This document shows, one piece after another, positions 1 to 64,000 of a stretch of 64,000 bases of DNA. The position numbers and the translations under genes were made by a program. Each line of letters begins with the position of its first letter. The first letter of the stretch is position 1. Source of the DNA: Candidatus Rokuibacteriota bacterium (GTDB lineage Bacteria; Methylomirabilota; Methylomirabilia; Rokubacteriales; CSP1-6); contig QHSU01000054.1 in assembly GCA_003220535.1 (NCBI GenBank), positions 62,001-126,000 on the forward strand. The letters run 5' to 3'. The notes below the pieces were generated by a model. That model was not told where the DNA came from. It was given only the letters and a program-made list of their open reading frames with translations, and ran no database searches.

Positions 1-477
1 GAAGACGCCGAGCGTCTTGCCCAGGAGCTGGGTCAGGAGATCACGGGGCCAGGCGCCGCCCCGCACCTCACGGTCGACGCGCGGGATCCTCCGGGCGGTC
101 GCCAGCATGAGCGCCAATGTGTGCTCGGCCACGGCGAAGGCGTTGACGCCGGGGGTGTTGCAGACCGTGATCCCGTGCCGCCCGGCGGCGTCGAGGTCGA
201 TGTTGTCGGTGCCGGTACCCCAGATCGAGATGAGCTCGAGCTTCCGGCACGCCGCCATCACGCCTTCGGTGAACCGCGCGTGCGCCCGGATGTTGATGGC
301 GACGCGCGCGCTGTCGATGCGCTTGATCAGCTCCGCTTCGTCGTCGGCGCCCCTGGCACTGAAGACGCGCGTCTCGCCGAGTTTCTTGCAGCGGTCGTGC
401 GCGGGCGTGCCGTTGAAGACGGACGGAAAGTCGTCCGGGATGACTATTGTAACGGGTGCCTTGAGGTCGGCGCTCAT
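1..477 (-). CDS. D-2-hydroxyacid (phosphoglycerate-type) dehydrogenase, partial
   Basis: Only the first 159 residues are present; the gene runs off the left edge. It begins at an ATG at 477. The visible part is the substrate-binding domain and the entry to the NAD-binding domain of the D-isomer 2-hydroxyacid dehydrogenase family. Recognisable stretches are GTGTDNIDLDAA (about 89-100) and NTPGVNAFAVAEH (about 107-119). The family oxidises or reduces 2-hydroxy/2-oxo acids with NAD(H); 3-phosphoglycerate or glyoxylate/hydroxypyruvate are plausible substrates. The next gene upstream on the same strand encodes a class V aminotransferase, which would fit serine or glyoxylate metabolism (inference). 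The start lies inside a 70-nt repeat and has no clear Shine-Dalgarno, so the first codons are uncertain. Confidence 0.85.
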   Translation of the reverse strand, partial: MSADLKAPVTIVIPDDFPSVFNGTPAHDRCKKLGETRVFSARGADDEAELIKRIDSARVAINIRAHARFTEGVMAACRKLELISIWGTGTDNIDLDAAGRHGITVCNTPGVNAFAVAEHTLALMLATARRIPRVDREVRGGAWPRDLLTQLLGKTLGVF

Positions 478-518
478 CGGGGGTGGCCTGACTCAAGAGC
501 GACCCGGCTCTGACACGC
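449..518. repeat. 70-nt dispersed repeat, copy A
   Basis: Aligns without gaps to 1791..1860 at 56 of 70 positions (about 80%), counted by eye. This copy covers the start codon and first ten codons of the dehydrogenase and extends upstream of it. The best conserved blocks are the GTGGCCTGA and GCGACCCGGCTC segments. Confidence 0.75.
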
Positions 519-562
519 GCGTTCAACCGTAGGAGCGACCTGGCACCGACCCGACATGCCAA

Positions 563-1777
563 CTATCCCGCGTCGGCGAAGGCCGCCTGCGCGGCGGCCA
601 CACCCGCGCCGGGCTCGCATTTGTAGCCGAGGTCCCGGAGCGCCAGCTCGAGCGCCGACAGGGTCGGCAGCACGTAGTGGGGGCTGGCGGTCATGGCCAT
701 GGTGCCGATGCGTAGGGTGCTGGTGCGCATCTTGTCGAGGCCCGTGCCGATCAGGATGCCGTACTGGTCCCGCATCCGCGCGACGACGGCGGCCGGCTCG
801 ATGGCCTTCGGCGTCTTCACGCACGACACGGTGTTGGACAGCAGCGAGGCGTCGGGAAACATCTCGAGCCCCATCGCGGCGAGGCCGCGCCGCACGGCGC
901 CGCCCGCCACGGCGTGACGGCGGAAGCGGTGGGGCAGCCCTTCCTCGAGGATGAGGCGCGCGGCGACCCGCATCGCGCTGGTGAGGTGTGTCGGGATCGA
1001 CACCGGCTGTCGGCGGGCCGCCCCGTCGGGGACCTTGCCGCCGCGCGACACCGGGATCCAGTGCTCCTTCCACCGGAGCAGGTCGTAGACCAGGCTCGAC
1101 GCCGTGCGCTTGCGTCGCTCCATCGCCGTGAACGCCCGCGGGCTCACCGCGACCAGCCCCATCCCGAGCGGGGCGGCCAGGCACTTCTGCGAGCCGGTCA
1201 TATTGAGGTCGACACCCCACTCGTCGGTGCGCACGTCGATGCCCGCGATCGACGACACGGTGTCGAGGAGGTAGAGCGCGTCGACCGATTTCGCGATGCG
1301 GCCGACGTCCGCCGCCGGATAGGTCGTTCCCGTCGACGTCTCGTTGTGGACGAGCGTGATCGCCTTGGGCCGGAGGCGCTCGGCCTCCCGGGCGAGACGG
1401 TCCATGTCGAGGCGGGCGCCCCACTCGACCGGGAACTCGGTCCAGTCGGCGCCGACCCGGTTCATGATCTCGCGCATCAGCACGCCGAACTGGCCCGCGC
1501 CGACCACGAGCACTCGGTCACCCGGCTCGATCACCGAGAGCGCGCCGGCTTCGAGCGCCGTGCGGCCCGACCCGGGGAGCAGGATGACCTCGCTCTTCGT
1601 CTGGAACACCTCGCGGAGCGCGAGCGTCGTCGGCTCGAGAACTCCCTCGTCGAAGCTCCGGTCGTACTGGATCGCCGAGGGTTGATTCATCGCCTGGATC
1701 ACCGGGAACGGCAGCTCCGTGGGGCCAGGGATCATGAGGACTGGACGCGTGTGGCACTGGGCCCAATTGATCGTCAC
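563..1777 (-). CDS. Class V PLP-dependent aminotransferase (alanine/serine-glyoxylate type)
   Basis: This 404-residue protein has the length and motifs of alanine-glyoxylate/serine-glyoxylate aminotransferases: GPTELP near the N-terminus, HNETSTG (144-150), DTVSS (172-176) and the PLP Schiff-base lysine K198 in TGSQKCLAAP. It would move an amino group from serine or alanine to glyoxylate or a related 2-oxo acid. The start is a GTG preceded by a good AAAGGAGC ribosome binding site. The gene lies directly upstream of the hydroxyacid dehydrogenase on the same strand, so the pair may act in serine/glyoxylate interconversion. Phosphoserine aminotransferase-like activity is possible, as in other class V enzymes paired with a phosphoglycerate dehydrogenase. 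Confidence 0.9.
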   Translation of the reverse strand: MTINWAQCHTRPVLMIPGPTELPFPVIQAMNQPSAIQYDRSFDEGVLEPTTLALREVFQTKSEVILLPGSGRTALEAGALSVIEPGDRVLVVGAGQFGVLMREIMNRVGADWTEFPVEWGARLDMDRLAREAERLRPKAITLVHNETSTGTTYPAADVGRIAKSVDALYLLDTVSSIAGIDVRTDEWGVDLNMTGSQKCLAAPLGMGLVAVSPRAFTAMERRKRTASSLVYDLLRWKEHWIPVSRGGKVPDGAARRQPVSIPTHLTSAMRVAARLILEEGLPHRFRRHAVAGGAVRRGLAAMGLEMFPDASLLSNTVSCVKTPKAIEPAAVVARMRDQYGILIGTGLDKMRTSTLRIGTMAMTASPHYVLPTLSALELALRDLGYKCEPGAGVAAAQAAFADAG

Positions 1778-1790
1778 CTGAAGCTCCTTT

Positions 1791-1860
1791 GTAGCGGGTG
1801 CCGTGAGATCGGCTCAGACCGAGGGTGGCCTGAGAGAGGCGCGACCCGGCTCCGACACGC
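1791..1860. repeat. 70-nt dispersed repeat, copy B
   Basis: The partner of 449..518, in the same orientation. It lies in the non-coding leader upstream of the aminotransferase start, immediately before its ribosome binding site. A conserved leader or promoter function, or a small mobile repeat, are both possible. Confidence 0.75.
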
Positions 1861-1913
1861 CCGAATGTCCCGATTCCCGATCCGCCTTCGCCGCCGGCAT
1901 TTTAGCACGCGCG

Positions 1914-2195
1914 TCAGTGGGCGATGGGCTCGGCGTTGCGGAAGATGAAATAGAGATTGCGCGCGTAGACGAAGAGGCCGGCCGCCTGGCCGAGGATGAA
2001 CACGGGATCGCGCCGATAGAGAGCGTAGGCCAAGAGCGTCATGCCGCCACCGACGGAGAAATACCAGAACGGCCGCGGCACCACGCTCTTGCCCTGACGC
2101 TCGGACGCGATCCACTGGATGAGAAAGCGCGCCGAGAACAGCGCCTGGCCGAGAAATCCGACGGCGAGCCAAAGCTGATCGGTGGTCATCGTCAC
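1914..2195 (-). CDS. LAB_N domain membrane protein (lipid-A-disaccharide synthase N-terminal-like)
   Basis: A 93-residue integral membrane protein with three hydrophobic segments. It matches the small LAB_N family, in which a domain found at the N-terminus of some LpxB proteins occurs alone. Typical features are the FLIQWIASERQGKSVVP stretch (about 24-40), followed by FWYFS and a C-terminal YARNLYF segment. Family members are thought to be linked to lipid A or lipid-linked sugar metabolism, but no activity is proven. No glycosyltransferase or lpx gene lies beside it here, so its role cannot be set from context. Confidence 0.8.
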   Translation of the reverse strand: MTMTTDQLWLAVGFLGQALFSARFLIQWIASERQGKSVVPRPFWYFSVGGGMTLLAYALYRRDPVFILGQAAGLFVYARNLYFIFRNAEPIAH

Positions 2196-2265
2196 ACCCT
2201 CATCGTGGCGCTCGATCGTTGGGCGGTCGCGCGGGAGAGCCGGGTCGGATCGGTGACGGGGGAGC

Positions 2266-2619
2266 TTACGAGGCGCGACTGAACATCGCGCGGAGGACGT
2301 TGTAGGCCTTGCGGACGTCCTCTGGACGACGGCGGCCCGAGACGAGGGCGAAGATCTTCTCGGCCTCCTCGGTCGGAACCGTGCTGTTCTTGTCGCCGAC
2401 GTCGGTGAGATCGCGAAGGGGAACCTCGAGAGCGACCGACACGCGGTAGAGACTGTCGATGGAAATCGACTTCTCGCCGCGCTCGACCTCGCCGATGAAT
2501 TTCCCGCTGAGCCCGGATCCTTTGCCGAGCCGCTCCTGGCTGAGCGCGCGTTGCTTGCGCAGGGCGCGGAGGCGCTGGCCGAGAAATCTTCTGACGTGCT
2601 TGACGGCGCGCTCTGTCAC
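2266..2619 (-). CDS. XRE-family transcriptional regulator
   Basis: A 117-residue protein with an N-terminal Cro/C1-type helix-turn-helix (about residues 11-70: LGQRLRALRKQRALSQERLG, then GLSGKFIGEVERGEKSISI). The C-terminal part is short and helical with no recognised ligand domain. The start is GTG, with an AGGAGG about 11 nt upstream, rather far. The upstream DNA carries alternating GTGGTT/AACCAC half-sites at 2638..2669 that overlap the ribosome binding site region, so autorepression is likely. Its other targets are unknown; the Rieske/DsbA-Sec pair lies immediately upstream on the same strand. Confidence 0.85.
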   Translation of the reverse strand: MTERAVKHVRRFLGQRLRALRKQRALSQERLGKGSGLSGKFIGEVERGEKSISIDSLYRVSVALEVPLRDLTDVGDKNSTVPTEEAEKIFALVSGRRRPEDVRKAYNVLRAMFSRAS

Positions 2620-2637
2620 GGGTCCGTGTTCCTCCTC

Positions 2638-2669
2638 GTGGTTTCTACGTTAACCACCTTTCCGTGGTT
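2638..2669. promoter_or_regulatory. Putative operator: GTGGTT/AACCAC inverted repeats
   Basis: GTGGTT at 2638-2643, AACCAC at 2652-2657 and GTGGTT at 2664-2669 form two overlapping inverted repeats with 8-nt and 6-nt centres, just upstream of the XRE gene. A weaker AACC half-site follows at 2674-2677. The position suits an autoregulatory operator; binding is inferred, not shown. Confidence 0.5.
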
Positions 2670-2757
2670 TCGCAACCGTTCATGGAACCTCGGTGCCGTT
2701 CGCGTGAGTGGCCTTCGTCCGAGAAGATCCGCTCGGCGAGGCTCGTCGCCGCGTCGC

Positions 2758-3066
2758 TTACGAAAGATCGATCTCGACCGCGCTGCCGTTCACCCGGACC
2801 GGGTAGATCGACACCGCCAGACCCGGCGCGACGCGGCAGGCGCCGCTCGCGAGATCGAAGTCGTACCCGTGCCACGGGCACACGACGGCGTCGCCCTCGA
2901 GCCAACCTTCGGCGAGCGGCCCATCCTCGTGGGGGCAGGTCGGGCTGCACGCGAAGAAGCGTCCGTCGCCGGCGTTGAAGACGGCGACCGTCAGGCCGTC
3001 GCGCTCGATCAGCGTGCCCTGGCCGACACCGATGTCGGCGACCTCGGCGACCTTGACGTACGCCAT
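2758..3066 (-). CDS. Rieske [2Fe-2S] ferredoxin-like protein
   Basis: A 102-residue single-domain Rieske protein. The cluster ligands are visible as C44-x-H46 in CPHEDGPL and C63-x2-H66 in CPWHGYDF. There is no signal peptide, so it is cytoplasmic and resembles the soluble ferredoxins of ring-hydroxylating dioxygenases or NirD-like subunits. It would carry single electrons to a partner oxygenase or reductase; none is encoded nearby. Its ATG shares one base with the TGA stop of the upstream selenoprotein gene (TGATG), so the two are translationally coupled and may act in the same redox process. Confidence 0.9.
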   Translation of the reverse strand: MAYVKVAEVADIGVGQGTLIERDGLTVAVFNAGDGRFFACSPTCPHEDGPLAEGWLEGDAVVCPWHGYDFDLASGACRVAPGLAVSIYPVRVNGSAVEIDLS

Positions 3067-3644
3067 CAGCGGCGCGTCTTCTTCAGCGCGGCCTCGATGA
3101 TCGCCCGGAACTCCTCAGTGGTGGTGGCGCCGACGACCAGCTGGTCGTTGACGAGGAACGTGGGCGTGCTGTTGATCCCGAGGGCCTGGGCCTGGGCGAT
3201 GTCCCGCTCGACGTCGGGCGCGAACCGCCGCTCGTCGAGGCAGCGAGTGAACTCGTCACGGTCGAGGCCGACCTCGGCCGCGTAGCGCAACAGATCGGGG
3301 CGCCGGAAGGCGGGTTGCCCCTCGAAGAGCCGATCGTGGTACGGCCAGTATTTTCCGACGGCGCCGGCGCAGCGCGCCGCTTCGTGCGCGGGCCGCGCCA
3401 GTGTGTGCATCGGTAGCGGTCGGTCCTTGAAGATGAGGCGGACGCGACCCTCGTACTCCTGGAGAATCTGGGCCAGCGACCGCTGGACCTGTTGGCAGTA
3501 CGGTCACTGATAGTCGGAGAACTCCACGATGGTCACCGGCGCGCCGGCCGGACCTTTGGTCATGCTCGGATGCGTCGTGAGCTCGACCTGCGCGCGCGCC
3601 CTCGTCGTCGACAGGGCGAGGCACAGCAGCAGGGACAGGATCAT
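3066..3644 (-). CDS. DsbA-like thiol-disulfide selenoprotein (U-P-Y-C active site)
   Basis: Read through an in-frame TGA (plus positions 3504-3506), this gives a 192-residue DsbA/thioredoxin-fold protein. It has a signal peptide (LLLCLALSTTRARA, cleavage near 18), then TIVEFSDYQ, then the active site U47-P-Y-C50, a helical insertion and a cis-Pro loop (NSTPTF). Relatives have FSDYQCPYC at this point, so selenocysteine replaces the nucleophilic Cys. Homology continues without a break on both sides of the TGA. It should be an exported oxidoreductase or disulfide isomerase. A hairpin with a GGTC loop follows 23-26 nt after the TGA. The ATG at 3644 gives a good signal peptide but has only a weak Shine-Dalgarno. 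It is coupled to the Rieske gene. Confidence 0.88.
3470..3489 (-). promoter_or_regulatory. Candidate bacterial SECIS element of the DsbA-like gene
   Basis: Counting from the base after the TGA on the minus strand, CCAGC (+18 to +22) pairs with GCTGG (+27 to +31) around a GGTC loop. Two further G-C pairs lie beyond a single mismatch. Distance and a GG-containing apical loop resemble the E. coli fdhF element, whose loop I recall as AGGUCU. Folding was done by eye. Confidence 0.55.
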
Positions 3645-3755
3645 GCCGAACGGCCTGTAGTACACTCGCGGCGACCGACCGGGGCAGAGCGACACGCACC
3701 TCACGGACCGAGGATACGATGCGCCCGTGCGCATCGCAACGGGCAGGGAGGAGCC

Positions 3756-4214
3756 ATGGACGATCTGATCGGGCTCGTGTTCGGCACCTATCCCTCGTGG
3801 TCCCATCTGGTGGTCCGCGTCGTGCTCGGCATCATCTTTTTTGCCCACGGCGCTCAGAAGACGTTCGGCTGGTTCGGCGGCCATGGACTGTCGGCGACCA
3901 TCGGAGGCTTCCGGCAGATGAGCGTTCCCCCCGCCGCCACCGTCATCGCCGCGTTCACCGAGTGCTTCGGGGGCCTCGCCATGATCGTGGGCCTCCTGGC
4001 TCGCCCGGCAGCGCTCGGGCTGGTCGCGGTGATGGTCGTGGCCATCGTGAAGGTCCACGGGAAGCACGGATTCTTCCTCAACTTCTCGATGGCCCCGGGC
4101 AAGGGCCACGGGTACGAGTACAACCTGGCGTTGATGGCGATGGCGCTGTCCATCCTCATCGGCGGCGCCGGCGCCATTTCGATCGACCGACTGATCGTGC
4201 CCTTCGGCGACTAG
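3756..4214 (+). CDS. DoxX family membrane protein
   Basis: A 152-residue four-helix membrane protein of the DoxX family. Diagnostic stretches are RVVLGIIFFAHGAQKTFGWFGG near the start (split here by the first helix), the FTECFGGLAMIVGLLARPAA segment and the KVHGKHGFF loop. DoxX-like proteins lie in the inner membrane and have been linked to thiosulfate:quinone oxidoreduction and to redox homeostasis, but most have no known activity. The ATG at 3756 is preceded by GGGAGGAG. It is divergent from the selenoprotein DsbA gene across about 110 nt, so a shared redox-linked control is possible but not shown. The holin-like gene follows after 6 nt. Confidence 0.85.
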   Translation: MDDLIGLVFGTYPSWSHLVVRVVLGIIFFAHGAQKTFGWFGGHGLSATIGGFRQMSVPPAATVIAAFTECFGGLAMIVGLLARPAALGLVAVMVVAIVKVHGKHGFFLNFSMAPGKGHGYEYNLALMAMALSILIGGAGAISIDRLIVPFGD

Positions 4215-4220
4215 GTTCCC

Positions 4221-4586
4221 GTGGGCTTCGTGGCGCGTGTGATCGTGAACGCCCTGATGATCTATCTCGCGGCCCGTATCGTGCCGGGCATCGTGCTGCG
4301 CGGCGAGCCGCTCTGGCCGGCGCTGCTCGCCGGGCTCGTCCTGGCGCTCGTCAACGCGGTGGTGCGTCCCCTGCTGGTCCTGCTCACGTTCCCGCTGACG
4401 CTCGTGACGCTCGGTCTCTTCCTGTTCGTGCTGAACGCGTTCTGCCTGTGGCTGACGTCGGTGATCGTGCCGGGGTTCGACGTCCACGGCTTTCGGGCGG
4501 CGTTCCTCGGCGCGCTCCTGATCACGGTCGTGAGCTGGGCGCTGACGGTGTTCGTCAGCGACAGCGGGCGCCTGGGCCGGCTCTAG
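4221..4586 (+). CDS. Phage-holin-IV-like (PhageHol4_2) small membrane protein
   Basis: A 121-residue protein with four hydrophobic segments and the family motif NAVVRPLLVLLTFPLT (about 45-60). It belongs to the widespread chromosomal family named after phage holin superfamily IV; most members are housekeeping membrane proteins of unknown role, and no phage gene is near. The start is GTG at 4221, six bases after the DoxX stop, so the two genes probably form one transcript. Confidence 0.82.
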   Translation: MGFVARVIVNALMIYLAARIVPGIVLRGEPLWPALLAGLVLALVNAVVRPLLVLLTFPLTLVTLGLFLFVLNAFCLWLTSVIVPGFDVHGFRAAFLGALLITVVSWALTVFVSDSGRLGRL

Positions 4587-4598
4587 GATCGCCGCCGT

Positions 4599-5366
4599 TC
4601 AGGCCGCGCGCCCGCCTTCCTCGGTGAGCGCGGTGATCACGTAGGTCCCGCTTTTCTCGTCGCGCTCGAGCGTGACGATCTTCTGCTTGGCGGCCTCTTC
4701 GAGCAGCTTCGAGAAGGTCGAGAAGCCGTAGTAGGACTCGTTGAAGGCGGGATTCTTGCGGATCATCGTCTGCTTGACCATGGAGCCCCAGAGGGTCTCT
4801 TTGTTCTCGCGCTGCAGGGCCTGGATGGCGTCGATGAGTTGGGCCATCGCCTCGGCCTTCTTCTCGGGCAGCCCCCGCAACAGGGTCGTCTTCTTGGTGT
4901 CGCGGATGAGGTCCTCGTAAAAGATGAACTCGTCGCAGTTGGCCACCAGCAAGTCGGAGGACGACGACTTGACGCCGAGACCGATCACGTAGCGATCGTT
5001 CTCGCGAAGCTTGGAGACGAGCGGCGAGAAGTCCGAGTCGCCTGACACCAGGGCGAAGCTGTCGATGTGCGTTTTCCCGTAGGCCAGGTCGAGCGCGTCG
5101 ACGACCATCCGGATGTCGGCGGAGTTCTTGCCGCTGTAGCGCGATTGCGGGACGTCGATCAGCTCGATCGCCCACTCGTGGAACGGTCGCTTGTACTCGG
5201 TGAACCGGTTCCAGTCGGCATAGGCGCGCCGCACGATGATCTTGCCCTTCTCGAGGAGCCGCTCGAGGACCAGCTTGAGCTCGAACTGCTTGTACTGCGC
5301 TTCCTTGACCCCGCGGGCGATGTTCTCGAAGTCGATGAACATCGCCAGCTTTCGTTCCCCGTTCAT
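4599..5366 (-). CDS. NYN (PIN-like) domain protein with C-terminal OST-HTH/LOTUS-like domain
   Basis: A 255-residue cytoplasmic protein. Residues 5-150 form a NYN ribonuclease-like domain with the acidic set expected of the fold: D12 and N15 in FIDFEN, D84 in ADIRMVVDAL, and D110/D112 in SGDSDFSPL. About 175-245 looks like an OST-HTH/LOTUS domain (LIDAIQALQREN, then SMVKQTMIRKNPAFNESYYGF). This is the LabA/DUF88-type architecture, generally taken to act on RNA. The ATG at 5366 follows AAGGACAGG. It converges with the holin-like gene, and nothing nearby indicates its substrate. Confidence 0.88.
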   Translation of the reverse strand: MNGERKLAMFIDFENIARGVKEAQYKQFELKLVLERLLEKGKIIVRRAYADWNRFTEYKRPFHEWAIELIDVPQSRYSGKNSADIRMVVDALDLAYGKTHIDSFALVSGDSDFSPLVSKLRENDRYVIGLGVKSSSSDLLVANCDEFIFYEDLIRDTKKTTLLRGLPEKKAEAMAQLIDAIQALQRENKETLWGSMVKQTMIRKNPAFNESYYGFSTFSKLLEEAAKQKIVTLERDEKSGTYVITALTEEGGRAA

Positions 5367-5472
5367 CCCATCCTGTCCTTTCGGCCGGCGCTCCGGGCGT
5401 CGTGGGCGCGCGGCATCTTCACCGATTATACGGCGCGACTCCGTCGGGGCCCGAAAGCTTCTGGAGGCGTTG

Positions 5473-5478
5473 TATAGT
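5473..5478 (+). promoter_or_regulatory. Possible -10 box (TATAGT)
   Basis: TATAGT lies 43 nt upstream of the ATG of the sulfite-oxidase-fold gene. No convincing -35 hexamer is seen. The same TATAGT/TATACT form recurs upstream of several other genes in this window. Confidence 0.35.
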
Positions 5479-5521
5479 GGAACGCGATGGGAACGCGCTC
5501 GACGTGGTCGAGAGGCCGCCG

Positions 5522-6163
5522 ATGAAGCCGATCGATCCCGCCCTGGCCGGTCGCGTCCCACCGGGACAGACGTTGACGGCCAAGTGGCCGGTCCTCACGT
5601 ACGGCCGCACGCCGCGGTTCGATCCCGCCCGCTGGACGTTCCGCTGCTTCGGCCTGGTGGAGCGCCCCACGACCTGGACATGGCCTGAGTTCCTCGAGTT
5701 CCCGCGGGTGACGATCACGTCCGACGTCCACTGCGTGACGCGCTGGTCGAAGCTGGACAACGTGTGGGAGGGCGTGCCCATCCGGGAGATCGTGAATCGG
5801 GTGAAGCCGCAGCCCGAAGCGAAGTTCGTCATGCAGCACGCCGACCCGGACTACACGACCAACACGACGCTCGCGGACCTCGTGCGGGACGACGTGCTGC
5901 TGGCCCTCAAGCACGACGGCCGCGACCTCGAGCCGGACCACGGCGGGCCGATGCGCCTGGTCGTTCCCAAGCTCTACTTCTGGAAGAGCGCGAAGTGGCT
6001 CCGGGCCTTCGAATTCCTCGACGTCAACCCGCCCGGCTTCTGGGAGCAGAACGGCTATCACATGAACGCCGACCCCTGGACGGAAGAGCGCTACTCCGAT
6101 CAGGAGACGCGGGCGATGCAGCAGATGCGCTCGGAAGCTGCGCGCCGCCGGCGCGAGGGCTGA
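5522..6163 (+). CDS. Sulfite oxidase-fold molybdopterin-dependent oxidoreductase
   Basis: A 213-residue protein made of the SUOX/MsrP molybdopterin-binding domain alone. C71 in TSDVHCVTRWSKLDN is the expected molybdenum thiolate ligand, and VWEGVPIREI follows as in YedY/MsrP relatives. It has no signal peptide, haem domain or Mo-Co dimerisation domain, so it is smaller than classical sulfite oxidase and probably cytoplasmic. The substrate is unknown; sulfite or S-/N-oxides are possible. The ATG at 5522 has a weak ribosome binding site. It stands alone between divergent and convergent neighbours. Confidence 0.87.
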   Translation: MKPIDPALAGRVPPGQTLTAKWPVLTYGRTPRFDPARWTFRCFGLVERPTTWTWPEFLEFPRVTITSDVHCVTRWSKLDNVWEGVPIREIVNRVKPQPEAKFVMQHADPDYTTNTTLADLVRDDVLLALKHDGRDLEPDHGGPMRLVVPKLYFWKSAKWLRAFEFLDVNPPGFWEQNGYHMNADPWTEERYSDQETRAMQQMRSEAARRRREG

Positions 6164-6210
6164 GGCGCGCCGTGGCCACGCGTCCGGCTCCGTCACCCAC
6201 TCGCCCGAAT

Positions 6211-6229
6211 CGCAGCTCTTCGAGCTGCG
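6211..6229. terminator. Hairpin after the SUOX-fold gene
   Basis: CGCAGCTC and GAGCTGCG form a perfect 8-bp stem with a TTC loop, 48 nt past the stop, between two convergent genes. No T-run follows, so it is only a possible terminator. Confidence 0.35.
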
Positions 6230-6314
6230 CGCGGGACTCGGAGGTCCCACTACGCCGCACGCGTGGCCCCGGCGCACCTCACCCCTCGCGGCAAAGCGCG
6301 CAAGCGTAAAGGGG

Positions 6315-7139
6315 TCAGGGGGTGAGGAAGTCGTGGAGGAGGGATTGGAACATGGCCGGCTGGTCGCCGGGGACGGTGTGCCCGGCGCCGGCGACCTCGG
6401 CGAGGCGCGCATTGGGATTCTCGTCGAGCATCCGCTTGGCCGTCTCCGCCGACAGCACATCGGAATCGGCACCCCGCACGAGCAGGATCGGGCAGGTGAT
6501 GGCGCGCCAGAGCGGCCAGAGATCGATCGGATCTCGCCATCGCCCCGAGCGCACCGCGTCGCGCAGGCCGCGATCGTACTTCCAGGTGAGGCCGCCCGGT
6601 GCTGGCCGCGTGCCGTGCTGGACCCGATGGTGCAGCATCGGTTCCGTGTAGTTCGGGTTGGTCGCGCGCTGGAACGCGATGGCCGCCTCGAGACTCGGGA
6701 AGAGCTCCGGTGCCTGCGCCATGAGCGCGCCCACGCGCCGCAGACCCACCTGGGAGATGTCGGGGCCGATGTCGACGACCACGAGCCGGTCCACGAGGTG
6801 TGACGCCAGGCCGGCCCAGGCGATCGCCACGCGGCCGCCCATCGAGAGCCCGACGATCGACGCCCGCGCGAGTCCCAGGGTGTCGGCGAACGCGGTGAGG
6901 TCGCCGGCCATCGCCGCGACGGTGTAATCAGCATCGGGCGCCGGGTCGGAATCACCGTGGCCCCGCTGGTCGAGCGCCAGGACGCGGTAGCGCGAGGCGA
7001 GCGCGCCGGCCTCCTCGTCCCAGGTGCGTGCATGGCCGGTGACGCCGTGGAGCATGAGGAGGGCGGGCGCTGTCGACGCGCCCCATTCGGTGTAGTGAAA
7101 CCGCTGGCCCTGCAGGACGACGATCCGATCGGTATGCAT
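6315..7139 (-). CDS. Alpha/beta-fold hydrolase
   Basis: A 274-residue alpha/beta hydrolase with the oxyanion region LMLHGVTGHARTWD, ALDQRGHGDSD, the nucleophile elbow GLSMGG (S99) and a C-terminal GAGHTVPGD histidine (about H254). The family hydrolyses esters, lactones, amides or C-C bonds; the sequence does not decide which. I chose the ATG at 7139 because the fold begins directly after it; an in-frame ORF continues upstream to 7220 but has no family similarity. It is divergent from a lipoprotein gene. Confidence 0.88.
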   Translation of the reverse strand: MHTDRIVVLQGQRFHYTEWGASTAPALLMLHGVTGHARTWDEEAGALASRYRVLALDQRGHGDSDPAPDADYTVAAMAGDLTAFADTLGLARASIVGLSMGGRVAIAWAGLASHLVDRLVVVDIGPDISQVGLRRVGALMAQAPELFPSLEAAIAFQRATNPNYTEPMLHHRVQHGTRPAPGGLTWKYDRGLRDAVRSGRWRDPIDLWPLWRAITCPILLVRGADSDVLSAETAKRMLDENPNARLAEVAGAGHTVPGDQPAMFQSLLHDFLTP

Positions 7140-7282
7140 GCCAAATTCTAGCAGGGAAGACGCGCGGATCATCGCGGCTCCATCCAACTCGCCAGGACGG
7201 GTTGACGGGTAGCCGTACACTTCTAGGTAGCCGATCGATGATCCACGCTCATTCGCTGCGGTGGTGCGGGGATGGCGCGATC

Positions 7283-7849
7283 GTGAGGAACCTTCTCACG
7301 AGGGCCCTGCTCGCCACCTTGCTGCTCGGCGGCTGCTCGCTCTCGGCCGTGCCGCCCCCGACCCTGCCCTCCGGCGTCACGCAGCAGCTGCTCATGCGTT
7401 CCCTCGAGCGTGCCCTGGGCCAGCTGGACATCGAGAAGCTCAAGACCCAGAGCGTCGCCGTCGAGGTCTTCCATCACGCGGGACCGGAAGCCCTGATCAA
7501 AGAGCTCGTGGTCACCTGGCTCCGGGCCCACGGCGTCCGCACGGTCTCGGACTCGCCCGACCTCAAGATCAAGGCGTTTTCGTCCGTGCTGGGGACCGAC
7601 AGTGACCAGACCCTGATCGGAATTCCCGCGTTCATGGCCCCGGTGGTGAACGTCCCGGTCCCGGAGATCGCGCTCTACAAAGTGCAGCGCAACCGGGGCG
7701 TGGCCGAGGTGCGCCTCTACGGATTCGACGCCAAGACCGACGCCGTCGTCAATGCGCCACCGCCCGCCACCGGTCGCGCGAAGTACGACAAGTACACGGT
7801 CTTGCTCTTCATCGGGTTCACGCTGTCCGACGTCGACAAGCACGACTGA
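7283..7849 (+). CDS. Predicted lipoprotein of unknown function
   Basis: About 188 residues from a GTG at 7283, which places a short basic stretch (RNLLTR), a hydrophobic core (ALLATLLL) and a lipobox (LGGC) at the N-terminus. The mature part has no domain I recognise; it contains a repeated-looking beta-rich core and ends in LLFIGFTLSDVDKHD. It should be anchored to the inner or outer membrane. An ATG at 7238 in frame would give an atypically long leader. Neighbours (hydrolase and metal transporter) give no functional hint. Confidence 0.7.
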   Translation: MRNLLTRALLATLLLGGCSLSAVPPPTLPSGVTQQLLMRSLERALGQLDIEKLKTQSVAVEVFHHAGPEALIKELVVTWLRAHGVRTVSDSPDLKIKAFSSVLGTDSDQTLIGIPAFMAPVVNVPVPEIALYKVQRNRGVAEVRLYGFDAKTDAVVNAPPPATGRAKYDKYTVLLFIGFTLSDVDKHD

Positions 7850-7912
7850 GCCTGCCGGGACTGATCGCACGGCCGCTCTCACTGGGGCTAGGAACCTGCT
7901 ACGATCCGCACG

Positions 7913-8818
7913 ATGGAGGCGCCTCCGCACCGTCAGACGGCCGCCGCGCACTCCCGAGGCCGGCTGACCGCGACCCTGGTCCTGACGTGCGGGTTTCTCG
8001 TCGTCGAGGTGGCCGGGGCCCTGTGGTCCGGCAGCCTCGCCCTCATGGCCGATGCCGGGCACATGCTCGCGGACGCGGCCGGCCTCGGACTGGCCCTCTT
8101 CGCCATCTGGATCGCCGCCCGCCCGCCGACGCCGGCGAAGACCTACGGCTACTATCGCGCCGAGATCCTGGCCGCGCTCGTCAACGCGATCGTGCTGCTC
8201 TGCGTCGCCGGCGGGATTCTGATCGAGACCTACCGGCGTCTGCTGACGCCGCCCGAGATCCTGGGCGGTCCCATGCTCGCCATCGCGACGGTCGGTCTCG
8301 CGGTGAATCTCGTGTGCGCGTACTTGCTTCACGGCGCGGCGGCGAGGAGCCTCAATGTCCGCGCGGCATACCTGGAAGTGCTCGGCGACGCGCTGAGCTC
8401 CATCGGCGTGGTCGGCGCCGCGGCGATCGTGGTCGCGACCGGCTGGGCCCGCGCCGATCCGCTCGTGAGCGGCGCGATCGCGCTCGTCATCGTGCCCCGC
8501 ACCTGGCGTCTCCTGCGGCAGGCGGTCAACGTGCTCCTGGAAGGGACGCCGGCCCACCTGGACCTCGGCGAGATCGAGGACGCGATGCGTCGCGTGTCGG
8601 GCGTGCGCCGCGTGCACGACCTGCACGTGTGGACGCTCACGTCCGGACGCGAGGCGATGAGCGCCCACGTCGTCGTCGACGACGTGCGCGACAGCGAGCG
8701 ATTGCTCGAGACGCTCCACGCCCTCATGCACGCCCGCTTCGGCATCGATCACACGACGCTCCAGCTCGAGACGGAGCCCCCCGCGGTGCTCCGCATCCAG
8801 GGACCCAATCCGGCATAG
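7913..8818 (+). CDS. Cation diffusion facilitator (CzcD/ZitB-like) metal exporter
   Basis: A 301-residue CDF protein with six membrane helices and a C-terminal cytoplasmic domain (about 205-300). The helix II metal site is H50-x3-D54 in [10 protein letters not shown]. The helix V site, usually HxxxD in zinc exporters, is E155-x3-D159 in [10 protein letters not shown]; such Glu variants occur in other CDF proteins and may change metal preference. It would export Zn2+, Co2+, Cd2+ or a related ion by proton antiport. The ATG at 7913 starts 63 nt after the lipoprotein. No metal regulator is adjacent. Confidence 0.9.
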
Positions 8819-8960
8819 CTGGACCGCCCGCCGCCCGTGTCATGTGTCTTGTGTTATGTTTCCTCCGCTCTGTGTGGCTCGCTCGTGCGGGCAGGACGAG
8901 AAGGTGGCGGGAGATCGCGCCCATTGGACTCAAGGGCTCGATGATGAGAGGAGAATCGCG

Positions 8961-9428
8961 ATGATCCCACTCGACATCAACGGCAAGCGCCAGAACGTCG
9001 ACGTGCCTGGCGAGACCCCGCTGTTGTGGACTCTCCGCGACGAGCTGGGTCTCACGGGAACCAAGTTCGGCTGCGGGATGGCGCTCTGTGGCGCCTGCAC
9101 CGTGCACGTCGACGGCCAGGCCGTGCGCTCTTGCATCACGCCGATCTCGGCGGTGGCGAACAGGAAGGTCACCACCATCGAGGCGGTGGGCGGGGAGGCG
9201 GTCGGCCGGGCATTGCAGGCGGCGTGGGTCGACAAGGGCGTGCCCCAGTGCGGCTACTGCCAGGCCGGCCAGATCATGTCGGCGGCGGCGCTGCTCAAGC
9301 GCACCCCGAAGCCGAGCGAGACCCAGATCGACGAGGCCATGAGCGGCAACATCTGCCGCTGCGGGACCTACACGCGTATCCGCGCCGCCATCAAGCAGGC
9401 AGCGGCCCAGCAGGGAGGCACGCGATGA
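8961..9428 (+). CDS. Molybdenum hydroxylase, [2Fe-2S] subunit (IorA-like)
   Basis: A 155-residue two-cluster iron-sulfur subunit of the xanthine oxidase family. The plant-type cluster ligands are C38, C43, C46 and C58, and the second cluster uses C97-x2-C100 and C132-x-C134. Length and order match the small subunit of isoquinoline 1-oxidoreductase-type enzymes, which pass electrons from the Mo site to an external acceptor. The ATG at 8961 follows GAGAGGAGAA. Its stop overlaps the start of the large subunit gene (ATGA), so the two are made together. Confidence 0.92.
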
Positions 9429-11761
9429 GCGCGCCAGTCGATCGGATTCCGAGGTCTGAGGGTGGGGCGGCGTTCGACAGGCCGGTGGTTGTCGCCAACG
9501 TCAGCCGGCGCCGGTTCCTTCAGGGAGCGTCGGCCCTCGGCGGGCTGGTGCTCGCGGTCGGGTTTTCGTCGGCGGCCCGGGCGCAGGAACCCAAGAAGTA
9601 CGGCGCGGACGGGATGCCCAATGGCTGGGTCGACGACCCGCTGGCGTTCGTGTCGATCGCCGAGGACGGCACGGTCACGATCGTCTGCCACCGCTCCGAA
9701 ATGGGGCAGGGGGTCAGGACCGGCATCCCGATGATCGTGGCCGACGAGCTCGAGGCCGACTGGAAGCGCGTGCGCGTGGCGCAGGCGCCCGGTGACGAGA
9801 AGAAGTTCGGCAACCAGGACACCGACGGCTCGCGCAGCACGCGGCACTTCTTCGAGCCCATGCGCCGCTGTGGCGCGGCGGCGCGCACCATGCTCGAGGC
9901 GGCCGCCGCCGAGCGCTGGAAGGTGCCCGCCACGGAGGTGGAGGCGAAGAACCACGAGGTCGTGCATCGTCCGACCGGCCGGCGCGCCGGGTACGGGTCG
10001 CTCGCCAAGGCGGCCGCCAGTCAGCCCGTGCCGAAGCGGGAGACGCTGCGCCTCAAGGACCCGTCGAAGTTCCGTTACATCGGCAAGGGACAGCTGAAGC
10101 TGGTCGACGGCCGCGATATCGCGAACGGCAAGGCCCAATACGGAATCGACACCCGGCTCGACGGCATGCTCTACGCGGTCGTGGCCCGTCCGCCGGTGTT
10201 CGGCGGCAAAGTGGCGAGCTTCGACCCGGCCGAGGCGCTCAAGGTGCCAGGCGTGGAACGCGTGGTGGAGATCGAGGCCAGCCCGCCGCCCGCCCACTTC
10301 AATCCCGTCGGCGGCGTCGCCGTCGTTGCGCGCAACACGTGGGCGGCCATGCAGGGGCGCAGAGCCCTCAAGATCACGTGGGACGACGGCCCGAACGCCA
10401 GCTACGACTCGACCGCCTTCAAGGCGACCCTCGAGGAGGCGGCGCACAAACCAGGCAAGGTCGTGCGCAACAACGGAGACTTCGACGCCGCGGCGACCGG
10501 TGCCGCGAAGCGCCTCGACGCCGAGTACTACGTCCCGCATCTCGCGCACGCCACGATGGAGCCGCCGGCCGCGACCGTACGCATCGCGAACGGCAAGTGC
10601 GAGGTCTGGGGCTGCTTCCAGTCACCCCAGTCCACGCGTGACCTGGTGGCGAAGCGGCTCGGCATGTCGGCGGACGACGTGACCGTGCACGTCACGCTGC
10701 TCGGCGGCGGCTTTGGACGCAAGTCCAAGTGCGACTACGCCATCGAGGCGGCAGTCCTCTCCAAAGCGGTGGACGGCAAGCCGGTCAAGGTGACCTGGAC
10801 CCGCGAGGACGACCTGCACAACTCCTACTACCACACGGTGTCGGTCGAGCACCTCGAGGCCGGCGTCGACGCCCAGGGCAAGCCGGTCGCCTGGCTGCAC
10901 CGTAGCGTGGCCCCGACCATCATTTCCACGTTCAATCCGGCGGCGAAGAGCGAGGCGCCCTTCGAGCTCGGCATGGGCGTCATCAACGTGCCGTTCGCGA
11001 TTCCCAACGTCCGCATCGAGAACCCCGAGGCGGTCGCCCACACGCGGATCGGCTGGTTCCGATCGGTCTCGAACATTCCCCATGCGTTCGCGGTGCAGTC
11101 GTTCGTCGCCGAGCTGGCCGCGGCCGCCGGCCGGGACCAGAAAGACTTCCTGCTGGAGGTCATCGGCCCGGCCCGCCAGGTGAGCCCGGAGATGCTGGGC
11201 GACACCTGGAACCACGGCGAGTCCCCCGAGCGGTACCCGGTGGACACCGGCCGGCTGCGCCGCGTCGTGGAGACGGTCGCCAAGGAGGCGGGCTGGGGGC
11301 GGAAGTTGCCCAAGGGCCGCGGGCTCGGCATCGCCGCCCACTATAGCTTCGTGAGCTACGTCGGGGCGGTCGTCGAGGTGGCCGTGGACAACAAGGGCGT
11401 GCTGACGATCCCGCGGGTCGACATCGCGGTGGATTGCGGGGCGTGCGTCAACCCGGACCGGGTGCGCGCGCAGATGGAAGGCGCCTGCGTGATGGGCATC
11501 GGCATCGCCACGGTGGGTGAGATCAGCTTCAAGGCGGGGCGCGTGGAGCAGGACAACTTCAACGCCTACGAGGTGACCCGCATGGCCGGGGCGCCGCGGG
11601 AGATCCGCGTGCACATCGTCCCCGGCGACTACAGCAAGCCGATGGGCGGCGTGGGCGAGCCGGGCGTGCCGCCGATCCCGCCGGCGCTCTGCAACGCGAT
11701 CTTCGCGGCGACCGGAAAACGGATCCGCCGCCTGCCGATCCGAGATCAGGTGAAGGTGTAA
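9425..11761 (+). CDS. Molybdenum hydroxylase, molybdopterin-binding subunit (IorB-like)
   Basis: A 778-residue Mo-binding subunit. It starts with a twin-arginine signal ([14 protein letters not shown], 27-40, cleavage after about ARA), so the complex is exported folded together with its small subunit, as for isoquinoline 1-oxidoreductase and membrane-bound aldehyde dehydrogenases. Family motifs include [26 protein letters not shown] and a C-terminal [15 protein letters not shown] that carries the catalytic Glu. Substrates in the family are aldehydes and N-heteroaromatics; which applies here is unknown. No FAD subunit or cytochrome is adjacent. Confidence 0.92.
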
Positions 11762-11787
11762 CGCCAGGGCGAAGAACTGGCCTTGGC

Positions 11788-11810
11788 CGGGAGGCACCGT
11801 CCGCCTCCCG
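11788..11810. terminator. Terminator-like hairpin after the Mo hydroxylase operon
   Basis: CGGGAGGC and GCCTCCCG form a perfect 8-bp stem with a 7-nt loop, 27 nt past the stop. No U-run follows. Confidence 0.5.
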
Positions 11811-11825
11811 TCAGAAGGACCCGGG

Positions 11826-11852
11826 TTGGGGCCTCTGGCAGTCCGGTATAGT
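11826..11852 (+). promoter_or_regulatory. Possible promoter of the UxaA-family gene
   Basis: TTGGGG (11826-11831) and an extended -10 GGTATAGT (ending 11852) are 15 nt apart. The short spacer weakens the -35. The start codon is 20 nt downstream, with GAGGAGAG in between. Confidence 0.4.
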
Positions 11853-11872
11853 TGGTCGCGGAGGAGAGTCCC

Positions 11873-13420
11873 ATGGCGACATACGCGCTCACCGATAAGG
11901 CGGTCGTGCTCCGACCCGAGGACGACGTCGCGGTCGCGAAGGCCGAGCTGGCGGCCGGCACCGTCCTCGACGACGGCGGCCACCCCATCGCGGTGCGCCA
12001 GGATATCAGACCCGGCCACAAGGTCGCGCGCAAGTCGGTCGTGACGGGGGCGCCGGTCCGGCGCTACGGCCAGGTCATCGGGTTCGCCACGCGGGACATC
12101 GCCGTCGGCGACCATGTCCACACGCAGAACCTCGGCATCGGCGAGCTGGGTGCGGACCGATACGAGGTCGGCGTGGACGTGCGGTCGGTGGATTTCTACC
12201 CGCCCGAGCAGATGCGCACCTTCGACGGCTACAAGCGCGAGGACGGTCGCGTCGGCACCCGCAACTACGTGGCGATCATCTCCGGGGTCAACTGCTCGGC
12301 GAGCGTGAGCCAGTTCGTGAAGGACAAGTTCCGCGACGTCCAGAAGGACTATCCGAGCATCGACGGCGTGCTCGCCATCACCCACAAGTCCGGCTGCGGC
12401 ACGAAGCTCTTCGGCGAAGACCATCTGGCGCTCCAGCGCGTGCTGGCCGGCTACGCCAAGCATCCGAACGTCGCCGCCTACATCCTGGTCGGACTCGGCT
12501 GCGAGACGAACCAGGCGGCGGTCATGGTCGAGCGCCAGCGGATGTCCGCGCCGGGACACCCGGAGCGCAAGCCCTTCCTCGTCAACATCCAGGAGGCGGG
12601 CGGGATCCGCAAGACCGTCGAGCGCGCCGCCCAGGAGGTCGCGAAGCTCTTGCCGTTCGCCAACGAGGCGCGGCGGAGCCGGCAGCCAGTCTCGGAGCTC
12701 GTGCTCGCCACCAACTGCGGCGGCTCGGACGCCAACTCCGGCATGACCGCGAACCCGGCGCTCGGCTGGGCGGTCGACGAGCTCGTGCGCTACGGCGGCA
12801 CCGGTGTGCTGGCCGAGACGCCCGAGATCTACGGCGCCGAGCACCTGCTGATCCGACGGGCCGTCAACGAGGGTGTCGCCAAGAAGCTCATCGACCGCTA
12901 CAAGTGGTGGGAGTGGTACTGCCGCGGGATCGACGCGATGGACAACAATCCGGCGCCCGGCAACAAGGCCGGGGGGATCACCACGGTGTTCGAGAAGTCG
13001 CTGGGCGGCGTGACCAAGGGCGGGACGACGCCGATGATGGACGTGTTCCTCTACGGCGAGCCGATCACGACGCGCGGCTTCGTCTTCATGGATACGCCCG
13101 GCCACGATCCGGTGTCCATCACCGGCCTCGTCGCGGGCGGCTGCAACATCATCTGCTTCACGACGGGCCGCGGCTCGGTCTTCGGCTGCAAGCCCGTCCC
13201 CTCGATCAAGCTCGCGACCAACTCGCTGATGTACCGCCACATGGAAGAGGACATGGACATCAACTGCGGCGTCGTTCTGGAGGGCACGCCCCTGGCGACG
13301 GTCGGCCGTCGGATCTTCGAAGAGGTGATCGCGGTCGCGTCGGGCAAGCGCTCGAAGAGCGAGCTCTCCGGTGTCGGCGAAGAGGAGTTCGCCCCCTGGA
13401 TCATCGGCCCGGTCATGTAA
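11873..13420 (+). CDS. UxaA-family hydrolase (altronate/galactarate dehydratase-like)
   Basis: A 515-residue protein with an N-terminal SAF-like domain (about 1-100, RPGHKVARKSVVTGAPVRRYG) and the altronate/galactarate dehydratase core. Recognisable segments are GYKREDGRVGTRNYVAI, NCSASV, HKSGCGTKLFG, GLGCETNQ, TNCGGSDANSGMTANPA and TGRGSVFGCKPVPSIK. These enzymes are iron-dependent hydro-lyases acting on sugar acids, and the conserved Cys residues suit metal binding. The ATG at 11873 follows GAGGAGAG. It stands alone, with no uronate catabolic neighbours, so the true substrate is open. Confidence 0.9.
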   Translation: MATYALTDKAVVLRPEDDVAVAKAELAAGTVLDDGGHPIAVRQDIRPGHKVARKSVVTGAPVRRYGQVIGFATRDIAVGDHVHTQNLGIGELGADRYEVGVDVRSVDFYPPEQMRTFDGYKREDGRVGTRNYVAIISGVNCSASVSQFVKDKFRDVQKDYPSIDGVLAITHKSGCGTKLFGEDHLALQRVLAGYAKHPNVAAYILVGLGCETNQAAVMVERQRMSAPGHPERKPFLVNIQEAGGIRKTVERAAQEVAKLLPFANEARRSRQPVSELVLATNCGGSDANSGMTANPALGWAVDELVRYGGTGVLAETPEIYGAEHLLIRRAVNEGVAKKLIDRYKWWEWYCRGIDAMDNNPAPGNKAGGITTVFEKSLGGVTKGGTTPMMDVFLYGEPITTRGFVFMDTPGHDPVSITGLVAGGCNIICFTTGRGSVFGCKPVPSIKLATNSLMYRHMEEDMDINCGVVLEGTPLATVGRRIFEEVIAVASGKRSKSELSGVGEEEFAPWIIGPVM

Positions 13421-13547
13421 GTTTTACGCTGGGTGTCGGCGGTCTGACAGCACGACCGGCCGGCGACGCTTCGTCTCGCGTGTAAGCGTCGATCACGCCG
13501 AAGTTTCCTCTCGCGCGTCGCGTGGCACGGTCGCTGCACTTCAGCGT

Positions 13548-13988
13548 ATGCCGATGTTGCCGAAGGGCCACCAGACCGCGCTCGTCGTCGCTGTCGCAGC
13601 TGCCTTCCTGCTCGGTTTTGCCGAATGGCACGCGATGCAGGCCACCGATCGCGCGCCCCGGCTCCTCACCGGTGAGCTCTGGCAGCGCATGTCACCCGAC
13701 GCCAAAGTCGCGTTCGTCTGGGGCATCGGCAACCTGGTGGACCTGGAGTGGGCACAGACCGGGGCCGCGGGCGCCGTCGACAAGAGCTTCATCCCGTCCC
13801 TGGTTCGCGGGCTCCGGGGCCACTCCATCAACGATGTCGTGCGGAAGATCGACGAGTACTACGCGACGCATCCGGGAGAGCTCGAGGGGCCGGTGATCGA
13901 CGCCATCTTCCAGACCGTCGTGATTCCCGCGATTCGAGCCGACGACGATGGCGGGAAGAAGGCGGTCACCGGTAAGAAGACCGAGTAG
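13548..13988 (+). CDS. Hypothetical membrane-anchored protein
   Basis: A 146-residue protein with one N-terminal hydrophobic segment (ALVVAVAAAFLLGFAEW) that could be an anchor or uncleaved signal. The rest is soluble: WQRMSPDAKVAFVWGIGNLVDLEWAQ, then a segment on pairing with DDVVRKIDEYYATHPGELEGPV-like sequence. The latter resembles a short domain seen in other bacterial hypothetical proteins with a conserved YY..HP. No function is assigned. The ATG at 13548 has no clear ribosome binding site; a second ATG lies two codons later. Confidence 0.65.
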   Translation: MPMLPKGHQTALVVAVAAAFLLGFAEWHAMQATDRAPRLLTGELWQRMSPDAKVAFVWGIGNLVDLEWAQTGAAGAVDKSFIPSLVRGLRGHSINDVVRKIDEYYATHPGELEGPVIDAIFQTVVIPAIRADDDGGKKAVTGKKTE

Positions 13989-13999
13989 GCTCAGGTCGC

Positions 14000-14287
14000 T
14001 CACGACTGCACGACCGTCACGACGAGACCGATCGCGGCGAGGATGTTGCCGACACGCACGCACTCGGCTTCCCCGCCGACCTTGACGACGGCTCTGCCGG
14101 TGTTGTGGACCTGCCAGGCGATCTCCCAGCCCTTGGCCTCGCTGCAGCCGATCGCCTTCTGAAGCTGCTTCACGACCTGCTCAAAGGTGTGGCAGTCGCA
14201 GTTGTGCAGAATCGTCATCCACGGCGGGGCGACGGCCTCCTGGCCGACCTCCTCGACCTCCGACTCCGGGGCGGCCTTCTCGATCAT
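14000..14287 (-). CDS. clpS: ClpS-like ATP-dependent protease adaptor
   Basis: A 95-residue protein matching the ClpS fold from residue 22 on: PPWMTILHNCDCHTFEQVV, then EAKGWEIAWQVHNTGRAVV and a GEAECVRVGNIL helix. ClpS delivers N-end-rule substrates to ClpAP/ClpCP. The usual N-D-D at the substrate pocket appears here as N-C-D, so the recognition set may be altered. The N-terminal 20 residues are acidic and flexible. No clpA lies in the window. It follows the acyl-CoA dehydrogenase fragment gene on the same strand after 9 nt. Confidence 0.82.
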   Translation of the reverse strand: MIEKAAPESEVEEVGQEAVAPPWMTILHNCDCHTFEQVVKQLQKAIGCSEAKGWEIAWQVHNTGRAVVKVGGEAECVRVGNILAAIGLVVTVVQS

Positions 14288-14296
14288 GCCTCCAGA

Positions 14297-14596
14297 CTAC
14301 CCCTTGACCTCCCGCAGGAGCTCGCGTGCGACGAGGAACTTCATGATCTCGTCCGACCCGGCCACGATCCGCATGAGCCGCACGCTCCGAAAGATCGCCT
14401 GGACCGACTCGCGCTGCGCGGGCGCGTCTGCATCGCTGCCGATCTGGGGCTTGAGATACGACCGCGCGATCTCGCGCATGAGCCGTTCCTCCGCCTCCGT
14501 GTAGAGGAAGGTCTGGCCACTCGAGACCGACCAGCCTCCCGGCATCGTCAGGTCATCGAGCGAGATGGCGCGGAAGCGCTCCGGGTCAATCGTCAT
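14297..14596 (-). CDS. Short protein with acyl-CoA dehydrogenase C-terminal sequence
   Basis: A 99-residue ORF. Its C-terminal third (SVRLMRIVAGSDEIMKFLVA, then RELLREVKG) matches the last helix of acyl-CoA dehydrogenases, where the family has GGTxEIM and ARELL. The N-terminal two thirds (FRAISLDDLTMPGGW, YTEAEERLMREIARSYLKP) does not look like the catalytic core. It overlaps the 3' end of the upstream SMP-30-like gene by 11 nt. It could be a remnant of a longer dehydrogenase or a short protein that kept this helix; it lacks the FAD and substrate sites. Confidence 0.55.
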   Translation of the reverse strand: MTIDPERFRAISLDDLTMPGGWSVSSGQTFLYTEAEERLMREIARSYLKPQIGSDADAPAQRESVQAIFRSVRLMRIVAGSDEIMKFLVARELLREVKG

Positions 14597-15647
14597 CGAA
14601 GTCGTCGTCGAAGTCGGGCCGCGGGCCTCCCTTGATCGACGGAATGTGCGCGCTGATCCTGGAGATCGTGTGGATGGTGACCTCGGCCGCCCACTGGGCG
14701 TCCACGGGCTGGGCGAGCCCGAAGAGCCGCAAGGCCAGCGAGAGATTCGTGACGTAGATGAAATGGCCGCTGCGGACCAGGCTCGCCGGGAACAGGAGGC
14801 CGACCGGCGCGCCGTGTGAGTCGATGCCCCCGAAGTCGCCGAGTTTCGCGATCACGCGCCCTGTGGGATCGATCACGACGATCTCGTCGGCCTGATTCGC
14901 GGCGACCCAGAGATTGTCGTGCTCGTCGATGATGAGGCCGTCGGCGCCGTTGACGCTGTTGACGAACACCTCGGGCGTCCCCGGCGTGCCGGCGCTCAGG
15001 GGAATTTTCACGACGGTGTCGTTCCCGGTGTTGGCCACGAACAAGGCCGTCCGGTTCTTGTTGAAAGCGAGACCGTTGGCGCCGAACGGTGGCACGCCGG
15101 TCGTCGTCAGGAGCGCGCTCGTCACCCACGCGGTCGGCGCGCCGCCGGCCGAGCCGGTGCGCCAGATGATGCCCTGGAACGAGTCGGAGATGTAGACATT
15201 GCCCGTGTCGTCGAACGTGAGGACGTTGGGACCCGCCGCCGCGCCCCCGGGGATCGTGGTGAAGACCGACGAAGCTCCGTTGACGGGATCGACGGTGAGC
15301 ACCTGCTGCTTGCCGAAGTCGATGACGAGGAGGTCTCCGGTCGTGGGATGGAACGCGGGATCGAGGAGCAGCGTGCTCGAGCCCGCGACGTTCACCTGGC
15401 GCACCAGCTTGCCGCCATGGCTGAAGACGAAGAGCTGTCCGGTTCCGCTCGAGGTCCCGGCGACGGCGAAGGTGGCGACGTAGATGTTCCCGTGCGCGTC
15501 GGCGGCGATGCCCTCCGGATGGGCGGCTCCGGCGGGCAGCTGGGCGAAGGTCACGGCCGGGCTACGGTTCCAGGCGTGCGCGGGCGAAGCCACGAGCGCG
15601 ACAACCAGCAGGACGACGGCTGACACTTGACTCGCGAGCCTCATCAT
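14586..15647 (-). CDS. SMP-30/gluconolactonase-like beta-propeller protein, exported
   Basis: A 353-residue protein with a Sec signal peptide (QVSAVVLLVVALVASPAHA) followed by repeated propeller blades with the NHL/SMP-30 pattern: HPEGIAADAHGNIYVATF, NVLTFDDTGNVYISDSFQG, GANGLAFNKNRTALFVANTG and DGLIIDEHDNLWVAANQ. It should be a periplasmic six-bladed propeller, a lactonase-like or ligand-binding protein. It ends in an acidic tail DFDDDFDDD. The ATG at 15647 follows GAGGAGGT at the right distance; the next codon is also ATG. No catalytic partner is adjacent. Confidence 0.85.
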   Translation of the reverse strand: MMRLASQVSAVVLLVVALVASPAHAWNRSPAVTFAQLPAGAAHPEGIAADAHGNIYVATFAVAGTSSGTGQLFVFSHGGKLVRQVNVAGSSTLLLDPAFHPTTGDLLVIDFGKQQVLTVDPVNGASSVFTTIPGGAAAGPNVLTFDDTGNVYISDSFQGIIWRTGSAGGAPTAWVTSALLTTTGVPPFGANGLAFNKNRTALFVANTGNDTVVKIPLSAGTPGTPEVFVNSVNGADGLIIDEHDNLWVAANQADEIVVIDPTGRVIAKLGDFGGIDSHGAPVGLLFPASLVRSGHFIYVTNLSLALRLFGLAQPVDAQWAAEVTIHTISRISAHIPSIKGGPRPDFDDDFDDD

Positions 15648-15710
15648 CGAGACCTCCTCGGAGCGATTGGGTGGTCGTTCGAGCAGGGACAGTATCACGG
15701 CGCCCGCGCG

Positions 15711-17942
15711 TCAGGCGGTGGCGCGCTCGGCCAGGCGGCGGGCCAGCGCGGCGCGATCAGCGGCGTTGGGGGTTGGACAGGAGGCCAGGCGCGCCGCGTC
15801 TCGGTAGTACCGCTCGACCGGGAATTCGCTCGTGTAGCCGTAGCCGCCGTGAACGCGCATCGAGTCGAGCGTCACCTCGTACGCCGTCTCCGAGGCATAG
15901 ACCTTGGCCATGCCGACGCGGGCGTCGTCGACGTCGTCTCCCGCCGCGTCGTAGACGAGCAGACGCGCCGCGGCGACCTTCGTCGCCATGTCGGCGAGGG
16001 CGAGCTGGATCGCCTGGTGCTGGGCGATCGGCTTGCCGAAGGTCGTGCGCTGCTGCGAATAGCGCAGCGCGGCCTCGAACGCGGCCTGGGCCAGCCCGAT
16101 GCCCGTCGCGGCGACGCCGAGCCGCGCGACGCGCAGCGCGGCCTTCACCTGCTCGTCGCCGTGGCCGTCCGCGCCGCCGAGGAGACTCCGGGACGAGACC
16201 CGGCAGCGTTCGAAGTGAAGCGGGCACGCATCGAGGCCTCGGAGCCCGAGGGTCGCGACGGGCGGGCCGGCGCGGAACCCGGGTGCCTCGCGGCCGACGA
16301 CGAAGCACACGGCGCCGCCGGCGGCGCCCGCGGCCACGTCGGCCCGGACCAGAACCCCGGCGGCGTGCGCCCCGTGATCCACGAGGGGCGCCACGCCGTC
16401 GAGGATCCAGTCATCGCCGGCGCTGGTGGCCTCGATGCCGTCCGCGACGGCCACCGCGCCGAGGACCTCACCGCGCGTCATCGGCGCGAGGAGACGTTCG
16501 CGCTGCTCGGCGGTTCCGAAGCGGGCGACTGCCGACGCGGCGGTCAGATGCGCCACCACGATCGCGGCGAGCGTGGCCGAGCCGCGCGCCACCTCCTCGA
16601 GGATCATCGCTACCGTGCGCGCGTCGAGCCCGAGGCCGCCCCACCTTGGGTCCACGATCGCGCCGAGGATGCCGAGCTCGGCCAGCGCCGTCACGAGGGA
16701 CGCGGGATGGGCGTGGGTGGCGTCGAGCTGCGAGGCGGACGGAACCACCCGCTTGTCGACGAACTGTCGGACCGCCTGCACCAGCTGCCGGCGCTCATCG
16801 GGCTCTTTCTCGCGCGAGGTCAGCGCGCCGAGCCGCTCGCCGTACCGGTCCACGAGGTTCCGAGCGATGATCGTCCGCTGGATCTCGTTCGTCCCCTCGC
16901 CGATGATCATGAGCGGCGCGTCGCGGTAGTAGCGCTCGACGTTCAGGGCCGCGAGCGTGCCCGCGTCGCCGTGCAGCCGCACCGCCTCGACGGCGATCGC
17001 CTGCGCGGTCTCGGAGGCGAAGAGCTTCGCCATCCCCGCCTCGAGATCGCACCGCTCGCCGCCGTCCTTCATCGCTGCGGCCCAGTAGGTCAGCGCGCGG
17101 GCCGCCGAGAGCTTCGTCGCCATGTCGGCGACCACGATCGGCAGGTCGCCGCCGGTCCGTGCGAGATGGTCGAGCGTGTCGTCGAGCGCGGCCTGGGCGA
17201 CGCCGACGGCGCGCGCCGCGATGTTGATCCGTCCCGCCTCGAGCCCGCTCATCACCTGCCGGAAGCCGCGCCCTTCGACGCCGCCCACGAGGTTGCCCGC
17301 CGGGACGACGCACTCGTCGAAGACGAGCTCGGCGGTGTCCACGCCCTTGTAGCCGAGCTTGGCGACGGACTTCACCACGCGGAACCCGGGGTGCCCCTTT
17401 TCGACGATGAAGCAGGACATCCCGCGGTGGCGGGGCTCGGCCCGAAGGTCCGTGAGCGCCAGGAGCGCCAGCGTGTTCCCCTCGCGCCCGTTCGTGATGA
17501 ACATCTTGGTGCCGGTGATGACGTATTCGTCGCCGCGCCGTGTCGCGAGCGTGCGGATCGCCTGGACGTCGGTGCCGGCGTGCGGCTCGGTCAGGGCGAG
17601 CCCGCCCCGCGCCTGGCCGCACGCGAAGCGGGGAAGGAGGCGGCCCCGTTGCTCGTCGGTCCCGTGGTTCAGCACGATCAGGGCCGCCATCGTGTGGCTG
17701 TTGAGCACGCCGGCGAGCGACATCCAGCCGCGGCAGAGCTCCTCGATGACGCGCGCATACGTGGTCACGTCGAGGCCGAGGCCGCCGTAGGCCGCCGGGA
17801 CCAACGCGCCGAACAGGCCGAGCTCACGCAGGCGGGCCACGAGTGCGTGCGGGTACGCGTCGGCGTGCTCGAGTCCCGCGGCGACCGGGCGAACCTCCAC
17901 GTCCACGAACTCGCGCACGGCGGCGACGACGGGGTGGTCCAT
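15711..17942 (-). CDS. Tandem acyl-CoA dehydrogenase fusion (two ACAD domains)
   Basis: A 743-residue protein with two acyl-CoA dehydrogenase domains in a row. The first (1-370) is complete: LTEPHAGTDVQAIRT, ITGTKMFITNG, and IGEGTNEIQRTII with the family's catalytic Glu. The second (about 385-743) keeps the middle domain and helical parts (RTTFGKPIAQHQAIQLALAD, RVHGGYGYTSEFPVERYYRD) but stops at ASCPTPNAADRA instead of the GTNEIQR segment, so it lacks the usual C-terminal FAD-contact helix. A normal ACAD is about 380 residues. The second half may be structural, or use a different chemistry. The gene is divergent from the phosphatase gene with only 28 nt between starts. Confidence 0.9.
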   Translation of the reverse strand: MDHPVVAAVREFVDVEVRPVAAGLEHADAYPHALVARLRELGLFGALVPAAYGGLGLDVTTYARVIEELCRGWMSLAGVLNSHTMAALIVLNHGTDEQRGRLLPRFACGQARGGLALTEPHAGTDVQAIRTLATRRGDEYVITGTKMFITNGREGNTLALLALTDLRAEPRHRGMSCFIVEKGHPGFRVVKSVAKLGYKGVDTAELVFDECVVPAGNLVGGVEGRGFRQVMSGLEAGRINIAARAVGVAQAALDDTLDHLARTGGDLPIVVADMATKLSAARALTYWAAAMKDGGERCDLEAGMAKLFASETAQAIAVEAVRLHGDAGTLAALNVERYYRDAPLMIIGEGTNEIQRTIIARNLVDRYGERLGALTSREKEPDERRQLVQAVRQFVDKRVVPSASQLDATHAHPASLVTALAELGILGAIVDPRWGGLGLDARTVAMILEEVARGSATLAAIVVAHLTAASAVARFGTAEQRERLLAPMTRGEVLGAVAVADGIEATSAGDDWILDGVAPLVDHGAHAAGVLVRADVAAGAAGGAVCFVVGREAPGFRAGPPVATLGLRGLDACPLHFERCRVSSRSLLGGADGHGDEQVKAALRVARLGVAATGIGLAQAAFEAALRYSQQRTTFGKPIAQHQAIQLALADMATKVAAARLLVYDAAGDDVDDARVGMAKVYASETAYEVTLDSMRVHGGYGYTSEFPVERYYRDAARLASCPTPNAADRAALARRLAERATA

Positions 17943-17970
17943 GGGCGATCAGATACTACAATAGGGGCGC

Positions 17971-19602
17971 ATGCCTCTCGACGACCTGGTGCTCGGTCTG
18001 CAGCGCGCCCTCGATCGTCTGGTCCGTCGGCTCCGGCTCGGCCCGCCACCCGTGCCCGGCCGGCGTCGATTGCTGATCGTCCAGATCGACGGGCTCTCGC
18101 GCGCCGTCCTCGAGGAGGCGCTGGCCCAAGGGCAGGCGCCGTTCCTCGCGCGGCTGCTCCGCCAGCGCGGCTTTCGGATGGCGCCGATGAGCGTCGGGCT
18201 CCCGACCTCGACGCCGGCGTTCCAGATGGCCGCGATGTACGGCGTGCGGCCGGACATTCCGGGCTTCCACTACTATGACAAGCGCCGCAAGGCCGACGTG
18301 TACTTCCCGCGGGGCGGCGATGCGGCCCACGTCGAGGCGGCCCAGACGGCCGGGCGCCGGGGCATCGTGAGCGGCGGAGGCACGTACGGCTGCGTCTTCA
18401 CCGGCGGCGCCGCCAGCAACCTGCTGACCTTCGCGATGATCAAGCGACCCACCGGAGCGGGCTTGCTCCGCGCGGTCTCCAAGGCGGTCGTGCTCGCGTG
18501 GGTGGTGGTGAAGGGTACCCTGGCGTCCCTGATCGAGCTCGGCCGGGCGGCGCTCAGGGTGGTCGCCGATCCGTTGTCCGTCTCGACCGGCGGCTGGAAA
18601 TGGCTCGCGATCAAGCTCGGGATCTCGCTCTGGCTGCGCGAGCTGTTCACGCTCGCGGTCGCGCACGACCTCTACGCCGGTGTGCCGGCCGTCTACGTCA
18701 ACTATCTCGACTACGACGTCGCCGCCCACGTGTGGGGCCCGCGCCACCGACACGCGCTGCGCGCGCTCCGTCGCGTCGACGCGTCGATCCGCCGCCTGTG
18801 GCGGGTCCTGCGGCGCGTGCCGGAGCATCGCTACGATCTCTATGTGCTGTCGGATCACGGGCAGGCCGCGTGCATCCCGTACCCCCGACTGTCCGGCGGC
18901 AAGCCGATCGAGCGGGTGCTCTTCGACGATTTCTTCGATCCGACCGGGACTGGTGAGACGGTGGCGCCGCAGCACGCAGCGGGCCGGCTCGCCGGCGGCC
19001 TCCTGGCGTATCGCGCTCAGCGCTGCCCCGGCTTCTTCCAGCGGTTCGTGAACTACCTCGAGCACGACTTTCCCTGGGTCCTCGGAGGCACGCGCGAGGT
19101 GCGCGAGCAGGCCGGCATCCGCGTCGTCTCGGCTGGAGCCAACGCGTTCGTCTACTTCGTCGAGTCGCCCGAGCCGTTGACGCTCGAGCAGATCGAAAAA
19201 CGGTTCCCGGAGCTGGCGACGCGGATCTCCAGCGCCCGCGGCATCGGCACCGTCCTCGTACGCTCCGCGTCGGGTCCGCTCTGCTTCTGGCGGGGCCGGC
19301 GGTACGGTCTCGACGAGCTCCACGCGGGGCCCTTCGCCGGACGGCCCGACATCGGCCGGGTCGTGGAGGGGATCCGCGACCTCATGGCGATGCCGTCGGC
19401 GGGCGACCTCGTGATCTACGGGATCGACGCGCCGCAGGGCAACGTGTCGTTCATCCCCGAGGCCGGCGCCCACGCCGGCGCCTCCCCCGACGAGCTGCAG
19501 ACGTTCCTGATCTACCCGGCGGGCGTCGTCGTCCCGTCGCCGATCACGCACCCGATCGAGCTCTATCCTCACTTCGTGCGCTATCAGACGGAGGCGGCGT
19601 GA
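17971..19602 (+). CDS. Alkaline phosphatase-superfamily phosphodiesterase
   Basis: A 543-residue protein of the type I phosphodiesterase/sulfatase superfamily. Metal and nucleophile features are visible: QIDGLS (D40), a Ser/Thr nucleophile stretch GLPTSTPAFQ (77-86), VNYLDYDVAAHVWGPRH and YVLSDHGQAA. A hydrophobic stretch around 165-190 (AVVLAWVVVKGTLASLIEL) could associate with the membrane. It should cleave a phosphate or phosphonate ester of unknown identity. The ATG at 17971 follows AGGGG; a TACAAT -10-like sequence lies just upstream. Its stop overlaps the GTG start of the EEP gene, so the two probably act together on phospholipids or phosphodiesters. Confidence 0.87.
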   Translation: MPLDDLVLGLQRALDRLVRRLRLGPPPVPGRRRLLIVQIDGLSRAVLEEALAQGQAPFLARLLRQRGFRMAPMSVGLPTSTPAFQMAAMYGVRPDIPGFHYYDKRRKADVYFPRGGDAAHVEAAQTAGRRGIVSGGGTYGCVFTGGAASNLLTFAMIKRPTGAGLLRAVSKAVVLAWVVVKGTLASLIELGRAALRVVADPLSVSTGGWKWLAIKLGISLWLRELFTLAVAHDLYAGVPAVYVNYLDYDVAAHVWGPRHRHALRALRRVDASIRRLWRVLRRVPEHRYDLYVLSDHGQAACIPYPRLSGGKPIERVLFDDFFDPTGTGETVAPQHAAGRLAGGLLAYRAQRCPGFFQRFVNYLEHDFPWVLGGTREVREQAGIRVVSAGANAFVYFVESPEPLTLEQIEKRFPELATRISSARGIGTVLVRSASGPLCFWRGRRYGLDELHAGPFAGRPDIGRVVEGIRDLMAMPSAGDLVIYGIDAPQGNVSFIPEAGAHAGASPDELQTFLIYPAGVVVPSPITHPIELYPHFVRYQTEAA

Positions 19603-20360
19603 GACACCTCACCGTGGTCAGCTACAACATCCACCGCGGGGTCGGCCTCGACCGCCGACGCGACCTCGACCGCATCGCCGAGGTCATCGCCGAGCTGTCA
19701 CCCGACGTCGTCGGCCTGCAAGAGGTGATCCGCGAAGAGGGGGTGCCCCACGCCGATCAGGCCGCCTACCTCGCGTCGCGGCTGGCCATGGCGGAGGTCG
19801 TCATGGGCGAGACCCGGCCGCACGGAGCGGGGACTTACGGCAACGTCGTCCTCAGCCGCGTCCCCGTCCTGGGAGCGGGCCGGTGTGACCTGAGCCGTGG
19901 CGCGCGCGAGCCGCGGGGTTGCTTGCGGGTGGACCTCGACATCGACGGCTTGCCGCTCCACGTGTTCAACTGCCACTTCGGCCTGGCCCTGCGCGAGCGG
20001 CGCGAGCAGCTCCAGCTGCTCGGCGTCTTCATCCGGGCCTCCGAGCGCCTCGCCGGGCCGCGCGTGCTCCTGGGAGACTTCAACGAATGGCACCGCGGCC
20101 CGGTGACGCGCGGGCTCCGGCGCGAGTTCTCGTCCCCGATGCGGCGGCGGCGGACTCACCCGGCGATGTTTCCGCTCTTCGCGCTGGACCGCATCTACTG
20201 GGACGCCGAGCTCGAGGGCGAGGAGTTCAGCGTGCACCGGAGCCGACTGGCGCGCGTCGCCTCCGACCACCTGCCGGTCGTGGCGCGCCTGCGCGTACGC
20301 CACGGCCCGCCGCGTCTGGCGCCCTACGTGGTCGGCGACGCGCTCCCACCCGCGGAGTAG
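19599..20360 (+). CDS. Endonuclease/exonuclease/phosphatase (EEP) family protein
   Basis: A 253-residue EEP-fold hydrolase. Motifs run in the expected order: VVSYNIHRGVGLDRRRD, DVVGLQEV (metal Glu), FNCHFGL, LLGDFNEWHRGP and the C-terminal ASDHLPVVA. The family contains phosphatases, sphingomyelinase-like phosphodiesterases and nucleases; the FNCHF and GDFNEW form is typical of those fused or linked to membrane phospholipid enzymes. The GTG start overlaps the TGA of the phosphodiesterase gene (GTGA), a clear sign of translational coupling. Confidence 0.9.
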   Translation: MRHLTVVSYNIHRGVGLDRRRDLDRIAEVIAELSPDVVGLQEVIREEGVPHADQAAYLASRLAMAEVVMGETRPHGAGTYGNVVLSRVPVLGAGRCDLSRGAREPRGCLRVDLDIDGLPLHVFNCHFGLALRERREQLQLLGVFIRASERLAGPRVLLGDFNEWHRGPVTRGLRREFSSPMRRRRTHPAMFPLFALDRIYWDAELEGEEFSVHRSRLARVASDHLPVVARLRVRHGPPRLAPYVVGDALPPAE

Positions 20361-20380
20361 GCGAGGCGAATCGAGGAGCC

Positions 20381-21604
20381 TCAGGCACGCCCTGCCAGGT
20401 CGAGCGCCGCCAGCAGCAAGGTGTGTGCGCCGTACTCGATGTCGGCGATCGGCGTGAACTCCTCCTCGCAGTGGCTCCGGCCCTCGCGCGACGGCACGAA
20501 GACCATACCGGCCGGCCCGATCGCGGCCATGTACTGGGCGTCGTGGCCCGCCCCCGAGCGGATGCGGCGGTAGCGCGCGCCGGCGGCCCGCGCGGCCCGC
20601 TCGACGGTGTCGACGACGTCGCGGTCGAACGGTGTGTACGGGACCCGCCAGTAGTGCTCGAGCTCGTACCGCACGCCCTCCTGCTCGCAGGCCTCGCGAA
20701 CGATCGACTCCAGCCTGGCTCGTGCCCGGTCGAGCGTCGCGTCGAGAGGATCGCGCATGTCGATCGAGAGCGTCACCCGGCCGGGAATCGCGTTGACGAT
20801 GTTCGGCGCCACGACGAGATTGCCGACCGTCGTGACCAGGTCGCCCCCGATCTCGCGGGCGATCTGACGGACGCCGCCGATCACCTCGGCGGCGGCGACG
20901 AGGGCGTCGCGGCGGATGCGCATCGGCGTCGGCCCGGCATGATCCTGGACGCCGTGGATCGTGAGACGCGACCAGGCGATGGCCACGATGCCTTCGACCA
21001 CGCCTACCGAGAGCCCTTCTTCCTCCAGGAAGGGTCCCTGCTCGATGTGGAGCTCGAGGTAGGCGCGGAACGGCCGCGCGACGCAGGGCTCGGCGCCCAG
21101 ATAGCCGATCCGCTCGAGCTCGTCGACGAGACGGATCCCATCCTTGTCCCGGGCGTTATAAGCGTCCTCGAGCGCGATCTTGCCCGCCATGACCCCGCTG
21201 GCGATCATCGCCGGCTGGAAGCGCGCGCCCTCCTCGTTGGTGAAGATCGCCAGGGTGACGGGATGACGCGTCCGGATCTTCTGGTCGTCGAGCGCCCGGA
21301 TCACCTCGAGTCCGCAGAGGACACCGAGCTGTCCGTCGTAGCGGCCGCCGGTCGGCACCGAGTCCACGTGGGAGCCCATCATCACGGGTGGGAGCGGTGC
21401 TGCGCCGGCACGCTCGCCGAAGATGTTGCCCATCTGATCGACCGTCACCGAGAGCCCCGCTTCACGCATCCGCGCGACCATCCAGTCGCGGCCACGCTTG
21501 TCTTCGTCGGTGAGCGCCAGGCGGGTCAGCCCTCCGCGCGGCGTCTGCCCGATCCTTCCCAGCTCCTCGATCGACAGCTCCAGGCGCTTCTTGTCGATCC
21601 TCAT
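20381..21604 (-). CDS. M20 family Zn-dependent amidohydrolase (allantoate/N-carbamoyl-L-amino acid hydrolase type)
   Basis: A 407-residue M20 peptidase-family amidase. Metal ligands are visible at H79 and D90 in GSHVDSVPTGGRYDG and E125 in FTNEEGARF, with a further His in LELHIEQGP and the C-terminal HCEEEFTP. This set marks the N-carbamoyl-L-amino acid hydrolase/allantoate amidohydrolase branch, which removes ammonia and CO2 from carbamoyl-amino acids or ureides. It precedes a full Liv transporter on the same strand, separated by only 22 nt from livF, which suggests import and use of an amino acid-like compound or ureide. Confidence 0.9.
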   Translation of the reverse strand: MRIDKKRLELSIEELGRIGQTPRGGLTRLALTDEDKRGRDWMVARMREAGLSVTVDQMGNIFGERAGAAPLPPVMMGSHVDSVPTGGRYDGQLGVLCGLEVIRALDDQKIRTRHPVTLAIFTNEEGARFQPAMIASGVMAGKIALEDAYNARDKDGIRLVDELERIGYLGAEPCVARPFRAYLELHIEQGPFLEEEGLSVGVVEGIVAIAWSRLTIHGVQDHAGPTPMRIRRDALVAAAEVIGGVRQIAREIGGDLVTTVGNLVVAPNIVNAIPGRVTLSIDMRDPLDATLDRARARLESIVREACEQEGVRYELEHYWRVPYTPFDRDVVDTVERAARAAGARYRRIRSGAGHDAQYMAAIGPAGMVFVPSREGRSHCEEEFTPIADIEYGAHTLLLAALDLAGRA

Positions 21605-21626
21605 CCTCTCCCTCCGGGAGTGACCG

Positions 21627-22331
21627 CTAAAGGCCTAAATAGGCGCGCTTGAGGCGCTCGTCACCGAGCAGGTCGCGTGCGGGGCCTTCGAGTACCAGCC
21701 GTCCGCTCTCCAGCACGCAGGCGCGGTGGGCCAGCGTGAGGGCCTGGCGGACGTTCTGCTCGACCAGCAGCACGGTGACACCCTGGCCGTTGATCGTGCG
21801 GACCGTCTCGAAGATCTTCGCGACGAGCACGGGCGCCAGGCCGAGCGTGGGCTCGTCCAGCATCAACACCCGCGGCCGCGCCATGAGGGCCCGGCCGATC
21901 GCGCACATCTGCTGCTCGCCGCCCGACAGCGATCCCGCGAGCTGCGTGCGGCGCTCGGCCAGCACGGGAAAGAGGGCGTACACGTGGGCGATCGTACGCT
22001 CGCGCTCGATGCGGGCCCGACCGCTGTGGGCCCCGAGCGCAAGGTTCTCGCCGACCGTCATGAACGGAAAGAGGCGGCGCCCTTCGGGCACCTGGACGAT
22101 GCCGCGGTTGACGCGGGCGTGGGCGGGGATGGCCGTGAGGTCGTCGTCGCCCAGCATCACGCGGCCGCGTCGAGGGGTCACCAGGCCGGAGATCACCCGG
22201 AGCGTGGTGGACTTGCCGGCGGCGTTGGCGCCGACCAGCGCGACGATCTCGTTCTCGCGCACCTCGAAGGAGACGTCGCCGAGCGCCTGTAGATCGCCGT
22301 AGAAGGCATCGATTCCCTCAAGCCTGAGCAA
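21627..22331 (-). CDS. livF: Branched-chain amino acid ABC transporter, ATP-binding protein LivF
   Basis: A 234-residue ABC ATPase of the LivF type: Walker A GANAAGKST (34-42), the ABC signature LSGGEQQM, Walker B LMLDEPTLGLAP and a C-terminal LLGDERLKRAYLGL that is typical of LivF. It pairs with LivG to power uptake by LivH/LivM. Its start overlaps the LivG coding end by 14 nt. It is the last gene of the transporter unit and is followed by the M20 hydrolase. Confidence 0.95.
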   Translation of the reverse strand: MLRLEGIDAFYGDLQALGDVSFEVRENEIVALVGANAAGKSTTLRVISGLVTPRRGRVMLGDDDLTAIPAHARVNRGIVQVPEGRRLFPFMTVGENLALGAHSGRARIERERTIAHVYALFPVLAERRTQLAGSLSGGEQQMCAIGRALMARPRVLMLDEPTLGLAPVLVAKIFETVRTINGQGVTVLLVEQNVRQALTLAHRACVLESGRLVLEGPARDLLGDERLKRAYLGL

Positions 22332-23061
22332 GCACGAACTCCTCGCCGAGGTACGCGTCCACGACGCGCCGGTCCTGCCCGATCGCCGCCGGGGGCCCCT
22401 CGGCGATGGTCTCGCCGTGGTGGAGCACGACGATTCGCCGGGCCAGACGCATCATCGCCGCCATGATGTGCTCGATCACGATCACGGTGAGGCCCTCGGC
22501 GTGCAGGCGCCGGATCAGCTCGACCATCGCGGCGAGCTCCGTGGGGTTGAGTCCCGACATCACCTCGTCGAGCAGGAGGAGCCGGGGGCCCGTGGCCAGG
22601 GCGCGGGCCACCTCGAGCCGCTTGCGCAAGCCGATGGGCAGCGCGCGCGCGCGCGTGTCGGCGTGCGCGCCGAGCCCGCACGTCTCGACGACGCGCTGGG
22701 CCTCCACCCGCGCGGCGCGGACCGAGGCAAGCCGCGTGAGCGCACCGATCATGACGTTGTCGGTGACGGAGAGATTCCCGAACGGCTTCACCAGCTGGAA
22801 GGTGCGCGTCAGGCCGAGCCGGCAGATCGCGTGAGGCGGCTGACCGGTCACGTCGTGGCCGTGGAAGACCACGCGTCCACCTTCGGGCCGGTAATAGCCG
22901 GAGATCACGTTGAAGAGCGTCGTCTTGCCGGCGCCGTTGGGCCCGATGATCCCGAGGAGCTCGCCGGCCGGAACCGTGAAGCTCACGTCGGCCACGGCGG
23001 TGAGCCCGCCGAAGCGCTTCGTCACGCGCTCGAGTGCCAGGATCGTCGCACCCTCGCTCAC
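22318..23061 (-). CDS. livG: Branched-chain amino acid ABC transporter, ATP-binding protein LivG
   Basis: A 247-residue LivG ATPase: Walker A GPNGAGKTT (40-48), FNVISGYYRPEGG, the LivG-specific RTFQLVKPFGNLSV, a slightly atypical signature (ALPIGLRKRLEVARAL in place of LSGGQ) and Walker B LLLLDEVMSGLNPTE. The GTG start at 23061 overlaps the stop of LivM (GTGA). It would form the ATPase heterodimer with LivF. Confidence 0.94.
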   Translation of the reverse strand: MSEGATILALERVTKRFGGLTAVADVSFTVPAGELLGIIGPNGAGKTTLFNVISGYYRPEGGRVVFHGHDVTGQPPHAICRLGLTRTFQLVKPFGNLSVTDNVMIGALTRLASVRAARVEAQRVVETCGLGAHADTRARALPIGLRKRLEVARALATGPRLLLLDEVMSGLNPTELAAMVELIRRLHAEGLTVIVIEHIMAAMMRLARRIVVLHHGETIAEGPPAAIGQDRRVVDAYLGEEFVLAQA

Positions 23062-24029
23062 GCGTGGGCTCTCCGCGTGCGAAGCCGCGCCGCGATGCCT
23101 GCGAGGCCGTCGGGCACGAAGCGGACGACGAGGATCAGGGCGGTGCCGTAGATGATCAGGTAGATGCCGGCGAAGCCGGTCTTCACGCCCGAGAACGTCG
23201 CGCGCAAGTAGGTCTCCAGTGACGTGATCAGGATCGAGCCGAGGTAGGGCCCGAGCGCTGTGCCCATACCGCCGATGATGGCGTTGAGGGCGAAGCGGAC
23301 GGAGAGATCGACGGAGAAGACGTACGTCGGATCGACGAAGCCGATGTACTGCGCCCAGAGGGAGCCGCAGATGGAGGTGAGGGCCGCGCTCAGCGTCACC
23401 GCGAAGACCTTGAGTCGGCGGGTGGGGATCCCGAGCGCCTCCGCCGCGTCCTCGTCCTCCCGGACTCCGGCCAGCTGGTAGCCCACCCGCGACCGCTCCA
23501 GATAGACCTCGACGGCGTAGCAGAGGAGGGCCGCTGCCAGCGCCATGTACACCCAGCCCGCATGGCCGAGGCCCAGCGTCGCGAAGCCCGGACGGAAGGG
23601 AACGGGGATACCCTCGCCGCCGGCCGTGAAGCCGCGCCAGCGGCTGACGCCGATGAGCAGCACCTGGGAGAACGCGATGGTGGACAGCGCGAAGTACGGC
23701 CCCTTGAGCCGGTTGGACAGAAAGCCGATGACGAACCCCGCCCCGATCGAGATCACGACGCCGACGAGCATCCCGAGCCACGGGCCCCGGCCGAATCGCG
23801 TCACCATCAGCGCCGCCGCGTAGGCGCCGATGCCGAAGAACGAGGCGTGCCCGATCGAGACCTGGCCGGCGTAGCCACCCGCGACGTTCCAGGCGGCGGA
23901 GAGCGCGCCCCACAGGAGAATCAGCACGAGGCTGTCGAGGAAGTAGGCGTCGCGGACGACCAGCGGCGTGACGGCGGCCAGCCCGAAGACGACGAGCGCA
24001 CCGCCGCGGGAGCGCAGGAGGGAGTCCAT
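23058..24029 (-). CDS. livM: Branched-chain amino acid ABC transporter permease LivM
   Basis: A 323-residue integral membrane permease of the LivM type, with LWGALSAAWNVAGGYAGQVS, GHASFFGIGAYAAAL and the GIPTRRLKVFAVTLSAAL region that contacts the ATPase. It forms the channel with LivH. The ATG at 24029 lies 2 nt before the LivH stop at 24031, and its own stop overlaps the LivG start, so it is tightly packed in the operon. Confidence 0.93.
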   Translation of the reverse strand: MDSLLRSRGGALVVFGLAAVTPLVVRDAYFLDSLVLILLWGALSAAWNVAGGYAGQVSIGHASFFGIGAYAAALMVTRFGRGPWLGMLVGVVISIGAGFVIGFLSNRLKGPYFALSTIAFSQVLLIGVSRWRGFTAGGEGIPVPFRPGFATLGLGHAGWVYMALAAALLCYAVEVYLERSRVGYQLAGVREDEDAAEALGIPTRRLKVFAVTLSAALTSICGSLWAQYIGFVDPTYVFSVDLSVRFALNAIIGGMGTALGPYLGSILITSLETYLRATFSGVKTGFAGIYLIIYGTALILVVRFVPDGLAGIAARLRTRRAHA

Positions 24030-24030
24030 C

Positions 24031-24945
24031 CTAGACGCCGAGGGTCTCGGCGCCGCGTTGACCGAAGAGACCGGCCGGGCGGAAGACGAGGACCAGGATG
24101 AAGAGGAGGAAGTAGAAGATCTCTTTCCAGGCCGCCCCGAACAGATACGAGCCCGCCACCTCCACGGCCGCCACGATGAGGCTGCCGAGCATCGCCCCCA
24201 GCATGTCGCCGAGGCCGCCCAGGACAACGACCACGTAGGAGAGCAGCACGAACTGGAGCCCCGCGGTCGGGTAGACTGAGTAGAGGGGCGCGACCAGCAC
24301 TCCCGCCGAGCCGACGGCGGCGATGCCGATGGCGAAGCTGAGGCGGTACACCCGATCCGTGTCGATCCCCATCAAGGTCGCGGCGTCGCGGTCCTGGGCG
24401 GTGGCGCGCATCACGCGGCCGGCGTGTGTCCACCGCATGAAGGCCACGAGTGCGGCGGTCAGCGCCACCGCGATCAGGAACGCGACCACCTGCGTCAGGT
24501 TGAAGATGGTGCCGCCCGCCCGGAGCACGGTCGAGAGGTGCCAGGGGCGGACGAACCGGAAGTCGCCGGACCACGCCACCAGCGCCACGTTCTGGAGCAC
24601 CGTCGAGAGCCCCACCGTGGTGAAGATCTGGACGTTGTGCGACGCGTGGATCACCCCGCGCATGACCAGGGCGTAGGTTACGAGACCCACGACGAAGAAG
24701 ACGGGGATCGAGACGAAGAGGACGAAGTAGGGGTCGAGCGCCCAGAGCGAGAACGCCCAGAAGGCGAGGTACATGCCGAGCATCAGGAACTCGCCGTGGG
24801 CGAAGTTGACCACGCGCATGATGCCGAAGATCAGGGTGAGGCCCACCGAGACCAGCGCATAGATCCCCCCGAGGAGGACCGTCGCGACCGCGAGCTGAGC
24901 GAGAACGTCTATTTGCGCTGGTCCCAGGGGCCGAGCGGGATCCAT
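24031..24945 (-). CDS. livH: Branched-chain amino acid ABC transporter permease LivH
   Basis: A 304-residue LivH permease: LLGGIYALVSVGLTLIFGIM, RVVNFAHGEFLMLGMY, GLSTVLQNVALV and the C-terminal ILVLVFRPAGLFGQRGAE. The ATG at 24945 lies inside the 3' end of the binding protein gene (37-nt overlap) and has no clear Shine-Dalgarno, so coupled translation is likely. It forms the membrane pore with LivM. Confidence 0.93.
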   Translation of the reverse strand: MDPARPLGPAQIDVLAQLAVATVLLGGIYALVSVGLTLIFGIMRVVNFAHGEFLMLGMYLAFWAFSLWALDPYFVLFVSIPVFFVVGLVTYALVMRGVIHASHNVQIFTTVGLSTVLQNVALVAWSGDFRFVRPWHLSTVLRAGGTIFNLTQVVAFLIAVALTAALVAFMRWTHAGRVMRATAQDRDAATLMGIDTDRVYRLSFAIGIAAVGSAGVLVAPLYSVYPTAGLQFVLLSYVVVVLGGLGDMLGAMLGSLIVAAVEVAGSYLFGAAWKEIFYFLLFILVLVFRPAGLFGQRGAETLGV

Positions 24946-26183
24946 TTCGCGCGGAGTGTCGTGAACTCTTCCGGCCACACGGTCACGAGCTGACCGTTCT
25001 GCCATTGCAGCATATAGTGCTGGACGCGCTCGTTGGCGTTCTGGCCGAGCTCGGAGAACTTCACGCCCCAGCCGTTGATCACGGAGCCCACGGGAAGATC
25101 GAGCGCCATGACCGCCGCGCGGAACTTCTCGGGGGCGTCGGACTGCGCCCGGTCGAGGACGAGCTTGAGCAGCCAGAGGCCGCTGCCGGCGAGCTGGTGG
25201 CCGCCGAAGGGGTAGGAGCCGGTCCGCTTCTGCACCGCGTCGCGGAAGGCGCGCTCGATCTGCTGCCCCTCGGGGCGGAGGGACTCGAGGCGGAAGCCAG
25301 GACCGGGCTCCAGCAGCGCGAACACGCCGTTGGCGTCGTTGCCGAGCGCCTTGCCGAAGTCCGCGCCGCCGTAGCCGGTGGCGCCCGCGTGGACGAGCGC
25401 CTTGAACAGGAAGTTCTGCTCCTTGGACTGACGCCAGAAGAGGACCGCGTCGTTGCCGAACCCGATGTGGTGGACCACGTCGGGATTGAGCTGCTTCATT
25501 TTCAAGATCGTCGGCGTCATGTCGTTGAGCGTCTGCCAGTTGTAGTACTCCAGCGTCACCTCCTGCATCCCGAACTCCGCCTTGGCCCGCTGCCGGGCGG
25601 ACTCCGTCACGCCCTGGCCATAGGAGGAATCCTCGGACAGGAAGGCGATCTTGAGCTGATTGGGCTTGAGGTTGAGGCGGGGTGCGAGGTGCTTGGCGAT
25701 GAACTCGACGTTGTACCAGCCGAATCCGGTGGCGTCGATCTCGGTGCGATAGACGTGCTGGAGGCCGCGCTTGTTGAATCGCGGGTCGACGCACGAGGAC
25801 TCCCAGTAGATGACGTTGTGGCGCGCCGCCACCTCGCTCGCCGCCCCGCAGAGCCGGGAGGAGAACGTGCCGGTGATGATCTTGACGCCCTCGCGCGTGA
25901 TGAGCCGGTTCGCCTCGCTCGCTGCCGCCGTGGGGTCGGTGGCGTCGGCGACGCTGAACGCGAGCCGCTTGCCCATGACGCCGCCCCGCTCGTTGATGAG
26001 GTCGCGCACGATCTCGAGCCCTTCGAGGTGACGCTTGCCCTCGAAGGCGAGCGGCCCCGTGAGCGGTTCGAGGACGCCGATCTTGTATTCGCCGGAGAGG
26101 GCCTGGCCGCGGACGGTGGCCGGCTCTCCGCCGAGCACGAGCGTGAGCGCGGCGACGACGATCGTGAGGGCGAGACGTGGCAT
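24909..26183 (-). CDS. Branched-chain amino acid-type ABC substrate-binding protein
   Basis: A 424-residue periplasmic binding protein (Peripla_BP_6 type) with a Sec signal peptide (LALTIVVAALTLVLGG, cleavage near RGQA). Family features are YKIGVLEPLTGPLAFEG, GVKIITGTFSSRLCGAA and the hinge segment FGWYNVEFIAKHLAP. It delivers the ligand to the LivHMGF complex encoded downstream. The ligand may be a branched-chain amino acid or an amide/ureide, given the neighbouring amidohydrolase. The ATG at 26183 follows CAGGAGGTC. Confidence 0.92.
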   Translation of the reverse strand: MPRLALTIVVAALTLVLGGEPATVRGQALSGEYKIGVLEPLTGPLAFEGKRHLEGLEIVRDLINERGGVMGKRLAFSVADATDPTAAASEANRLITREGVKIITGTFSSRLCGAASEVAARHNVIYWESSCVDPRFNKRGLQHVYRTEIDATGFGWYNVEFIAKHLAPRLNLKPNQLKIAFLSEDSSYGQGVTESARQRAKAEFGMQEVTLEYYNWQTLNDMTPTILKMKQLNPDVVHHIGFGNDAVLFWRQSKEQNFLFKALVHAGATGYGGADFGKALGNDANGVFALLEPGPGFRLESLRPEGQQIERAFRDAVQKRTGSYPFGGHQLAGSGLWLLKLVLDRAQSDAPEKFRAAVMALDLPVGSVINGWGVKFSELGQNANERVQHYMLQWQNGQLVTVWPEEFTTLRAKWIPLGPWDQRK

Positions 26184-26253
26184 GCGAGACCTCCTGGTCA
26201 GAGAAGACACCTCGGCGTGACGGTCGGGTTGTAGCACCGGCCCGCGCGGAGTG

Positions 26254-26679
26254 TCAAGGCGACGGCCGGCGCAAGAGCACGCGAAGCGCCACGACCCAGG
26301 CGATGAGCGCGACGGGGTCCATGACGAGCGCGAACATCCAGAAGAACGCGCCCGCGATGAGGCGCGGCGCGTCGAGCGAGAGGACGAAGGAGCCCGCCGT
26401 GAGCGCCTGCCACGTCATGAGGAGGGCGCCCATGGTGACGAACGTCAGAATGGTCGCCGCGCCGAGCAAGCGCCCCATCCAGGGTGTGGGCAGCACGAGC
26501 GAGACGATGTAGCTGCCGCCGAAGAAGAAGCCGAGCCCCAGCATCGCGGCCAGTCGGCGCGGCGCGCCGAATGTCTTGTCGGGCACGGGGAGCACGTTGC
26601 CCGCGGCCAGGAAGACCACCGCGCCCGCGGCGACCGCCAGCGCGCCGATCACCAGAGGGCCCCGTCGATCGTCCGGCAT
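26254..26679 (-). CDS. Small integral membrane protein, unknown function
   Basis: A 141-residue protein with four predicted membrane helices (LVIGALAVAAGAVVFLAAGN, LAAMLGLGFFFGGSYIVSLV, AATILTFVTMGALLMTW and GAFFWMFALVMDPVALIAWV). No domain is recognised. The ATG at 26679 is 36 nt from the divergent Nudix start, so both promoters lie in or next to coding sequence. Nothing indicates a function. Confidence 0.75.
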   Translation of the reverse strand: MPDDRRGPLVIGALAVAAGAVVFLAAGNVLPVPDKTFGAPRRLAAMLGLGFFFGGSYIVSLVLPTPWMGRLLGAATILTFVTMGALLMTWQALTAGSFVLSLDAPRLIAGAFFWMFALVMDPVALIAWVVALRVLLRRPSP

Positions 26680-26708
26680 TGTGACGTCCAGAATAGCTGG
26701 TTTAGACT
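26679..26708 (+). promoter_or_regulatory. Possible promoter of the Nudix gene
   Basis: TTGTGA (26679-26684) and TAGACT (26703-26708) are separated by 18 nt. Transcription would begin within a few bases of the GTG start at 26716, which would make the message nearly leaderless. Confidence 0.35.
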
Positions 26709-26715
26709 CTGGGAA

Positions 26716-27261
26716 GTGACTGATCCCGAGCCGCCTCCGTTCCTCGCGCCCTCCACGATCCACTTCTGCCCGCTCTGCGGCGCATCGCTCGCGGTCGAGG
26801 CGGTGCCGCCCGATCATCGTGAGCAGAAAGTGTGCTCGCGCTGCCGGTTCGTGTTCTACCTGAACCCGAAAGTCGTCGCCGCGACCATCCCGGAGCTGGA
26901 CGGCGCGGTCCTCCTGACCCGTCGCTTGATCAATCCCGGGCGCGGCCTCTGGACGTTTCCCGGCGGCTTCGTCGACTTTGGCGAGACCGTGACCGACGCC
27001 GCCGTGCGCGAGACCTTCGAGGAGACCGGCCTGAAAGTGGACCTGACCGGGCTGCTCAACGTCTACACGTACCCGGCGGCACCCGTGATCATCGTCTACA
27101 CCGCTCACGTGACCGGCGGCACGCTCACCACGTGCGACGAGAACGACGCGCTCGAGTGGGTCGCCCCGGCGCGGATTCCCTGGGACACGCTCGCGTTCCA
27201 GTCGACGCGCGAGGCGCTCCGGGACTGGGTGGCTGCGCGTGGGGAGATGCCGGGAGGCTAG
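26716..27261 (+). CDS. Nudix hydrolase with N-terminal zinc ribbon (NudC-like)
   Basis: A 181-residue protein. Residues 15-48 form a zinc ribbon (C18-x2-C21 in HFCPLCG and C40-x2-C43 in CSRCRF). The Nudix box at 83-105 is complete: GGFVDFGETVTDAAVRETFE then ETG. This is the ADP-ribose/NADH pyrophosphatase-like architecture, though shorter than NudC. It should hydrolyse a nucleoside diphosphate derivative to two phosphates. The GTG start at 26716 gives an early P-rich stretch. It overlaps the stop of the convergent MaoC gene by 4 nt. Confidence 0.9.
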   Translation: MTDPEPPPFLAPSTIHFCPLCGASLAVEAVPPDHREQKVCSRCRFVFYLNPKVVAATIPELDGAVLLTRRLINPGRGLWTFPGGFVDFGETVTDAAVRETFEETGLKVDLTGLLNVYTYPAAPVIIVYTAHVTGGTLTTCDENDALEWVAPARIPWDTLAFQSTREALRDWVAARGEMPGG

Positions 27262-27692
27262 GCGCGCGCGGGCAGACCGACCGTGGCCCGGCCGGTGACG
27301 ACCTTCTCGGCCTTCTGGTTCTCCGCCCACACCTCGAGCTCGACGAGGTTCGCCTCGCCCTTGGACGACTTGGCGAGGACGCGACCCCGGCAGGTCACGA
27401 CGTCCTTGAGCCGGACGAGCGCCGCGAAGCGGACGCCGAGCTTGCGGACGGTTCCGGCGCCGGCCCAGTCGGTCACCGCCTGGGCCACGAAGCCCATCGA
27501 GAGCATGCCGTGGGCGAAGACCCCACCCATTCCGGCGGCGCGGGCGAACTCGTCGTCCTGGTGGATCGGGTTGAAATCGCCGGAGGCGCCCGCGTAGCGC
27601 GTGAGCTGGATCTGCTGGATCGGCCCTTTGACGAGCGGCGGAAGCTCGTCGCCGACCGTGACGTCGTCGAAGTAAACCTTCGCGTACGTCAT
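27258..27692 (-). CDS. MaoC-like hot-dog dehydratase (C-terminal type)
   Basis: A 144-residue R-specific enoyl-CoA hydratase-like protein. The catalytic motif is visible as ASGDFNPIHQDDEFARAAG (Asp and His of the MaoC family), followed by GVFAHGMLSMGF. It should act on an enoyl-CoA. Its partner is the FAS1-type MaoC gene 13 nt upstream on the same strand; such pairs form heteromeric dehydratases in related bacteria. The ATG is at 27692. Confidence 0.92.
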   Translation of the reverse strand: MTYAKVYFDDVTVGDELPPLVKGPIQQIQLTRYAGASGDFNPIHQDDEFARAAGMGGVFAHGMLSMGFVAQAVTDWAGAGTVRKLGVRFAALVRLKDVVTCRGRVLAKSSKGEANLVELEVWAENQKAEKVVTGRATVGLPARA

Positions 27693-27705
27693 GCGATCGA
27701 CGAGG

Positions 27706-28161
27706 TCACAGGCGGACGATCGTGATGTGGCGCATCGTGGCGACGATCTCGTTCGTGCGGTCGGTGATCGCGGTCTCGCGGACGACGAAAGCCATCGGGC
27801 CGGTCCGCCCCGCCTTCTCGTAGATGTCGACGATCCGGGCGCGGCACAGGTAGGTCTCACCCGGCCGGAGGGGCCGGAAGAGCTCGAACTCGTGCTCGCC
27901 GTGCAGGATGCGCGAGATGTCCGTGCCCAGGTCGCGCAGGAATGCCGCGGTATCGGCCGTCTCGTCACGGAACGTCACCGCGAACGTCGGCGGCGCGATG
28001 AGGTCGCCCCACTCGGAGGCCGCCCCCACCCGGTCGTCGAGATAGAACGGATTGAGGTCGCCGATCGCCCTGGCGAACTCTTTGATCTTGCCGCGCTCGA
28101 CCGTCACGGCGTACGGCGGGTACTCCTTGCCGATCATGGCCTTGTTGATCTGGACCGTCAT
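27706..28161 (-). CDS. MaoC-like dehydratase partner (FAS1-type N-terminal domain)
   Basis: A 151-residue hot-dog protein of the type annotated as MaoC dehydratase N-terminal domain: EYPPYAVTVERGKIKEFARA, IGDLNPFYLDD, APPTFAVTF and HGEHEFELFRPLRPGETY. It keeps the DLNPFY stretch but lacks the complete Asp/His pair, so it is likely the non-catalytic partner of the following MaoC gene, as in HadAB/HadBC-type heterodimers. It starts 4 nt after the stop of the thioesterase gene. Confidence 0.9.
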   Translation of the reverse strand: MTVQINKAMIGKEYPPYAVTVERGKIKEFARAIGDLNPFYLDDRVGAASEWGDLIAPPTFAVTFRDETADTAAFLRDLGTDISRILHGEHEFELFRPLRPGETYLCRARIVDIYEKAGRTGPMAFVVRETAITDRTNEIVATMRHITIVRL

Positions 28162-28165
28162 CGAA

Positions 28166-28561
28166 TCAACCGCCGGCTTTCTTCAGGGCGCGCGCCAGGA
28201 ACTTCTCCATGTCGGGCACGACGAACCGCTCGTGGCGTCCCTCGGCGATCTTGTCCTTCTCGTCCCATGCTTCGACCGAGAAGAGATAGCGCTTGCCGTC
28301 CGTCTCGAGGAGCGTCGCTTTCGCGCGCACCTTCATGCCGACCGGTGTCGCGGCGAGGTGCTTCATCTCGACCATGGTGCCGACCGATCCGGCGCCCGGG
28401 GCCAGGTGGGGCTTGAGGACCGCGCCCGCCGCGTCTTCGAGCATGCCGATGACGAACGGCGTGGCGAAGACGTGCACCCCGCGATTGCCCATGGCGTGCG
28501 CCGTCCGGTCGGCGTCGACCGTCCCGCTGACCTCCGCCGTCGTGCCGAGCGCGATGTCCAC
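28166..28561 (-). CDS. Hot-dog thioesterase (FlK-like)
   Basis: About 131 residues. The sequence ATPFVIGMLEDAAGAVLKPH and the following VGTMVEMKHLAATPVGMKV match the fluoroacetyl-CoA thioesterase-like (FlK) branch of hot-dog thioesterases. It should cleave an acyl-CoA. I placed the start at GTG 28561 (VDIALGT), since no ATG fits; the Shine-Dalgarno is poor. It leads a three-gene hot-dog fold cluster (thioesterase, FAS1-MaoC, MaoC) that probably processes one acyl-CoA substrate. Confidence 0.82.
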   Translation of the reverse strand: MDIALGTTAEVSGTVDADRTAHAMGNRGVHVFATPFVIGMLEDAAGAVLKPHLAPGAGSVGTMVEMKHLAATPVGMKVRAKATLLETDGKRYLFSVEAWDEKDKIAEGRHERFVVPDMEKFLARALKKAGG

Positions 28562-28572
28562 GAGGGACGGTT

Positions 28573-29304
28573 TTACCGCGGAAAGAGAAAGAACTGCAAG
28601 CCCATGAGGACGAGCAGCGCCTCGATGATCGTCAGAAAGACGCGATCGCTCATCCGATCGAGCAGGCGACGTCCCGCCCACGCGCCCGCGAACATCGTGC
28701 TCCCGAGCACGACGCCGACCGCCAGCGTCTCGCCCGTCACGAGCGCGTAGCGCGTGAGCGTGGCCCCGCGCGCGATGTGCATCACCAGGGCGCACACCGC
28801 CTCGGTGCCGATGTACGCGTTGCGGCGGAGACCGTAGGCGAGGAAGAAGGGTGTGTTCAGCGGCCCGGTGGTGACCACGAGCCCTGACAGGAGACCGGTG
28901 AATGCGCCGAGGGCGGGGAAGTGGCGGAGGCGCATGCGGAAGAGATCCGTGGCCAGCAGCCGGCGCAGCGGCACCGAGGCGACGAGGAAGACGCCGACGA
29001 ACCGACCGAGCAACTCGGCCGGGGTGCCGGCGTAGATCGCGGCGCCGAGCACGGTGGCCGGCACGGCGCCGAGCGCGAATCGGATGACAACCGCGCGATC
29101 GACCTCGCCGCGACTCCACCAGATCCGCGAGAGGTTTCCGAGCAACATCGTCACCGTGAGTACCGGCACCGCCGAGCGGACGCCGACCGCCCACGCGACG
29201 AGCGGCAGCATGATGATTCCGGCGCCGAACCCGGCGACGCCACCGACGACCGAGGCCACGAGCGCGCCGAAGACCAGGACCACCCAACCGATCGGATCGG
29301 GCAT
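28573..29304 (-). CDS. TauE/SafE family sulfite/anion exporter-like membrane protein
   Basis: A 243-residue integral membrane protein of the TauE/SafE (DUF81) family: eight hydrophobic segments with VVGGVAGFGAGIIMLPLVAW near the start and GAFTGLLSGLVVTTGPLNTP in the middle. Family members export organosulfonates, sulfite or sulfoacetate, but many have no known substrate. The ATG at 29304 lies 19 nt from the divergent MFS start. Its 3' end is close to the thioesterase gene on the same strand. Confidence 0.88.
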   Translation of the reverse strand: MPDPIGWVVLVFGALVASVVGGVAGFGAGIIMLPLVAWAVGVRSAVPVLTVTMLLGNLSRIWWSRGEVDRAVVIRFALGAVPATVLGAAIYAGTPAELLGRFVGVFLVASVPLRRLLATDLFRMRLRHFPALGAFTGLLSGLVVTTGPLNTPFFLAYGLRRNAYIGTEAVCALVMHIARGATLTRYALVTGETLAVGVVLGSTMFAGAWAGRRLLDRMSDRVFLTIIEALLVLMGLQFFLFPR

Positions 29305-29323
29305 GTCGTGCCATCATACGGCG

Positions 29324-30496
29324 ATGTCCCTCTGGATCGCCGCGGCGGGCGCGCTCCTGGTGTCGCTCGATTCCATGATGAACATCGCATTCCCCGCGAT
29401 CGCGACGGCGTTCGCGGCCCCGCCCGAGCGGGTGCGTTGGGTCATCGTCTGCTACGTGCTGACGTATGCGATCACGTCGTTCGCCGGCGGTGCCGCCGCC
29501 GACCGCCTCGGCCACGTCGTGGTGTTCCGGACGGGTGTCGGCCTGAGCGTGATCGCGTTCGTGATGGGCGGCACGGCCGGCGGCTTCGGCCGGCTGCTCG
29601 TCGCGCGCGTCGTGCAGGGCGTCGCGGGCGGTCTCGTCTACGGCACCGCGCCCGCGCTTGCGACCGCCGGGGCCCAGGCCAGCGTGCGCGGCCGACGACT
29701 CGGCTTCCTGAACGGGGCGATGGGCATCGGTGCCCTGGGGTCGCTTCCGGCCGGCATGCTCGTCGAGCGCTTCGGATGGCGAGCGGTCTTCCACGTCCGC
29801 GTGCCGCTCGCCCTCGGCGTCCTGGTCTGGGCGGCGGCGGTTGGGCCCACCTCGGTCCCGAGCGATCGCCGCCCCGTCCCCCTCGCGGACATCGTGCGCG
29901 GCCCGGTGCTGCGCGCGAGCGCGCTCTCCTTCGTGGCCCGAGGCGCGATCTTCGCGATCTGGCTGCTGGTGCCGTTCTACCTCGTCGACGCGCGCGGGCT
30001 CGGTGCCTCCGTGGGCGGCATGCTCTTCATCCTGACGCCGCTCGGCACGGCGATCGCGGCCCCGCTCGCCGGCCGCCTCGCCGACCGCGTCGGTTCGCGC
30101 GCGCCCGCGCTGGCGGGGCTCCTGATCGAGGGCGTCGGGCTCATTCTCCTTGGCCTCGTCGACGGGGTGACGCCACTCGGCTGGGTGGCGCTCGCCCTTT
30201 TCGCCGCCGGGTTCGGGCTCGGATTTTTCGAGGTCCCCAACATGGCGACCATCATGGCGGCGTTTCCCCCGGGCCAGCAGGGGGCGGCGGGCGGCTTGAC
30301 GTTCCTGGCCCGCACGCTCGGGGTCGTCGCGGGTGTCATGGGGCTGGGCGCGATCGTCGCCGCCCGCACCGCGAGCGTGGGGTTCCTCGGGGCGTTCACC
30401 GAGTCGGTCCTGGTGGCGGGGCTCGCCGTCGGCATCGCCGCGCTCGTCGGGCTCGTCGGGCGGCGTTCCCCGCGATCGGCGGGCGTCGGACGGTGA
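29324..30496 (+). CDS. MFS transporter (drug/H+ antiporter-like)
   Basis: A 390-residue Major Facilitator protein. It has the DHA-type N-terminal D and motif A region (LVSLDSMMNIAFPAIATAF, then GGAAADRLGHVVVFRTG) and helical repeats through LGFFEVPNMATIMAAFPPGQ. Twelve helices are likely. Its substrate is unknown. I set the start at ATG 29324, since upstream in-frame sequence has no MFS similarity. Confidence 0.88.
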   Translation: MSLWIAAAGALLVSLDSMMNIAFPAIATAFAAPPERVRWVIVCYVLTYAITSFAGGAAADRLGHVVVFRTGVGLSVIAFVMGGTAGGFGRLLVARVVQGVAGGLVYGTAPALATAGAQASVRGRRLGFLNGAMGIGALGSLPAGMLVERFGWRAVFHVRVPLALGVLVWAAAVGPTSVPSDRRPVPLADIVRGPVLRASALSFVARGAIFAIWLLVPFYLVDARGLGASVGGMLFILTPLGTAIAAPLAGRLADRVGSRAPALAGLLIEGVGLILLGLVDGVTPLGWVALALFAAGFGLGFFEVPNMATIMAAFPPGQQGAAGGLTFLARTLGVVAGVMGLGAIVAARTASVGFLGAFTESVLVAGLAVGIAALVGLVGRRSPRSAGVGR

Positions 30497-30508
30497 GCGA
30501 CGCGGGGC

Positions 30509-30516
30509 GGTATACT
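30509..30516 (+). promoter_or_regulatory. Extended -10 box (GGTATACT)
   Basis: GGTATACT lies 49 nt upstream of the start of the gene paired with the UGSC selenoprotein. No good -35 is seen. Probably the promoter of this operon. Confidence 0.4.
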
Positions 30517-30565
30517 GCCTGGCGGCGGTGGCGAGCAGGTCTGAGATAGCTCGAAGGAGGCGCTG

Positions 30566-31603
30566 ATGGCGGTCGCGCTCACGTCCAAGCGGTACCGGGT
30601 CCAGGATGTCTCCGACGCGATCGAGTTCTGCTTCCAACAAGGCTGGACCGACGGCCTCCCGGTCGTCCCGCCCACGCCCGAGCGGGTGAGCGCGATGCTC
30701 GAGGCGGCTCGTCTCGATCCGAAGCACCAGATCGCCTTCATCACCCATCGGTCGGTATCGGTCACGGCCGAGAAGGTCGCGGTCAATGCGGTCATGGCGG
30801 GATGCAAGTCCGAGTACATGCCGGTGGTGGTGGCGGCGGTGGAAGGCATCGGCGACCCGGCCTGGAGCTACCACGGGCCCGGCACCTCGACCGGCGGCGC
30901 CGCAGTCCTCATGATCGTCAACGGACCGATCGCGAAAGAGCTCGAGATCAACGCGGGCGACAACCTCTTCGGACCGGGCTGGCGCGCCAACCTCACGATC
31001 GGGCGCGCGTTGCGTCTGGTGATGCGAAACGTCTGCGGGTCGCTGCCGGGGCTCCTCGACCGGGGGACGCTCGGCCACCCCGGAAAGCTTTCCTACGTGA
31101 TCGCGGAGAACGAGGCCGAGAGCCCGTGGACGCCGCTGCACGTCGAGCGCGGGTTTCAGCCGAGCCAGAGCACCGTCACGGTGATGGCCGCCGAATCGCC
31201 GCATCAGTCCTACAATCAGCTCTCGGGGACCGCCGAGGGCGTGCTGACGACGCTCGCCGACTCGATGAGACTCTCCGGCGGCGCCGGTCGGCAACCCCAG
31301 TACGTCGTCACTCTCGCCGGCGAGCACATGCGGACGATCGCCGGCAGCGGCTGGGGCAAGAAAGAGATCAGGCAGTTCTTGTTCGAGCACACCCAGAATT
31401 CCCTCGAGCACCTCAAGCGCACCAATCGGATTCCCGGGGCGATCCAGCCGGGTGACGACGCGAAGCTGCGACCGCTCGTCGCGTCTCCCGACGACATCCT
31501 CGTCGTCGCCGCCGGCGGCCGGGCCGGGGCGTTCTCGGCGTTCATCCCGGGCTGGGGCGGTGCGCGTTCCTCGCAGGCCACGACCAAGGAGGTCAGGCGA
31601 TGA
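30566..31603 (+). CDS. Conserved protein of unknown function, coupled to the UGSC selenoprotein
   Basis: A 345-residue protein, not recognised by me. It has no signal peptide and no clear membrane segment. It contains several well-formed segments that look conserved: FCFQQGWTDGLPVVPPTPER, VNAVMAGCKSEYMPVVVAAV, HGPGTSTGGAAVLMIVNGP and VCGSLPGLLDRGTLGHPGKL. The two Cys residues in FCFQQG and MAGCKSEY and a third in NVCGSLPG could be redox or metal ligands. The ATG follows AAGGAGG. Its TGA overlaps the ATG of the UGSC selenoprotein gene, so the proteins are made together and probably interact. Confidence 0.85.
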   Translation: MAVALTSKRYRVQDVSDAIEFCFQQGWTDGLPVVPPTPERVSAMLEAARLDPKHQIAFITHRSVSVTAEKVAVNAVMAGCKSEYMPVVVAAVEGIGDPAWSYHGPGTSTGGAAVLMIVNGPIAKELEINAGDNLFGPGWRANLTIGRALRLVMRNVCGSLPGLLDRGTLGHPGKLSYVIAENEAESPWTPLHVERGFQPSQSTVTVMAAESPHQSYNQLSGTAEGVLTTLADSMRLSGGAGRQPQYVVTLAGEHMRTIAGSGWGKKEIRQFLFEHTQNSLEHLKRTNRIPGAIQPGDDAKLRPLVASPDDILVVAAGGRAGAFSAFIPGWGGARSSQATTKEVRR

Positions 31604-32130
31604 TCGAAATTCTGGATCCCACCGTCGAGGCGACCACGCAGCCGATCGCGTACGTGGATCGGCCGGGGTCGTTGATGGGCAAGCGTATCGGGCTCATCGA
31701 GAACACGAAGTTCAACTCCGACAAGCTCCTGCAAAGGATCGGCGAAATCCTCAAGACGGAGTATGGCGCCGCCGAGACGCGCATGTTCCGCAAGCACAAC
31801 TCCTCGGTCCCGGCGCACGAGGAGATCATCCAGGAGGTGCGCAAGACCTGCGACGTCATCGTCGCTGGCGTCGGAGACTGAGGGTCCTGCTCGTCGGGCA
31901 GTGTGCTCGACGGAATCCTGCTGGAGAAGAACGCGGTGCCCTCGGCCTCGATCGTGACGGATGTTTTCGAGAAGACCGCCCGCGCCATGGCCGAGCAATG
32001 GGGAGTGCCGACCTACAAGTTCCTGATGATGCCGCACCCGATCGCGAACCTGACCGAAACGGAGCTCGATCGGCGCGCCCGGGAGATCGTGCCCGAAGTC
32101 GTCAAGCTGCTCCTGCAGGGTCAGGAATAG
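31600..32130 (+). CDS. UGSC-family selenoprotein
   Basis: Read through the TGA at 31879-31881, this is a 176-residue protein with selenocysteine at residue 94 in VAGVGDUGSCSSGSVLDG. The U-G-S-C motif names the family. N-terminal features are VDRPGSLMGKRIGLIENTKF, and the second half holds TARAMAEQWGVPTYKFLMMP. Both halves are in one frame, with continuous protein-like sequence. The motif is a U-x-x-C redox centre. The function is unknown. A 9-bp hairpin with its loop 20-22 nt past the TGA lies in the coding sequence. It overlaps the upstream partner gene (ATGA). Confidence 0.93.
31892..31912 (+). promoter_or_regulatory. Candidate bacterial SECIS element of the UGSC gene
   Basis: CGTCGGGCA (from 31892) pairs with TGCTCGACG (to 31912) as a 9-bp stem including one G-U pair, with a GTG loop at +20 to +22 after the TGA. 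Folding was done by eye. Confidence 0.6.
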
Positions 32131-33161
32131 CATCTGCCGCGTTCCGGCCGCCCTGGTGGTGCCGGAACGCGCATCTGCAGACGATCTGGGGCCCGCTCTT
32201 CCGCCGCGACCGCCTTCGGTGGCGGCGGGAGCGGGTCGCCACCTCGGATGGTGATTTCGTCGACCTCGACTGGGCGGCGGACGCGCCAGCCCGGGCGCCC
32301 CTGTTGCTGGTCCTCCACGGCCTCGAGGGCTCGTCGCGGTCGCACTACGCCGTCGGCCTCATGCGCCAGGCGATCGCGCGCGGCTGGCGCGCCGTCACGC
32401 TGAACTTCCGGTCGTGCAGCGGGGAGCTGAACCTCCTGCGCCCGTTCTATCACTCCGGCTATACCGAGGACCTCGACGAAGTCCTCCGCATGCTCGTCGT
32501 TCGCGAGCCCGGTCTGCGTCTCGGCGCCGTCGGCGTGTCGCTCGGCGGCAACGTGCTGCTCAAGTGGCTGGGCGAGCGTGAGGCCGGGGTACCCACCGAG
32601 CTCGTTGGAGCCGTCGCGATCTCGGTGCCGTTCGACCTCACGCCGTGCACCCGCGCGCTCGATCGGGGCTTCTGCCGGCGGGTCTACGCGGCGAACTTCC
32701 TCCGCACGATGCGCGCCAAGGTGCGCCTGAAAGCCGATCGCGATCCGGGGTTGCATGGCGTCGTGGATCTGGCGCTGGCGCTGCGCGCCCGGACCTTCGC
32801 CGAATACGATCGCGCGGTGACGGCGCCGCTCTACGGCTTCGTCGACGAGCGCGACTATTGGACCCGGGCGTCGAGCCGTCCGTACCTTTCGCGCATTCGT
32901 CGACCGACCCTGCTCGTCAACGCGCTCGACGATCCGATCGTTCCGCCCGAAGCACTCCCCGATCCGGCCACGCTGCCGCCGTCGGTGAGAGCCGAATTCC
33001 TGCCCCAGGGCGGCCACGTCGGCTTCATCGAAGGCTTCTGGCCCTGGCGGTTCGAGTCGTGGGTCGAGCGCCGCGCCCTCGACTTCCTCGCGTCGCTCGT
33101 CCCCCCCGAATGCCATGCGCCCCGCGGGGGCCAGGCCTCCGGCGCACGACCGATCTGCTAG
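32127..33161 (+). CDS. YheT-type alpha/beta hydrolase; start codon unusual
   Basis: About 344 residues from the family similarity at AAFRPPWWCRNAHLQTIWGP, a typical YheT/EMB8 opening. The hydrolase core has VLHGLEGSSRSHYA, NFRSCSGELN, the nucleophile GVSLGGNVLLKWLGE, a D in NALDDPIVPPE and H in QGGHVGFIE. It should be a cytoplasmic esterase or lipid-related hydrolase. No ATG, GTG or TTG occurs in frame between the preceding UGSC stop and the homologous start; the listed start is an ATA overlapping that stop, or translation re-enters from the UGSC gene. The next ATG in frame upstream lies within the UGSC coding sequence. Confidence 0.8.
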   Translation: MASAAFRPPWWCRNAHLQTIWGPLFRRDRLRWRRERVATSDGDFVDLDWAADAPARAPLLLVLHGLEGSSRSHYAVGLMRQAIARGWRAVTLNFRSCSGELNLLRPFYHSGYTEDLDEVLRMLVVREPGLRLGAVGVSLGGNVLLKWLGEREAGVPTELVGAVAISVPFDLTPCTRALDRGFCRRVYAANFLRTMRAKVRLKADRDPGLHGVVDLALALRARTFAEYDRAVTAPLYGFVDERDYWTRASSRPYLSRIRRPTLLVNALDDPIVPPEALPDPATLPPSVRAEFLPQGGHVGFIEGFWPWRFESWVERRALDFLASLVPPECHAPRGGQASGARPIC

Positions 33162-33162
33162 C

Positions 33163-34470
33163 ATGCCGCTCATGCGCCGCGACGCCTACGGCCTGCCGGT
33201 GAGCACCGGAACGGCGGCGGCGCTCGAGGCCTACGATCGGGCCGTCGAAGGGCTCCTCTCGTGGGACGGTCGGGCCCTCGACCTCTTTCGCACGGCGAAC
33301 GCCCACGACCCGGGACTGGCTCTGGGCCACGCCGGCGCGGCGGTCTGCCTCTTTCTCGAGGAGCGCTTCGCCGAAGCGCAAGAGGCGGCGAAGGTCGCGC
33401 GTGCCGCCGTGCGCCCCCAGACCCAACGCGAGCGGCGCCACGTCGAAGCCCTCGCGCTCCTGGTCGAGGGCAAGGTGCCCGAGGCCGAACGCGCGATGCG
33501 GGAGCATCTGGCGGAGTATCCGCGGGACCTGGTCATGTTCCAGCGCCTCTACTTCATCTGGTTCTGGCAGGGGAAGTTCCCGGCCATGCTGGCGCTCGCC
33601 GGCTCGCTGAATCGTTACCAACCCGGTGATTCCTTCATGCTCGGCCTGCATGCCTTCGCCCTCGAGCAGGCGGGCCGCTGCGACGAGGCAGTGCGTCTGG
33701 CGCGCGCCGCCAACCTGAAAAATCCGCGCGACGCCTGGGCGGTCCACGCGCTCGCGCATGCGCTCTACGAGATGGCGGCGTTCGACACGGGGATCGCGCG
33801 CCTGCCCGCGGCAATCCACCCGTGCACGCATCTGGGATGGTTCAGGAACCATCTGCTGTGGCACCTCGCGCTGATGCACCTGGCCCGGGGCGACTACGAG
33901 CGAGCCTCGCGGCTCGGGCGGAGCGCCTTCGAGCGGGCGCCGTCGTCCATCCCCGGCGACCTGCACGACTCGATCTCGCTCCTCTGGCGGCTCGACCTCA
34001 TCGGGTTCGGCGTGACGGAGCGCTGGCCGCCGTTCGCGCGAATCGCCGCCGGGCGCCTGGATCGCCCGGCGCTCCTCTTCCACGCGGCCCATCTCGCCAT
34101 GGCGCTGGCCGCCGGCGGCGACTGGCCGACCGCCGATCGGCAGCTGGGGATGCTGCGCGGGCGGAGCCCGCATGACCGGACCGGACTCAGCGGCAATGTC
34201 CTGGTGCCGCTGATCGAGGGCCTCCACGCGTTCGCCGCGCGCGACTACCGGCGCGCGATCGAGCGCATCGAGCCCGTGGCGCCCCGTATCGTCGAGCTGG
34301 GCGGCAGCCGCGCTCAGCGCGACGTCTTCCACGACACGCTGCTCGAGGCTTGCTTCAGGGCCGGGGACATGGACCGGGCGGAGCGGCTCCTGGCCGAGCG
34401 CGTTGCACGGCGTCCGGACCGCTTCTGGAAGACCCGAAGCTCGACGAGCCTCCGCCCGACCGCGGGATGA
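33163..34470 (+). CDS. TPR-like repeat protein
   Basis: A 435-residue all-helical protein with tetratricopeptide-like units (DPGLALGHAGAAVCLFLEERF, YQPGDSFMLGLHAFALEQAG and DAWAVHALAHALYEMAAFD). The arrangement and the W-H and H-pair segments recall the TTC38 family. No catalytic residues are seen. It likely acts as a protein-interaction scaffold in the cytoplasm. The ATG at 33163 (another at 33172) sits 2 nt after the hydrolase stop; its stop overlaps the nucleotidase start (ATGA). Confidence 0.82.
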   Translation: MPLMRRDAYGLPVSTGTAAALEAYDRAVEGLLSWDGRALDLFRTANAHDPGLALGHAGAAVCLFLEERFAEAQEAAKVARAAVRPQTQRERRHVEALALLVEGKVPEAERAMREHLAEYPRDLVMFQRLYFIWFWQGKFPAMLALAGSLNRYQPGDSFMLGLHAFALEQAGRCDEAVRLARAANLKNPRDAWAVHALAHALYEMAAFDTGIARLPAAIHPCTHLGWFRNHLLWHLALMHLARGDYERASRLGRSAFERAPSSIPGDLHDSISLLWRLDLIGFGVTERWPPFARIAAGRLDRPALLFHAAHLAMALAAGGDWPTADRQLGMLRGRSPHDRTGLSGNVLVPLIEGLHAFAARDYRRAIERIEPVAPRIVELGGSRAQRDVFHDTLLEACFRAGDMDRAERLLAERVARRPDRFWKTRSSTSLRPTAG

Positions 34471-35823
34471 CGCGTCGGTGGACGCGCATCGCGCTCGTCG
34501 TCGTCGCGGTCCTCCTCGCCGCGTGCGCGTCGCGGGGCGATCGGGCCGCGGACGCCGATCTCGTCCGGCTGACGCTGCTGCAGATCAGCGATCACTACGT
34601 GCTGGGGCCCGTGGACGGAGGCCGGCGGGGCGGCATGGCACGGTTGGCGACGCTCGTCCGGGAGCTCAAGCGGGAGAATCCGAACACGGTCTTCGTGCTC
34701 GCGGGCGACACGATCTCGCCGTCCGTCGAGTCCACGTTCCTCCAGGGGGCGCAGATGATCGCGGCCCTCGACGCGATCGGCCTCGATCTCGCGACCTTCG
34801 GCAACCACGAGTTCGACTTCGGCCCATCGGTGCTCGCCGAGCGCATGAAGGAGTCGAAGTTCCGTTGGCTCTCGGCCAACGTCGTCGACCGGCGCTCGAG
34901 CCTGCCGTTCGGCGGCGCGTCGACGGATGTCCTGCTGACCCTCGAGGGCGCCCGCGTCGGGTTCTTCGGTCTCACGACCGCCGAGACGGCACAGACCTCG
35001 CGCCCCGGAGCACGATCCCCTGGTGGCCGAGGAAGGCCGGACGTTGATCACGAAGGGAGGATCCGACGCGCGCTACCTGGTCCAGGTAGACCTGTGGCTG
35101 ACGCGCGAGGGCCGACTCGTGGAGCGGTCGTGGCGCTTTCGCGAGGTGAGCCGGCGAATTCCTTCCGACCCCGCGGTCGAGGAGCTGGTCAGCGCGTACG
35201 CCAAGCGGTTCGACCGCGAGCTCGACATGGTCGTTGGCCGTACGACGGTTCCGCTCGAAGCCCACACGAGCAAGCTCCGCACCCAGGAAACCAATCTCGG
35301 CAACCTCGTGGCCGACCTCGTCCGAGAGCGGCTCGAGGCCGACGTGGCCCTCGTGAACGGCGGCGCGATCCGCACCAACCGGACCGTGTCGGCGGGACCC
35401 CTGACCAAGCGCGACGTCCACACGATCCTGCCCTTCGCCGATGTGGTATTGAAGCTCGAGATGCGCGGACGCGACCTCCGCGCGGCGCTCGAGCACGGGC
35501 TGGCCCAGGCCGATCGGGAAGGCGGTGGCTTTCTGCAGCTCTCCGGGGTTCGGCTCGTGCGCGACTCACGGCTGCCGATCGGACAGCGGATCGTGAGCGC
35601 GACCGTCGGCGACAGACCGCTCGCGGACGCCGCCGCCTACACCGTCGCCGTGCCGAGCTATCTGGTCCGGGGCGGCGACGGCTTCACCGTCTTCGCGCGG
35701 GCTCGCCTCGTCATCGCCGAAGCGAGCGGCCCGCAGGTCGCTCAGCTCGTCCTGGAAGCGATCACCGCACGCGGCACGATCGCTCCGACGAACGACCGGC
35801 GCATCTCCGAAGCCCCGCAGTAG
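34467..35823 (+). pseudogene. 5'-nucleotidase/metallophosphatase, frameshifted with internal loss
   Basis: The N-terminal lipoprotein signal (ALVVVAVLLAACAS, Cys lipobox), metal-binding QISDHY, and FGNHEFDFG are in one frame to about 35000. The rest is in the next frame: the metal motif remnant EHDPLVAEEGRTLITKGG, and the complete C-terminal domain with TNLGNLVADLVRERLEADVA, NGGAIRTNR and VPSYLVRGGDGFTVF. Between GFFGLTTAETAQTS and EHDP the family normally has some 60-75 residues, including the third and fourth metal motifs. So a deletion of about 200 bp with a frame change has occurred or is an assembly fault. As read, no active enzyme is made. Confidence 0.85.
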
Positions 35824-35829
35824 CCGCGC

Positions 35830-35856
35830 TTATCCACTTATCCCCACGAATCCACA
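35830..35856. promoter_or_regulatory. Cluster of DnaA-box-like 9-mers
   Basis: TTATCCACT (35830-35838), TTATCCCCA (35838-35846) and GAATCCACA (35848-35856) lie end to end. Against the consensus TTATCCACA they match 8, 8 and 7 of 9. A short AT-rich tract follows. No dnaA, dnaN, gyrB or gidA lies nearby, so an origin is not supported; a DnaA-responsive promoter or titration site is possible. Confidence 0.4.
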
Positions 35857-36057
35857 AAACGAAAATCGCGCGGTGTGGCGCGATCCGGCGGCGCTGACCC
35901 CTTGTGAAGATAGAAAATTCGTGGCCGAGCGCGCGAGAAGGCTCAATGTGCGCGTCGTCACGCGGTCATCGGGCGGTGCCGCGCACAAATGCCGCATTTC
36001 TCGCGGCGATGTTCGCTGTTGCTCTCATCGCGTTGCGCACCGTACCGTCATGACGTC

Positions 36058-36435
36058 GTGCTCAACCCGCCCCGCGTTCTGGTCGTCGATGACGAGCGAA
36101 ATATCCAGGGGCTCCTGTCCGAGTTGCTGGCGGTCTGGGGTTGCGAGACCGATGTCGCGTCCAGCGGAACCGAGGGACTCACGCTCTTCAGACAGAAGAG
36201 CTACGATCTCGTCCTCACCGACTACAGCATGCCCGGGGGCTCGGGACTGGAGCTGGTCGAAAACGTCCGAAACAGCGACCCGGCCGTGGGCGTGATCATG
36301 CTGACGGCCTCCGGGGCCGAGCTCGACAGCCACGGTCAGCGGTTGGGCTTCACGCTGCTGCGAAAGCCGCTCCAGATCGATCACCTGGAGACGGCCGTGA
36401 AGCAGGCCCTGGGCGACCGGAACATCCAGGCCTAG
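36058..36435 (+). CDS. Stand-alone receiver-domain response regulator
   Basis: A 125-residue CheY-like receiver domain: LVVDDE (D11/D12), phosphorylation site D55 in VLTDYSMPGG, T84 in MLTAS and K103 in LRKPL. No output domain is present and no histidine kinase lies nearby, so it probably signals through protein contact. I placed the start at GTG 36058 because the fold begins at once; upstream in-frame codons extend to 35989 but have no receiver similarity. DnaA-box-like sites lie about 200 nt upstream. Confidence 0.88.
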   Translation: MLNPPRVLVVDDERNIQGLLSELLAVWGCETDVASSGTEGLTLFRQKSYDLVLTDYSMPGGSGLELVENVRNSDPAVGVIMLTASGAELDSHGQRLGFTLLRKPLQIDHLETAVKQALGDRNIQA

Positions 36436-36526
36436 CCTCAGGCTTCGACGTAGCTCGGCACTGCCCGAATCGTCTCCACGGCGAGCGGCAGCCTGCGGTC
36501 ATGTTCCCTGCAAGAGTGTCCGGACT

Positions 36527-36549
36527 AACACCCTGTCACATCTGGTGTT
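36527..36549. terminator. Hairpin between the receiver gene and ABC operon
   Basis: AACACC pairs with GGTGTT across 11 nt, after the receiver gene and facing the ABC operon. A bidirectional terminator is possible; no clear U-run. Confidence 0.35.
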
Positions 36550-36556
36550 TCGCTTC

Positions 36557-36571
36557 GTGACGCGCCGTCAC
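36557..36571. terminator. Hairpin overlapping the ABC permease stop
   Basis: GTGACG pairs with CGTCAC across a CGC loop; it overlaps the stop codon of the last ABC gene. Probably part of the end of that operon. Confidence 0.35.
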
Positions 36572-37512
36572 TTGCCGAGGACTTTCCGCGGGTCCAACGC
36601 GTCCCGGAGGCCGTCGCCGATGTAGTTGATGGAGAGCACCGTCAAGAAGATCGCGGTCCCCGGAAAGATGGCCCAGTGCGGAGCAAAGTCGAGGTTGTCC
36701 TTGGCGTCGAACAGAATGCGGCCCCACGTCGGTATGTCCGGTGGAAACCCGAGGCCGAGGAAGGACAGCGTGGACTCGGCGATGATCGCCGCGGCGACGT
36801 CGATGGTTCCGGCCACGATGACCGGGCCCATCGAGTTGGGCAGGATGTGGCGAACCACTTGTCGGATTGGCGCAGCGCCCAGGCTGCGCGCCGACTCCAC
36901 GAATTCCTTCTCGCGCAGCGACAGGAACTGGGCGCGGACGAGGCGGGCGACCGGCATCCAGCGCAAGCCGCCGATCACCGCCACGATCAGGATGAAGACG
37001 CCGGCCTCCGGCCCGAGCGCTTGGCGGAGCGCGTCGCGGAAGAGATAGACGATCAAGAGCAGGAGGGGTAGCCCCGGGAGCGACAGGAACATGTCCGTGA
37101 CGCGCATCAGCGTGTGGTCCACGCCGCCGCCCACGTAGCCGGAGGTCGCGCCGATCGCGGTCCCGATGGAGATCGCGATCAGCATGGCGGCGACGCCGAC
37201 CGCGAGCGAGATCCGCCCGCCGTAGAGCATGCGCGCCAGGAGGTCCTGGCCGAGGTCATCGGTGCCGAGCGGGTGGCTCCACGACGGCCCCTTGAGCTTG
37301 GCCTTGAAGTCGATCTCGTTGATCGGGTACCGCCAGACCAGAGGGCCGGCCAGCACCGCGATTACCATCGCCAGGAGGATCACGGTCCCGACCATGGCGA
37401 GGCGGTGGCGGCGGAAGCGTCGGCCCGTCTCCCGCCACAGAGACGTCCCCGGCGCTGCATCAGAGACCACGAACTTCTCGGCGACGGCCCCGGACGCTAC
37501 TCTGGCGGCCAT
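36568..37512 (-). CDS. Peptide/nickel-type ABC transporter permease (DppC/OppC-like)
   Basis: A 314-residue BPD-type permease: an N-terminal helix (AMVGTVILLAMVIAVLAGPL), HPLGTDDLGQDLLARMLYGG and the EAA loop FVESARSLGAAPIRQVVRHI, with ILPNSMGPVIV. It pairs with the DppB-like protein as the membrane channel. Its ATG shares one base with the stop of that gene (TAATG). No dppD/dppF-type ATPase follows; the operon ends here against a convergent regulator. Confidence 0.92.
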   Translation of the reverse strand: MAARVASGAVAEKFVVSDAAPGTSLWRETGRRFRRHRLAMVGTVILLAMVIAVLAGPLVWRYPINEIDFKAKLKGPSWSHPLGTDDLGQDLLARMLYGGRISLAVGVAAMLIAISIGTAIGATSGYVGGGVDHTLMRVTDMFLSLPGLPLLLLIVYLFRDALRQALGPEAGVFILIVAVIGGLRWMPVARLVRAQFLSLREKEFVESARSLGAAPIRQVVRHILPNSMGPVIVAGTIDVAAAIIAESTLSFLGLGFPPDIPTWGRILFDAKDNLDFAPHWAIFPGTAIFLTVLSINYIGDGLRDALDPRKVLGK

Positions 37513-38471
37513 TATCGATACGAGATCCGGGGGTCGAGCCAGCCGTAGAGCAGGTCGGCGGCGAGATTCGACACCACCACGAGGCACGAGAAGATGAAGG
37601 TCACCGCCATGACCACCGGCGTGTCGTTGGCGAGGATCGAGGCGATCAGGAGCGAGCCGATCCCCGGCACGCGAAAGATCTGCTCGGTGACGATGGCGCC
37701 GCCGAAGATGTTCGGGACCTGCAGCGCGACGAGAGTCACGACCGGGATCAGCGCGTTCCGGACGACGTGCTTGACGAGGGTCGTCGCCTCGGAGAGCCCC
37801 TTCGCGCGTGCGGTGTTTACGTAGTCGAGGCGGACGATGTCGAGGACGGAGGCACGCATGAAGCGGGTCATCGAGGCGGCCTGGAAGAGGCCCAGGACCG
37901 CGACTGGCATGATCGCCTGCCGGACGTGCTCCCAGTACCACCGCCACCCCGTGGCGCTGATGTCGGCCCGGTAGATGAACGGGAGCCAGTCGAGATGGAT
38001 GCTGAACAACAAGATGAAGAGGAGCCCGGTGAAGAACGTCGGCAGCGAGAACCCGATGAACGCCAGCGTCGTGGCGACCTGGTCGAAGATCGAGTAGGGG
38101 CGGAGCGCCGAATAGGTGCCGATCGGAATGGCGATGAGGATCGCCAGGAGCAGTGCCGAGCCGAGGACGACGAGCGTCGCGGGCAGCCGTTGCAGGATCA
38201 GGGTGTCCACGTTGACGCGGCTGACGAACGAGAAGCCCCAGTCCCCACGCATCATCGACACCACCCAGCGCGCGTAGCGCACGGGGAGAGGGTCGTCGAG
38301 GCCGAACTTCGCGCGGAGGTTCATGCGCACCTCGGCCGGGACGTTGGGGTTCGTCGCCAGCTCCTCGAAGGGATCACCCGGGGCCAGCGCCAGGATCGTG
38401 AACAGCACGGCGCTGATCCCGGCGAGCACCGGGACCGAGATCAGCGTGCGGCGGAGCAGGTACTTGTACAT
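37512..38471 (-). CDS. Peptide-type ABC transporter permease (DppB/OppB-like)
   Basis: A 319-residue permease with the family N-terminus YLLRRTLISVPVLAGISAVL, the extracytoplasmic FGLDDPLPVRYARWV, and the ATPase-contact loop DYVNTARAKGLSEATTLVKH. It forms the channel with the DppC-like protein and receives substrate from the binding proteins encoded upstream. A strong stem-loop lies between its start and the binding-protein gene. Confidence 0.92.
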   Translation of the reverse strand: MYKYLLRRTLISVPVLAGISAVLFTILALAPGDPFEELATNPNVPAEVRMNLRAKFGLDDPLPVRYARWVVSMMRGDWGFSFVSRVNVDTLILQRLPATLVVLGSALLLAILIAIPIGTYSALRPYSIFDQVATTLAFIGFSLPTFFTGLLFILLFSIHLDWLPFIYRADISATGWRWYWEHVRQAIMPVAVLGLFQAASMTRFMRASVLDIVRLDYVNTARAKGLSEATTLVKHVVRNALIPVVTLVALQVPNIFGGAIVTEQIFRVPGIGSLLIASILANDTPVVMAVTFIFSCLVVVSNLAADLLYGWLDPRISYR

Positions 38472-38486
38472 GGTGTTGTGGCACCC

Positions 38487-38541
38487 GAGGCGGCCGGGAG
38501 GTCGGGCCTCGGACCTGGGTCTGGGACCCGGCCCCCGCCTC
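38487..38541. promoter_or_regulatory. Long intergenic stem-loop between binding protein and permease genes
   Basis: GAGGC and GGCCGGG at 38487-38498 pair with CCCGGCC and GCCTC at 38527-38541, a 12-bp stem with a 3-nt bulge; a 5-bp inner stem is also possible. It resembles the mRNA-stabilising or attenuating hairpins found after binding-protein genes in ABC operons, which keep the binding protein in excess. Role inferred from position. Confidence 0.5.
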
Positions 38542-38549
38542 CGCAGACG

Positions 38550-40346
38550 CTACGTCTGCTTCGACCAATAGGCGAGGGCCCAGAAGTCGCCGTCCCACCC
38601 GCTCTGGACGACGTCGCGCATCCGGTTGGAGATCGCCGCGACGCGCGGGCGGAACACCACGGGAATGACCACGATGTTCTGGATCACGAGATCGTTCATT
38701 TTCACGAAAAGCGCCGCCCGCTTGACCGGGTCCATCTCGGTCTCGGCCGCCTTCCACGTCCGGTCGTACTCCTCGTTGCGCCAGCGGGTCTTGTTCGTCA
38801 GCGCGAACTTGTTGTCCTTGGCGGAAACTTCCCAAGACGTGAACTGGTCCATGAACCGCTGGGGATCGGGCTGGGTCATGGTCGTCGTGAACATCTGCAG
38901 GTCGGTGTAGAAGTGCGAGTAGGTGTCCGGGTTCGCCGGATCCGACGAGAAGTAGACGCTCGCGGTGACGGCCTTCAGATCGAGGTCGATCCCCGCCTTT
39001 GCGCAGGCCTGCTTGACGATCTGCTGGGTCTTCTGGCGCGGAGCGTTGACCGAGGTCTGGTAGACGAACTTCAGCTTCTTGCCGTCCTTGGCGCGGATGC
39101 CGTCGGCGCCGCGCTTCCAGCCCGCGGCCTCGAGGATCTGATTGGCCTTGTCGACGTTGAACACCCACTTCGTGTTCTTCGAGACGAATCGTGACGGAGC
39201 GTTGAGGAAGTTGGCGGTGGCGATGCCAGTGCGTCCATAGATCTCCTCCTGGATCGAGCCGCGGTCGACCAGGACGTTCAGCGCCTGGCGCACCGCCGGA
39301 TCGCTCAGCACAGGATGCTTGGTCTTGATGGACGACTTCTCGCCGTCGACCTCCGTCCACGGATCGGTGGTGTTGAGCTGGATGTGCTCGATGTTGCCGC
39401 CGGAGACGATGTCGGCGCGGCCCTTGCCGCCTTGCTCCCAGCGCTTGAGCTGCTCGTCCTCGACCTGCATGTTCCAGGCGTAGTCGAACTCGCCGGTCTG
39501 GAGCACAGCGCGCGCCGCCGAGGGCGCGTCGCCGCCACCCTTCATCTCGATCTGGTCGAAGAACGGCCGGTTGGGCACGTGATAGGTCGGGTTGAGCTCC
39601 CCCCGCACGATGTCGCCGGGCTTGAAGTCCACGAACCGGTAGGGCCCTGTGCCCACGGGCTTCACGTTGGTCGGCGCCTCGCGCGACTTGTCGCCCTTGA
39701 ACGCCTGGAAGAGATGCTTCGGAATGATCATCCCCGTCGGGCCGCAGAAGGCCGCCGCCCAGAAGGGCATCGGCGACTTGAAGACGAGCTTCACGGTGTG
39801 ACTGTCGACCTTGTCGATCCTGGTGATGTCGCGGTACTGACCGACCGTGACGGCGGACGTCGCCGGATCCATCACGTACTCCCAGTTGAAGACCACGTCG
39901 TCGGCCGTGAAGGGCTTGCCGTCGTGCCACTGGACGTTCTTCTTCAGTCGCCAGGTCACGGACAGCCCGTCTTTCGCGACCTGCCCGTTCTGGAGGCCCG
40001 GCACCTCCGCGGCGAGCACCGGGACGATGTTGCCGTCCGGGTCGTAGGCCCCGAGCGGCTCGTACAAGATCCGGCAGGCGTCCTGGTCCTTGGTGCCGTT
40101 CGCGAAGTGCGGGTTCAGCAAGGTCGGGGCCTGCCACCAGAGCGTCTTGACGAGGCCGCCGCCGCCGCGCTTGGTGGGGTTGAACGTCCACTTCGTCTCG
40201 GCCCGGGCCACGCCCGCCGACGCCAGCATCTGGGCTGCGAGGGGAGCAGTGAGGCCCAGGCCGACCATCATCTGAACGAAGCGGCGGCGACTCAAGGTTC
40301 CCGCCTTGACGGCGCCGATCAGCGTTCTCAGCTCGCGCTCTTCCAT
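38550..40346 (-). CDS. Peptide ABC transporter substrate-binding protein (paralog 1)
   Basis: A 598-residue SBP_bac_5-type protein with an RR-type export signal (LSRRRFVQMMVGLGLTAPLA). Family segments: TLWWQAPTLLNPHFANGTKD, VTWRLKKNVQWHDGKPFTAD, GTGPYRFVDFKPGD and the C-terminal domain. It binds peptides, opines or a related cargo and hands it to the permeases encoded downstream. It is closely related to, and exactly as long as, the next gene, so one arose by tandem duplication. Confidence 0.93.
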   Translation of the reverse strand: MEERELRTLIGAVKAGTLSRRRFVQMMVGLGLTAPLAAQMLASAGVARAETKWTFNPTKRGGGGLVKTLWWQAPTLLNPHFANGTKDQDACRILYEPLGAYDPDGNIVPVLAAEVPGLQNGQVAKDGLSVTWRLKKNVQWHDGKPFTADDVVFNWEYVMDPATSAVTVGQYRDITRIDKVDSHTVKLVFKSPMPFWAAAFCGPTGMIIPKHLFQAFKGDKSREAPTNVKPVGTGPYRFVDFKPGDIVRGELNPTYHVPNRPFFDQIEMKGGGDAPSAARAVLQTGEFDYAWNMQVEDEQLKRWEQGGKGRADIVSGGNIEHIQLNTTDPWTEVDGEKSSIKTKHPVLSDPAVRQALNVLVDRGSIQEEIYGRTGIATANFLNAPSRFVSKNTKWVFNVDKANQILEAAGWKRGADGIRAKDGKKLKFVYQTSVNAPRQKTQQIVKQACAKAGIDLDLKAVTASVYFSSDPANPDTYSHFYTDLQMFTTTMTQPDPQRFMDQFTSWEVSAKDNKFALTNKTRWRNEEYDRTWKAAETEMDPVKRAALFVKMNDLVIQNIVVIPVVFRPRVAAISNRMRDVVQSGWDGDFWALAYWSKQT

Positions 40347-40365
40347 GTGACTGCTCCTCCCTCGT

Positions 40366-40380
40366 CGGTCGGCACGACCG
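40366..40380. promoter_or_regulatory. Intergenic hairpin between the two binding-protein genes
   Basis: CGGTCG pairs with CGACCG across a GCA loop (6 bp, perfect), in the 70-nt gap. It may help separate or stabilise the two messages; no U-run follows. Confidence 0.35.
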
Positions 40381-40416
40381 CGTGGTTGGCTTCCTATCGC
40401 TTCGCGCGTCGTAATG

Positions 40417-42213
40417 TCAAGACTGCCGGTACCAGTAGGCGAGACGCCAGAGGTACGAGTCCCACCCCGAGATGTCGGTCGACTTGAGCCGGTTCGACAC
40501 TCCCGCGACGAAGTTACGCCAAAGGATCGGGATGGCGACGACGTTCTGGATCACGAGATCGTTCAACCGGACGAGCAGGGCGGCACGCTTGACCGGATCC
40601 ATCTCGCTCTCCGCCGCCTTCCAGATGCGGTCATATTCGTCGTTGCGCCAGCGAGTGTAGTTGCGCCCCTGCCACTTGTTGTCCTTCGACGCGACCTCCC
40701 AGGACGTGAACTGGGCCATGAAGGTCTGGGGGTCGGGCGCGCCGGGGCCGTTCGTGTACATCTGGATGTCCGCGTAGAACTTCGAGAGGGTATCCGGGTT
40801 GGCGACATCGGACGAAAAGAACACGGACGAGATGACCGACTTCAGCTCGACGTCGATGCCCGCCTTCGCGCATGCCTGCTTCACGATCGCCTGGGTCTTC
40901 TGGCGCTCGGGGTTGGTCGACGTCTGGTAGACGAGCTTGAGCCGCTTGCCATCCTTGCCTCTGACGCCGTCGGGCGCTCGCTTCCAGCCCGCCGCCTCGA
41001 GGACCTGGTTCGCCTTGTCGACGTTGAACTCCCAGCGCGTGTTTCGCGATCGGAAACGCGCCGGCCCGTTGATGTAGTTCGCCGTCGCCTGGCCGAGGCG
41101 GCCGTAGATCTCTTCGTGGACCGCGCCGCGGTCCACGAGCAAGCTCAGCGCCGCCCGGACTGCTGGATCCGTGAGGAAGGGATGCGTCGTCTTGACCGAC
41201 GACCGCTCGCCATCGACCTCTTTCCAGGGGTCCGTGTTGTTGAGCTTGATGCTCTCGACGGAACCGCCCGTCGCCATGTCCACGTGGCCTTTCCCGCCTT
41301 GCTCGAGGCGCTTGAGGATCTCGTCCGCCACCTGCAGGTTCCACGCGAAATCGAACTCGCCTGTCTGGAGCACGGCGCGGGCCGCCGACGCGGCATCGCC
41401 GCCGCCTTTCATCTCGATCTGGTCGAAGAACGGCCGATTGGGGACGTGATAGCTCGGGTTGATCTCCCCCCTGACGGTATCGCCCGGCTTGAAGTCCACG
41501 AACCGGTAGGGGCCGGTTCCGACCGGCTTCAGGTTCGTCGGCGCCTCACGCGACTTGGCCCCCCGATACGGATCGAAGAGATGCTTGGGGACGATCATCC
41601 CGCGCGCACCGCAGAAGGCGTCGAACCAGAACGGCATGGGGTTCTTGAAGACGAGCTTCGCGGTGTGGCTGTCGAGCTTCTCGACCCGCTCGATGTCACG
41701 GTAGGCAGCCATCGTCACAGCGGCCGTCGCTGGATCGGCGGAGTATTCCCAGTTGAAGACGAGATCGTCGACGGTGAAAGGCTTTCCGTCGTGCCAGGTG
41801 ACACCGCGCTTGAGCTTCCAGGTGACCGATCTGCCGTCCCGGGCGAGCCCCCCGTTGTCCACGGTCGGAATCTCCTGCGCGAGGACGGGGAACAAATTGC
41901 CTTCAGGATCGAACGCGGCGAGGGGCTCGTAGAAGATGCGCGAGCCGTCTTGGTCCTTCGTGCCATTAGCGAAGTGGGGGTTGAGCAGCGTCGGGGCCTG
42001 CCACCAGAGCACCTTGAGCTGTCCGCCGCCGCCCCGCCGCGTCGGGGTGAAACCGTCCGTCCGCGGCTGGGCGTCGACCCCGGCGAGGTCGAGCATCTGG
42101 GCGACCAGCGGCCCGGTGAGCCCGAGCCCGAGCATGATCCGCGTGAACGCACGGCGCGACAGGTGACCGGCCCGAACGTCCGCGATGAGACCGTGGATCT
42201 CTCGCTCGTCCAT
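40417..42213 (-). CDS. Peptide ABC transporter substrate-binding protein (paralog 2)
   Basis: A second 598-residue SBP_bac_5 protein with a twin-arginine-like or Sec leader (LSRRAFTRIMLGLGLTGPLV). Its core segments match its paralog nearly residue for residue: LWWQAPTLLNPHFANGTKDQ and VTWKLKRGVTWHDGKPFTVD. The first gene of the operon, it lies about 200 nt from the divergent TlpA gene. Two binding proteins for one permease pair would widen the range of substrates. Confidence 0.93.
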   Translation of the reverse strand: MDEREIHGLIADVRAGHLSRRAFTRIMLGLGLTGPLVAQMLDLAGVDAQPRTDGFTPTRRGGGGQLKVLWWQAPTLLNPHFANGTKDQDGSRIFYEPLAAFDPEGNLFPVLAQEIPTVDNGGLARDGRSVTWKLKRGVTWHDGKPFTVDDLVFNWEYSADPATAAVTMAAYRDIERVEKLDSHTAKLVFKNPMPFWFDAFCGARGMIVPKHLFDPYRGAKSREAPTNLKPVGTGPYRFVDFKPGDTVRGEINPSYHVPNRPFFDQIEMKGGGDAASAARAVLQTGEFDFAWNLQVADEILKRLEQGGKGHVDMATGGSVESIKLNNTDPWKEVDGERSSVKTTHPFLTDPAVRAALSLLVDRGAVHEEIYGRLGQATANYINGPARFRSRNTRWEFNVDKANQVLEAAGWKRAPDGVRGKDGKRLKLVYQTSTNPERQKTQAIVKQACAKAGIDVELKSVISSVFFSSDVANPDTLSKFYADIQMYTNGPGAPDPQTFMAQFTSWEVASKDNKWQGRNYTRWRNDEYDRIWKAAESEMDPVKRAALLVRLNDLVIQNVVAIPILWRNFVAGVSNRLKSTDISGWDSYLWRLAYWYRQS

Positions 42214-42321
42214 GATGTCGTCCTCCTACCGGTGGCCGTCGGGCGGCCCGCCAGCGGACCGTGTTTCCGCGACGGGGTCTGCTCGTCGGTGAGGACTCGC
42301 GCGGGCCATCCAGGTCCGCCT

Positions 42322-42349
42322 ACTATAGCAAGCGACCATGTGGGGGCAA
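42322..42349 (-). promoter_or_regulatory. Possible promoter of the peptide ABC operon
   Basis: On the minus strand TTGCCC (42349-42344) and TATAGT (42327-42322) are 16 nt apart, giving a leader of about 100 nt before the start at 42213. Confidence 0.42.
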
Positions 42350-42368
42350 ATCGGCGACCGCGTGTAGG

Positions 42369-42376
42369 GGTATACT
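42369..42376 (+). promoter_or_regulatory. Extended -10 box (GGTATACT) upstream of TlpA
   Basis: GGTATACT lies 45 nt upstream of the TlpA ATG, with no clear -35. It faces away from the ABC operon promoter. Confidence 0.4.
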
Positions 42377-42421
42377 TTTCTGGGGTTTCGACGTGACGAT
42401 GGTAGCGATCCGGAGACGGAC

Positions 42422-43078
42422 ATGCGCAGCAAGCTGATGCTGACTGCGGTCGTGGTCATCGCGGCCGGGGTCGCCGGCGTGGGAATCTTCGCCATATTGT
42501 CGCCGGAGCCGCGCGAGCCGGCCGCGGCCTCGACCGACGGAGGTAGCTCGTCCAGCCCCGCGGTCGCCGACAGCGCAACAACGCGCAGTGCGAGCGTGGG
42601 GCAGGGGAGTGGATTCGACGAGGCGGCGCGCGAGCTCGACCTCATCCGGCCGTCCCGACCCAAGCAAGCCGAGGACTTCACGGTGGCGCTCCTGCGGGGC
42701 GAGACGCTCAAGCTCAAGGAGCAGCGCGGGAAGGCGGTCATGATCAACTTCTGGGCCACATGGTGCCTGCCCTGCCGCGAAGAGATGCCGGCGATGGAGC
42801 GCCTCTATTCCCGACATCGAGCGCGAGGCTTCGTGCTCCTCGCGGTGTCCGTCGACACCGACGCTTCGCTCGTGAAGCCGTTCCTCGACAAGCACCGGCT
42901 CACGTTCCCGGTGGCCCTCGACGCGAAGATGGATCTCGCCAATACCTACGGTGTCCGCGGCCTGCCCGCGAGCTTCCTCATCGACCGCCACGGGTACCTC
43001 ACGGCGCTGGCGCTCGGCCCGCGCGCGTGGGACAACCGCGCCGCTCACGCGCTCGTCGAGGGGATGCTCGCGCAGTGA
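42422..43078 (+). CDS. TlpA/ResA-like thioredoxin, membrane-anchored
   Basis: A 218-residue protein with an N-terminal membrane anchor (LMLTAVVVIAAGVAGVGIFAI), a low-complexity Ser/Ala linker and a C-terminal thioredoxin domain with active site C115-L-P-C118 in NFWATWCLPCREEM, then VRGLPASFLIDRHG with cis-Pro. It should be a periplasmic disulfide reductase facing the outer side. The stop overlaps the CcdA start (GTGA), so it most likely receives electrons from CcdA for cytochrome c maturation or related thiols. RBS GGAGACGG precedes ATG 42422. Confidence 0.92.
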   Translation: MRSKLMLTAVVVIAAGVAGVGIFAILSPEPREPAAASTDGGSSSSPAVADSATTRSASVGQGSGFDEAARELDLIRPSRPKQAEDFTVALLRGETLKLKEQRGKAVMINFWATWCLPCREEMPAMERLYSRHRARGFVLLAVSVDTDASLVKPFLDKHRLTFPVALDAKMDLANTYGVRGLPASFLIDRHGYLTALALGPRAWDNRAAHALVEGMLAQ

Positions 43079-43815
43079 CGGGTGAGTCGCTCGGCGTCGC
43101 GGTCGCGTTCAGCGCGGGGCTCTTCTCGTTCCTCTCGCCCTGCGTGCTGCCGCTCTTTCCTTCGTACGTGTCGTTCATCACCGGCATGTCGGTCGCCGAC
43201 CTCACGACGGATCTCTCGGCCGTCGCGCGGCGGCGGGTGCTGATCCATGCGCTCGCGTTCGTCCTGGGCTTCTCGCTCGTCTTCGTCGCGCTCGGCGCGT
43301 CGTTCAGCGCCGCCGGGCAGTTCTTGCTCGACTACCGCGACTGGATCCGGCGCATCGGTGGGGTGCTCATCGTGATCTTCGGGCTCTACATCGTCGGACT
43401 CCTGAAGATCGGGTTCTTCGCCCGCACACAGCAGTGGCAGTTCAGGGAAAAGCCCGCCGGGTACCTGGGCTCGTTCGCGGTGGGTATCACGTTCGCCATC
43501 GGCTGGACCCCCTGCGTGGGTCCGATCCTCGGCGCTATTCTTTCGCTCGCCGGCACGGCGGAGACGGTCCAGCGCGGGATCGGCCTCCTGGTCGCCTATT
43601 CGGCCGGTCTGGGGCTGCCGTTCTTGATCTCGGCGGCGGCGCTCGGCCCCTTTCTCGCGTTCTTCAAGCGGTATCGGCGGTTCATTCCCGTGGTCGAGCG
43701 CGCGGCGGGAGTGGTCCTCGTCGTTGTCGGCGTCCTCGTCTTCACGAACTACTACGTCGTCCTGAACGCCTGGGCGATTTCGCTCACCCCGGACTGGCTC
43801 CTCAAGCGGCTGTAG
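43075..43815 (+). CDS. ccdA: CcdA-type thiol:disulfide electron transporter
   Basis: A 246-residue CcdA/DsbD-beta-like protein with six hydrophobic segments and the two essential cysteines C23 (LSPCVLPLFPSY) and C147 (GWTPCVGPILG). It carries reducing equivalents from cytoplasmic thioredoxin across the membrane. The GTG start overlaps the TlpA stop. The pair forms a compact ccdA-tlpA unit, and its reducing power could also serve the exported DsbA-like selenoprotein encoded 40 kb away (inference). Confidence 0.93.
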   Translation: MTGESLGVAVAFSAGLFSFLSPCVLPLFPSYVSFITGMSVADLTTDLSAVARRRVLIHALAFVLGFSLVFVALGASFSAAGQFLLDYRDWIRRIGGVLIVIFGLYIVGLLKIGFFARTQQWQFREKPAGYLGSFAVGITFAIGWTPCVGPILGAILSLAGTAETVQRGIGLLVAYSAGLGLPFLISAAALGPFLAFFKRYRRFIPVVERAAGVVLVVVGVLVFTNYYVVLNAWAISLTPDWLLKRL

Positions 43816-43819
43816 CCGC

Positions 43820-44722
43820 GTGCGCGTTCACGTCCGCGTTCCCGCCACCTCCGCGAACCTGGGCCCGGGCTTCGACGCGCTCGGGCTCGCGTTCACCCTG
43901 CACAACGAGGTCTGGGCCGAGGAAGGAGAGGACGTGACCGTGAAGATCCAGGGCGAGGGTGCGGAGCGTCTGGCCCGAGATGCCGGGAACGTGGTCGCCC
44001 GCGGCGTGAAGCTCGCCCATGAGGCAGCGGGGCGGGTGTTCAAGGGCTGCACGCTCGCGTGCGTGAACCGCATCCCGACCGCGCGTGGGCTCGGCTCGAG
44101 CGCGGCGGCCTGGGTCGGCGGCCTCGTCGCCGGCAACGCGCTCCTCGGCGCTCCCCTGTCGAAGGATGCTCTGCTGAGTCTCGCGGCGAGCGCCGAGGGT
44201 CATCCCGACAACGTGGCCGCGGCGATCTTCGGCGGCTTGACGGTCTCTTGCGCCACGCCGGAGGGAGTCACGGCCGTCTCGCTGCCGGTGCCGGGGAACA
44301 TCGGGTGGGTCGTGCTGGTTCCCGAGGTCTCCAGTAGCACCGCCGAGGCGCGCGCGCTCCTGCCGCGCTCGGTGCCACACGAGGACGCCGTCTTCAACGT
44401 CCAGCGTGTCGCGCTCCTGCTCGCGGGCCTCCAGGCTGCGCGGCCGGCGGCGCTCGCGGCGGCCCTCGACGACCGCTTGCACCAGCCGTACCGCTTGAAG
44501 CTCTTCCCCTGGATGCCGCAGGTCGCGTCCGCTGCGCGGGCAGCCGGCGCGCTTGGCTGCGTGCTCAGCGGCGCCGGTCCGTCGCTGCTCGCGGTCGTCG
44601 CCGGCGAGCTCGGTGATGCCGTCGCACGGGCGATGGAGGATGCCGCGCGAAAGGCCGGGGTCCGGGGCGCCGCGCGAGTGCTCGGGGTAGACTCCGGCGG
44701 CGCGACGGTCGAAGCGATCTAG
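43820..44722 (+). CDS. thrB: Homoserine kinase
   Basis: A 300-residue GHMP kinase with the ThrB pattern: VPATSANLGPGFDALGLAF (8-26), the ATP loop PTARGLGSSAAAWVGG, SAEGHPDNVAAAIFGGLTVS and a C-terminal GCVLSGAGPSLLAVV. It phosphorylates L-homoserine on the way to threonine. Start GTG at 43820, 4 nt after the CcdA stop. No thrC or hom gene is adjacent. Confidence 0.95.
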   Translation: MRVHVRVPATSANLGPGFDALGLAFTLHNEVWAEEGEDVTVKIQGEGAERLARDAGNVVARGVKLAHEAAGRVFKGCTLACVNRIPTARGLGSSAAAWVGGLVAGNALLGAPLSKDALLSLAASAEGHPDNVAAAIFGGLTVSCATPEGVTAVSLPVPGNIGWVVLVPEVSSSTAEARALLPRSVPHEDAVFNVQRVALLLAGLQAARPAALAAALDDRLHQPYRLKLFPWMPQVASAARAAGALGCVLSGAGPSLLAVVAGELGDAVARAMEDAARKAGVRGAARVLGVDSGGATVEAI

Positions 44723-44770
44723 AGCTCCGCCGTCATTCCGCCCGCATCGCGCGCCTCGATCGTCTTCGTC

Positions 44771-45970
44771 GTGTGGCTGACGCTCGCGGTCGCCAATGGT
44801 CTCTACTTCTCGTTCTCGGTGTTCCTGGTGCCCCTCGTCGAGGAATTTCGATGGTCTCGTGGGCTGACTGCAGGGGCTCTGTCGCTGTCGACCGTCGTGC
44901 AGGGTGTGCTGGCGCCGGTCACGGGAATTCTGGTCGACCGGCTCGGGCCGCGGCGCGTGATCCTCACCGGGGCCCTGCTCCTGTCGGCCGCGTCGCTCCT
45001 GGGCTCGACCGTCCGCTCGCCCTGGGAGCTCTACCTCTACACGGGCGTGCTGGGCGCTGCGGGGCTCGTCGGCCTCGGCCCCGTGCCGATGGGCGTGCTC
45101 ATCTCGCGCTGGTTCTCGGAACGGCGCGGTCGGGCGATCGGCGTGGCGTTTTCCGGGATGGGTTTCGGGGTGTTCGTGACCGGCCCGGTGGCTCAATGGC
45201 TCATCGCATCCATGGGCTGGCGCGTCGCAACCGCCGTCCTGGGCGCGGCCGCCTTCCTTGTGCTTGCGCCGGTCGTCTGGCTCGGAGCCCGCGACCCACT
45301 CCCGCGCCGCGATGAACGAGCCGCACCATGGGAATCGGGTGAGACGCCGGGACGGCGGGGGACACCCGAGCAGCGGAGTGGGACCCCGACGCTGCGCGGA
45401 GCGCTCGGAACGCGCGCGTTCTGGGCCCTCTGGTTCGCCTACCTCTTCACACCGCTGGCAGTCTTCCCCGTCACCACCCACCAGGTCGCATTTGCCATCG
45501 ACCGCGGCTTCGAGCCGCTGCTGGCGGCATCCGTCTTCGGCGTGATGGGGCTCATGTCGATCCTCGGCCGCGTCAGCTTCGGGCTGGCGGCGGACCGCTT
45601 CGGTGGCGAGCTGGCGGCGACGGTCTCCTTCGGATGCACCGCCGGAGGCGCGCTGGCCTTGCTGGTGCTCGAGACCGATCCGCGCGCCACCTGGCTGATC
45701 GCCTATGCGCTCCTCTTCGGGCTCGGCTTCGGCGCCCGCGGGCCGATCATCACGGCCATGGCGTCCGATCTCTTCGGCGGTCGGCGCTTCGGCGTGATCT
45801 ACGGCGCGCTCAACGTCGGCAATGGCCTCGGGGGCGCGATCGGACCGTGGTACGGCGGCGTCGTCTACGACGTCATGGGATCGTACCGGGTCGTCTTCCT
45901 CTCGTCGGTGGGGTTCTGCGCCCTCGGCGCCACGTGCTTCTGGCTGGCGAGGCGGCGGCGCGCACCTTGA
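44771..45970 (+). CDS. MFS transporter
   Basis: A 399-residue Major Facilitator protein of the OFA/monocarboxylate-like kind: VANGLYFSFSVFLVPLVEEF, GILVDRLGPRRVILTGALLL and SRWFSERRGRAIGVAFSGMG. A central soluble loop of charged sequence divides the two halves (EQRSGTPTLRGALGTRAFW). The substrate could be a mono- or dicarboxylate. The GTG start at 44771 is uncertain; a slightly longer N-terminus is possible. Confidence 0.88.
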   Translation: MWLTLAVANGLYFSFSVFLVPLVEEFRWSRGLTAGALSLSTVVQGVLAPVTGILVDRLGPRRVILTGALLLSAASLLGSTVRSPWELYLYTGVLGAAGLVGLGPVPMGVLISRWFSERRGRAIGVAFSGMGFGVFVTGPVAQWLIASMGWRVATAVLGAAAFLVLAPVVWLGARDPLPRRDERAAPWESGETPGRRGTPEQRSGTPTLRGALGTRAFWALWFAYLFTPLAVFPVTTHQVAFAIDRGFEPLLAASVFGVMGLMSILGRVSFGLAADRFGGELAATVSFGCTAGGALALLVLETDPRATWLIAYALLFGLGFGARGPIITAMASDLFGGRRFGVIYGALNVGNGLGGAIGPWYGGVVYDVMGSYRVVFLSSVGFCALGATCFWLARRRRAP

Positions 45971-46003
45971 CGGGCCGAGCACGCGATGCTAACTGGATCG
46001 AGC

Positions 46004-47152
46004 ATGAGTGACGGCGTGCTCCCGGACCGCGAGTTGCGCGCCGCGGTCCGCGACGGATGGGTTGTCGCGCCGATCGACATCGAGGACCAGCAGTTCCAGC
46101 CCGCCAGCCTCGACCTCCGTCTCGGGCCGGAGGCCTACCAGCTTCGCGCGAGCTTTCTCCCGTTTCGGGAGACCGTGCAGAGTCGCCTCGGCGAGCGCGG
46201 CATCGCCGAGAGTGATCTCGTCATCGACCAGTTGACGCTGACCGGGTCCGGCGCGACGCTCCAGCGCGGTTCCGTGTACCTCGTTCCCCTGCTCGAATCG
46301 CTGAACCTGCCACCGCACGTGCGCGGCCGCTCGAACCCGAAATCGACGACGGGGCGGCTGGACATCTTCACGCGGGTGATCACCGACGCCACGCCGCGCT
46401 TCGACGAGATCCGCGCGGGGTATCGCGGCGCGCTCTATCTGGAGGTTTCCCCCCAGTCGTTTCCGGTGCGCGTCCAAGTCGGCGCGTCGCTCAATCAGCT
46501 TCGGCTGCTCTCCGGACAGACCTCGATGTCGGATCGGGCACTCGAGGCGCTGTACCGCGAAGCCCCGCTGCTCTATGACGACGACGAACGCCCGATTTCT
46601 CCCGAGCGCGTCGTCATCAGCGATGGACTGTGCATGGGAGTGGACCTCTCGGGGAGGATGACCGACGGGATCATCGGCTACCGCGCCCACCCGAATCCCC
46701 CCGCCGTCGACTTGAGCCGGATCGGATTCTACGATCCGGTGGAATTCTGGGAGCCGATCAAGCGCCCCGCGCGCGACGCGTACATCCTGGAAGCCAACCG
46801 GTTCTACATCCTCCTTTCCAAGGAACGCATCAGGGTTCCGCCGGAATTCGCCGCGGAGATGGTGGTGTACGACGCCGGCGCCGGGGAGATCCGCACGCAC
46901 TACGCCGGCTTCTTCGATCCCGGGTTCGGCTGGGGGGATGGAAGCATTCTGGGCACCAAGGTGGTCATGGAGGTGCGGGCGCGCGAGGTTCCGTTCATGG
47001 TCTACGACGGCCAGACGTCCTTCAAGGTGTGGTTCGAGCGCCTGCGCTCGCGCCCGGAGCGCGTCTACGGCATGGGCCTCGGGTCGTCCTACCAGCGCCA
47101 GACGCTGACCCTCAGCAAGCACTTCAAACGCTTGCGCGAGGGGGCGTGTTAA
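46004..47152 (+). CDS. 2'-deoxycytidine 5'-triphosphate deaminase, two-domain form
   Basis: A 382-residue protein of the long dCTP deaminase family: PIDIEDQQFQPASLDLRLGP (as in all DCD/dUTPase-fold enzymes), RGRSNPKSTTGRLDIFTRVI (the catalytic Arg/Ser segment), then a second dUTPase-like half with EFAAEMVVYDAGAGEIRTHY and AGFFDPGFG. It would convert dCTP to dUTP for thymidylate synthesis. The ATG at 46004 suits the domain start; an ATG six codons earlier is possible. It lies just upstream of the Pup gene. Confidence 0.88.
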   Translation: MSDGVLPDRELRAAVRDGWVVAPIDIEDQQFQPASLDLRLGPEAYQLRASFLPFRETVQSRLGERGIAESDLVIDQLTLTGSGATLQRGSVYLVPLLESLNLPPHVRGRSNPKSTTGRLDIFTRVITDATPRFDEIRAGYRGALYLEVSPQSFPVRVQVGASLNQLRLLSGQTSMSDRALEALYREAPLLYDDDERPISPERVVISDGLCMGVDLSGRMTDGIIGYRAHPNPPAVDLSRIGFYDPVEFWEPIKRPARDAYILEANRFYILLSKERIRVPPEFAAEMVVYDAGAGEIRTHYAGFFDPGFGWGDGSILGTKVVMEVRAREVPFMVYDGQTSFKVWFERLRSRPERVYGMGLGSSYQRQTLTLSKHFKRLREGAC

Positions 47153-47214
47153 AATGGACCCGGTAGCGGTTCTGGAGGTTTTGCAACACGGCCCGTTGCC
47201 CCATGGAGGGCGAG

Positions 47215-47415
47215 ATGGCAGAGCAGAAGAAGAAGGAAGCCCGGCCCACGAAGCCCGCTGAAGGTGGAGACGGAGCAGCCGCGGCCCCCGAGCTGGCCAA
47301 GAAGGGCAAGAAGATCAAGGAAGACATCGACAAGCTCCTCGACGAGATCGACGACATCCTGGAGGAGAACGCCGAGGAGTTCGTCAAGAGCTACGTGCAG
47401 CGCGGCGGCGAGTAA
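47215..47415 (+). CDS. pup: Prokaryotic ubiquitin-like protein (Pup)
   Basis: A 66-residue, mostly disordered, charged protein. Residues 38-66 carry the Pup hallmark: IDKLLDEIDDILEENAEEFV then KSYVQRGGE, with the C-terminal Gly-Gly-Glu. Pup is coupled by its terminal Glu to target lysines by PafA and hands them to the Mpa/ARC proteasome. This form already ends in Glu, so no deamidation by Dop would be needed. The start at 47215 is chosen because GGAGGG ends 4 nt before it; an ATG at 47203 would lie over that site. No PafA, Dop, ARC or 20S genes are in the window. Confidence 0.9.
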   Translation: MAEQKKKEARPTKPAEGGDGAAAAPELAKKGKKIKEDIDKLLDEIDDILEENAEEFVKSYVQRGGE

Positions 47416-47416
47416 C

Positions 47417-47626
47417 GTGCCGATCTACGAGTACCGCTGCAAGCAGTGCGAGCAGGAGTTCGAAAGGTACGTCCCGGGCGCGTCGACCGCGGTCGCGTGC
47501 CCGGCGTGCGCCAGTGGAGAGGTCATGCGCAAACTGTCGGTCTTCGGCCTCAAGACCGCCGGCGCGTTCCAGCCGTCCGCTCCGTCGGGCGGCGGGTGCT
47601 GCGGCGGCGGCTGCTCCTGTCACTGA
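47417..47626 (+). CDS. FmdB-family zinc-ribbon regulatory protein
   Basis: A 69-residue protein: MPIYEYRCKQCEQEFE opening, with Zn ligands C8, C11, C28 and C31 and a C-terminal Gly-Cys-rich tail (GGGCCGGGCSCH). This is the FmdB (CxxC-CxxC regulatory) family, often annotated as putative regulatory proteins of formamidase-type genes. The GTG start is 2 nt after the Pup stop, so the two are probably on one message. Confidence 0.9.
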   Translation: MPIYEYRCKQCEQEFERYVPGASTAVACPACASGEVMRKLSVFGLKTAGAFQPSAPSGGGCCGGGCSCH

Positions 47627-47654
47627 GAAGCGTCCCGGCTCCCACCTCGTCCTG

Positions 47655-48563
47655 ATGGACCTCCGCCGCCTCGAGATCTTCGCGAAGGTGGCCGAGCTCG
47701 GGAGCTTCTCGCGCGCCGCCGAGGCGCTCTTCCTCACCCAGCCGACGATCTCCGAGCACATCCGCGCCCTCGAGGACGAGCTCGGTGTCCAGCTTCTCGA
47801 CCGTCTCGGCCGGGGCGCCACTCCGACGCGTGCCGGCGAGCTGATGCTCGGGTACGCCCGGCGGATGCTGGCGCTCTCGCGCGAAGCGCGACAGGCGCTC
47901 GATCAGTTCCAGGGACGACTGAGCGGCCAGCTCGTCGTGGGCGGCTCCACGATCCCGGGCGAATATCTGCTGCCCGCGCTGATCGGTCAGTTCAAGGCCA
48001 AATATCCCGACATCTCGATCTCGCTGCTAATCGGTGACAGCCGCCAGGTCACCACCTGGGTCGAGGACGGTCGAGCGGAAGTCGGCGTGGTCGGCGCGCG
48101 GCCCGGACACCGCACGCTCACCTCGCGCGAGCTGATGCCGGACGAGCTCGTCGTCGTCCTTCCCGCGGAGCACCCGTGGGCCGGACGCAAGAGCGTGACG
48201 CTCGCCGACTTGCGCCGTGAGCCGATGATCGTCCGGGAGCAAGGCTCCGGGTCGCGGGAAGCGCTGGAACATGCGCTCGGCGAGGCGAACGCCGACCTGA
48301 CGGCGTTTCGGGTCGTCGGTGAGATGGGCTCGACCCAGGCGATCAAGCAGGCCGTCCGCTCCGGGGTTGGTGTCGCGCTCATCTCGAAGCGGGCCGTCGA
48401 AGACGAGTGCCGGGCCCGACTCCTCTCCTGCGTGAAGCTCCGGGACCTGCGCGTGTCACGGTTCTTCTACCTCGTCACGCACCGCGACCGCAGCCGCTCG
48501 CCGCTCGCCCAGGCCTTCGTCGACTTCGTGGAATCTCAGCTTCCGGAGCGGACGTCCCAATAG
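47655..48563 (+). CDS. LysR-family regulator next to selD (selenium metabolism-associated type)
   Basis: A 302-residue LysR-type regulator with N-terminal winged HTH (AELGSFSRAAEALFLTQPTI, then SEHIRALEDELGVQLLDR) and a C-terminal periplasmic-binding-like effector domain. It lies 5 nt upstream of selD, so both are likely transcribed together; a family of LysR regulators in this position is named for its link to selenium metabolism. Regulation of selD or other Sec genes is inferred from context only. Confidence 0.88.
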   Translation: MDLRRLEIFAKVAELGSFSRAAEALFLTQPTISEHIRALEDELGVQLLDRLGRGATPTRAGELMLGYARRMLALSREARQALDQFQGRLSGQLVVGGSTIPGEYLLPALIGQFKAKYPDISISLLIGDSRQVTTWVEDGRAEVGVVGARPGHRTLTSRELMPDELVVVLPAEHPWAGRKSVTLADLRREPMIVREQGSGSREALEHALGEANADLTAFRVVGEMGSTQAIKQAVRSGVGVALISKRAVEDECRARLLSCVKLRDLRVSRFFYLVTHRDRSRSPLAQAFVDFVESQLPERTSQ

Positions 48564-48568
48564 GACCC

Positions 48569-49636
<1,068 letters not shown>

Positions 49637-49645
49637 CCGTCGGCC

Positions 49646-49682
49646 GCGCTCGGGTCGCTATCGGACTCACCCACCCGAGCGC
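49646..49682. terminator. Strong hairpin after selD
   Basis: GCGCTCGGGT pairs with ACCCGAGCGC (10 bp, perfect) across a 17-nt loop, starting 9 nt after the selD stop. No U-run follows, but it is the strongest hairpin seen in the intergenic DNA. Confidence 0.55.
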
Positions 49683-49787
49683 ATCTCGTGGATCGGACCT
49701 ACCGATTTGCGTTCCGCCCGAATCCCTATACCCTCGAACCCCGTCGTAGGATCCAAGCTCGCGACTCTGAACCAGGGAGAGCACGTT

Positions 49788-50903
49788 ATGAACCGACGCA
49801 CGTTCCTGAAGGCCGCCGCGGCGCTGCCTGCGGCGGCGGCCGCATCACAGCTGCCAGGTTTCGTCTCGCGCGCCCGTGCCCAGCAGAAAGAGTTCGCGCT
49901 GCGGCCCGGCACCTGGCGCACCTTCGAGATCACGACGCGCGTCGAGGTCCTGGAGCCGAGCGGTGTCGCCCGCGTGTGGCTGCCCGTTCCCTCGGTCAAG
50001 TCGGAATACCAGAAGCCGCTGGGCGACCAGTGGTCCGGAAGTGCGAAGGTGATGAAGACGGTGACCGACGGCGTCTACGGCGCCGGCATGCTCTACGCCG
50101 AGTTCGCGACCGGCGAAACCGCGCCGGTCGTCGAGCTGACGAGCCGCTTCCAAACCCAGGATCGCGCGCTCGACTGGTCGAAGAAGATGGCCGTCGAGGA
50201 GGATCCGGCCGTGCTGCGGACCTGGACCAAGGCCACCGACCTCATGCCCACCGACGGGATCGTCCGCGAGACGGCCCTGGAGATCACCAGAGGCAAGGTC
50301 ACCGATCTCGAGAAGGTGAAGGCGGTCTACGACTGGATTCTTGCCACGACCTATCGTGAGCTCAAGGTGCGCGGCTGTGGCGTCGGCGACATCAAGGCGA
50401 TGCTCGAGACGCGAGCCTTCGGCGGGAAATGCGGCGACATCAACGCGCTGTTCGTGGGCCTGGTCAGGTCCGTCGGCGTGCCCGCCCGCGACCTCTACGG
50501 CATTCGCGTCGCGCCCTCGGCGTTCGGCTACAAGGCGCTCGGTGCGGGAAGCGCGAACATCACGAAGGCCCAGCACTGCCGCGCCGAGGTCCTCTTGAAG
50601 GACTACGGCTGGGTGGCGATGGATCCTGCCGACGTCACCAAGGTGGCCCGCGAGGAGACGAGCGAGTGGCTGAAGATCGATCATCCGCTCGTCGACGCGG
50701 TGCGGCCCAGGCTCTTCGGCGGCTGGGAAGGCAACTGGGTCGCCTTCAACACGGCTCACGACGTGGCGCTCCCGAACGCCACGCAGGGCGGCAAGCTCGG
50801 GTTCTTCATGTATCCGCAGTCCGAGACGGCGCAAGGCCGCCGCGATAGCCTCGATCCCGACAACTTCAAGTACACGATCACCGCGCGCGAGATCAAAGCG
50901 TAG
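49788..50903 (+). CDS. Exported transglutaminase-like cysteine protein
   Basis: A 371-residue protein with a twin-arginine-like signal (NRRTFLKAAAALPAAAAASQ). The transglutaminase-like core has C215 in FGGKCGDINALFVGLV, H263 in KAQHCRAEVLL and D279 in VAMDPADV, a complete catalytic triad. It is likely a periplasmic protease or amidase of the transglut_core family. It stands alone after the selD hairpin. The ATG follows a GGGAGAGC ribosome binding site. Confidence 0.9.
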   Translation: MNRRTFLKAAAALPAAAAASQLPGFVSRARAQQKEFALRPGTWRTFEITTRVEVLEPSGVARVWLPVPSVKSEYQKPLGDQWSGSAKVMKTVTDGVYGAGMLYAEFATGETAPVVELTSRFQTQDRALDWSKKMAVEEDPAVLRTWTKATDLMPTDGIVRETALEITRGKVTDLEKVKAVYDWILATTYRELKVRGCGVGDIKAMLETRAFGGKCGDINALFVGLVRSVGVPARDLYGIRVAPSAFGYKALGAGSANITKAQHCRAEVLLKDYGWVAMDPADVTKVAREETSEWLKIDHPLVDAVRPRLFGGWEGNWVAFNTAHDVALPNATQGGKLGFFMYPQSETAQGRRDSLDPDNFKYTITAREIKA

Positions 50904-50971
50904 GGCGGACGGGTCCCGGCGGGCGCCGTGACGCGCGTCGCGGCGCCCGCCGAGTCGGAGCACTCCCTCGC

Positions 50972-51499
50972 ATGACACGCCCCTGGAAACGCGCGGCTCT
51001 CGCGACGGAAGCGCTCGTCTGTGTATGCCTGCTGCTGGTCAGCGATGCGCGGGCGGACTCCGCTCGATTCCTGCCATGGAAGGAGCCAGCGGCGCCGCCG
51101 CTCGCCCTGAACGATCTCGCCGGCCGGTCGCAGACTCTGGCCGAGTATCGGGGCAACGTCGTGCTCGTGAACTTCTGGGCGACGTGGTGCGAGCCCTGCC
51201 GCGACGAGATGGCTTCGATGCAGAGGCTGCAGCAGCAGCTGGCGGGTCGGCCGTTCAAGATCCTCCTGGTGAACTACGGAGAGTCGCGGGCGCGGGTCGG
51301 CGAGTTCGTCAAGCGTGAGGCCGTCGGCTTGCCGATCCTCCTCGATCCGAATCAGGACGCGCCGCGAGCGTGGCGAGTCCGCGTGCTGCCATCGAGCTTT
51401 CTGGTCGGGCCGGACGGCCGCGTCCGCTACAGCGTGATCGGCGAGATCGACTGGGCGGGCGTGGAGGCGGTGAACCTCGTTCGGGGCCTCTTGCCCTAG
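50972..51499 (+). CDS. TlpA-like thioredoxin, exported
   Basis: A 175-residue protein with a Sec signal peptide (ALATEALVCVCLLLVSDARA) and a thioredoxin domain with C73-E-P-C76 in NFWATWCEPCRDEM and a cis-Pro loop VLPSSFLVGPDG. It should be a periplasmic thiol reductase, lacking the anchor of the other TlpA protein in the window. No CcdA is coupled to it. It converges with the ZAS-like gene. Confidence 0.9.
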   Translation: MTRPWKRAALATEALVCVCLLLVSDARADSARFLPWKEPAAPPLALNDLAGRSQTLAEYRGNVVLVNFWATWCEPCRDEMASMQRLQQQLAGRPFKILLVNYGESRARVGEFVKREAVGLPILLDPNQDAPRAWRVRVLPSSFLVGPDGRVRYSVIGEIDWAGVEAVNLVRGLLP

Positions 51500-51503
51500 A
51501 CAG

Positions 51504-51788
51504 CTACGCGCCCGGCTGGTGAGAGGCGCGCTGGGACCGCAGGACGGTCAGCAGGCGCTGCTTCAGCTCCGAGGGGATTTCCACCTCTTTGAGCTTTGCC
51601 GCGGCGTTGATGGTGCCGCGGTAGGTGTTCAAGAAGGCCACGCACGGACCGCACCCCTCGATGTGCCACTCGAGGAGCTCGCGCGTCGGCTTGGGCAACG
51701 TTCCCTCGAGATAGTCACCGAGGAGGTCGGCGATCTGCCGACACTCGATCGATGAGGGACCGGACGCTCCACGCTCAGGCATTGCCAT
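51504..51788 (-). CDS. Small ZAS/zf-HC2-like zinc-binding protein
   Basis: A 94-residue protein with an anti-sigma-like zinc motif: C16 in IECRQIADLLGDYLEGTLP and H42-x3-C46-x2-C49 in WHIEGCGPC. These are the H-x3-C-x2-C and upstream Cys ligands of ZAS domains. No sigma factor is adjacent and no membrane segment follows, so it may be a stand-alone zinc-binding regulator or a fragment of an anti-sigma factor. The start could be ATG 51788 or 51782. A TATA-rich stretch lies just upstream. Confidence 0.78.
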   Translation of the reverse strand: MAMPERGASGPSSIECRQIADLLGDYLEGTLPKPTRELLEWHIEGCGPCVAFLNTYRGTINAAAKLKEVEIPSELKQRLLTVLRSQRASHQPGA

Positions 51789-51884
51789 ACATTATATGTA
51801 GACGCTCCGTCCCGTGCGAGGGATTCGGTCCCCGGCCTTCGGCTCGCTTTACGCGCTGCGTCGGCGCCGGTATGCTCGCTGGCG

Positions 51885-52928
51885 ATGCCCCGCCGCGTGG
51901 CGATTCTCACTCCATTCGCCCCTCCGTCCGTGCGCGGCAACGCCGTGACCGTGGCGCGCGTTGCGCAAGGGCTCGGGGAGCGCGGCGTCGAGCTTCAGGT
52001 CTGGGACCTCTCGGCGAAGACGGAGGCGACGATCGAGGCCGAAATCGAGGCCTATCGGCCGGCGCTGATCCACGCCTTTCACGCCTACCGTACGGGTCCG
52101 CTCGCCCTGCGTATGGCGCGGCGGGTCGCGATCCCGCTCGTGGTCACGCTCACGGGGACCGACGCCAACCATGATCTCGTCGAGGCCGAGCGAGCGGCCG
52201 GCGCGCGCCTGGTGCTCGAGGGCGCCGCGCGGTTGACCGCGTTTCACCAATCGATCGTCGACCGCGTGGCCGCAACGCTCCCGGACGTCCGCGGGCGCCT
52301 CGTGGTCGTTCCCCAGTCCGTCCGCCTCCCCACGAGCGAGAGCTTCGACCTCCAGACACGCTGGCCGCTCCCGCCGCGGTCAGTGCTGTTCGTGTTTCCG
52401 GCGGGCCTCCGCGCGGTAAAGAACCCAGCGTTCCCGCTCGCTCCGCTCGGGCGCCTCGTGCCCGCCTTTCCGGAAATCCGCTTGCTGTACGTTGGCCCGG
52501 TGCTTGATCCCAGGGTGGGCGAGGGGCTCGGACGCGAGTTGGCGTCGCTTCCGTGGGCGCGCCACATCGGCGCGGTCCGTCACGCCCAGATAGCCTCGCT
52601 CCTGTCGCAGGCGGACGTGGTCCTGAACTGCTCGATCTCGGAGGGCGGTATGGCGAACTCGGTGCTCGAGGCTCTCTCGCTCGGCCGGGCCGTCCTGGCC
52701 TCGGACATCGAAGGCAATCGATCGCTCATCGACAACGGCTCGACGGGTCTTCTGTTCCGGGATGAGACCGAGTTCGAACGCCGTGTCGTCCAGCTGGTCC
52801 AGGATCCAGCGCTCCGGGAGCGGCTCGGGCAGGCGGGTTGCGACCTCGTAGCACGCCGCTTTCCCTCTGCGCGTGAGATCGACGGCTACTGCGATGTCTA
52901 TCGAGAGCTGGTCCCGGCCTCCGTGTGA
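51885..52928 (+). CDS. GT4-family glycosyltransferase
   Basis: A 347-residue GT-B glycosyltransferase of family 4. The N-terminal domain has PSVRGNAVTVARVAQGLGER, and the C-terminal half has the donor-site pattern NCSISEGGMANSVLEALSLG followed by RAVLASDIEGN. The E of EGG is the expected catalytic or donor-contact residue. It transfers a sugar from a nucleotide diphosphate to an unknown acceptor. It stands alone; the downstream 300 nt holds no gene. ATG 51885 is near the domain start. Confidence 0.88.
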   Translation: MPRRVAILTPFAPPSVRGNAVTVARVAQGLGERGVELQVWDLSAKTEATIEAEIEAYRPALIHAFHAYRTGPLALRMARRVAIPLVVTLTGTDANHDLVEAERAAGARLVLEGAARLTAFHQSIVDRVAATLPDVRGRLVVVPQSVRLPTSESFDLQTRWPLPPRSVLFVFPAGLRAVKNPAFPLAPLGRLVPAFPEIRLLYVGPVLDPRVGEGLGRELASLPWARHIGAVRHAQIASLLSQADVVLNCSISEGGMANSVLEALSLGRAVLASDIEGNRSLIDNGSTGLLFRDETEFERRVVQLVQDPALRERLGQAGCDLVARRFPSAREIDGYCDVYRELVPASV

Positions 52929-53239
52929 CCTCCACGGGCGTGGCCGCCGCACTGGCGGCGCTCGCCCGAGCGGTCATCGGCTGTTTATGACGGATTCGCG
53001 CCGGCGCCTGGCAATTGGGCAGCCCCGGGACGGCCGCTGATTCGGAAGGCATTGCTGGCCCGCAGATCGTCGATTTTGGAGCGATCCAGCAAGTCGTAGG
53101 CGACTGCGCAATTGGCAGGCAACTTGCTGGATTCATCGAGTAGTATGAGACCCAGGCGGCGATCCGCGAGTGAGCGACTCCCACCGCTTGACGGCTCTCT
53201 ATAATGGCAAGCAAGAAAGATTCGCGAGAGGAGAGCTCG
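52929..53239. other. Long intergenic stretch with no supported gene
   Basis: This 311-nt gap between the glycosyltransferase and MoxR genes looks less GC-rich than its surroundings. It contains a direct repeat GCAATTGG at 53011 and 53107 and a perfect -10 box near its end. Short ORFs on both strands have no recognisable family. It could hold promoter elements or an old gene remnant. Confidence 0.6.
53200..53205 (+). promoter_or_regulatory. Consensus -10 box (TATAAT) upstream of the MoxR operon
   Basis: TATAAT lies 34 nt upstream of the MoxR start. A TTGACG occurs only 6 nt before it, too close for a -35, so the -35 is unclear. Confidence 0.4.
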
Positions 53240-54253
53240 ATGAACCACGACTCTCGAGTCCAGGCGTTTGTCACCGCCTTCGAAGCCCTGCGCGCGGAAG
53301 TCGAAAAGGTCATCGTCGGGCATCACGAGGTCATCACCCATGTGCTCACCGGCATGTTCGCCGGCGGCCACGTCCTCCTCGAAGGCGTTCCGGGCCTGGG
53401 CAAGACGCTCCTCATCAAGACGCTCTCCGAGGGGCTCGAGCTGTCCTTCTCGCGCATCCAGTTCACGCCTGATCTGATGCCCGCGGACATCATCGGGACC
53501 AACATCATCGTCGAGGACGCGGACGGCCGGAAACACTTCCAGTTCCAGCACGGGCCGATCTTCGCCCACATCCTGCTGGCCGACGAGATCAACCGCGCCA
53601 CCCCCAAGACGCAGTCGGCGCTGCTCGAGGGGATGCAGGAGAGCGCGGTCACCGTCGGTGGCGCGTCCCGCCCGCTGCCCGCGCCGTTCTTCGTGCTCGC
53701 CACGCAGAACCCGATCGAGATGGAGGGAACGTACCCGTTGCCCGAAGCCCAGCTCGATCGCTTTCTCTTCAAGCTCCGGGTCCGCTATCCGGCGATCGAC
53801 GAGCTGAACGCGATCATCGACCGCACCACCCAGTCACGCCCGGCGACGGTGAGCCGGGTCCTGAGTGGCCCCGCGGTGCTCTCGTTCCGAGAGCTCATCC
53901 GTGAAGTGCCGATCGCCTCGCACGTGCGCGACTTCGCCTCGGCGATCGTCATGGCGACGCACCCGCAGTGGGAGCAGGCCCCCGACATCTCGCGGCGCTT
54001 CGTACGCTACGGCGCGAGCCCGCGTGCGGCCCAGGCGCTCGTCCTCGGTGCGAAGGTGCGGGCGCTCGCCGAGGGGCGTTACAACGTGAGCGTCGAGGAC
54101 ATCAAGGCGCTGGCGGCACCGGCGCTCCGCCACCGGGTGATCCTGAACTTCGAGGGTGAAGCCGAGGGGGTCGACACCGACACTCTGGTCGCGCGGGTCG
54201 TCGCGGACACCGAGGCGGTCACCGCTCAGGGCCGGGAACCCTTTCTCCGTTAA
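53240..54253 (+). CDS. MoxR-family AAA+ ATPase
   Basis: A 337-residue MoxR ATPase: Walker A EGVPGLGKTLL (48-58), Walker B HILLADEINRATPKTQSALL, sensor ATQNPIEMEGTYPLPEAQLD and the Arg-finger region DRFLFKL. MoxR ATPases act as chaperones for partner proteins with VWA domains. The start at ATG 53240 follows GAGAGGAGAGC. The downstream genes (hypothetical, DUF58, VWA, TPR) form a typical MoxR-VWA operon. Confidence 0.94.
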   Translation: MNHDSRVQAFVTAFEALRAEVEKVIVGHHEVITHVLTGMFAGGHVLLEGVPGLGKTLLIKTLSEGLELSFSRIQFTPDLMPADIIGTNIIVEDADGRKHFQFQHGPIFAHILLADEINRATPKTQSALLEGMQESAVTVGGASRPLPAPFFVLATQNPIEMEGTYPLPEAQLDRFLFKLRVRYPAIDELNAIIDRTTQSRPATVSRVLSGPAVLSFRELIREVPIASHVRDFASAIVMATHPQWEQAPDISRRFVRYGASPRAAQALVLGAKVRALAEGRYNVSVEDIKALAAPALRHRVILNFEGEAEGVDTDTLVARVVADTEAVTAQGREPFLR

Positions 54254-54268
54254 CCGCGGGAGGACCGC

Positions 54269-55720
54269 ATGATCGAGTCTCCAAGGATCGAAGGTCTCCT
54301 GCGGCGTATCCGGCGAGAGATTCGCCGCCGCCGGGCGGAGTACTACGGCCTGCGGGGCGCCTTCTGGGCGGCCGTCGGCGGCGTCGTGATCCTCCTCGCC
54401 AAGCACGTGGTCGGAAGCGCGGCCCCCTGGGCCGCCGCCGGTCTGGTGGCCCTCGGTGCCGCGGCGGGTGTCGCGTACGGAGCGGCCCGACGCGTCCAGC
54501 GCCGGGACGTCGCCCGGGTCGCGGACCGGGCCTTCGGACTCGACGACCGCGTGGCGACGACGCTCGAGTGGGCCGAACGGGCGGACCGCACGAGGCTCGT
54601 CGATGCGCTCGTCGCCGACACCATCGCGCGCGTGGAAGCCCTCGAGCCCAAGCGCGTCGTCAGGCGCGTGGTCCCCCGCGAGGGCCGGATCCTCGCGATC
54701 CCGCTGCTTGCCTGCCTGGTCCTCGCCGTCACGCCGCCGATCCCGATGCCCTCGGGTCGGATGCCCGACCTCTTGCCGTCGGGCGAGGAGGAGCGCGAGG
54801 AGCGGGTGAGCTCGTCGCTGCTCGAGGAGACGTCGCGCCAGCTCGCGAAGGACCCGCTCAAGCGGCCGTCCTTCGAGGAGCGCGACTTCGCGCAGCGGGC
54901 GGGCGGCAGCGGCGCCACAACCACCGGCGACCTCTCGGCCATCTTCAAGGACACGTCGCTGGCGAGCCAGCGACCCGACTTCAACAGCTTCATGAAGAAG
55001 GGCGACGAACGGCTCCGGATGCTCGAGCAGGTGGACCGCCTGCCCGACCTCCAGTCGGACTTCACGAACAGCCAGTACAAGATGGTGTACCGCAAGTCGA
55101 AGGCATTGACCGGCGGGCTCCGGCCCGACCAGATCTCGCCCCAAAAGCTCCGTGAGCTCCTCGAGGAGATGGAGCGGCTCGGCCGCAAGGGCGGCGCGAA
55201 CTGGAGCGGCGACGCGATGGAGGGGATGGAGGCGCTCGAGGGCGGGCAGAGCGATCGGGCCCTCGAGGCGATGCAGAAGGCGCTCGACAAGATGCGGGCG
55301 ATGGACGAGGCGCAGCGGTCGGGGAAGGGGTTGCGCGGCGGTCGCGAGAGCGAGCGCGGGGCGCGCGGTCGGGACCGCGCCCGCGGTGACGGGGCGGGGC
55401 CCGAGGACCAGGACTTCGGCGAGGGTGAGGGGCTCATGCCCGGCAAGGGCCGGAGCGGCTCGCCGAAGGGCGAGGCGACGCAGCGGCTGCGCGCCAATCC
55501 GTTCGACGTCGGCGTCGAGGGAGAGTCGCGCCGGGGCCGGAAGGACGGGTACGACACCAACCTGACCGGACGGAGTGGCAGCATGGCGTCCCGGCTCCAG
55601 TACCTCGGGGTCATCGGGCAGTACCGGAAGGCGATGGAGGACGCGATCACGCGGGAGCAAGTGCCCCGCGACTTTCACGACCAGATCAGGAACTACTTCC
55701 AGGCGCTCGACGAGCGCTAA
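54269..55720 (+). CDS. Membrane-anchored protein of the MoxR operon, unknown function
   Basis: A 483-residue protein. Two membrane segments near the start (YGLRGAFWAAVGGVVILLAK and AAGLVALGAAAGVAYGAARR) and a further hydrophobic stretch around 140-155 (ILAIPLLACLVLAV) are followed by a long, charged, partly disordered cytoplasmic or periplasmic region rich in Glu, Arg and Gly (residues about 325-440). I do not recognise it. It begins 15 nt after MoxR and is followed by DUF58, so it probably assembles with them. Confidence 0.75.
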   Translation: MIESPRIEGLLRRIRREIRRRRAEYYGLRGAFWAAVGGVVILLAKHVVGSAAPWAAAGLVALGAAAGVAYGAARRVQRRDVARVADRAFGLDDRVATTLEWAERADRTRLVDALVADTIARVEALEPKRVVRRVVPREGRILAIPLLACLVLAVTPPIPMPSGRMPDLLPSGEEEREERVSSSLLEETSRQLAKDPLKRPSFEERDFAQRAGGSGATTTGDLSAIFKDTSLASQRPDFNSFMKKGDERLRMLEQVDRLPDLQSDFTNSQYKMVYRKSKALTGGLRPDQISPQKLRELLEEMERLGRKGGANWSGDAMEGMEALEGGQSDRALEAMQKALDKMRAMDEAQRSGKGLRGGRESERGARGRDRARGDGAGPEDQDFGEGEGLMPGKGRSGSPKGEATQRLRANPFDVGVEGESRRGRKDGYDTNLTGRSGSMASRLQYLGVIGQYRKAMEDAITREQVPRDFHDQIRNYFQALDER

Positions 55721-55735
55721 CGGGTAGAGAGACGG

Positions 55736-56623
55736 ATGCCGGCGACGCGCCACGCGTTCCTCACGTCGGAGTTCCTGGCGCAGCTCGAGCGCCTCTCGCT
55801 GCTCTCGCGGCGGATCTTCCGCGGGCGGGTGAAAGGCGAGCGCCGGAGCCTGCGCCGCGGACACAGCGTCGAGTTCTGCGACTATCGCGCCTACGGCGTG
55901 GGTGACGACCTGCGCTACGTCGACTGGAACATCTACGGCCGCCTCGACCGCCTGCACGTCAAGCTCTTCGTCGACGAGGAAGATCTCTGCCTGCACCTGA
56001 TCGTCGACGCGTCGGCCTCGATGAACTTCGGGTCGCCGACCAAGCTCGAGTCGGCGGTGCGCATCGCGGCCGCGCTCGGCTTCGTCGGCCTCGTGAACCT
56101 CGAGCGTGTCGGTGTGGGTGTGCTGCGCGAACGGGTCGCCGAGGGCTGGCCGCCGATCCGCGGCCGAAACCAGGTGACCGGGCTCCTGGACTTCCTCGCC
56201 GAGATCGAGCCGACGGGCGCGACAAGCCTCAACGACGCGCTCGGGAACTACGCGGCGCGCGCCCGGCAGGCGGGCCTCGCGGTCGTGATCTCGGACCTGC
56301 TCGATCCGGCCGGGTACGAGAGCGGCGTGCGCGCGCTCCTCGAGCGGCGCTTCGACGTGCATCTCGTCCACGTGCTGGCGCCCGAGGAGATGAACCCCGA
56401 GCTTGCCGGCGACCTGCGCCTCGTCGACAGCGAGACCGGCGAGATGCGCGAGCTCTCGATGGACGGAGACGCCGTGCGCGCGTATCGCGAGCGGCTCCGT
56501 CAGTTCCTCGAGCGCGTCGAGACGTTCTGCCGGACCAAGGAGATCGGGTACCACCGCGTCTCGTCTGACGCCCCCGTCGAGGAGTTCGTCCTCGCCCAGC
56601 TCCGAGGCCGCGTCCTCGTATGA
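55736..56623 (+). CDS. DUF58 (VWA-like) protein
   Basis: A 295-residue DUF58 protein: GHSVEFCDYRAYGVGDDLRY (43-62) and VDWNIYGRLDRLHVKLFVDE, then the MIDAS site D91-x-S93-x-S95 in IVDASASMNFGS. It is a MoxR partner with a metal-ion-dependent adhesion-type site. It would bind partner proteins via Mg2+, under control of the ATPase. Its stop overlaps the start of the large VWA gene. Confidence 0.93.
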   Translation: MPATRHAFLTSEFLAQLERLSLLSRRIFRGRVKGERRSLRRGHSVEFCDYRAYGVGDDLRYVDWNIYGRLDRLHVKLFVDEEDLCLHLIVDASASMNFGSPTKLESAVRIAAALGFVGLVNLERVGVGVLRERVAEGWPPIRGRNQVTGLLDFLAEIEPTGATSLNDALGNYAARARQAGLAVVISDLLDPAGYESGVRALLERRFDVHLVHVLAPEEMNPELAGDLRLVDSETGEMRELSMDGDAVRAYRERLRQFLERVETFCRTKEIGYHRVSSDAPVEEFVLAQLRGRVLV

Positions 56624-59600
56624 GCTTTCTCGCTCCGTTCGCCCTGTCGCTCTTCTCCCTGTCCGTGCCCCTGGTGCTGCTCTACTTCCTCAAGGTCCGG
56701 CGGCGCGAGCGAACCGTGTCGAGCCTGCTCCTGTGGCACACCTCGGTGCACGACCGTGAAGCCTCGACGTTCTTCCAGCGGCTCCACCGCGACCCGCTGC
56801 TGCTGCTCCAGCTCCTGGCCCTCCTGGCGCTCGCCCTGGCGCTGGCCCGGCCGGTGGCGACGGTCATGGGCCAGGGCGCGCGAAAAGTCGTCGTCGTGCT
56901 GGACACCTCGGCGTCGATGAAGGCGCGCGATGTCGCGCCCTCGCGGTTCGATGTGGCGCAGGCGAGCGCCGCGGCCCTCGTGCGCGGCCTCGGCGAGGGC
57001 GCCGAGGTGATGGTCATCGAGGCCGGGGTGCAGCCGAAGGTGACGGCGGCGCTCGCCCGTGACCGTGAGCGGGCGCTGGCGGCCATCCGGGCCGCGCAGG
57101 CCCGTGACCTGCCGACCCGACTCGTGGAGGCCGTCCGCACGGCGCGTGCCCTCGTCGCGGCCGAGCCGCGCGCCGAGATCCACGTCTTCACCGACGGCGC
57201 CTTCACGCTCGCCCAGAGTGCGGACGTCACCGATCCCCGTGTGCGATGGGTGGGCGTCGGGCGCCGCAGTCAGAACGTCGCCATCACCGGCCTGTCGATC
57301 CGCAAGAACTACTTCGGCGCGTTCGACTATCAGGCCTTCGTCTCGCTCGTGAACTATTCCGCGGAGCCCCAGACGTTCAGCTTCCGACTCGAGCTCGACG
57401 GCAAGTCGATCGCCGAGAAAGAGGTCACGCTGGAACCGAGCGTGCGGCGGTCGGTGGTGCTCCCGTTCAGCCACGGCGGCGGGGGCACCGTCACGGCACG
57501 GCTCCGGATCGACGACGACCTCGACGTCGACAACACCGCCTATGCGGTCCTGCCGCCACCGCGGAAGATCGCGGTGCTGCTCGTCAGCCCCGGCAACCTC
57601 TTCCTCGAGAAGGTGCTCCGGACCGATCCGCAGGTGTCGCTCGAGGTGCGCACACCCGACCAGTACCAGGGGGGCATGGGCGAGGCGGACGTCGTCGTGC
57701 TCGATTCGGTCAGCCCGCCGCGCGCGGGCCCCGGACGCTTCGTCTTCGTGAACACGGTGCCGCCCGACGTGCCGATCGAAATCCTGGGACGGCTCGAGCG
57801 CCCGACGATCATGGATTGGGACCGCGCGCACCCCGTTATGCATCACGTCGAGTTCGCGAAGGTCACCATCGAGGACGCGATGCGCATCCGGCCGCTGGCG
57901 GCCGGACGGCCGGTGGTCGAGGCGGTGGGCGGTCCGCTCGTCTACGCTCTCGAGGAGCCCGACCGGAAGGCGCTCTTCGTCGGCTTCGACCTGTTCAAGA
58001 CCGATTTCCCGCTGCGGATCGCGTTCCCCCTGGTTCTCTCCAACACCCTGCGCTGGCTCCATCCGGCGGGGCTCGACCAGTCGAGCTTCCAGTTCGCCAC
58101 CGGTCAGCCGATCCTCCTGCCGGCGCCTCACGGCGTCACCACCGTCACGGTGACGACCCCGAGCGGTCGCGCCGTCCAGGGCCGCGTCACCCGCGGCGTC
58201 GTGAGCTTCACCGAGACCGACGAAGTGGGGATCTACACGCTCGCCACCGCCCGCGGCGAGACGCGGGTGGCGGTGAACCTCATGAACGCCGAGGAGTCGA
58301 ACCTGGCGCCGCATCCGCTGCCGGCGTCGAGCGGCCACGGTCCGGCCGCCGCCCCGGTGCCCGTCCAGCGCGAGCTCTGGCCGCTCTTCGTCATCGTCGC
58401 CGTGGTCCTGCTGGCCGGCGAGGGGCTGCTCTACTGGCGTCGCCAGAGCGCGGGACGCCTGCAGCTGCCATTCGGTCCGGGTGACCGCTGGGCGCTGGCG
58501 CTGCGCGCCGCGCTGGTCGTCGTCTTGTGTCTCACGTTGCTGCGGCCGACGCTCCCCCGCTGGGTCGACCGGATGAACGTCGTGTTCCTGCTGGACCTGT
58601 CGGACAGCGTGAGCCTCGCGTCCCGCGAGCGCGCGTACCGCTTCGTCGCCGAGGCCGGCAAGCACATGAAGAGCGGCGACCGCAACAGCGTGATCACGTT
58701 TGGCGAGCAGGCGGTCGTCGACCAGCCGCTCGCCAACCGCCCGGCGATCGAGCGCCCGAAGGCCCAGGTCGATGGACGCGGGACGAACATCTTCCAGGCG
58801 ATCCAGCTGGCCCTCGCGATGCTACCGCCGGGCCAGGCGAACCGCATCGTCATGCTGACCGACGGACGCCAGAACGCCGGCAACGCCCTGGCCGGCGCGC
58901 AGGCCGCCAAAGACGCCGCGGCGGACATCCACTACGTCGCGTCGCCGCTGACCTTCACGCAGGAGGTCGTCGCCGAAGCGATGGTGCTCCCGCACGAGGT
59001 CAAGTTCGGTGAGCCGTTCCAGGCGAAGGTCGTCGTGTGGAGCCACCGGGACACCGAGGGACGGCTCTCGCTCTTCCGGAACGGCGAGTTCCTCGGCTCG
59101 CAGGTGGTCCGGCTGACGGCCGGCAAGAACGTGTTCAGCTACCGCCAGTCACTCGATGCCAGCGGCATCCACGTCTACCAGGCGGCGATGGAGGTCGAAG
59201 GCGACACGATCGAGGACAACAACCGGGCCGTGGGCGCGGTCGTGGTCCGAGGTCGACCCCAGGTGTTGCTCGCCGATCGCGACCGCAGTCACGCGCAGTC
59301 GCTGGCCGGCGCGCTCCGTTCCCAGAACATCGACGTGACGGTCGTCGAGCCGCCGCAAGTCCCGACCGACCTGGCCGGTCTCCAGAAGTACGACGGGGTC
59401 GTGCTCTCCAACGTCAGCTCTCTCAAGCTGACGCGGCAGCAGATGGGCTACATCCGCGACTACGTGCGCGACTACGGCGGCGGCCTCGTCATGATCGGCG
59501 GCGAGGAGAGCTTCGGGCTCGGCGGGTACTACCGCACACCGGTGGAGGAGGCGCTCCCGGTCACGATGGAGGTCAAGCAGAAGGTCGAGATCCCGAGCCT

Positions 59601-60993
59601 CGCCGTCGTGCTCTCGATCGACCGCTCCGGATCGATGGCGATGTCCACGGACGAGAAGGTCACGAAGCTCGACCTCGCGAAGGAAGCCTCGCACCTCGTG
59701 GTGGATCTGCTCGACGAACGCAACGAAGTGGGCGTCATGAGCTGGGACACCGAGTTCATCTGGGACTCGCCCGTGCGCCCGGCAAAGGACAAGGCGGCGA
59801 TCCATCACGCGATCGCCACGATCAAGGCGGGCGGCGGCACCGACGGCTACCCGGCGCTCAAGGAATCGTATCAGGTACTGTTCGAGCGACCCGCGCTGCT
59901 CAAGCACGTGATCTTCCTCTCCGACGGGCAGATGACCCGCGGCGACTTCCAGGGCCTGCTGCGCCGGATGGCGAAGGACAAGATCACGGTGTCGACGGTG
60001 GCGATCGGCAAGGACGCGGACATCCAGTTGATGGTGGATGTCGCCAAGTGGGGCAAGGGTCGCTTCTACTACACCGAAGACTCACAGACCATTCCCCGCA
60101 TCTTCACGCTCGAGACGCAGCTCGCCTCGAAGGCCTCGCTCGTCGAGCAGCCTTTCAAGCCGCAGCTCACCGCGCCCGCCCACGAGGCGATCCAGGAGAT
60201 CGACTGGAAGAGCGCGCCGCCCCTCGGCGGCTACGTCGCGACGACTCTGAAGTCGACGGCGGACCTGGTCCTGATGAGCCACCAGGAAGACCCCGTGCTC
60301 GCGACCTGGCGCTACGGTCTGGGACGCTCCGTCGCCTTCACGTCGGACGCCAAGGCGAAGTGGGGCGTCCTCTGGCTCCGGTGGCGCGAGTTCAACCGGT
60401 TCTGGTCGCAGCTGATCCGGTGGACCCTCCGGAGCGGCACGCGCAGCGACACCGTCGCGATCGTGGAGCGACGGGAAGACATGGGCGAGATCGTCGTCGA
60501 TGCCGTCGACCCGAAAGGCGAGTTCATCAACTTCCTCGACTCGCAGGTGGGCGTCGTCGCGCCGAACCGCGAGCGGACGGTGATCGACCTCGAGCAGGTC
60601 GGGCCCGGGCGCTATCGCGGCCAGTTTCCCGCCGCGCAAGAAGGCGTGTACCTGGTCGGCATGTCCCAGCGACGAAACGATCGCGTCGTCGGCTCGCAGC
60701 TCGCCGGATTGGTGGTACCGTACGCGCAAGAGCTGCGCGACCTCGGCGTCGACGAGACTCTGTTGCGGGAGCTGGCCGAGCTGACGGGAGGAGGGGCGCT
60801 CGCCAAACCGCAGGACGCGTTCCTGACAGCGAGGCGACAGTCCCGTATCGCGGTGGACGTGTGGCCGTGGCTCGTCGGCCTGGTCGCGCTGATGCTCATC
60901 CCGGACGTCGCGCTGCGACGGATCGGCCCCGGCGTCTTCGTGCGGGTGGGCAGGCTCGTTCGCCGGGGTCCCCGGATGAAGGAGGTTCCATGA
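56620..60993 (+). CDS. Giant BatA-like protein with three VWA domains
   Basis: A 1457-residue membrane protein. It opens with a BatA-like N-terminal segment (FALSLFSLSVPLVLLYFLKV), a helix at 58-80, and a VWA domain with a MIDAS at D95-x-S97-x-S99 (VVLDTSASM). A membrane helix near 590-605 and another at 625-645 lead to a second VWA (D659 in LLDLSDSVSL). A glutamine amidotransferase-like segment (YGGGLVMIGGEESFGLGG, about 950) and a third VWA (D1001 in SIDRSGSMAM) follow, then a C-terminal domain and helix. It merges what are usually BatA/BatB and a GATase-VWA protein. It probably acts with MoxR in envelope assembly. Confidence 0.9.
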   Translation: MSFLAPFALSLFSLSVPLVLLYFLKVRRRERTVSSLLLWHTSVHDREASTFFQRLHRDPLLLLQLLALLALALALARPVATVMGQGARKVVVVLDTSASMKARDVAPSRFDVAQASAAALVRGLGEGAEVMVIEAGVQPKVTAALARDRERALAAIRAAQARDLPTRLVEAVRTARALVAAEPRAEIHVFTDGAFTLAQSADVTDPRVRWVGVGRRSQNVAITGLSIRKNYFGAFDYQAFVSLVNYSAEPQTFSFRLELDGKSIAEKEVTLEPSVRRSVVLPFSHGGGGTVTARLRIDDDLDVDNTAYAVLPPPRKIAVLLVSPGNLFLEKVLRTDPQVSLEVRTPDQYQGGMGEADVVVLDSVSPPRAGPGRFVFVNTVPPDVPIEILGRLERPTIMDWDRAHPVMHHVEFAKVTIEDAMRIRPLAAGRPVVEAVGGPLVYALEEPDRKALFVGFDLFKTDFPLRIAFPLVLSNTLRWLHPAGLDQSSFQFATGQPILLPAPHGVTTVTVTTPSGRAVQGRVTRGVVSFTETDEVGIYTLATARGETRVAVNLMNAEESNLAPHPLPASSGHGPAAAPVPVQRELWPLFVIVAVVLLAGEGLLYWRRQSAGRLQLPFGPGDRWALALRAALVVVLCLTLLRPTLPRWVDRMNVVFLLDLSDSVSLASRERAYRFVAEAGKHMKSGDRNSVITFGEQAVVDQPLANRPAIERPKAQVDGRGTNIFQAIQLALAMLPPGQANRIVMLTDGRQNAGNALAGAQAAKDAAADIHYVASPLTFTQEVVAEAMVLPHEVKFGEPFQAKVVVWSHRDTEGRLSLFRNGEFLGSQVVRLTAGKNVFSYRQSLDASGIHVYQAAMEVEGDTIEDNNRAVGAVVVRGRPQVLLADRDRSHAQSLAGALRSQNIDVTVVEPPQVPTDLAGLQKYDGVVLSNVSSLKLTRQQMGYIRDYVRDYGGGLVMIGGEESFGLGGYYRTPVEEALPVTMEVKQKVEIPSLAVVLSIDRSGSMAMSTDEKVTKLDLAKEASHLVVDLLDERNEVGVMSWDTEFIWDSPVRPAKDKAAIHHAIATIKAGGGTDGYPALKESYQVLFERPALLKHVIFLSDGQMTRGDFQGLLRRMAKDKITVSTVAIGKDADIQLMVDVAKWGKGRFYYTEDSQTIPRIFTLETQLASKASLVEQPFKPQLTAPAHEAIQEIDWKSAPPLGGYVATTLKSTADLVLMSHQEDPVLATWRYGLGRSVAFTSDAKAKWGVLWLRWREFNRFWSQLIRWTLRSGTRSDTVAIVERREDMGEIVVDAVDPKGEFINFLDSQVGVVAPNRERTVIDLEQVGPGRYRGQFPAAQEGVYLVGMSQRRNDRVVGSQLAGLVVPYAQELRDLGVDETLLRELAELTGGGALAKPQDAFLTARRQSRIAVDVWPWLVGLVALMLIPDVALRRIGPGVFVRVGRLVRRGPRMKEVP

Positions 60994-62342
60994 TGCGTCG
61001 ACTCGGCCGGCGGTCGCGGATCGTCGTGGCGTTCGCGAGTCTCCTTGCGCTGTCCGTGACAGGTGGGGTGAGCGCGGACACCAAGCTCCGGGTGGTGGTC
61101 ATCGTGCCGTTCGATGGGACGGCGCTCGACCGTGAAGAGCAGTGGATGGGCGAAGGGGTCGCGCAGATTCTCGCTCTCGCGTTGGCGCAACACCCGGCGT
61201 TCGTCCAGGTCGAGCGCGGACGCCTCCGGGCCGCCGGTCGGCCGGACGCCTGGACCGAAGCGCTGGTCGTCCAGGCCGCCCGGGCCGTGCGGGCCGACGC
61301 CGCGCTCTTCGGTCGCATCGAGCGTCGCGGGAGCGACGTGGCCGTGCTGCCCCAGCTTGTCGAGCTGAAGCCGAGCGGCCCCGACATCGTGAATCTCGAG
61401 CCGGTGACGGCGCCGGCGGGCGAGCTGTTCGGTCGACTCGCGACGCTTCCGCTGACGTACGCGCGCGCCCTCCGGGTTTCCCTCACCGACGCCGAGGCGG
61501 CGCGCATCGAGAAGGCCGCGCGTCCGACCCGAGTGGCGCGGGCGTTCGAGCTGTTCGCGCGCGGCCAGACCGCGGCGATGCGCGGCGACCAGGAGAGCAA
61601 CGAAGCGGCGGTAGACCTGCTGGCGCGCGCGATCGAGGTCGACCCGAGCTTCGTCGTCGCGCAATACACACTCGGGGTCGTGCATTCGGCGCTCGGCAAC
61701 CGCTGGAAGGCCGCGTCGCACTTCCGGGCGTCGATGCAGCTCGACCCCGCCTACCCGGAGCCCGCCAAGGCGCACGGTGACCTCTATCTGTCTCAGCCGC
61801 GCCGCCTCTTCGATCAGGCCGTGGAAGCGTATAGCAAGGCGATCGAGCTCCGGCCGTTCTACGCCGATGCCTATGTCGGGCTCGGCGACGCCAAGGCCGC
61901 GAAGAGCGACGTCGACGGTGCCATCGCCGCCTATCAAAAGGCGCTCGTGTACAATCCCGTGAACCCGCGGGTGCACATGAGCCTGGGGAAGATCTACTAC
62001 GGCGAGAAGGGGCTCTACTACGAGGCGGTCAACGCCTACAAGCGGGCGATCGACCTCGATCCCCACTCGGTCGACGCGCGCATGGGGCTCGGCGAGGTGT
62101 ACGAGGAGAAGGGCCTCTACAAAGAGGCCACGGAGGAGTACCGCCGCGTGATCGAGATCGACGGCAAGCACACGGGCGCCATGTACAATCTCGCGCTCGT
62201 CTACGAGAAGGTCGACCCCCGAGCCGCGATCACGCAGTGGGAGCGCTACATCGAGCTCGCCTCACCGCTCGCGACGGAGAAGGACTGGGTCGACGTCGCC
62301 CGCCAGCACCTGAGGAAGCTCAAGAGCCAGGTGAAGGACTAG
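60990..62342 (+). CDS. TPR protein at the end of the MoxR operon, exported
   Basis: A 450-residue protein with a Sec signal peptide (RIVVAFASLLALSVTGGVSA). The first part (about 30-180) has a FlgO/TolB-N-like look (VVVIVPFDGTALDREEQWMG, then EGVAQILALALAQHPAF). From about 195 to 430 it has at least six TPR units with the pattern AVDLLARAIEVDPSFVVAQY, AVEAYSKAIELRPFYADAYV and EAVNAYKRAIDLDPHSVDAR. It is likely a periplasmic scaffold, the BatE-like partner of the operon. The ATG overlaps the stop of the VWA gene. Confidence 0.88.
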   Translation: MMRRLGRRSRIVVAFASLLALSVTGGVSADTKLRVVVIVPFDGTALDREEQWMGEGVAQILALALAQHPAFVQVERGRLRAAGRPDAWTEALVVQAARAVRADAALFGRIERRGSDVAVLPQLVELKPSGPDIVNLEPVTAPAGELFGRLATLPLTYARALRVSLTDAEAARIEKAARPTRVARAFELFARGQTAAMRGDQESNEAAVDLLARAIEVDPSFVVAQYTLGVVHSALGNRWKAASHFRASMQLDPAYPEPAKAHGDLYLSQPRRLFDQAVEAYSKAIELRPFYADAYVGLGDAKAAKSDVDGAIAAYQKALVYNPVNPRVHMSLGKIYYGEKGLYYEAVNAYKRAIDLDPHSVDARMGLGEVYEEKGLYKEATEEYRRVIEIDGKHTGAMYNLALVYEKVDPRAAITQWERYIELASPLATEKDWVDVARQHLRKLKSQVKD

Positions 62343-62368
62343 CCAGCAGCGCCGCGAGCCGTGCCCGG

Positions 62369-62497
62369 TCACATGCGCCCGGTGAGCCGCAGCAGCTCGT
62401 CGCGCGCCTCAGCCTCCTCGAGGACATTGACGTCGCGGTACGGCACGCCCTGAGACGAAAGCTACTCTTTCGCCGCGCGGCACGGACCTCAGGTCAT
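62369..62497 (-). pseudogene. Remnant of a glutaredoxin/thioredoxin-like gene
   Basis: On the minus strand one frame reads GPCRAAKE, a TAG, then LSSQGVPYRDVNVLEEAEAR and DELLRLTGRM before a TGA. This is the redox-helix and beta-alpha core of a glutaredoxin-like protein. The expected C-terminal cis-Pro segment is missing, and the stop at 62462-62464 breaks it. Directly before GPC stands a TGA (62489-62491), so the frame reads ATG ACC TGA GGT CCG TGC, which could have been a U-G-P-C selenoprotein site, or chance. It is no longer a gene. Confidence 0.6.
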
Positions 62498-62592
62498 TGG
62501 GGCCTCGCCCGTGAATGTATGCCGGGCAGTGCCGCGGCCACGGCTATCATAGCGAACATGCGGCGGCCAAGTCAGGGGTTGCGGGGGATCGT

Positions 62593-63585
62593 GTGGACGA
62601 GCTGAGGAAGGATCCGACACGAGGTCACTGGGTCCTCATCCGTCCGAAGGCCAAGCCTCCGCGGCAGACGGACTGCGCCTACTGTCCGGGCGCCGAGCAT
62701 CTCACCGGCCCGGAGATCGCCGCCTACCGCCCGGAGGGCTCGCTCGCAAACGGTCCGGGGTGGACCGTCCGCGTGGTACCCGAGCCGGACGCGTATTTCC
62801 GGATCGAATGGGAGCTCGTCCGCGAGGGCGTCGGCATGTTCGACATGATCAATCCCCGCGGTGCGAGCGAGCTCGTCGTCGAATCGCCGCGTCACGACGA
62901 CACGCTCGCCACGATGGAGCCCGCCGGGATCGAGGCCGTGCTGTGGATGTACCGCGACCGGTTGCTCGACCTCAAGCGCGACGGTCAGATCCGGGACATC
63001 CTCATCTCGCGCCACCACAAGAAGCCCGGGGTCGCGAACCACCATCCGTACTCGCGCATCACCGCGATCCCGATCGTCTTCGACGAGACGCGGCGTGAGC
63101 TGCGCGAGGCGCGCGAGTACTACCAGTACAAGCGCCGCTGCCTCTACTGCGACATCCTGCGCCAGGAGATCAGCGCCGAGGAGCGCGTCGTGCGGCTCAC
63201 GCCGGCGTTCGCCGCGGTCGTTCCGTATGCACCCCGCGTGCCGCTCGAGACATGGATCCTGCCTCGGCAGCACGGCTGCTCGTTCGAGGAGGCGGTCCGG
63301 GCCGAGACCGGCGGAGACCTGGCACGGCTGCTCTCCCAGTACTTCCGTGCCCTGGCTCGCGGATTCGGCGACCCCGGGTACGAGATGGTGCTCCACACGG
63401 CGCCCAACCTCCGGTCGCGAATCCTCCAGGGGGACTGGGCGACGATTCGCGACGACTACCACTGGCATATCGAGATCATGCCCGAGCCGGAACACGCCAA
63501 TCGCGTCGGGGGGATCTTCGTCAACGAGACGCGGCCCGAAGTCTCCGCAGCCGCGTTGCGCAAGGCCTGGGCCGATCAGGGATAG
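62593..63585 (+). CDS. GalT-like nucleotidyltransferase (HIT superfamily)
   Basis: A 330-residue protein of the galactose-1-phosphate uridylyltransferase type. The zinc ligands C28-x2-C31 in TDCAYCPGAEHL, the ELVVESPRHD segment, GVANHHPYSRITAIP, a second C-x2-C in RRCLYCDIL, and the HIT-type H-W-H in DDYHWHIEIMPEP are visible. The GTG at 62593 starts VDELRKDPTRGHWVLI as in the family. It moves UMP or AMP between sugar-1-phosphates. No galK/galE is adjacent, so the exact sugar is open. Its stop overlaps the convergent dehydrogenase by 10 nt. Confidence 0.88.
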   Translation: MDELRKDPTRGHWVLIRPKAKPPRQTDCAYCPGAEHLTGPEIAAYRPEGSLANGPGWTVRVVPEPDAYFRIEWELVREGVGMFDMINPRGASELVVESPRHDDTLATMEPAGIEAVLWMYRDRLLDLKRDGQIRDILISRHHKKPGVANHHPYSRITAIPIVFDETRRELREAREYYQYKRRCLYCDILRQEISAEERVVRLTPAFAAVVPYAPRVPLETWILPRQHGCSFEEAVRAETGGDLARLLSQYFRALARGFGDPGYEMVLHTAPNLRSRILQGDWATIRDDYHWHIEIMPEPEHANRVGGIFVNETRPEVSAAALRKAWADQG

Positions 63586-64000
63586 AGTCCCCTGACCTTG
63601 TAGCCCTCCGCCACGCGGCGGATGCCCTCCATCAGCGCCGCCGTCCGGAGGTCCGTGCCTTCCTTCTCGCCGAGGGTCCACACACGATTGAAGGCGCGCG
63701 TCATCACTTCCTGGAGCCGCGCGGTGATTTCGCTCTCGCGCCAGAAGTAGTACTGGAGGCCCTGGACCCATTCGAAGTATGAAACGATGACGCCGCCGGC
63801 GTTGGCCAGGATGTCGGGGATGACGGTCACGCCGCGATCGCGCAAGACGACGTCGGCTTCCGGCGTCGTGGGACCGTTCGCCCCCTCCGCGACGATCATC
63901 GCTTTGATCCTGGCGGCGTTGTCCTCGCGGATCTGCGAGCCGACAGCCGCCGGGATCAAGATGTCGCAGGGTTGTTCGAGGAGGGCGGTGTTGGAGATCG
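63576..64000 (-). CDS. Glu/Leu/Phe/Val dehydrogenase, C-terminal part
   Basis: The gene enters from the right edge; 141 residues of the C-terminus are present. The NAD-binding part is recognised by CDILIPAAVGSQIREDNA, IVAEGANGPTTPEAD, PDILANAGGVIVSYFEWVQG and a final RRVAEGYKVRGLYP. It is a glutamate dehydrogenase-type enzyme that deaminates glutamate or a branched-chain amino acid with NAD(P). The N-terminal catalytic half lies outside the window. Confidence 0.92.
   Translation of the reverse strand, partial: ISNTALLEQPCDILIPAAVGSQIREDNAARIKAMIVAEGANGPTTPEADVVLRDRGVTVIPDILANAGGVIVSYFEWVQGLQYYFWRESEITARLQEVMTRAFNRVWTLGEKEGTDLRTAALMEGIRRVAEGYKVRGLYP

Follow-up and report, generated by a model that had tools for sequence, protein, structure and literature searches.

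Comparative evidence for a predicted DsbA-like selenoprotein with a U-P-Y-C active site in Candidatus Rokuibacteriota

Published examples of DsbA-like proteins whose active-site pair begins with selenocysteine (Sec), giving a UxxC motif, date back to 2005. In the parts of the literature considered here, the Sargasso Sea study of that year reports nine such sequences under COG2761 (PMC1088965), the GOS study of 2008 assigns 63 selenoprotein sequences to DsbA 1 and 18 to DsbA 2, both within PF01323 (PMC2398784), and DsbA-like UxxC selenoproteins stand in a 2022 review (PMC9312934). The parts of a 2026 review drawn on here list a 'DsbA-like protein form 1', again PF01323, describe the functions of DsbA-like and similar selenoproteins as largely uncharacterized and mention a Methylomirabilota MAG with 63 predicted selenoproteins (PMC13188914). 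The gene analyzed here shares with the 2005 and 2008 sequences, as those papers describe them in part, a DSBA domain, Sec as the first residue of the active-site pair and a SECIS-like hairpin behind it. The published sets, from which we set our group apart by their descriptions, came from ocean metagenomes, whereas the present group occurs widely across one bacterial family, with a Rieske gene attached in 25 of 45 genomes. An earlier note on this DNA had stated that known DsbA-like proteins use Cys at the position in question; the UxxC forms published in 2005 and 2008, as far as these papers were drawn on (PMC1088965, PMC2398784), are exceptions, and the novelty claimed in that note was too strong given the first of them. 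This kind of selenoprotein is thus already known, and the predicted gene is a well-supported addition to it.

Among protein family models, the best NCBIfam match is NF041057 (108.1 bits, residues 24-185), the Rcas_1661 family thioredoxin-like (seleno)lipoprotein, whose name allows both Cys and Sec members. The score lies under the curated cut-off of 190 bits, the match begins at position 78 of the 247 positions of the model and, judged by eye, our protein shows no clear lipobox. An AlphaFold model, in which Cys replaced Sec, had a mean pLDDT of 94.1, and the top solved folds found with Foldseek were DsbA/TsdA of Corynebacterium diphtheriae, a Silicibacter thioredoxin-like protein, Wolbachia alpha-DsbA2 and BdbD. 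The same fold is seen in C. diphtheriae DsbA/TsdA (4pwo; TM-score by query length 0.77, 32% identity) and in Bacillus subtilis BdbD (3eu3; 0.78, 28% identity), and Wolbachia alpha-DsbA1 (3f4r, 3f4t) is also matched (0.75, 20 to 21% identity). Where our protein has Sec, the alignment places an active-site Cys in 4pwo and 4pwp; BdbD presumably has Cys there as well, and we take the active site of Wolbachia alpha-DsbA1 to be of the Cys type too. The latter protein has a further Cys pair (C97A/C146A in the title of 3f4t), to be compared with C92 and C135 of our protein. Alignment A2 (22 rows) shows both residues as invariant and alignment A3 (45 rows) as nearly invariant, and they probably form a structural disulfide.

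The gene lies on the minus strand at positions 3066-3644 of the window, by which we mean the whole 64,000-nucleotide stretch that was analyzed. It runs from an ATG at 3644 to a TGA stop at 3068-3066 and would encode 192 amino acids including Sec47; by translation, the plus strand of 3066-3644 is not the coding strand of the DsbA-like frame. The sole break in this 192-residue frame is a TGA at 3506-3504 (minus strand), located where a CPYC active site would have its first Cys (VEFSDYQ-U-PYCQQ) and aligned with the redox Cys of homologues, such that Sec would come first in a UPYC version of the UxxC motif. Two Pfam domains span Sec47, namely Thioredoxin_4 (PF13462; 120 bits, residues 25-185) and, with a lower score, DSBA (PF01323; 84.3 bits against a gathering score of 25.6, residues 38-182). 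As both matches cross the TGA, the two sides belong to one domain. When taken alone, the part after the TGA (from an ATG at 3410) still matches Thioredoxin_4 with 64.1 bits and DSBA with 55.2 bits, while the part before it matches no Pfam domain. The earlier note had thus rightly recognized a TGA at the nucleophilic Cys with homology on both sides in a single frame, here assigned to the minus strand. It had also expected ordinary annotation to split the gene, and the standard-code ORF listing indeed yields 3066-3410 and a 327-residue ORF at 3504-4487, the latter mostly antisense over a DoxX gene. Reading the two parts as one corrects the annotation of a gene that is cut in two by usual ORF calling.

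To place the gene among its relatives, we considered 57 genomes of the family, the source genome among them, of which 56 gave matches to the DsbA-like protein. Orthologues with TGA at residue 47 were found in 45 of the 57 genomes (the source included), orthologues with TGT or TGC at this codon and the same neighbourhood in three (L148, L149 and L150), and no usable orthologue in nine. These nine include a genome in which the downstream part alone is in frame (G036, left out) and two with a different Sec protein (G006 and G007). One locus (L045, from G019) was kept among the 45 although its N-terminus is broken and its matched stretch contains an additional TGA. In all, 50 loci were extracted, comprising the 45 Sec orthologues, the three Cys orthologues and two more distant Sec proteins (L151 and L152). 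The proteins of the 44 other TGA-bearing genomes share 51 to 78% identity with that of the window, and the frame after the TGA is open in every Sec orthologue, up to the contig end. The terminal stop of the 45 is TGA in 34, TAG in seven and TAA in three, and is cut off in one. At residue 47, homologues carry Cys or Sec and none of the close relatives showed any other residue; in alignment A3, where U is written as C, this column reads C in 45 of 45 rows. The placement of the TGA and its recurrence in other genomes thus go beyond chance.

These data bear on whether the TGA could be a sequencing error, or the mark of a pseudogene stopping at residue 46. A single MAG could carry such an error, and at other places TGA acts as a normal stop, the last codon of this very gene being one example. 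Nonetheless, the same codon is TGA in 44 other genomes at the identities given above, the frame after it is open in each (that of L045 is broken before the TGA), homologues have Cys in this column and the hairpin described below is frozen, which makes an error or a pseudogene exceedingly improbable.

Behind the TGA lies a SECIS-like stem-loop (3471-3488, minus strand), with a core stem of 3486-3482 paired with 3477-3473 and a GGTC loop at 3481-3478 whose start is separated from the TGA by 22 nt; read along the strand, the TGA is followed by 17 bases and then by CCAGC-GGTC-GCTGG. We scored the hairpin at fixed alignment columns with a rule made for this analysis. All five core pairs are present in 45/45 Sec orthologues, in 0/3 Cys orthologues (where three, three and four of the five are formed) and in 0/68 Cys homologues. 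The loop of all 45 Sec orthologues has four bases with G as the second, the sequences being GGTC (26), AGGT (12), GGGC (4) and GGAC (3). For a longer stem of seven pairs, 94.0% of the cells are paired, three pairs show double changes (12 cells in total) and the covariation is 0.116 versus a shuffled mean of 0.049. In none of 500 shuffles were paired cells, double changes or covariation as high, although it should be considered that shuffling ignores relatedness. Sliding the partner strand lowered the paired cells to 11.1-44.1%, with covariation at -2 still at 0.086. Other measures of this stem are less distinctive: further pair types are unexceptional (reached by 217 of the 500 shuffles), the two outer pairs are unpaired in 8 and 11 of the 45, the outer pair at columns 20 and 35 is a mismatch in the window's own sequence, and the RNAalifold covariation term is almost nil (-0.04).

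The codons under the hairpin provide independent support for it. Considering the 100 columns in which at least 30 rows share one amino acid, the largest excess of codon identity was found for R55 (CGG in 33/33), L57 (CTG in 45/45) and V53, all within the hairpin, while elsewhere in the gene several codons are used for R and L. The mean excess was 0.42 for the four conserved columns of residues 53-58 and 0.05 outside. In terms of folding, a 61-nt stretch including the UGA has a different minimum-energy structure, with a non-significant z of -1.38. The ribosome, however, would cover the UGA region; with this region omitted, the core hairpin is the fold in 41 of 45 Sec orthologues, L030, L033, L040 and L048 being the others. 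Since a loose SECIS rule is also satisfied by 20 of the 68 Cys homologues and by two of the three Cys orthologues, the weight of the argument lies entirely with the conserved position and the frozen codons. A scan of the window against Rfam gave no match at the gathering score. A SECIS prediction had been proposed as a check in the earlier note, and by our own rule this check yields a conserved hairpin with G in a four-base loop after the TGA. Recoding of the TGA to Sec is supported by this comparative evidence.

The source assembly (7.18 Mb, 93.77% complete, 8.15% contamination), in which the window lies on the contig labelled C1, contains what Sec insertion calls for, with tRNA-Sec (69.8 bits), SelA (592.7 bits), SelB (354.3 bits) and SelD (334.9 bits) all over their cut-offs. 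The first three are found together on another contig (C107), while SelD lies within the window (matched stretch 48596-49537, plus strand). SelD itself contains an in-frame TGA, read as U11 in the context CAGUASK, with an 8-bp hairpin and a GATC loop behind it. As this gene and its own TGA are on the contig of the DsbA-like gene, Sec use is tied to that contig despite the contamination. The nearest named loci in our contig search come from Candidatus Rokuibacteriota MAGs, and the source is a bacterium of soil type. Among the 57 family genomes, 51 have a SelB match over the cut-off. G025, a genome with the Cys form, has no such match, whereas G021 and G034, likewise with the Cys form, do; its lack in five Sec-form genomes (G012, G022, G041, G042 and G052) is taken as reflecting assembly gaps.

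With this machinery at hand, one can also judge whether the TGA is given a sense by a general change of code (to Cys or Trp) or by unspecific read-through, rather than being read as Sec. The frame would be open under any such code. However, TGA still serves as the terminal stop in 34 of the 45 orthologues, this gene among them, the genome has Sec machinery, and at these columns the hairpin is complete in the Sec orthologues only. We thus consider a code change or read-through very improbable, and put the probability that the gene encodes a Sec-containing DsbA-like protein, as judged from sequence, at about 93%. The DsbA-like UPYC selenoprotein proposed in the earlier note is in this way supported by the Cys or Sec of homologues at residue 47 and by the conserved SECIS-like hairpin.

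Two further TGA-containing frames of the window were noted. A UGSC family selenoprotein (31456-32127, plus strand; NF041046, 147.7 bits against a cut-off of 125) has a TGA at 31879-31881 that would place Sec in DUGSCSSG, and under the loose SECIS rule a hairpin loop lies 18 nt past it. In a second case (28576-29451, minus strand; TGA at 29316-29314), the composition is coding-like on both sides, but by eye the TGA comes just before the likely ATG of a membrane protein, and this is probably no selenoprotein.

As to history, in a 65-row tree the 48 orthologues group in a single starred clade, within which the Cys forms occupy two places, and the Sec and Cys labels need four changes over the whole tree. 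The two more distant Sec proteins fall outside this clade, so that within the family Sec has two separate placements in the tree. Two Sec-to-Cys losses within the 48-row clade fit best with a hairpin remnant in one Cys orthologue, although by the tree itself gains are also conceivable. This orthologue (L150, from G034) retains four of the five core hairpin pairs, which looks like the remnant of a lost SECIS and favours loss of Sec there. Having 45 Sec and three Cys versions in one family provides natural pairs for measuring the effect of Sec on a probably exported disulfide enzyme.

In terms of gene order, an NYN gene lies near 42 and a LAB_N gene near 39 of the 45 Sec orthologues; at the three Cys orthologues, aminotransferase and LAB_N genes are found about equally far away. 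Near the two distant Sec proteins (L151 of G006 and L152 of G007), none of the tested neighbour genes was found; these are different DsbA-like proteins with a TGA in the same motif, and their downstream regions do not fit the hairpin rule. DoxX was considered as a conserved redox neighbour and rejected, being present in 29 of the 50 loci only.

A wider search of the phylum (95 genomes including the 57 of the family) gave matches to the DsbA-like protein in 86. For the 38 genomes outside the family, the matches listed were stop-free except for one weaker match each in two genomes, both DsbA-like with one TGA (G062:C6 30626-31135 and G079:C130 2946-3296). It should be noted that the contig search included DYQCPYCQ among its patterns and therefore favours Cys homologues, so the 68 Cys and 12 Sec loci that it returned should not be taken as a frequency. 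Eleven of these Sec loci match a family locus in alignment score and were not counted again. A Sec form with 75% identity over 105 residues (L064) lies at the edge of a contig that was binned as Chloroflexi, possibly misbinned Rokubacteria, and was left out of the Sec counts.

The start of the protein is hydrophobic and contains ARAQ (3588-3644, minus strand), which by eye is a probable signal peptide. Several orthologues (L133, L134, L141-L145 and L147) show, again by eye, a lipobox-like Cys, and together with the hydrophobic N-terminus this suggests that the predicted selenoprotein is probably exported, as the earlier note had proposed. Just 5' of the start lies a conserved box, GAGTGTACTACA (3656-3667, minus strand; by eye), and at the same upstream place many orthologues have GAGTSTACTAYA or GAGTSTACACC (by eye). 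GTGTAC is conserved upstream, and we considered GTG at 3665 as the true start. This was rejected, since some orthologues (e.g., L032, L037, L043, L133 and L134) by eye have GTC there, and the box is likelier a promoter element, perhaps one of these bacteria.

Directly downstream of the selenoprotein gene is that of a small Rieske [2Fe-2S] protein (2758-3066, minus strand; 61.7 bits), the A of its ATG being the last base of the selenoprotein stop TGA. A Rieske gene is next in the 25 Sec orthologues mentioned above, 22 of them with the one-base overlap. In 19 of the 45 it is absent although the contig extends far enough (the contig of L051 ends too early), and it was found at none of the three Cys orthologues. 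The coupling to a Rieske gene described in the earlier note is therefore real in the 25 orthologues, this one included, but those 19 speak against the Rieske and Sec proteins being linked in general, and such a link is rejected. By eye, the Rieske protein has no hydrophobic start, so the two proteins may act in different compartments, and the link is at most one of coupled expression.

In terms of chemistry, the protein is probably an exported thiol-disulfide oxidoreductase of the DsbA/BdbD family. SelB, tRNA-Sec and the hairpin after the UGA would insert Sec at residue 47, which in the model starts the helix of residues 48-63. The U47 selenolate could then attack a disulfide (or a peroxide), C50 would resolve the mixed selenenylsulfide, and the substrate may be held by the cis-Pro loop TP(160-161), which just precedes the strand of residues 162-165. 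The fast disulfide or peroxide reductase suggested in the earlier note is a hypothesis of this sort.

Selenols react fast with peroxides, which counts for an alternative, in which the selenoenzyme would act as a peroxidase or handle metal(loid)s instead of working on protein disulfides. The fold also resembles copper-tolerance ScsC (e.g., at Foldseek ranks 11, 14 and 22). Against this, the proteins matched best by sequence and by fold bear the names of thiol-disulfide enzymes and no recognizable metal or peroxide genes are among the six neighbours scanned, and we consider such an activity unlikely.

For a thiol-disulfide enzyme, the direction of the reaction depends on its partners. DsbB was detected in 0/57 family genomes and VKOR in 24/57, and by hand count VKOR occurs in 17 of the 45 Sec-form genomes (in three by the CPLU form described below) and in all three Cys-form genomes. 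In the source genome no VKOR was detected, leaving the DsbA-DsbB/VKOR pathway without its partner there, an absence that is uncertain at 93.77% completeness. The window holds a DsbD_TM-domain membrane protein (matched stretch 43096-43740, plus strand; 62.9 bits), which might supply electrons to an exported thiol enzyme and which we take to be CcdA-type; the second DsbD_TM match of the genome, on another contig, scores 27.2 bits against a cut-off of 27.1.

The protein could alternatively be the disulfide-forming oxidase of the cell, recycled by VKOR or by an unknown quinone-linked partner. Its nearest solved folds include DsbA and BdbD, and the VKOR counts given above are in keeping with this role. 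On the other hand, a CPYC-type motif favours a lower redox potential, DsbB is lacking from the 57 genomes and VKOR was not detected in the source genome. Sec likewise favours a lower potential, as the part of the literature considered here reports lower redox potentials for Sec proteins than for their Cys homologues where measured (PMC2933860), and we regard a main oxidase role as rather doubtful. With no detectable DsbB or VKOR, a carrier of the presumed CcdA type and the lowering of the potential by Sec, the balance tips slightly towards a protein maintained in the reduced state that acts as a reductase or isomerase.

A further TGA-containing gene was seen among the VKOR-like membrane proteins of the family. 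In three loci (L155 of G014, L156 of G026 and L157 of G008), the TGA stands at the second Cys of a CxxC motif, giving CPLU, and a hairpin, CGCGGC-GGTC-GCCGCG, lies behind it. With C written for U, the L155 protein matches Pfam VKOR (46.8 bits against a cut-off of 27.5) and no NCBIfam model. VKOR and vitamin K are unmentioned in the main texts of the 2026 review (PMC13188914) and of the GOS paper, which does not mention Rieske either (PMC2398784), and the main text of the deep-Sep paper (PMC12013277) makes no mention of DsbA, VKOR, vitamin K, Rieske, Rokubacteria or Methylomirabilota. No VKOR-like selenoprotein of this kind was found in the papers searched. The CPLU protein is thus a possible new selenoprotein family, and if true, a VKOR-type selenoprotein would be new as such. 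One may tentatively imagine a Rokubacteria-type extracytoplasmic thiol relay with more than one selenium-bearing member, the UPYC DsbA-like and the CPLU VKOR-like protein, in some genomes. All three genomes with a CPLU gene also carry the Sec form of the DsbA-like protein.
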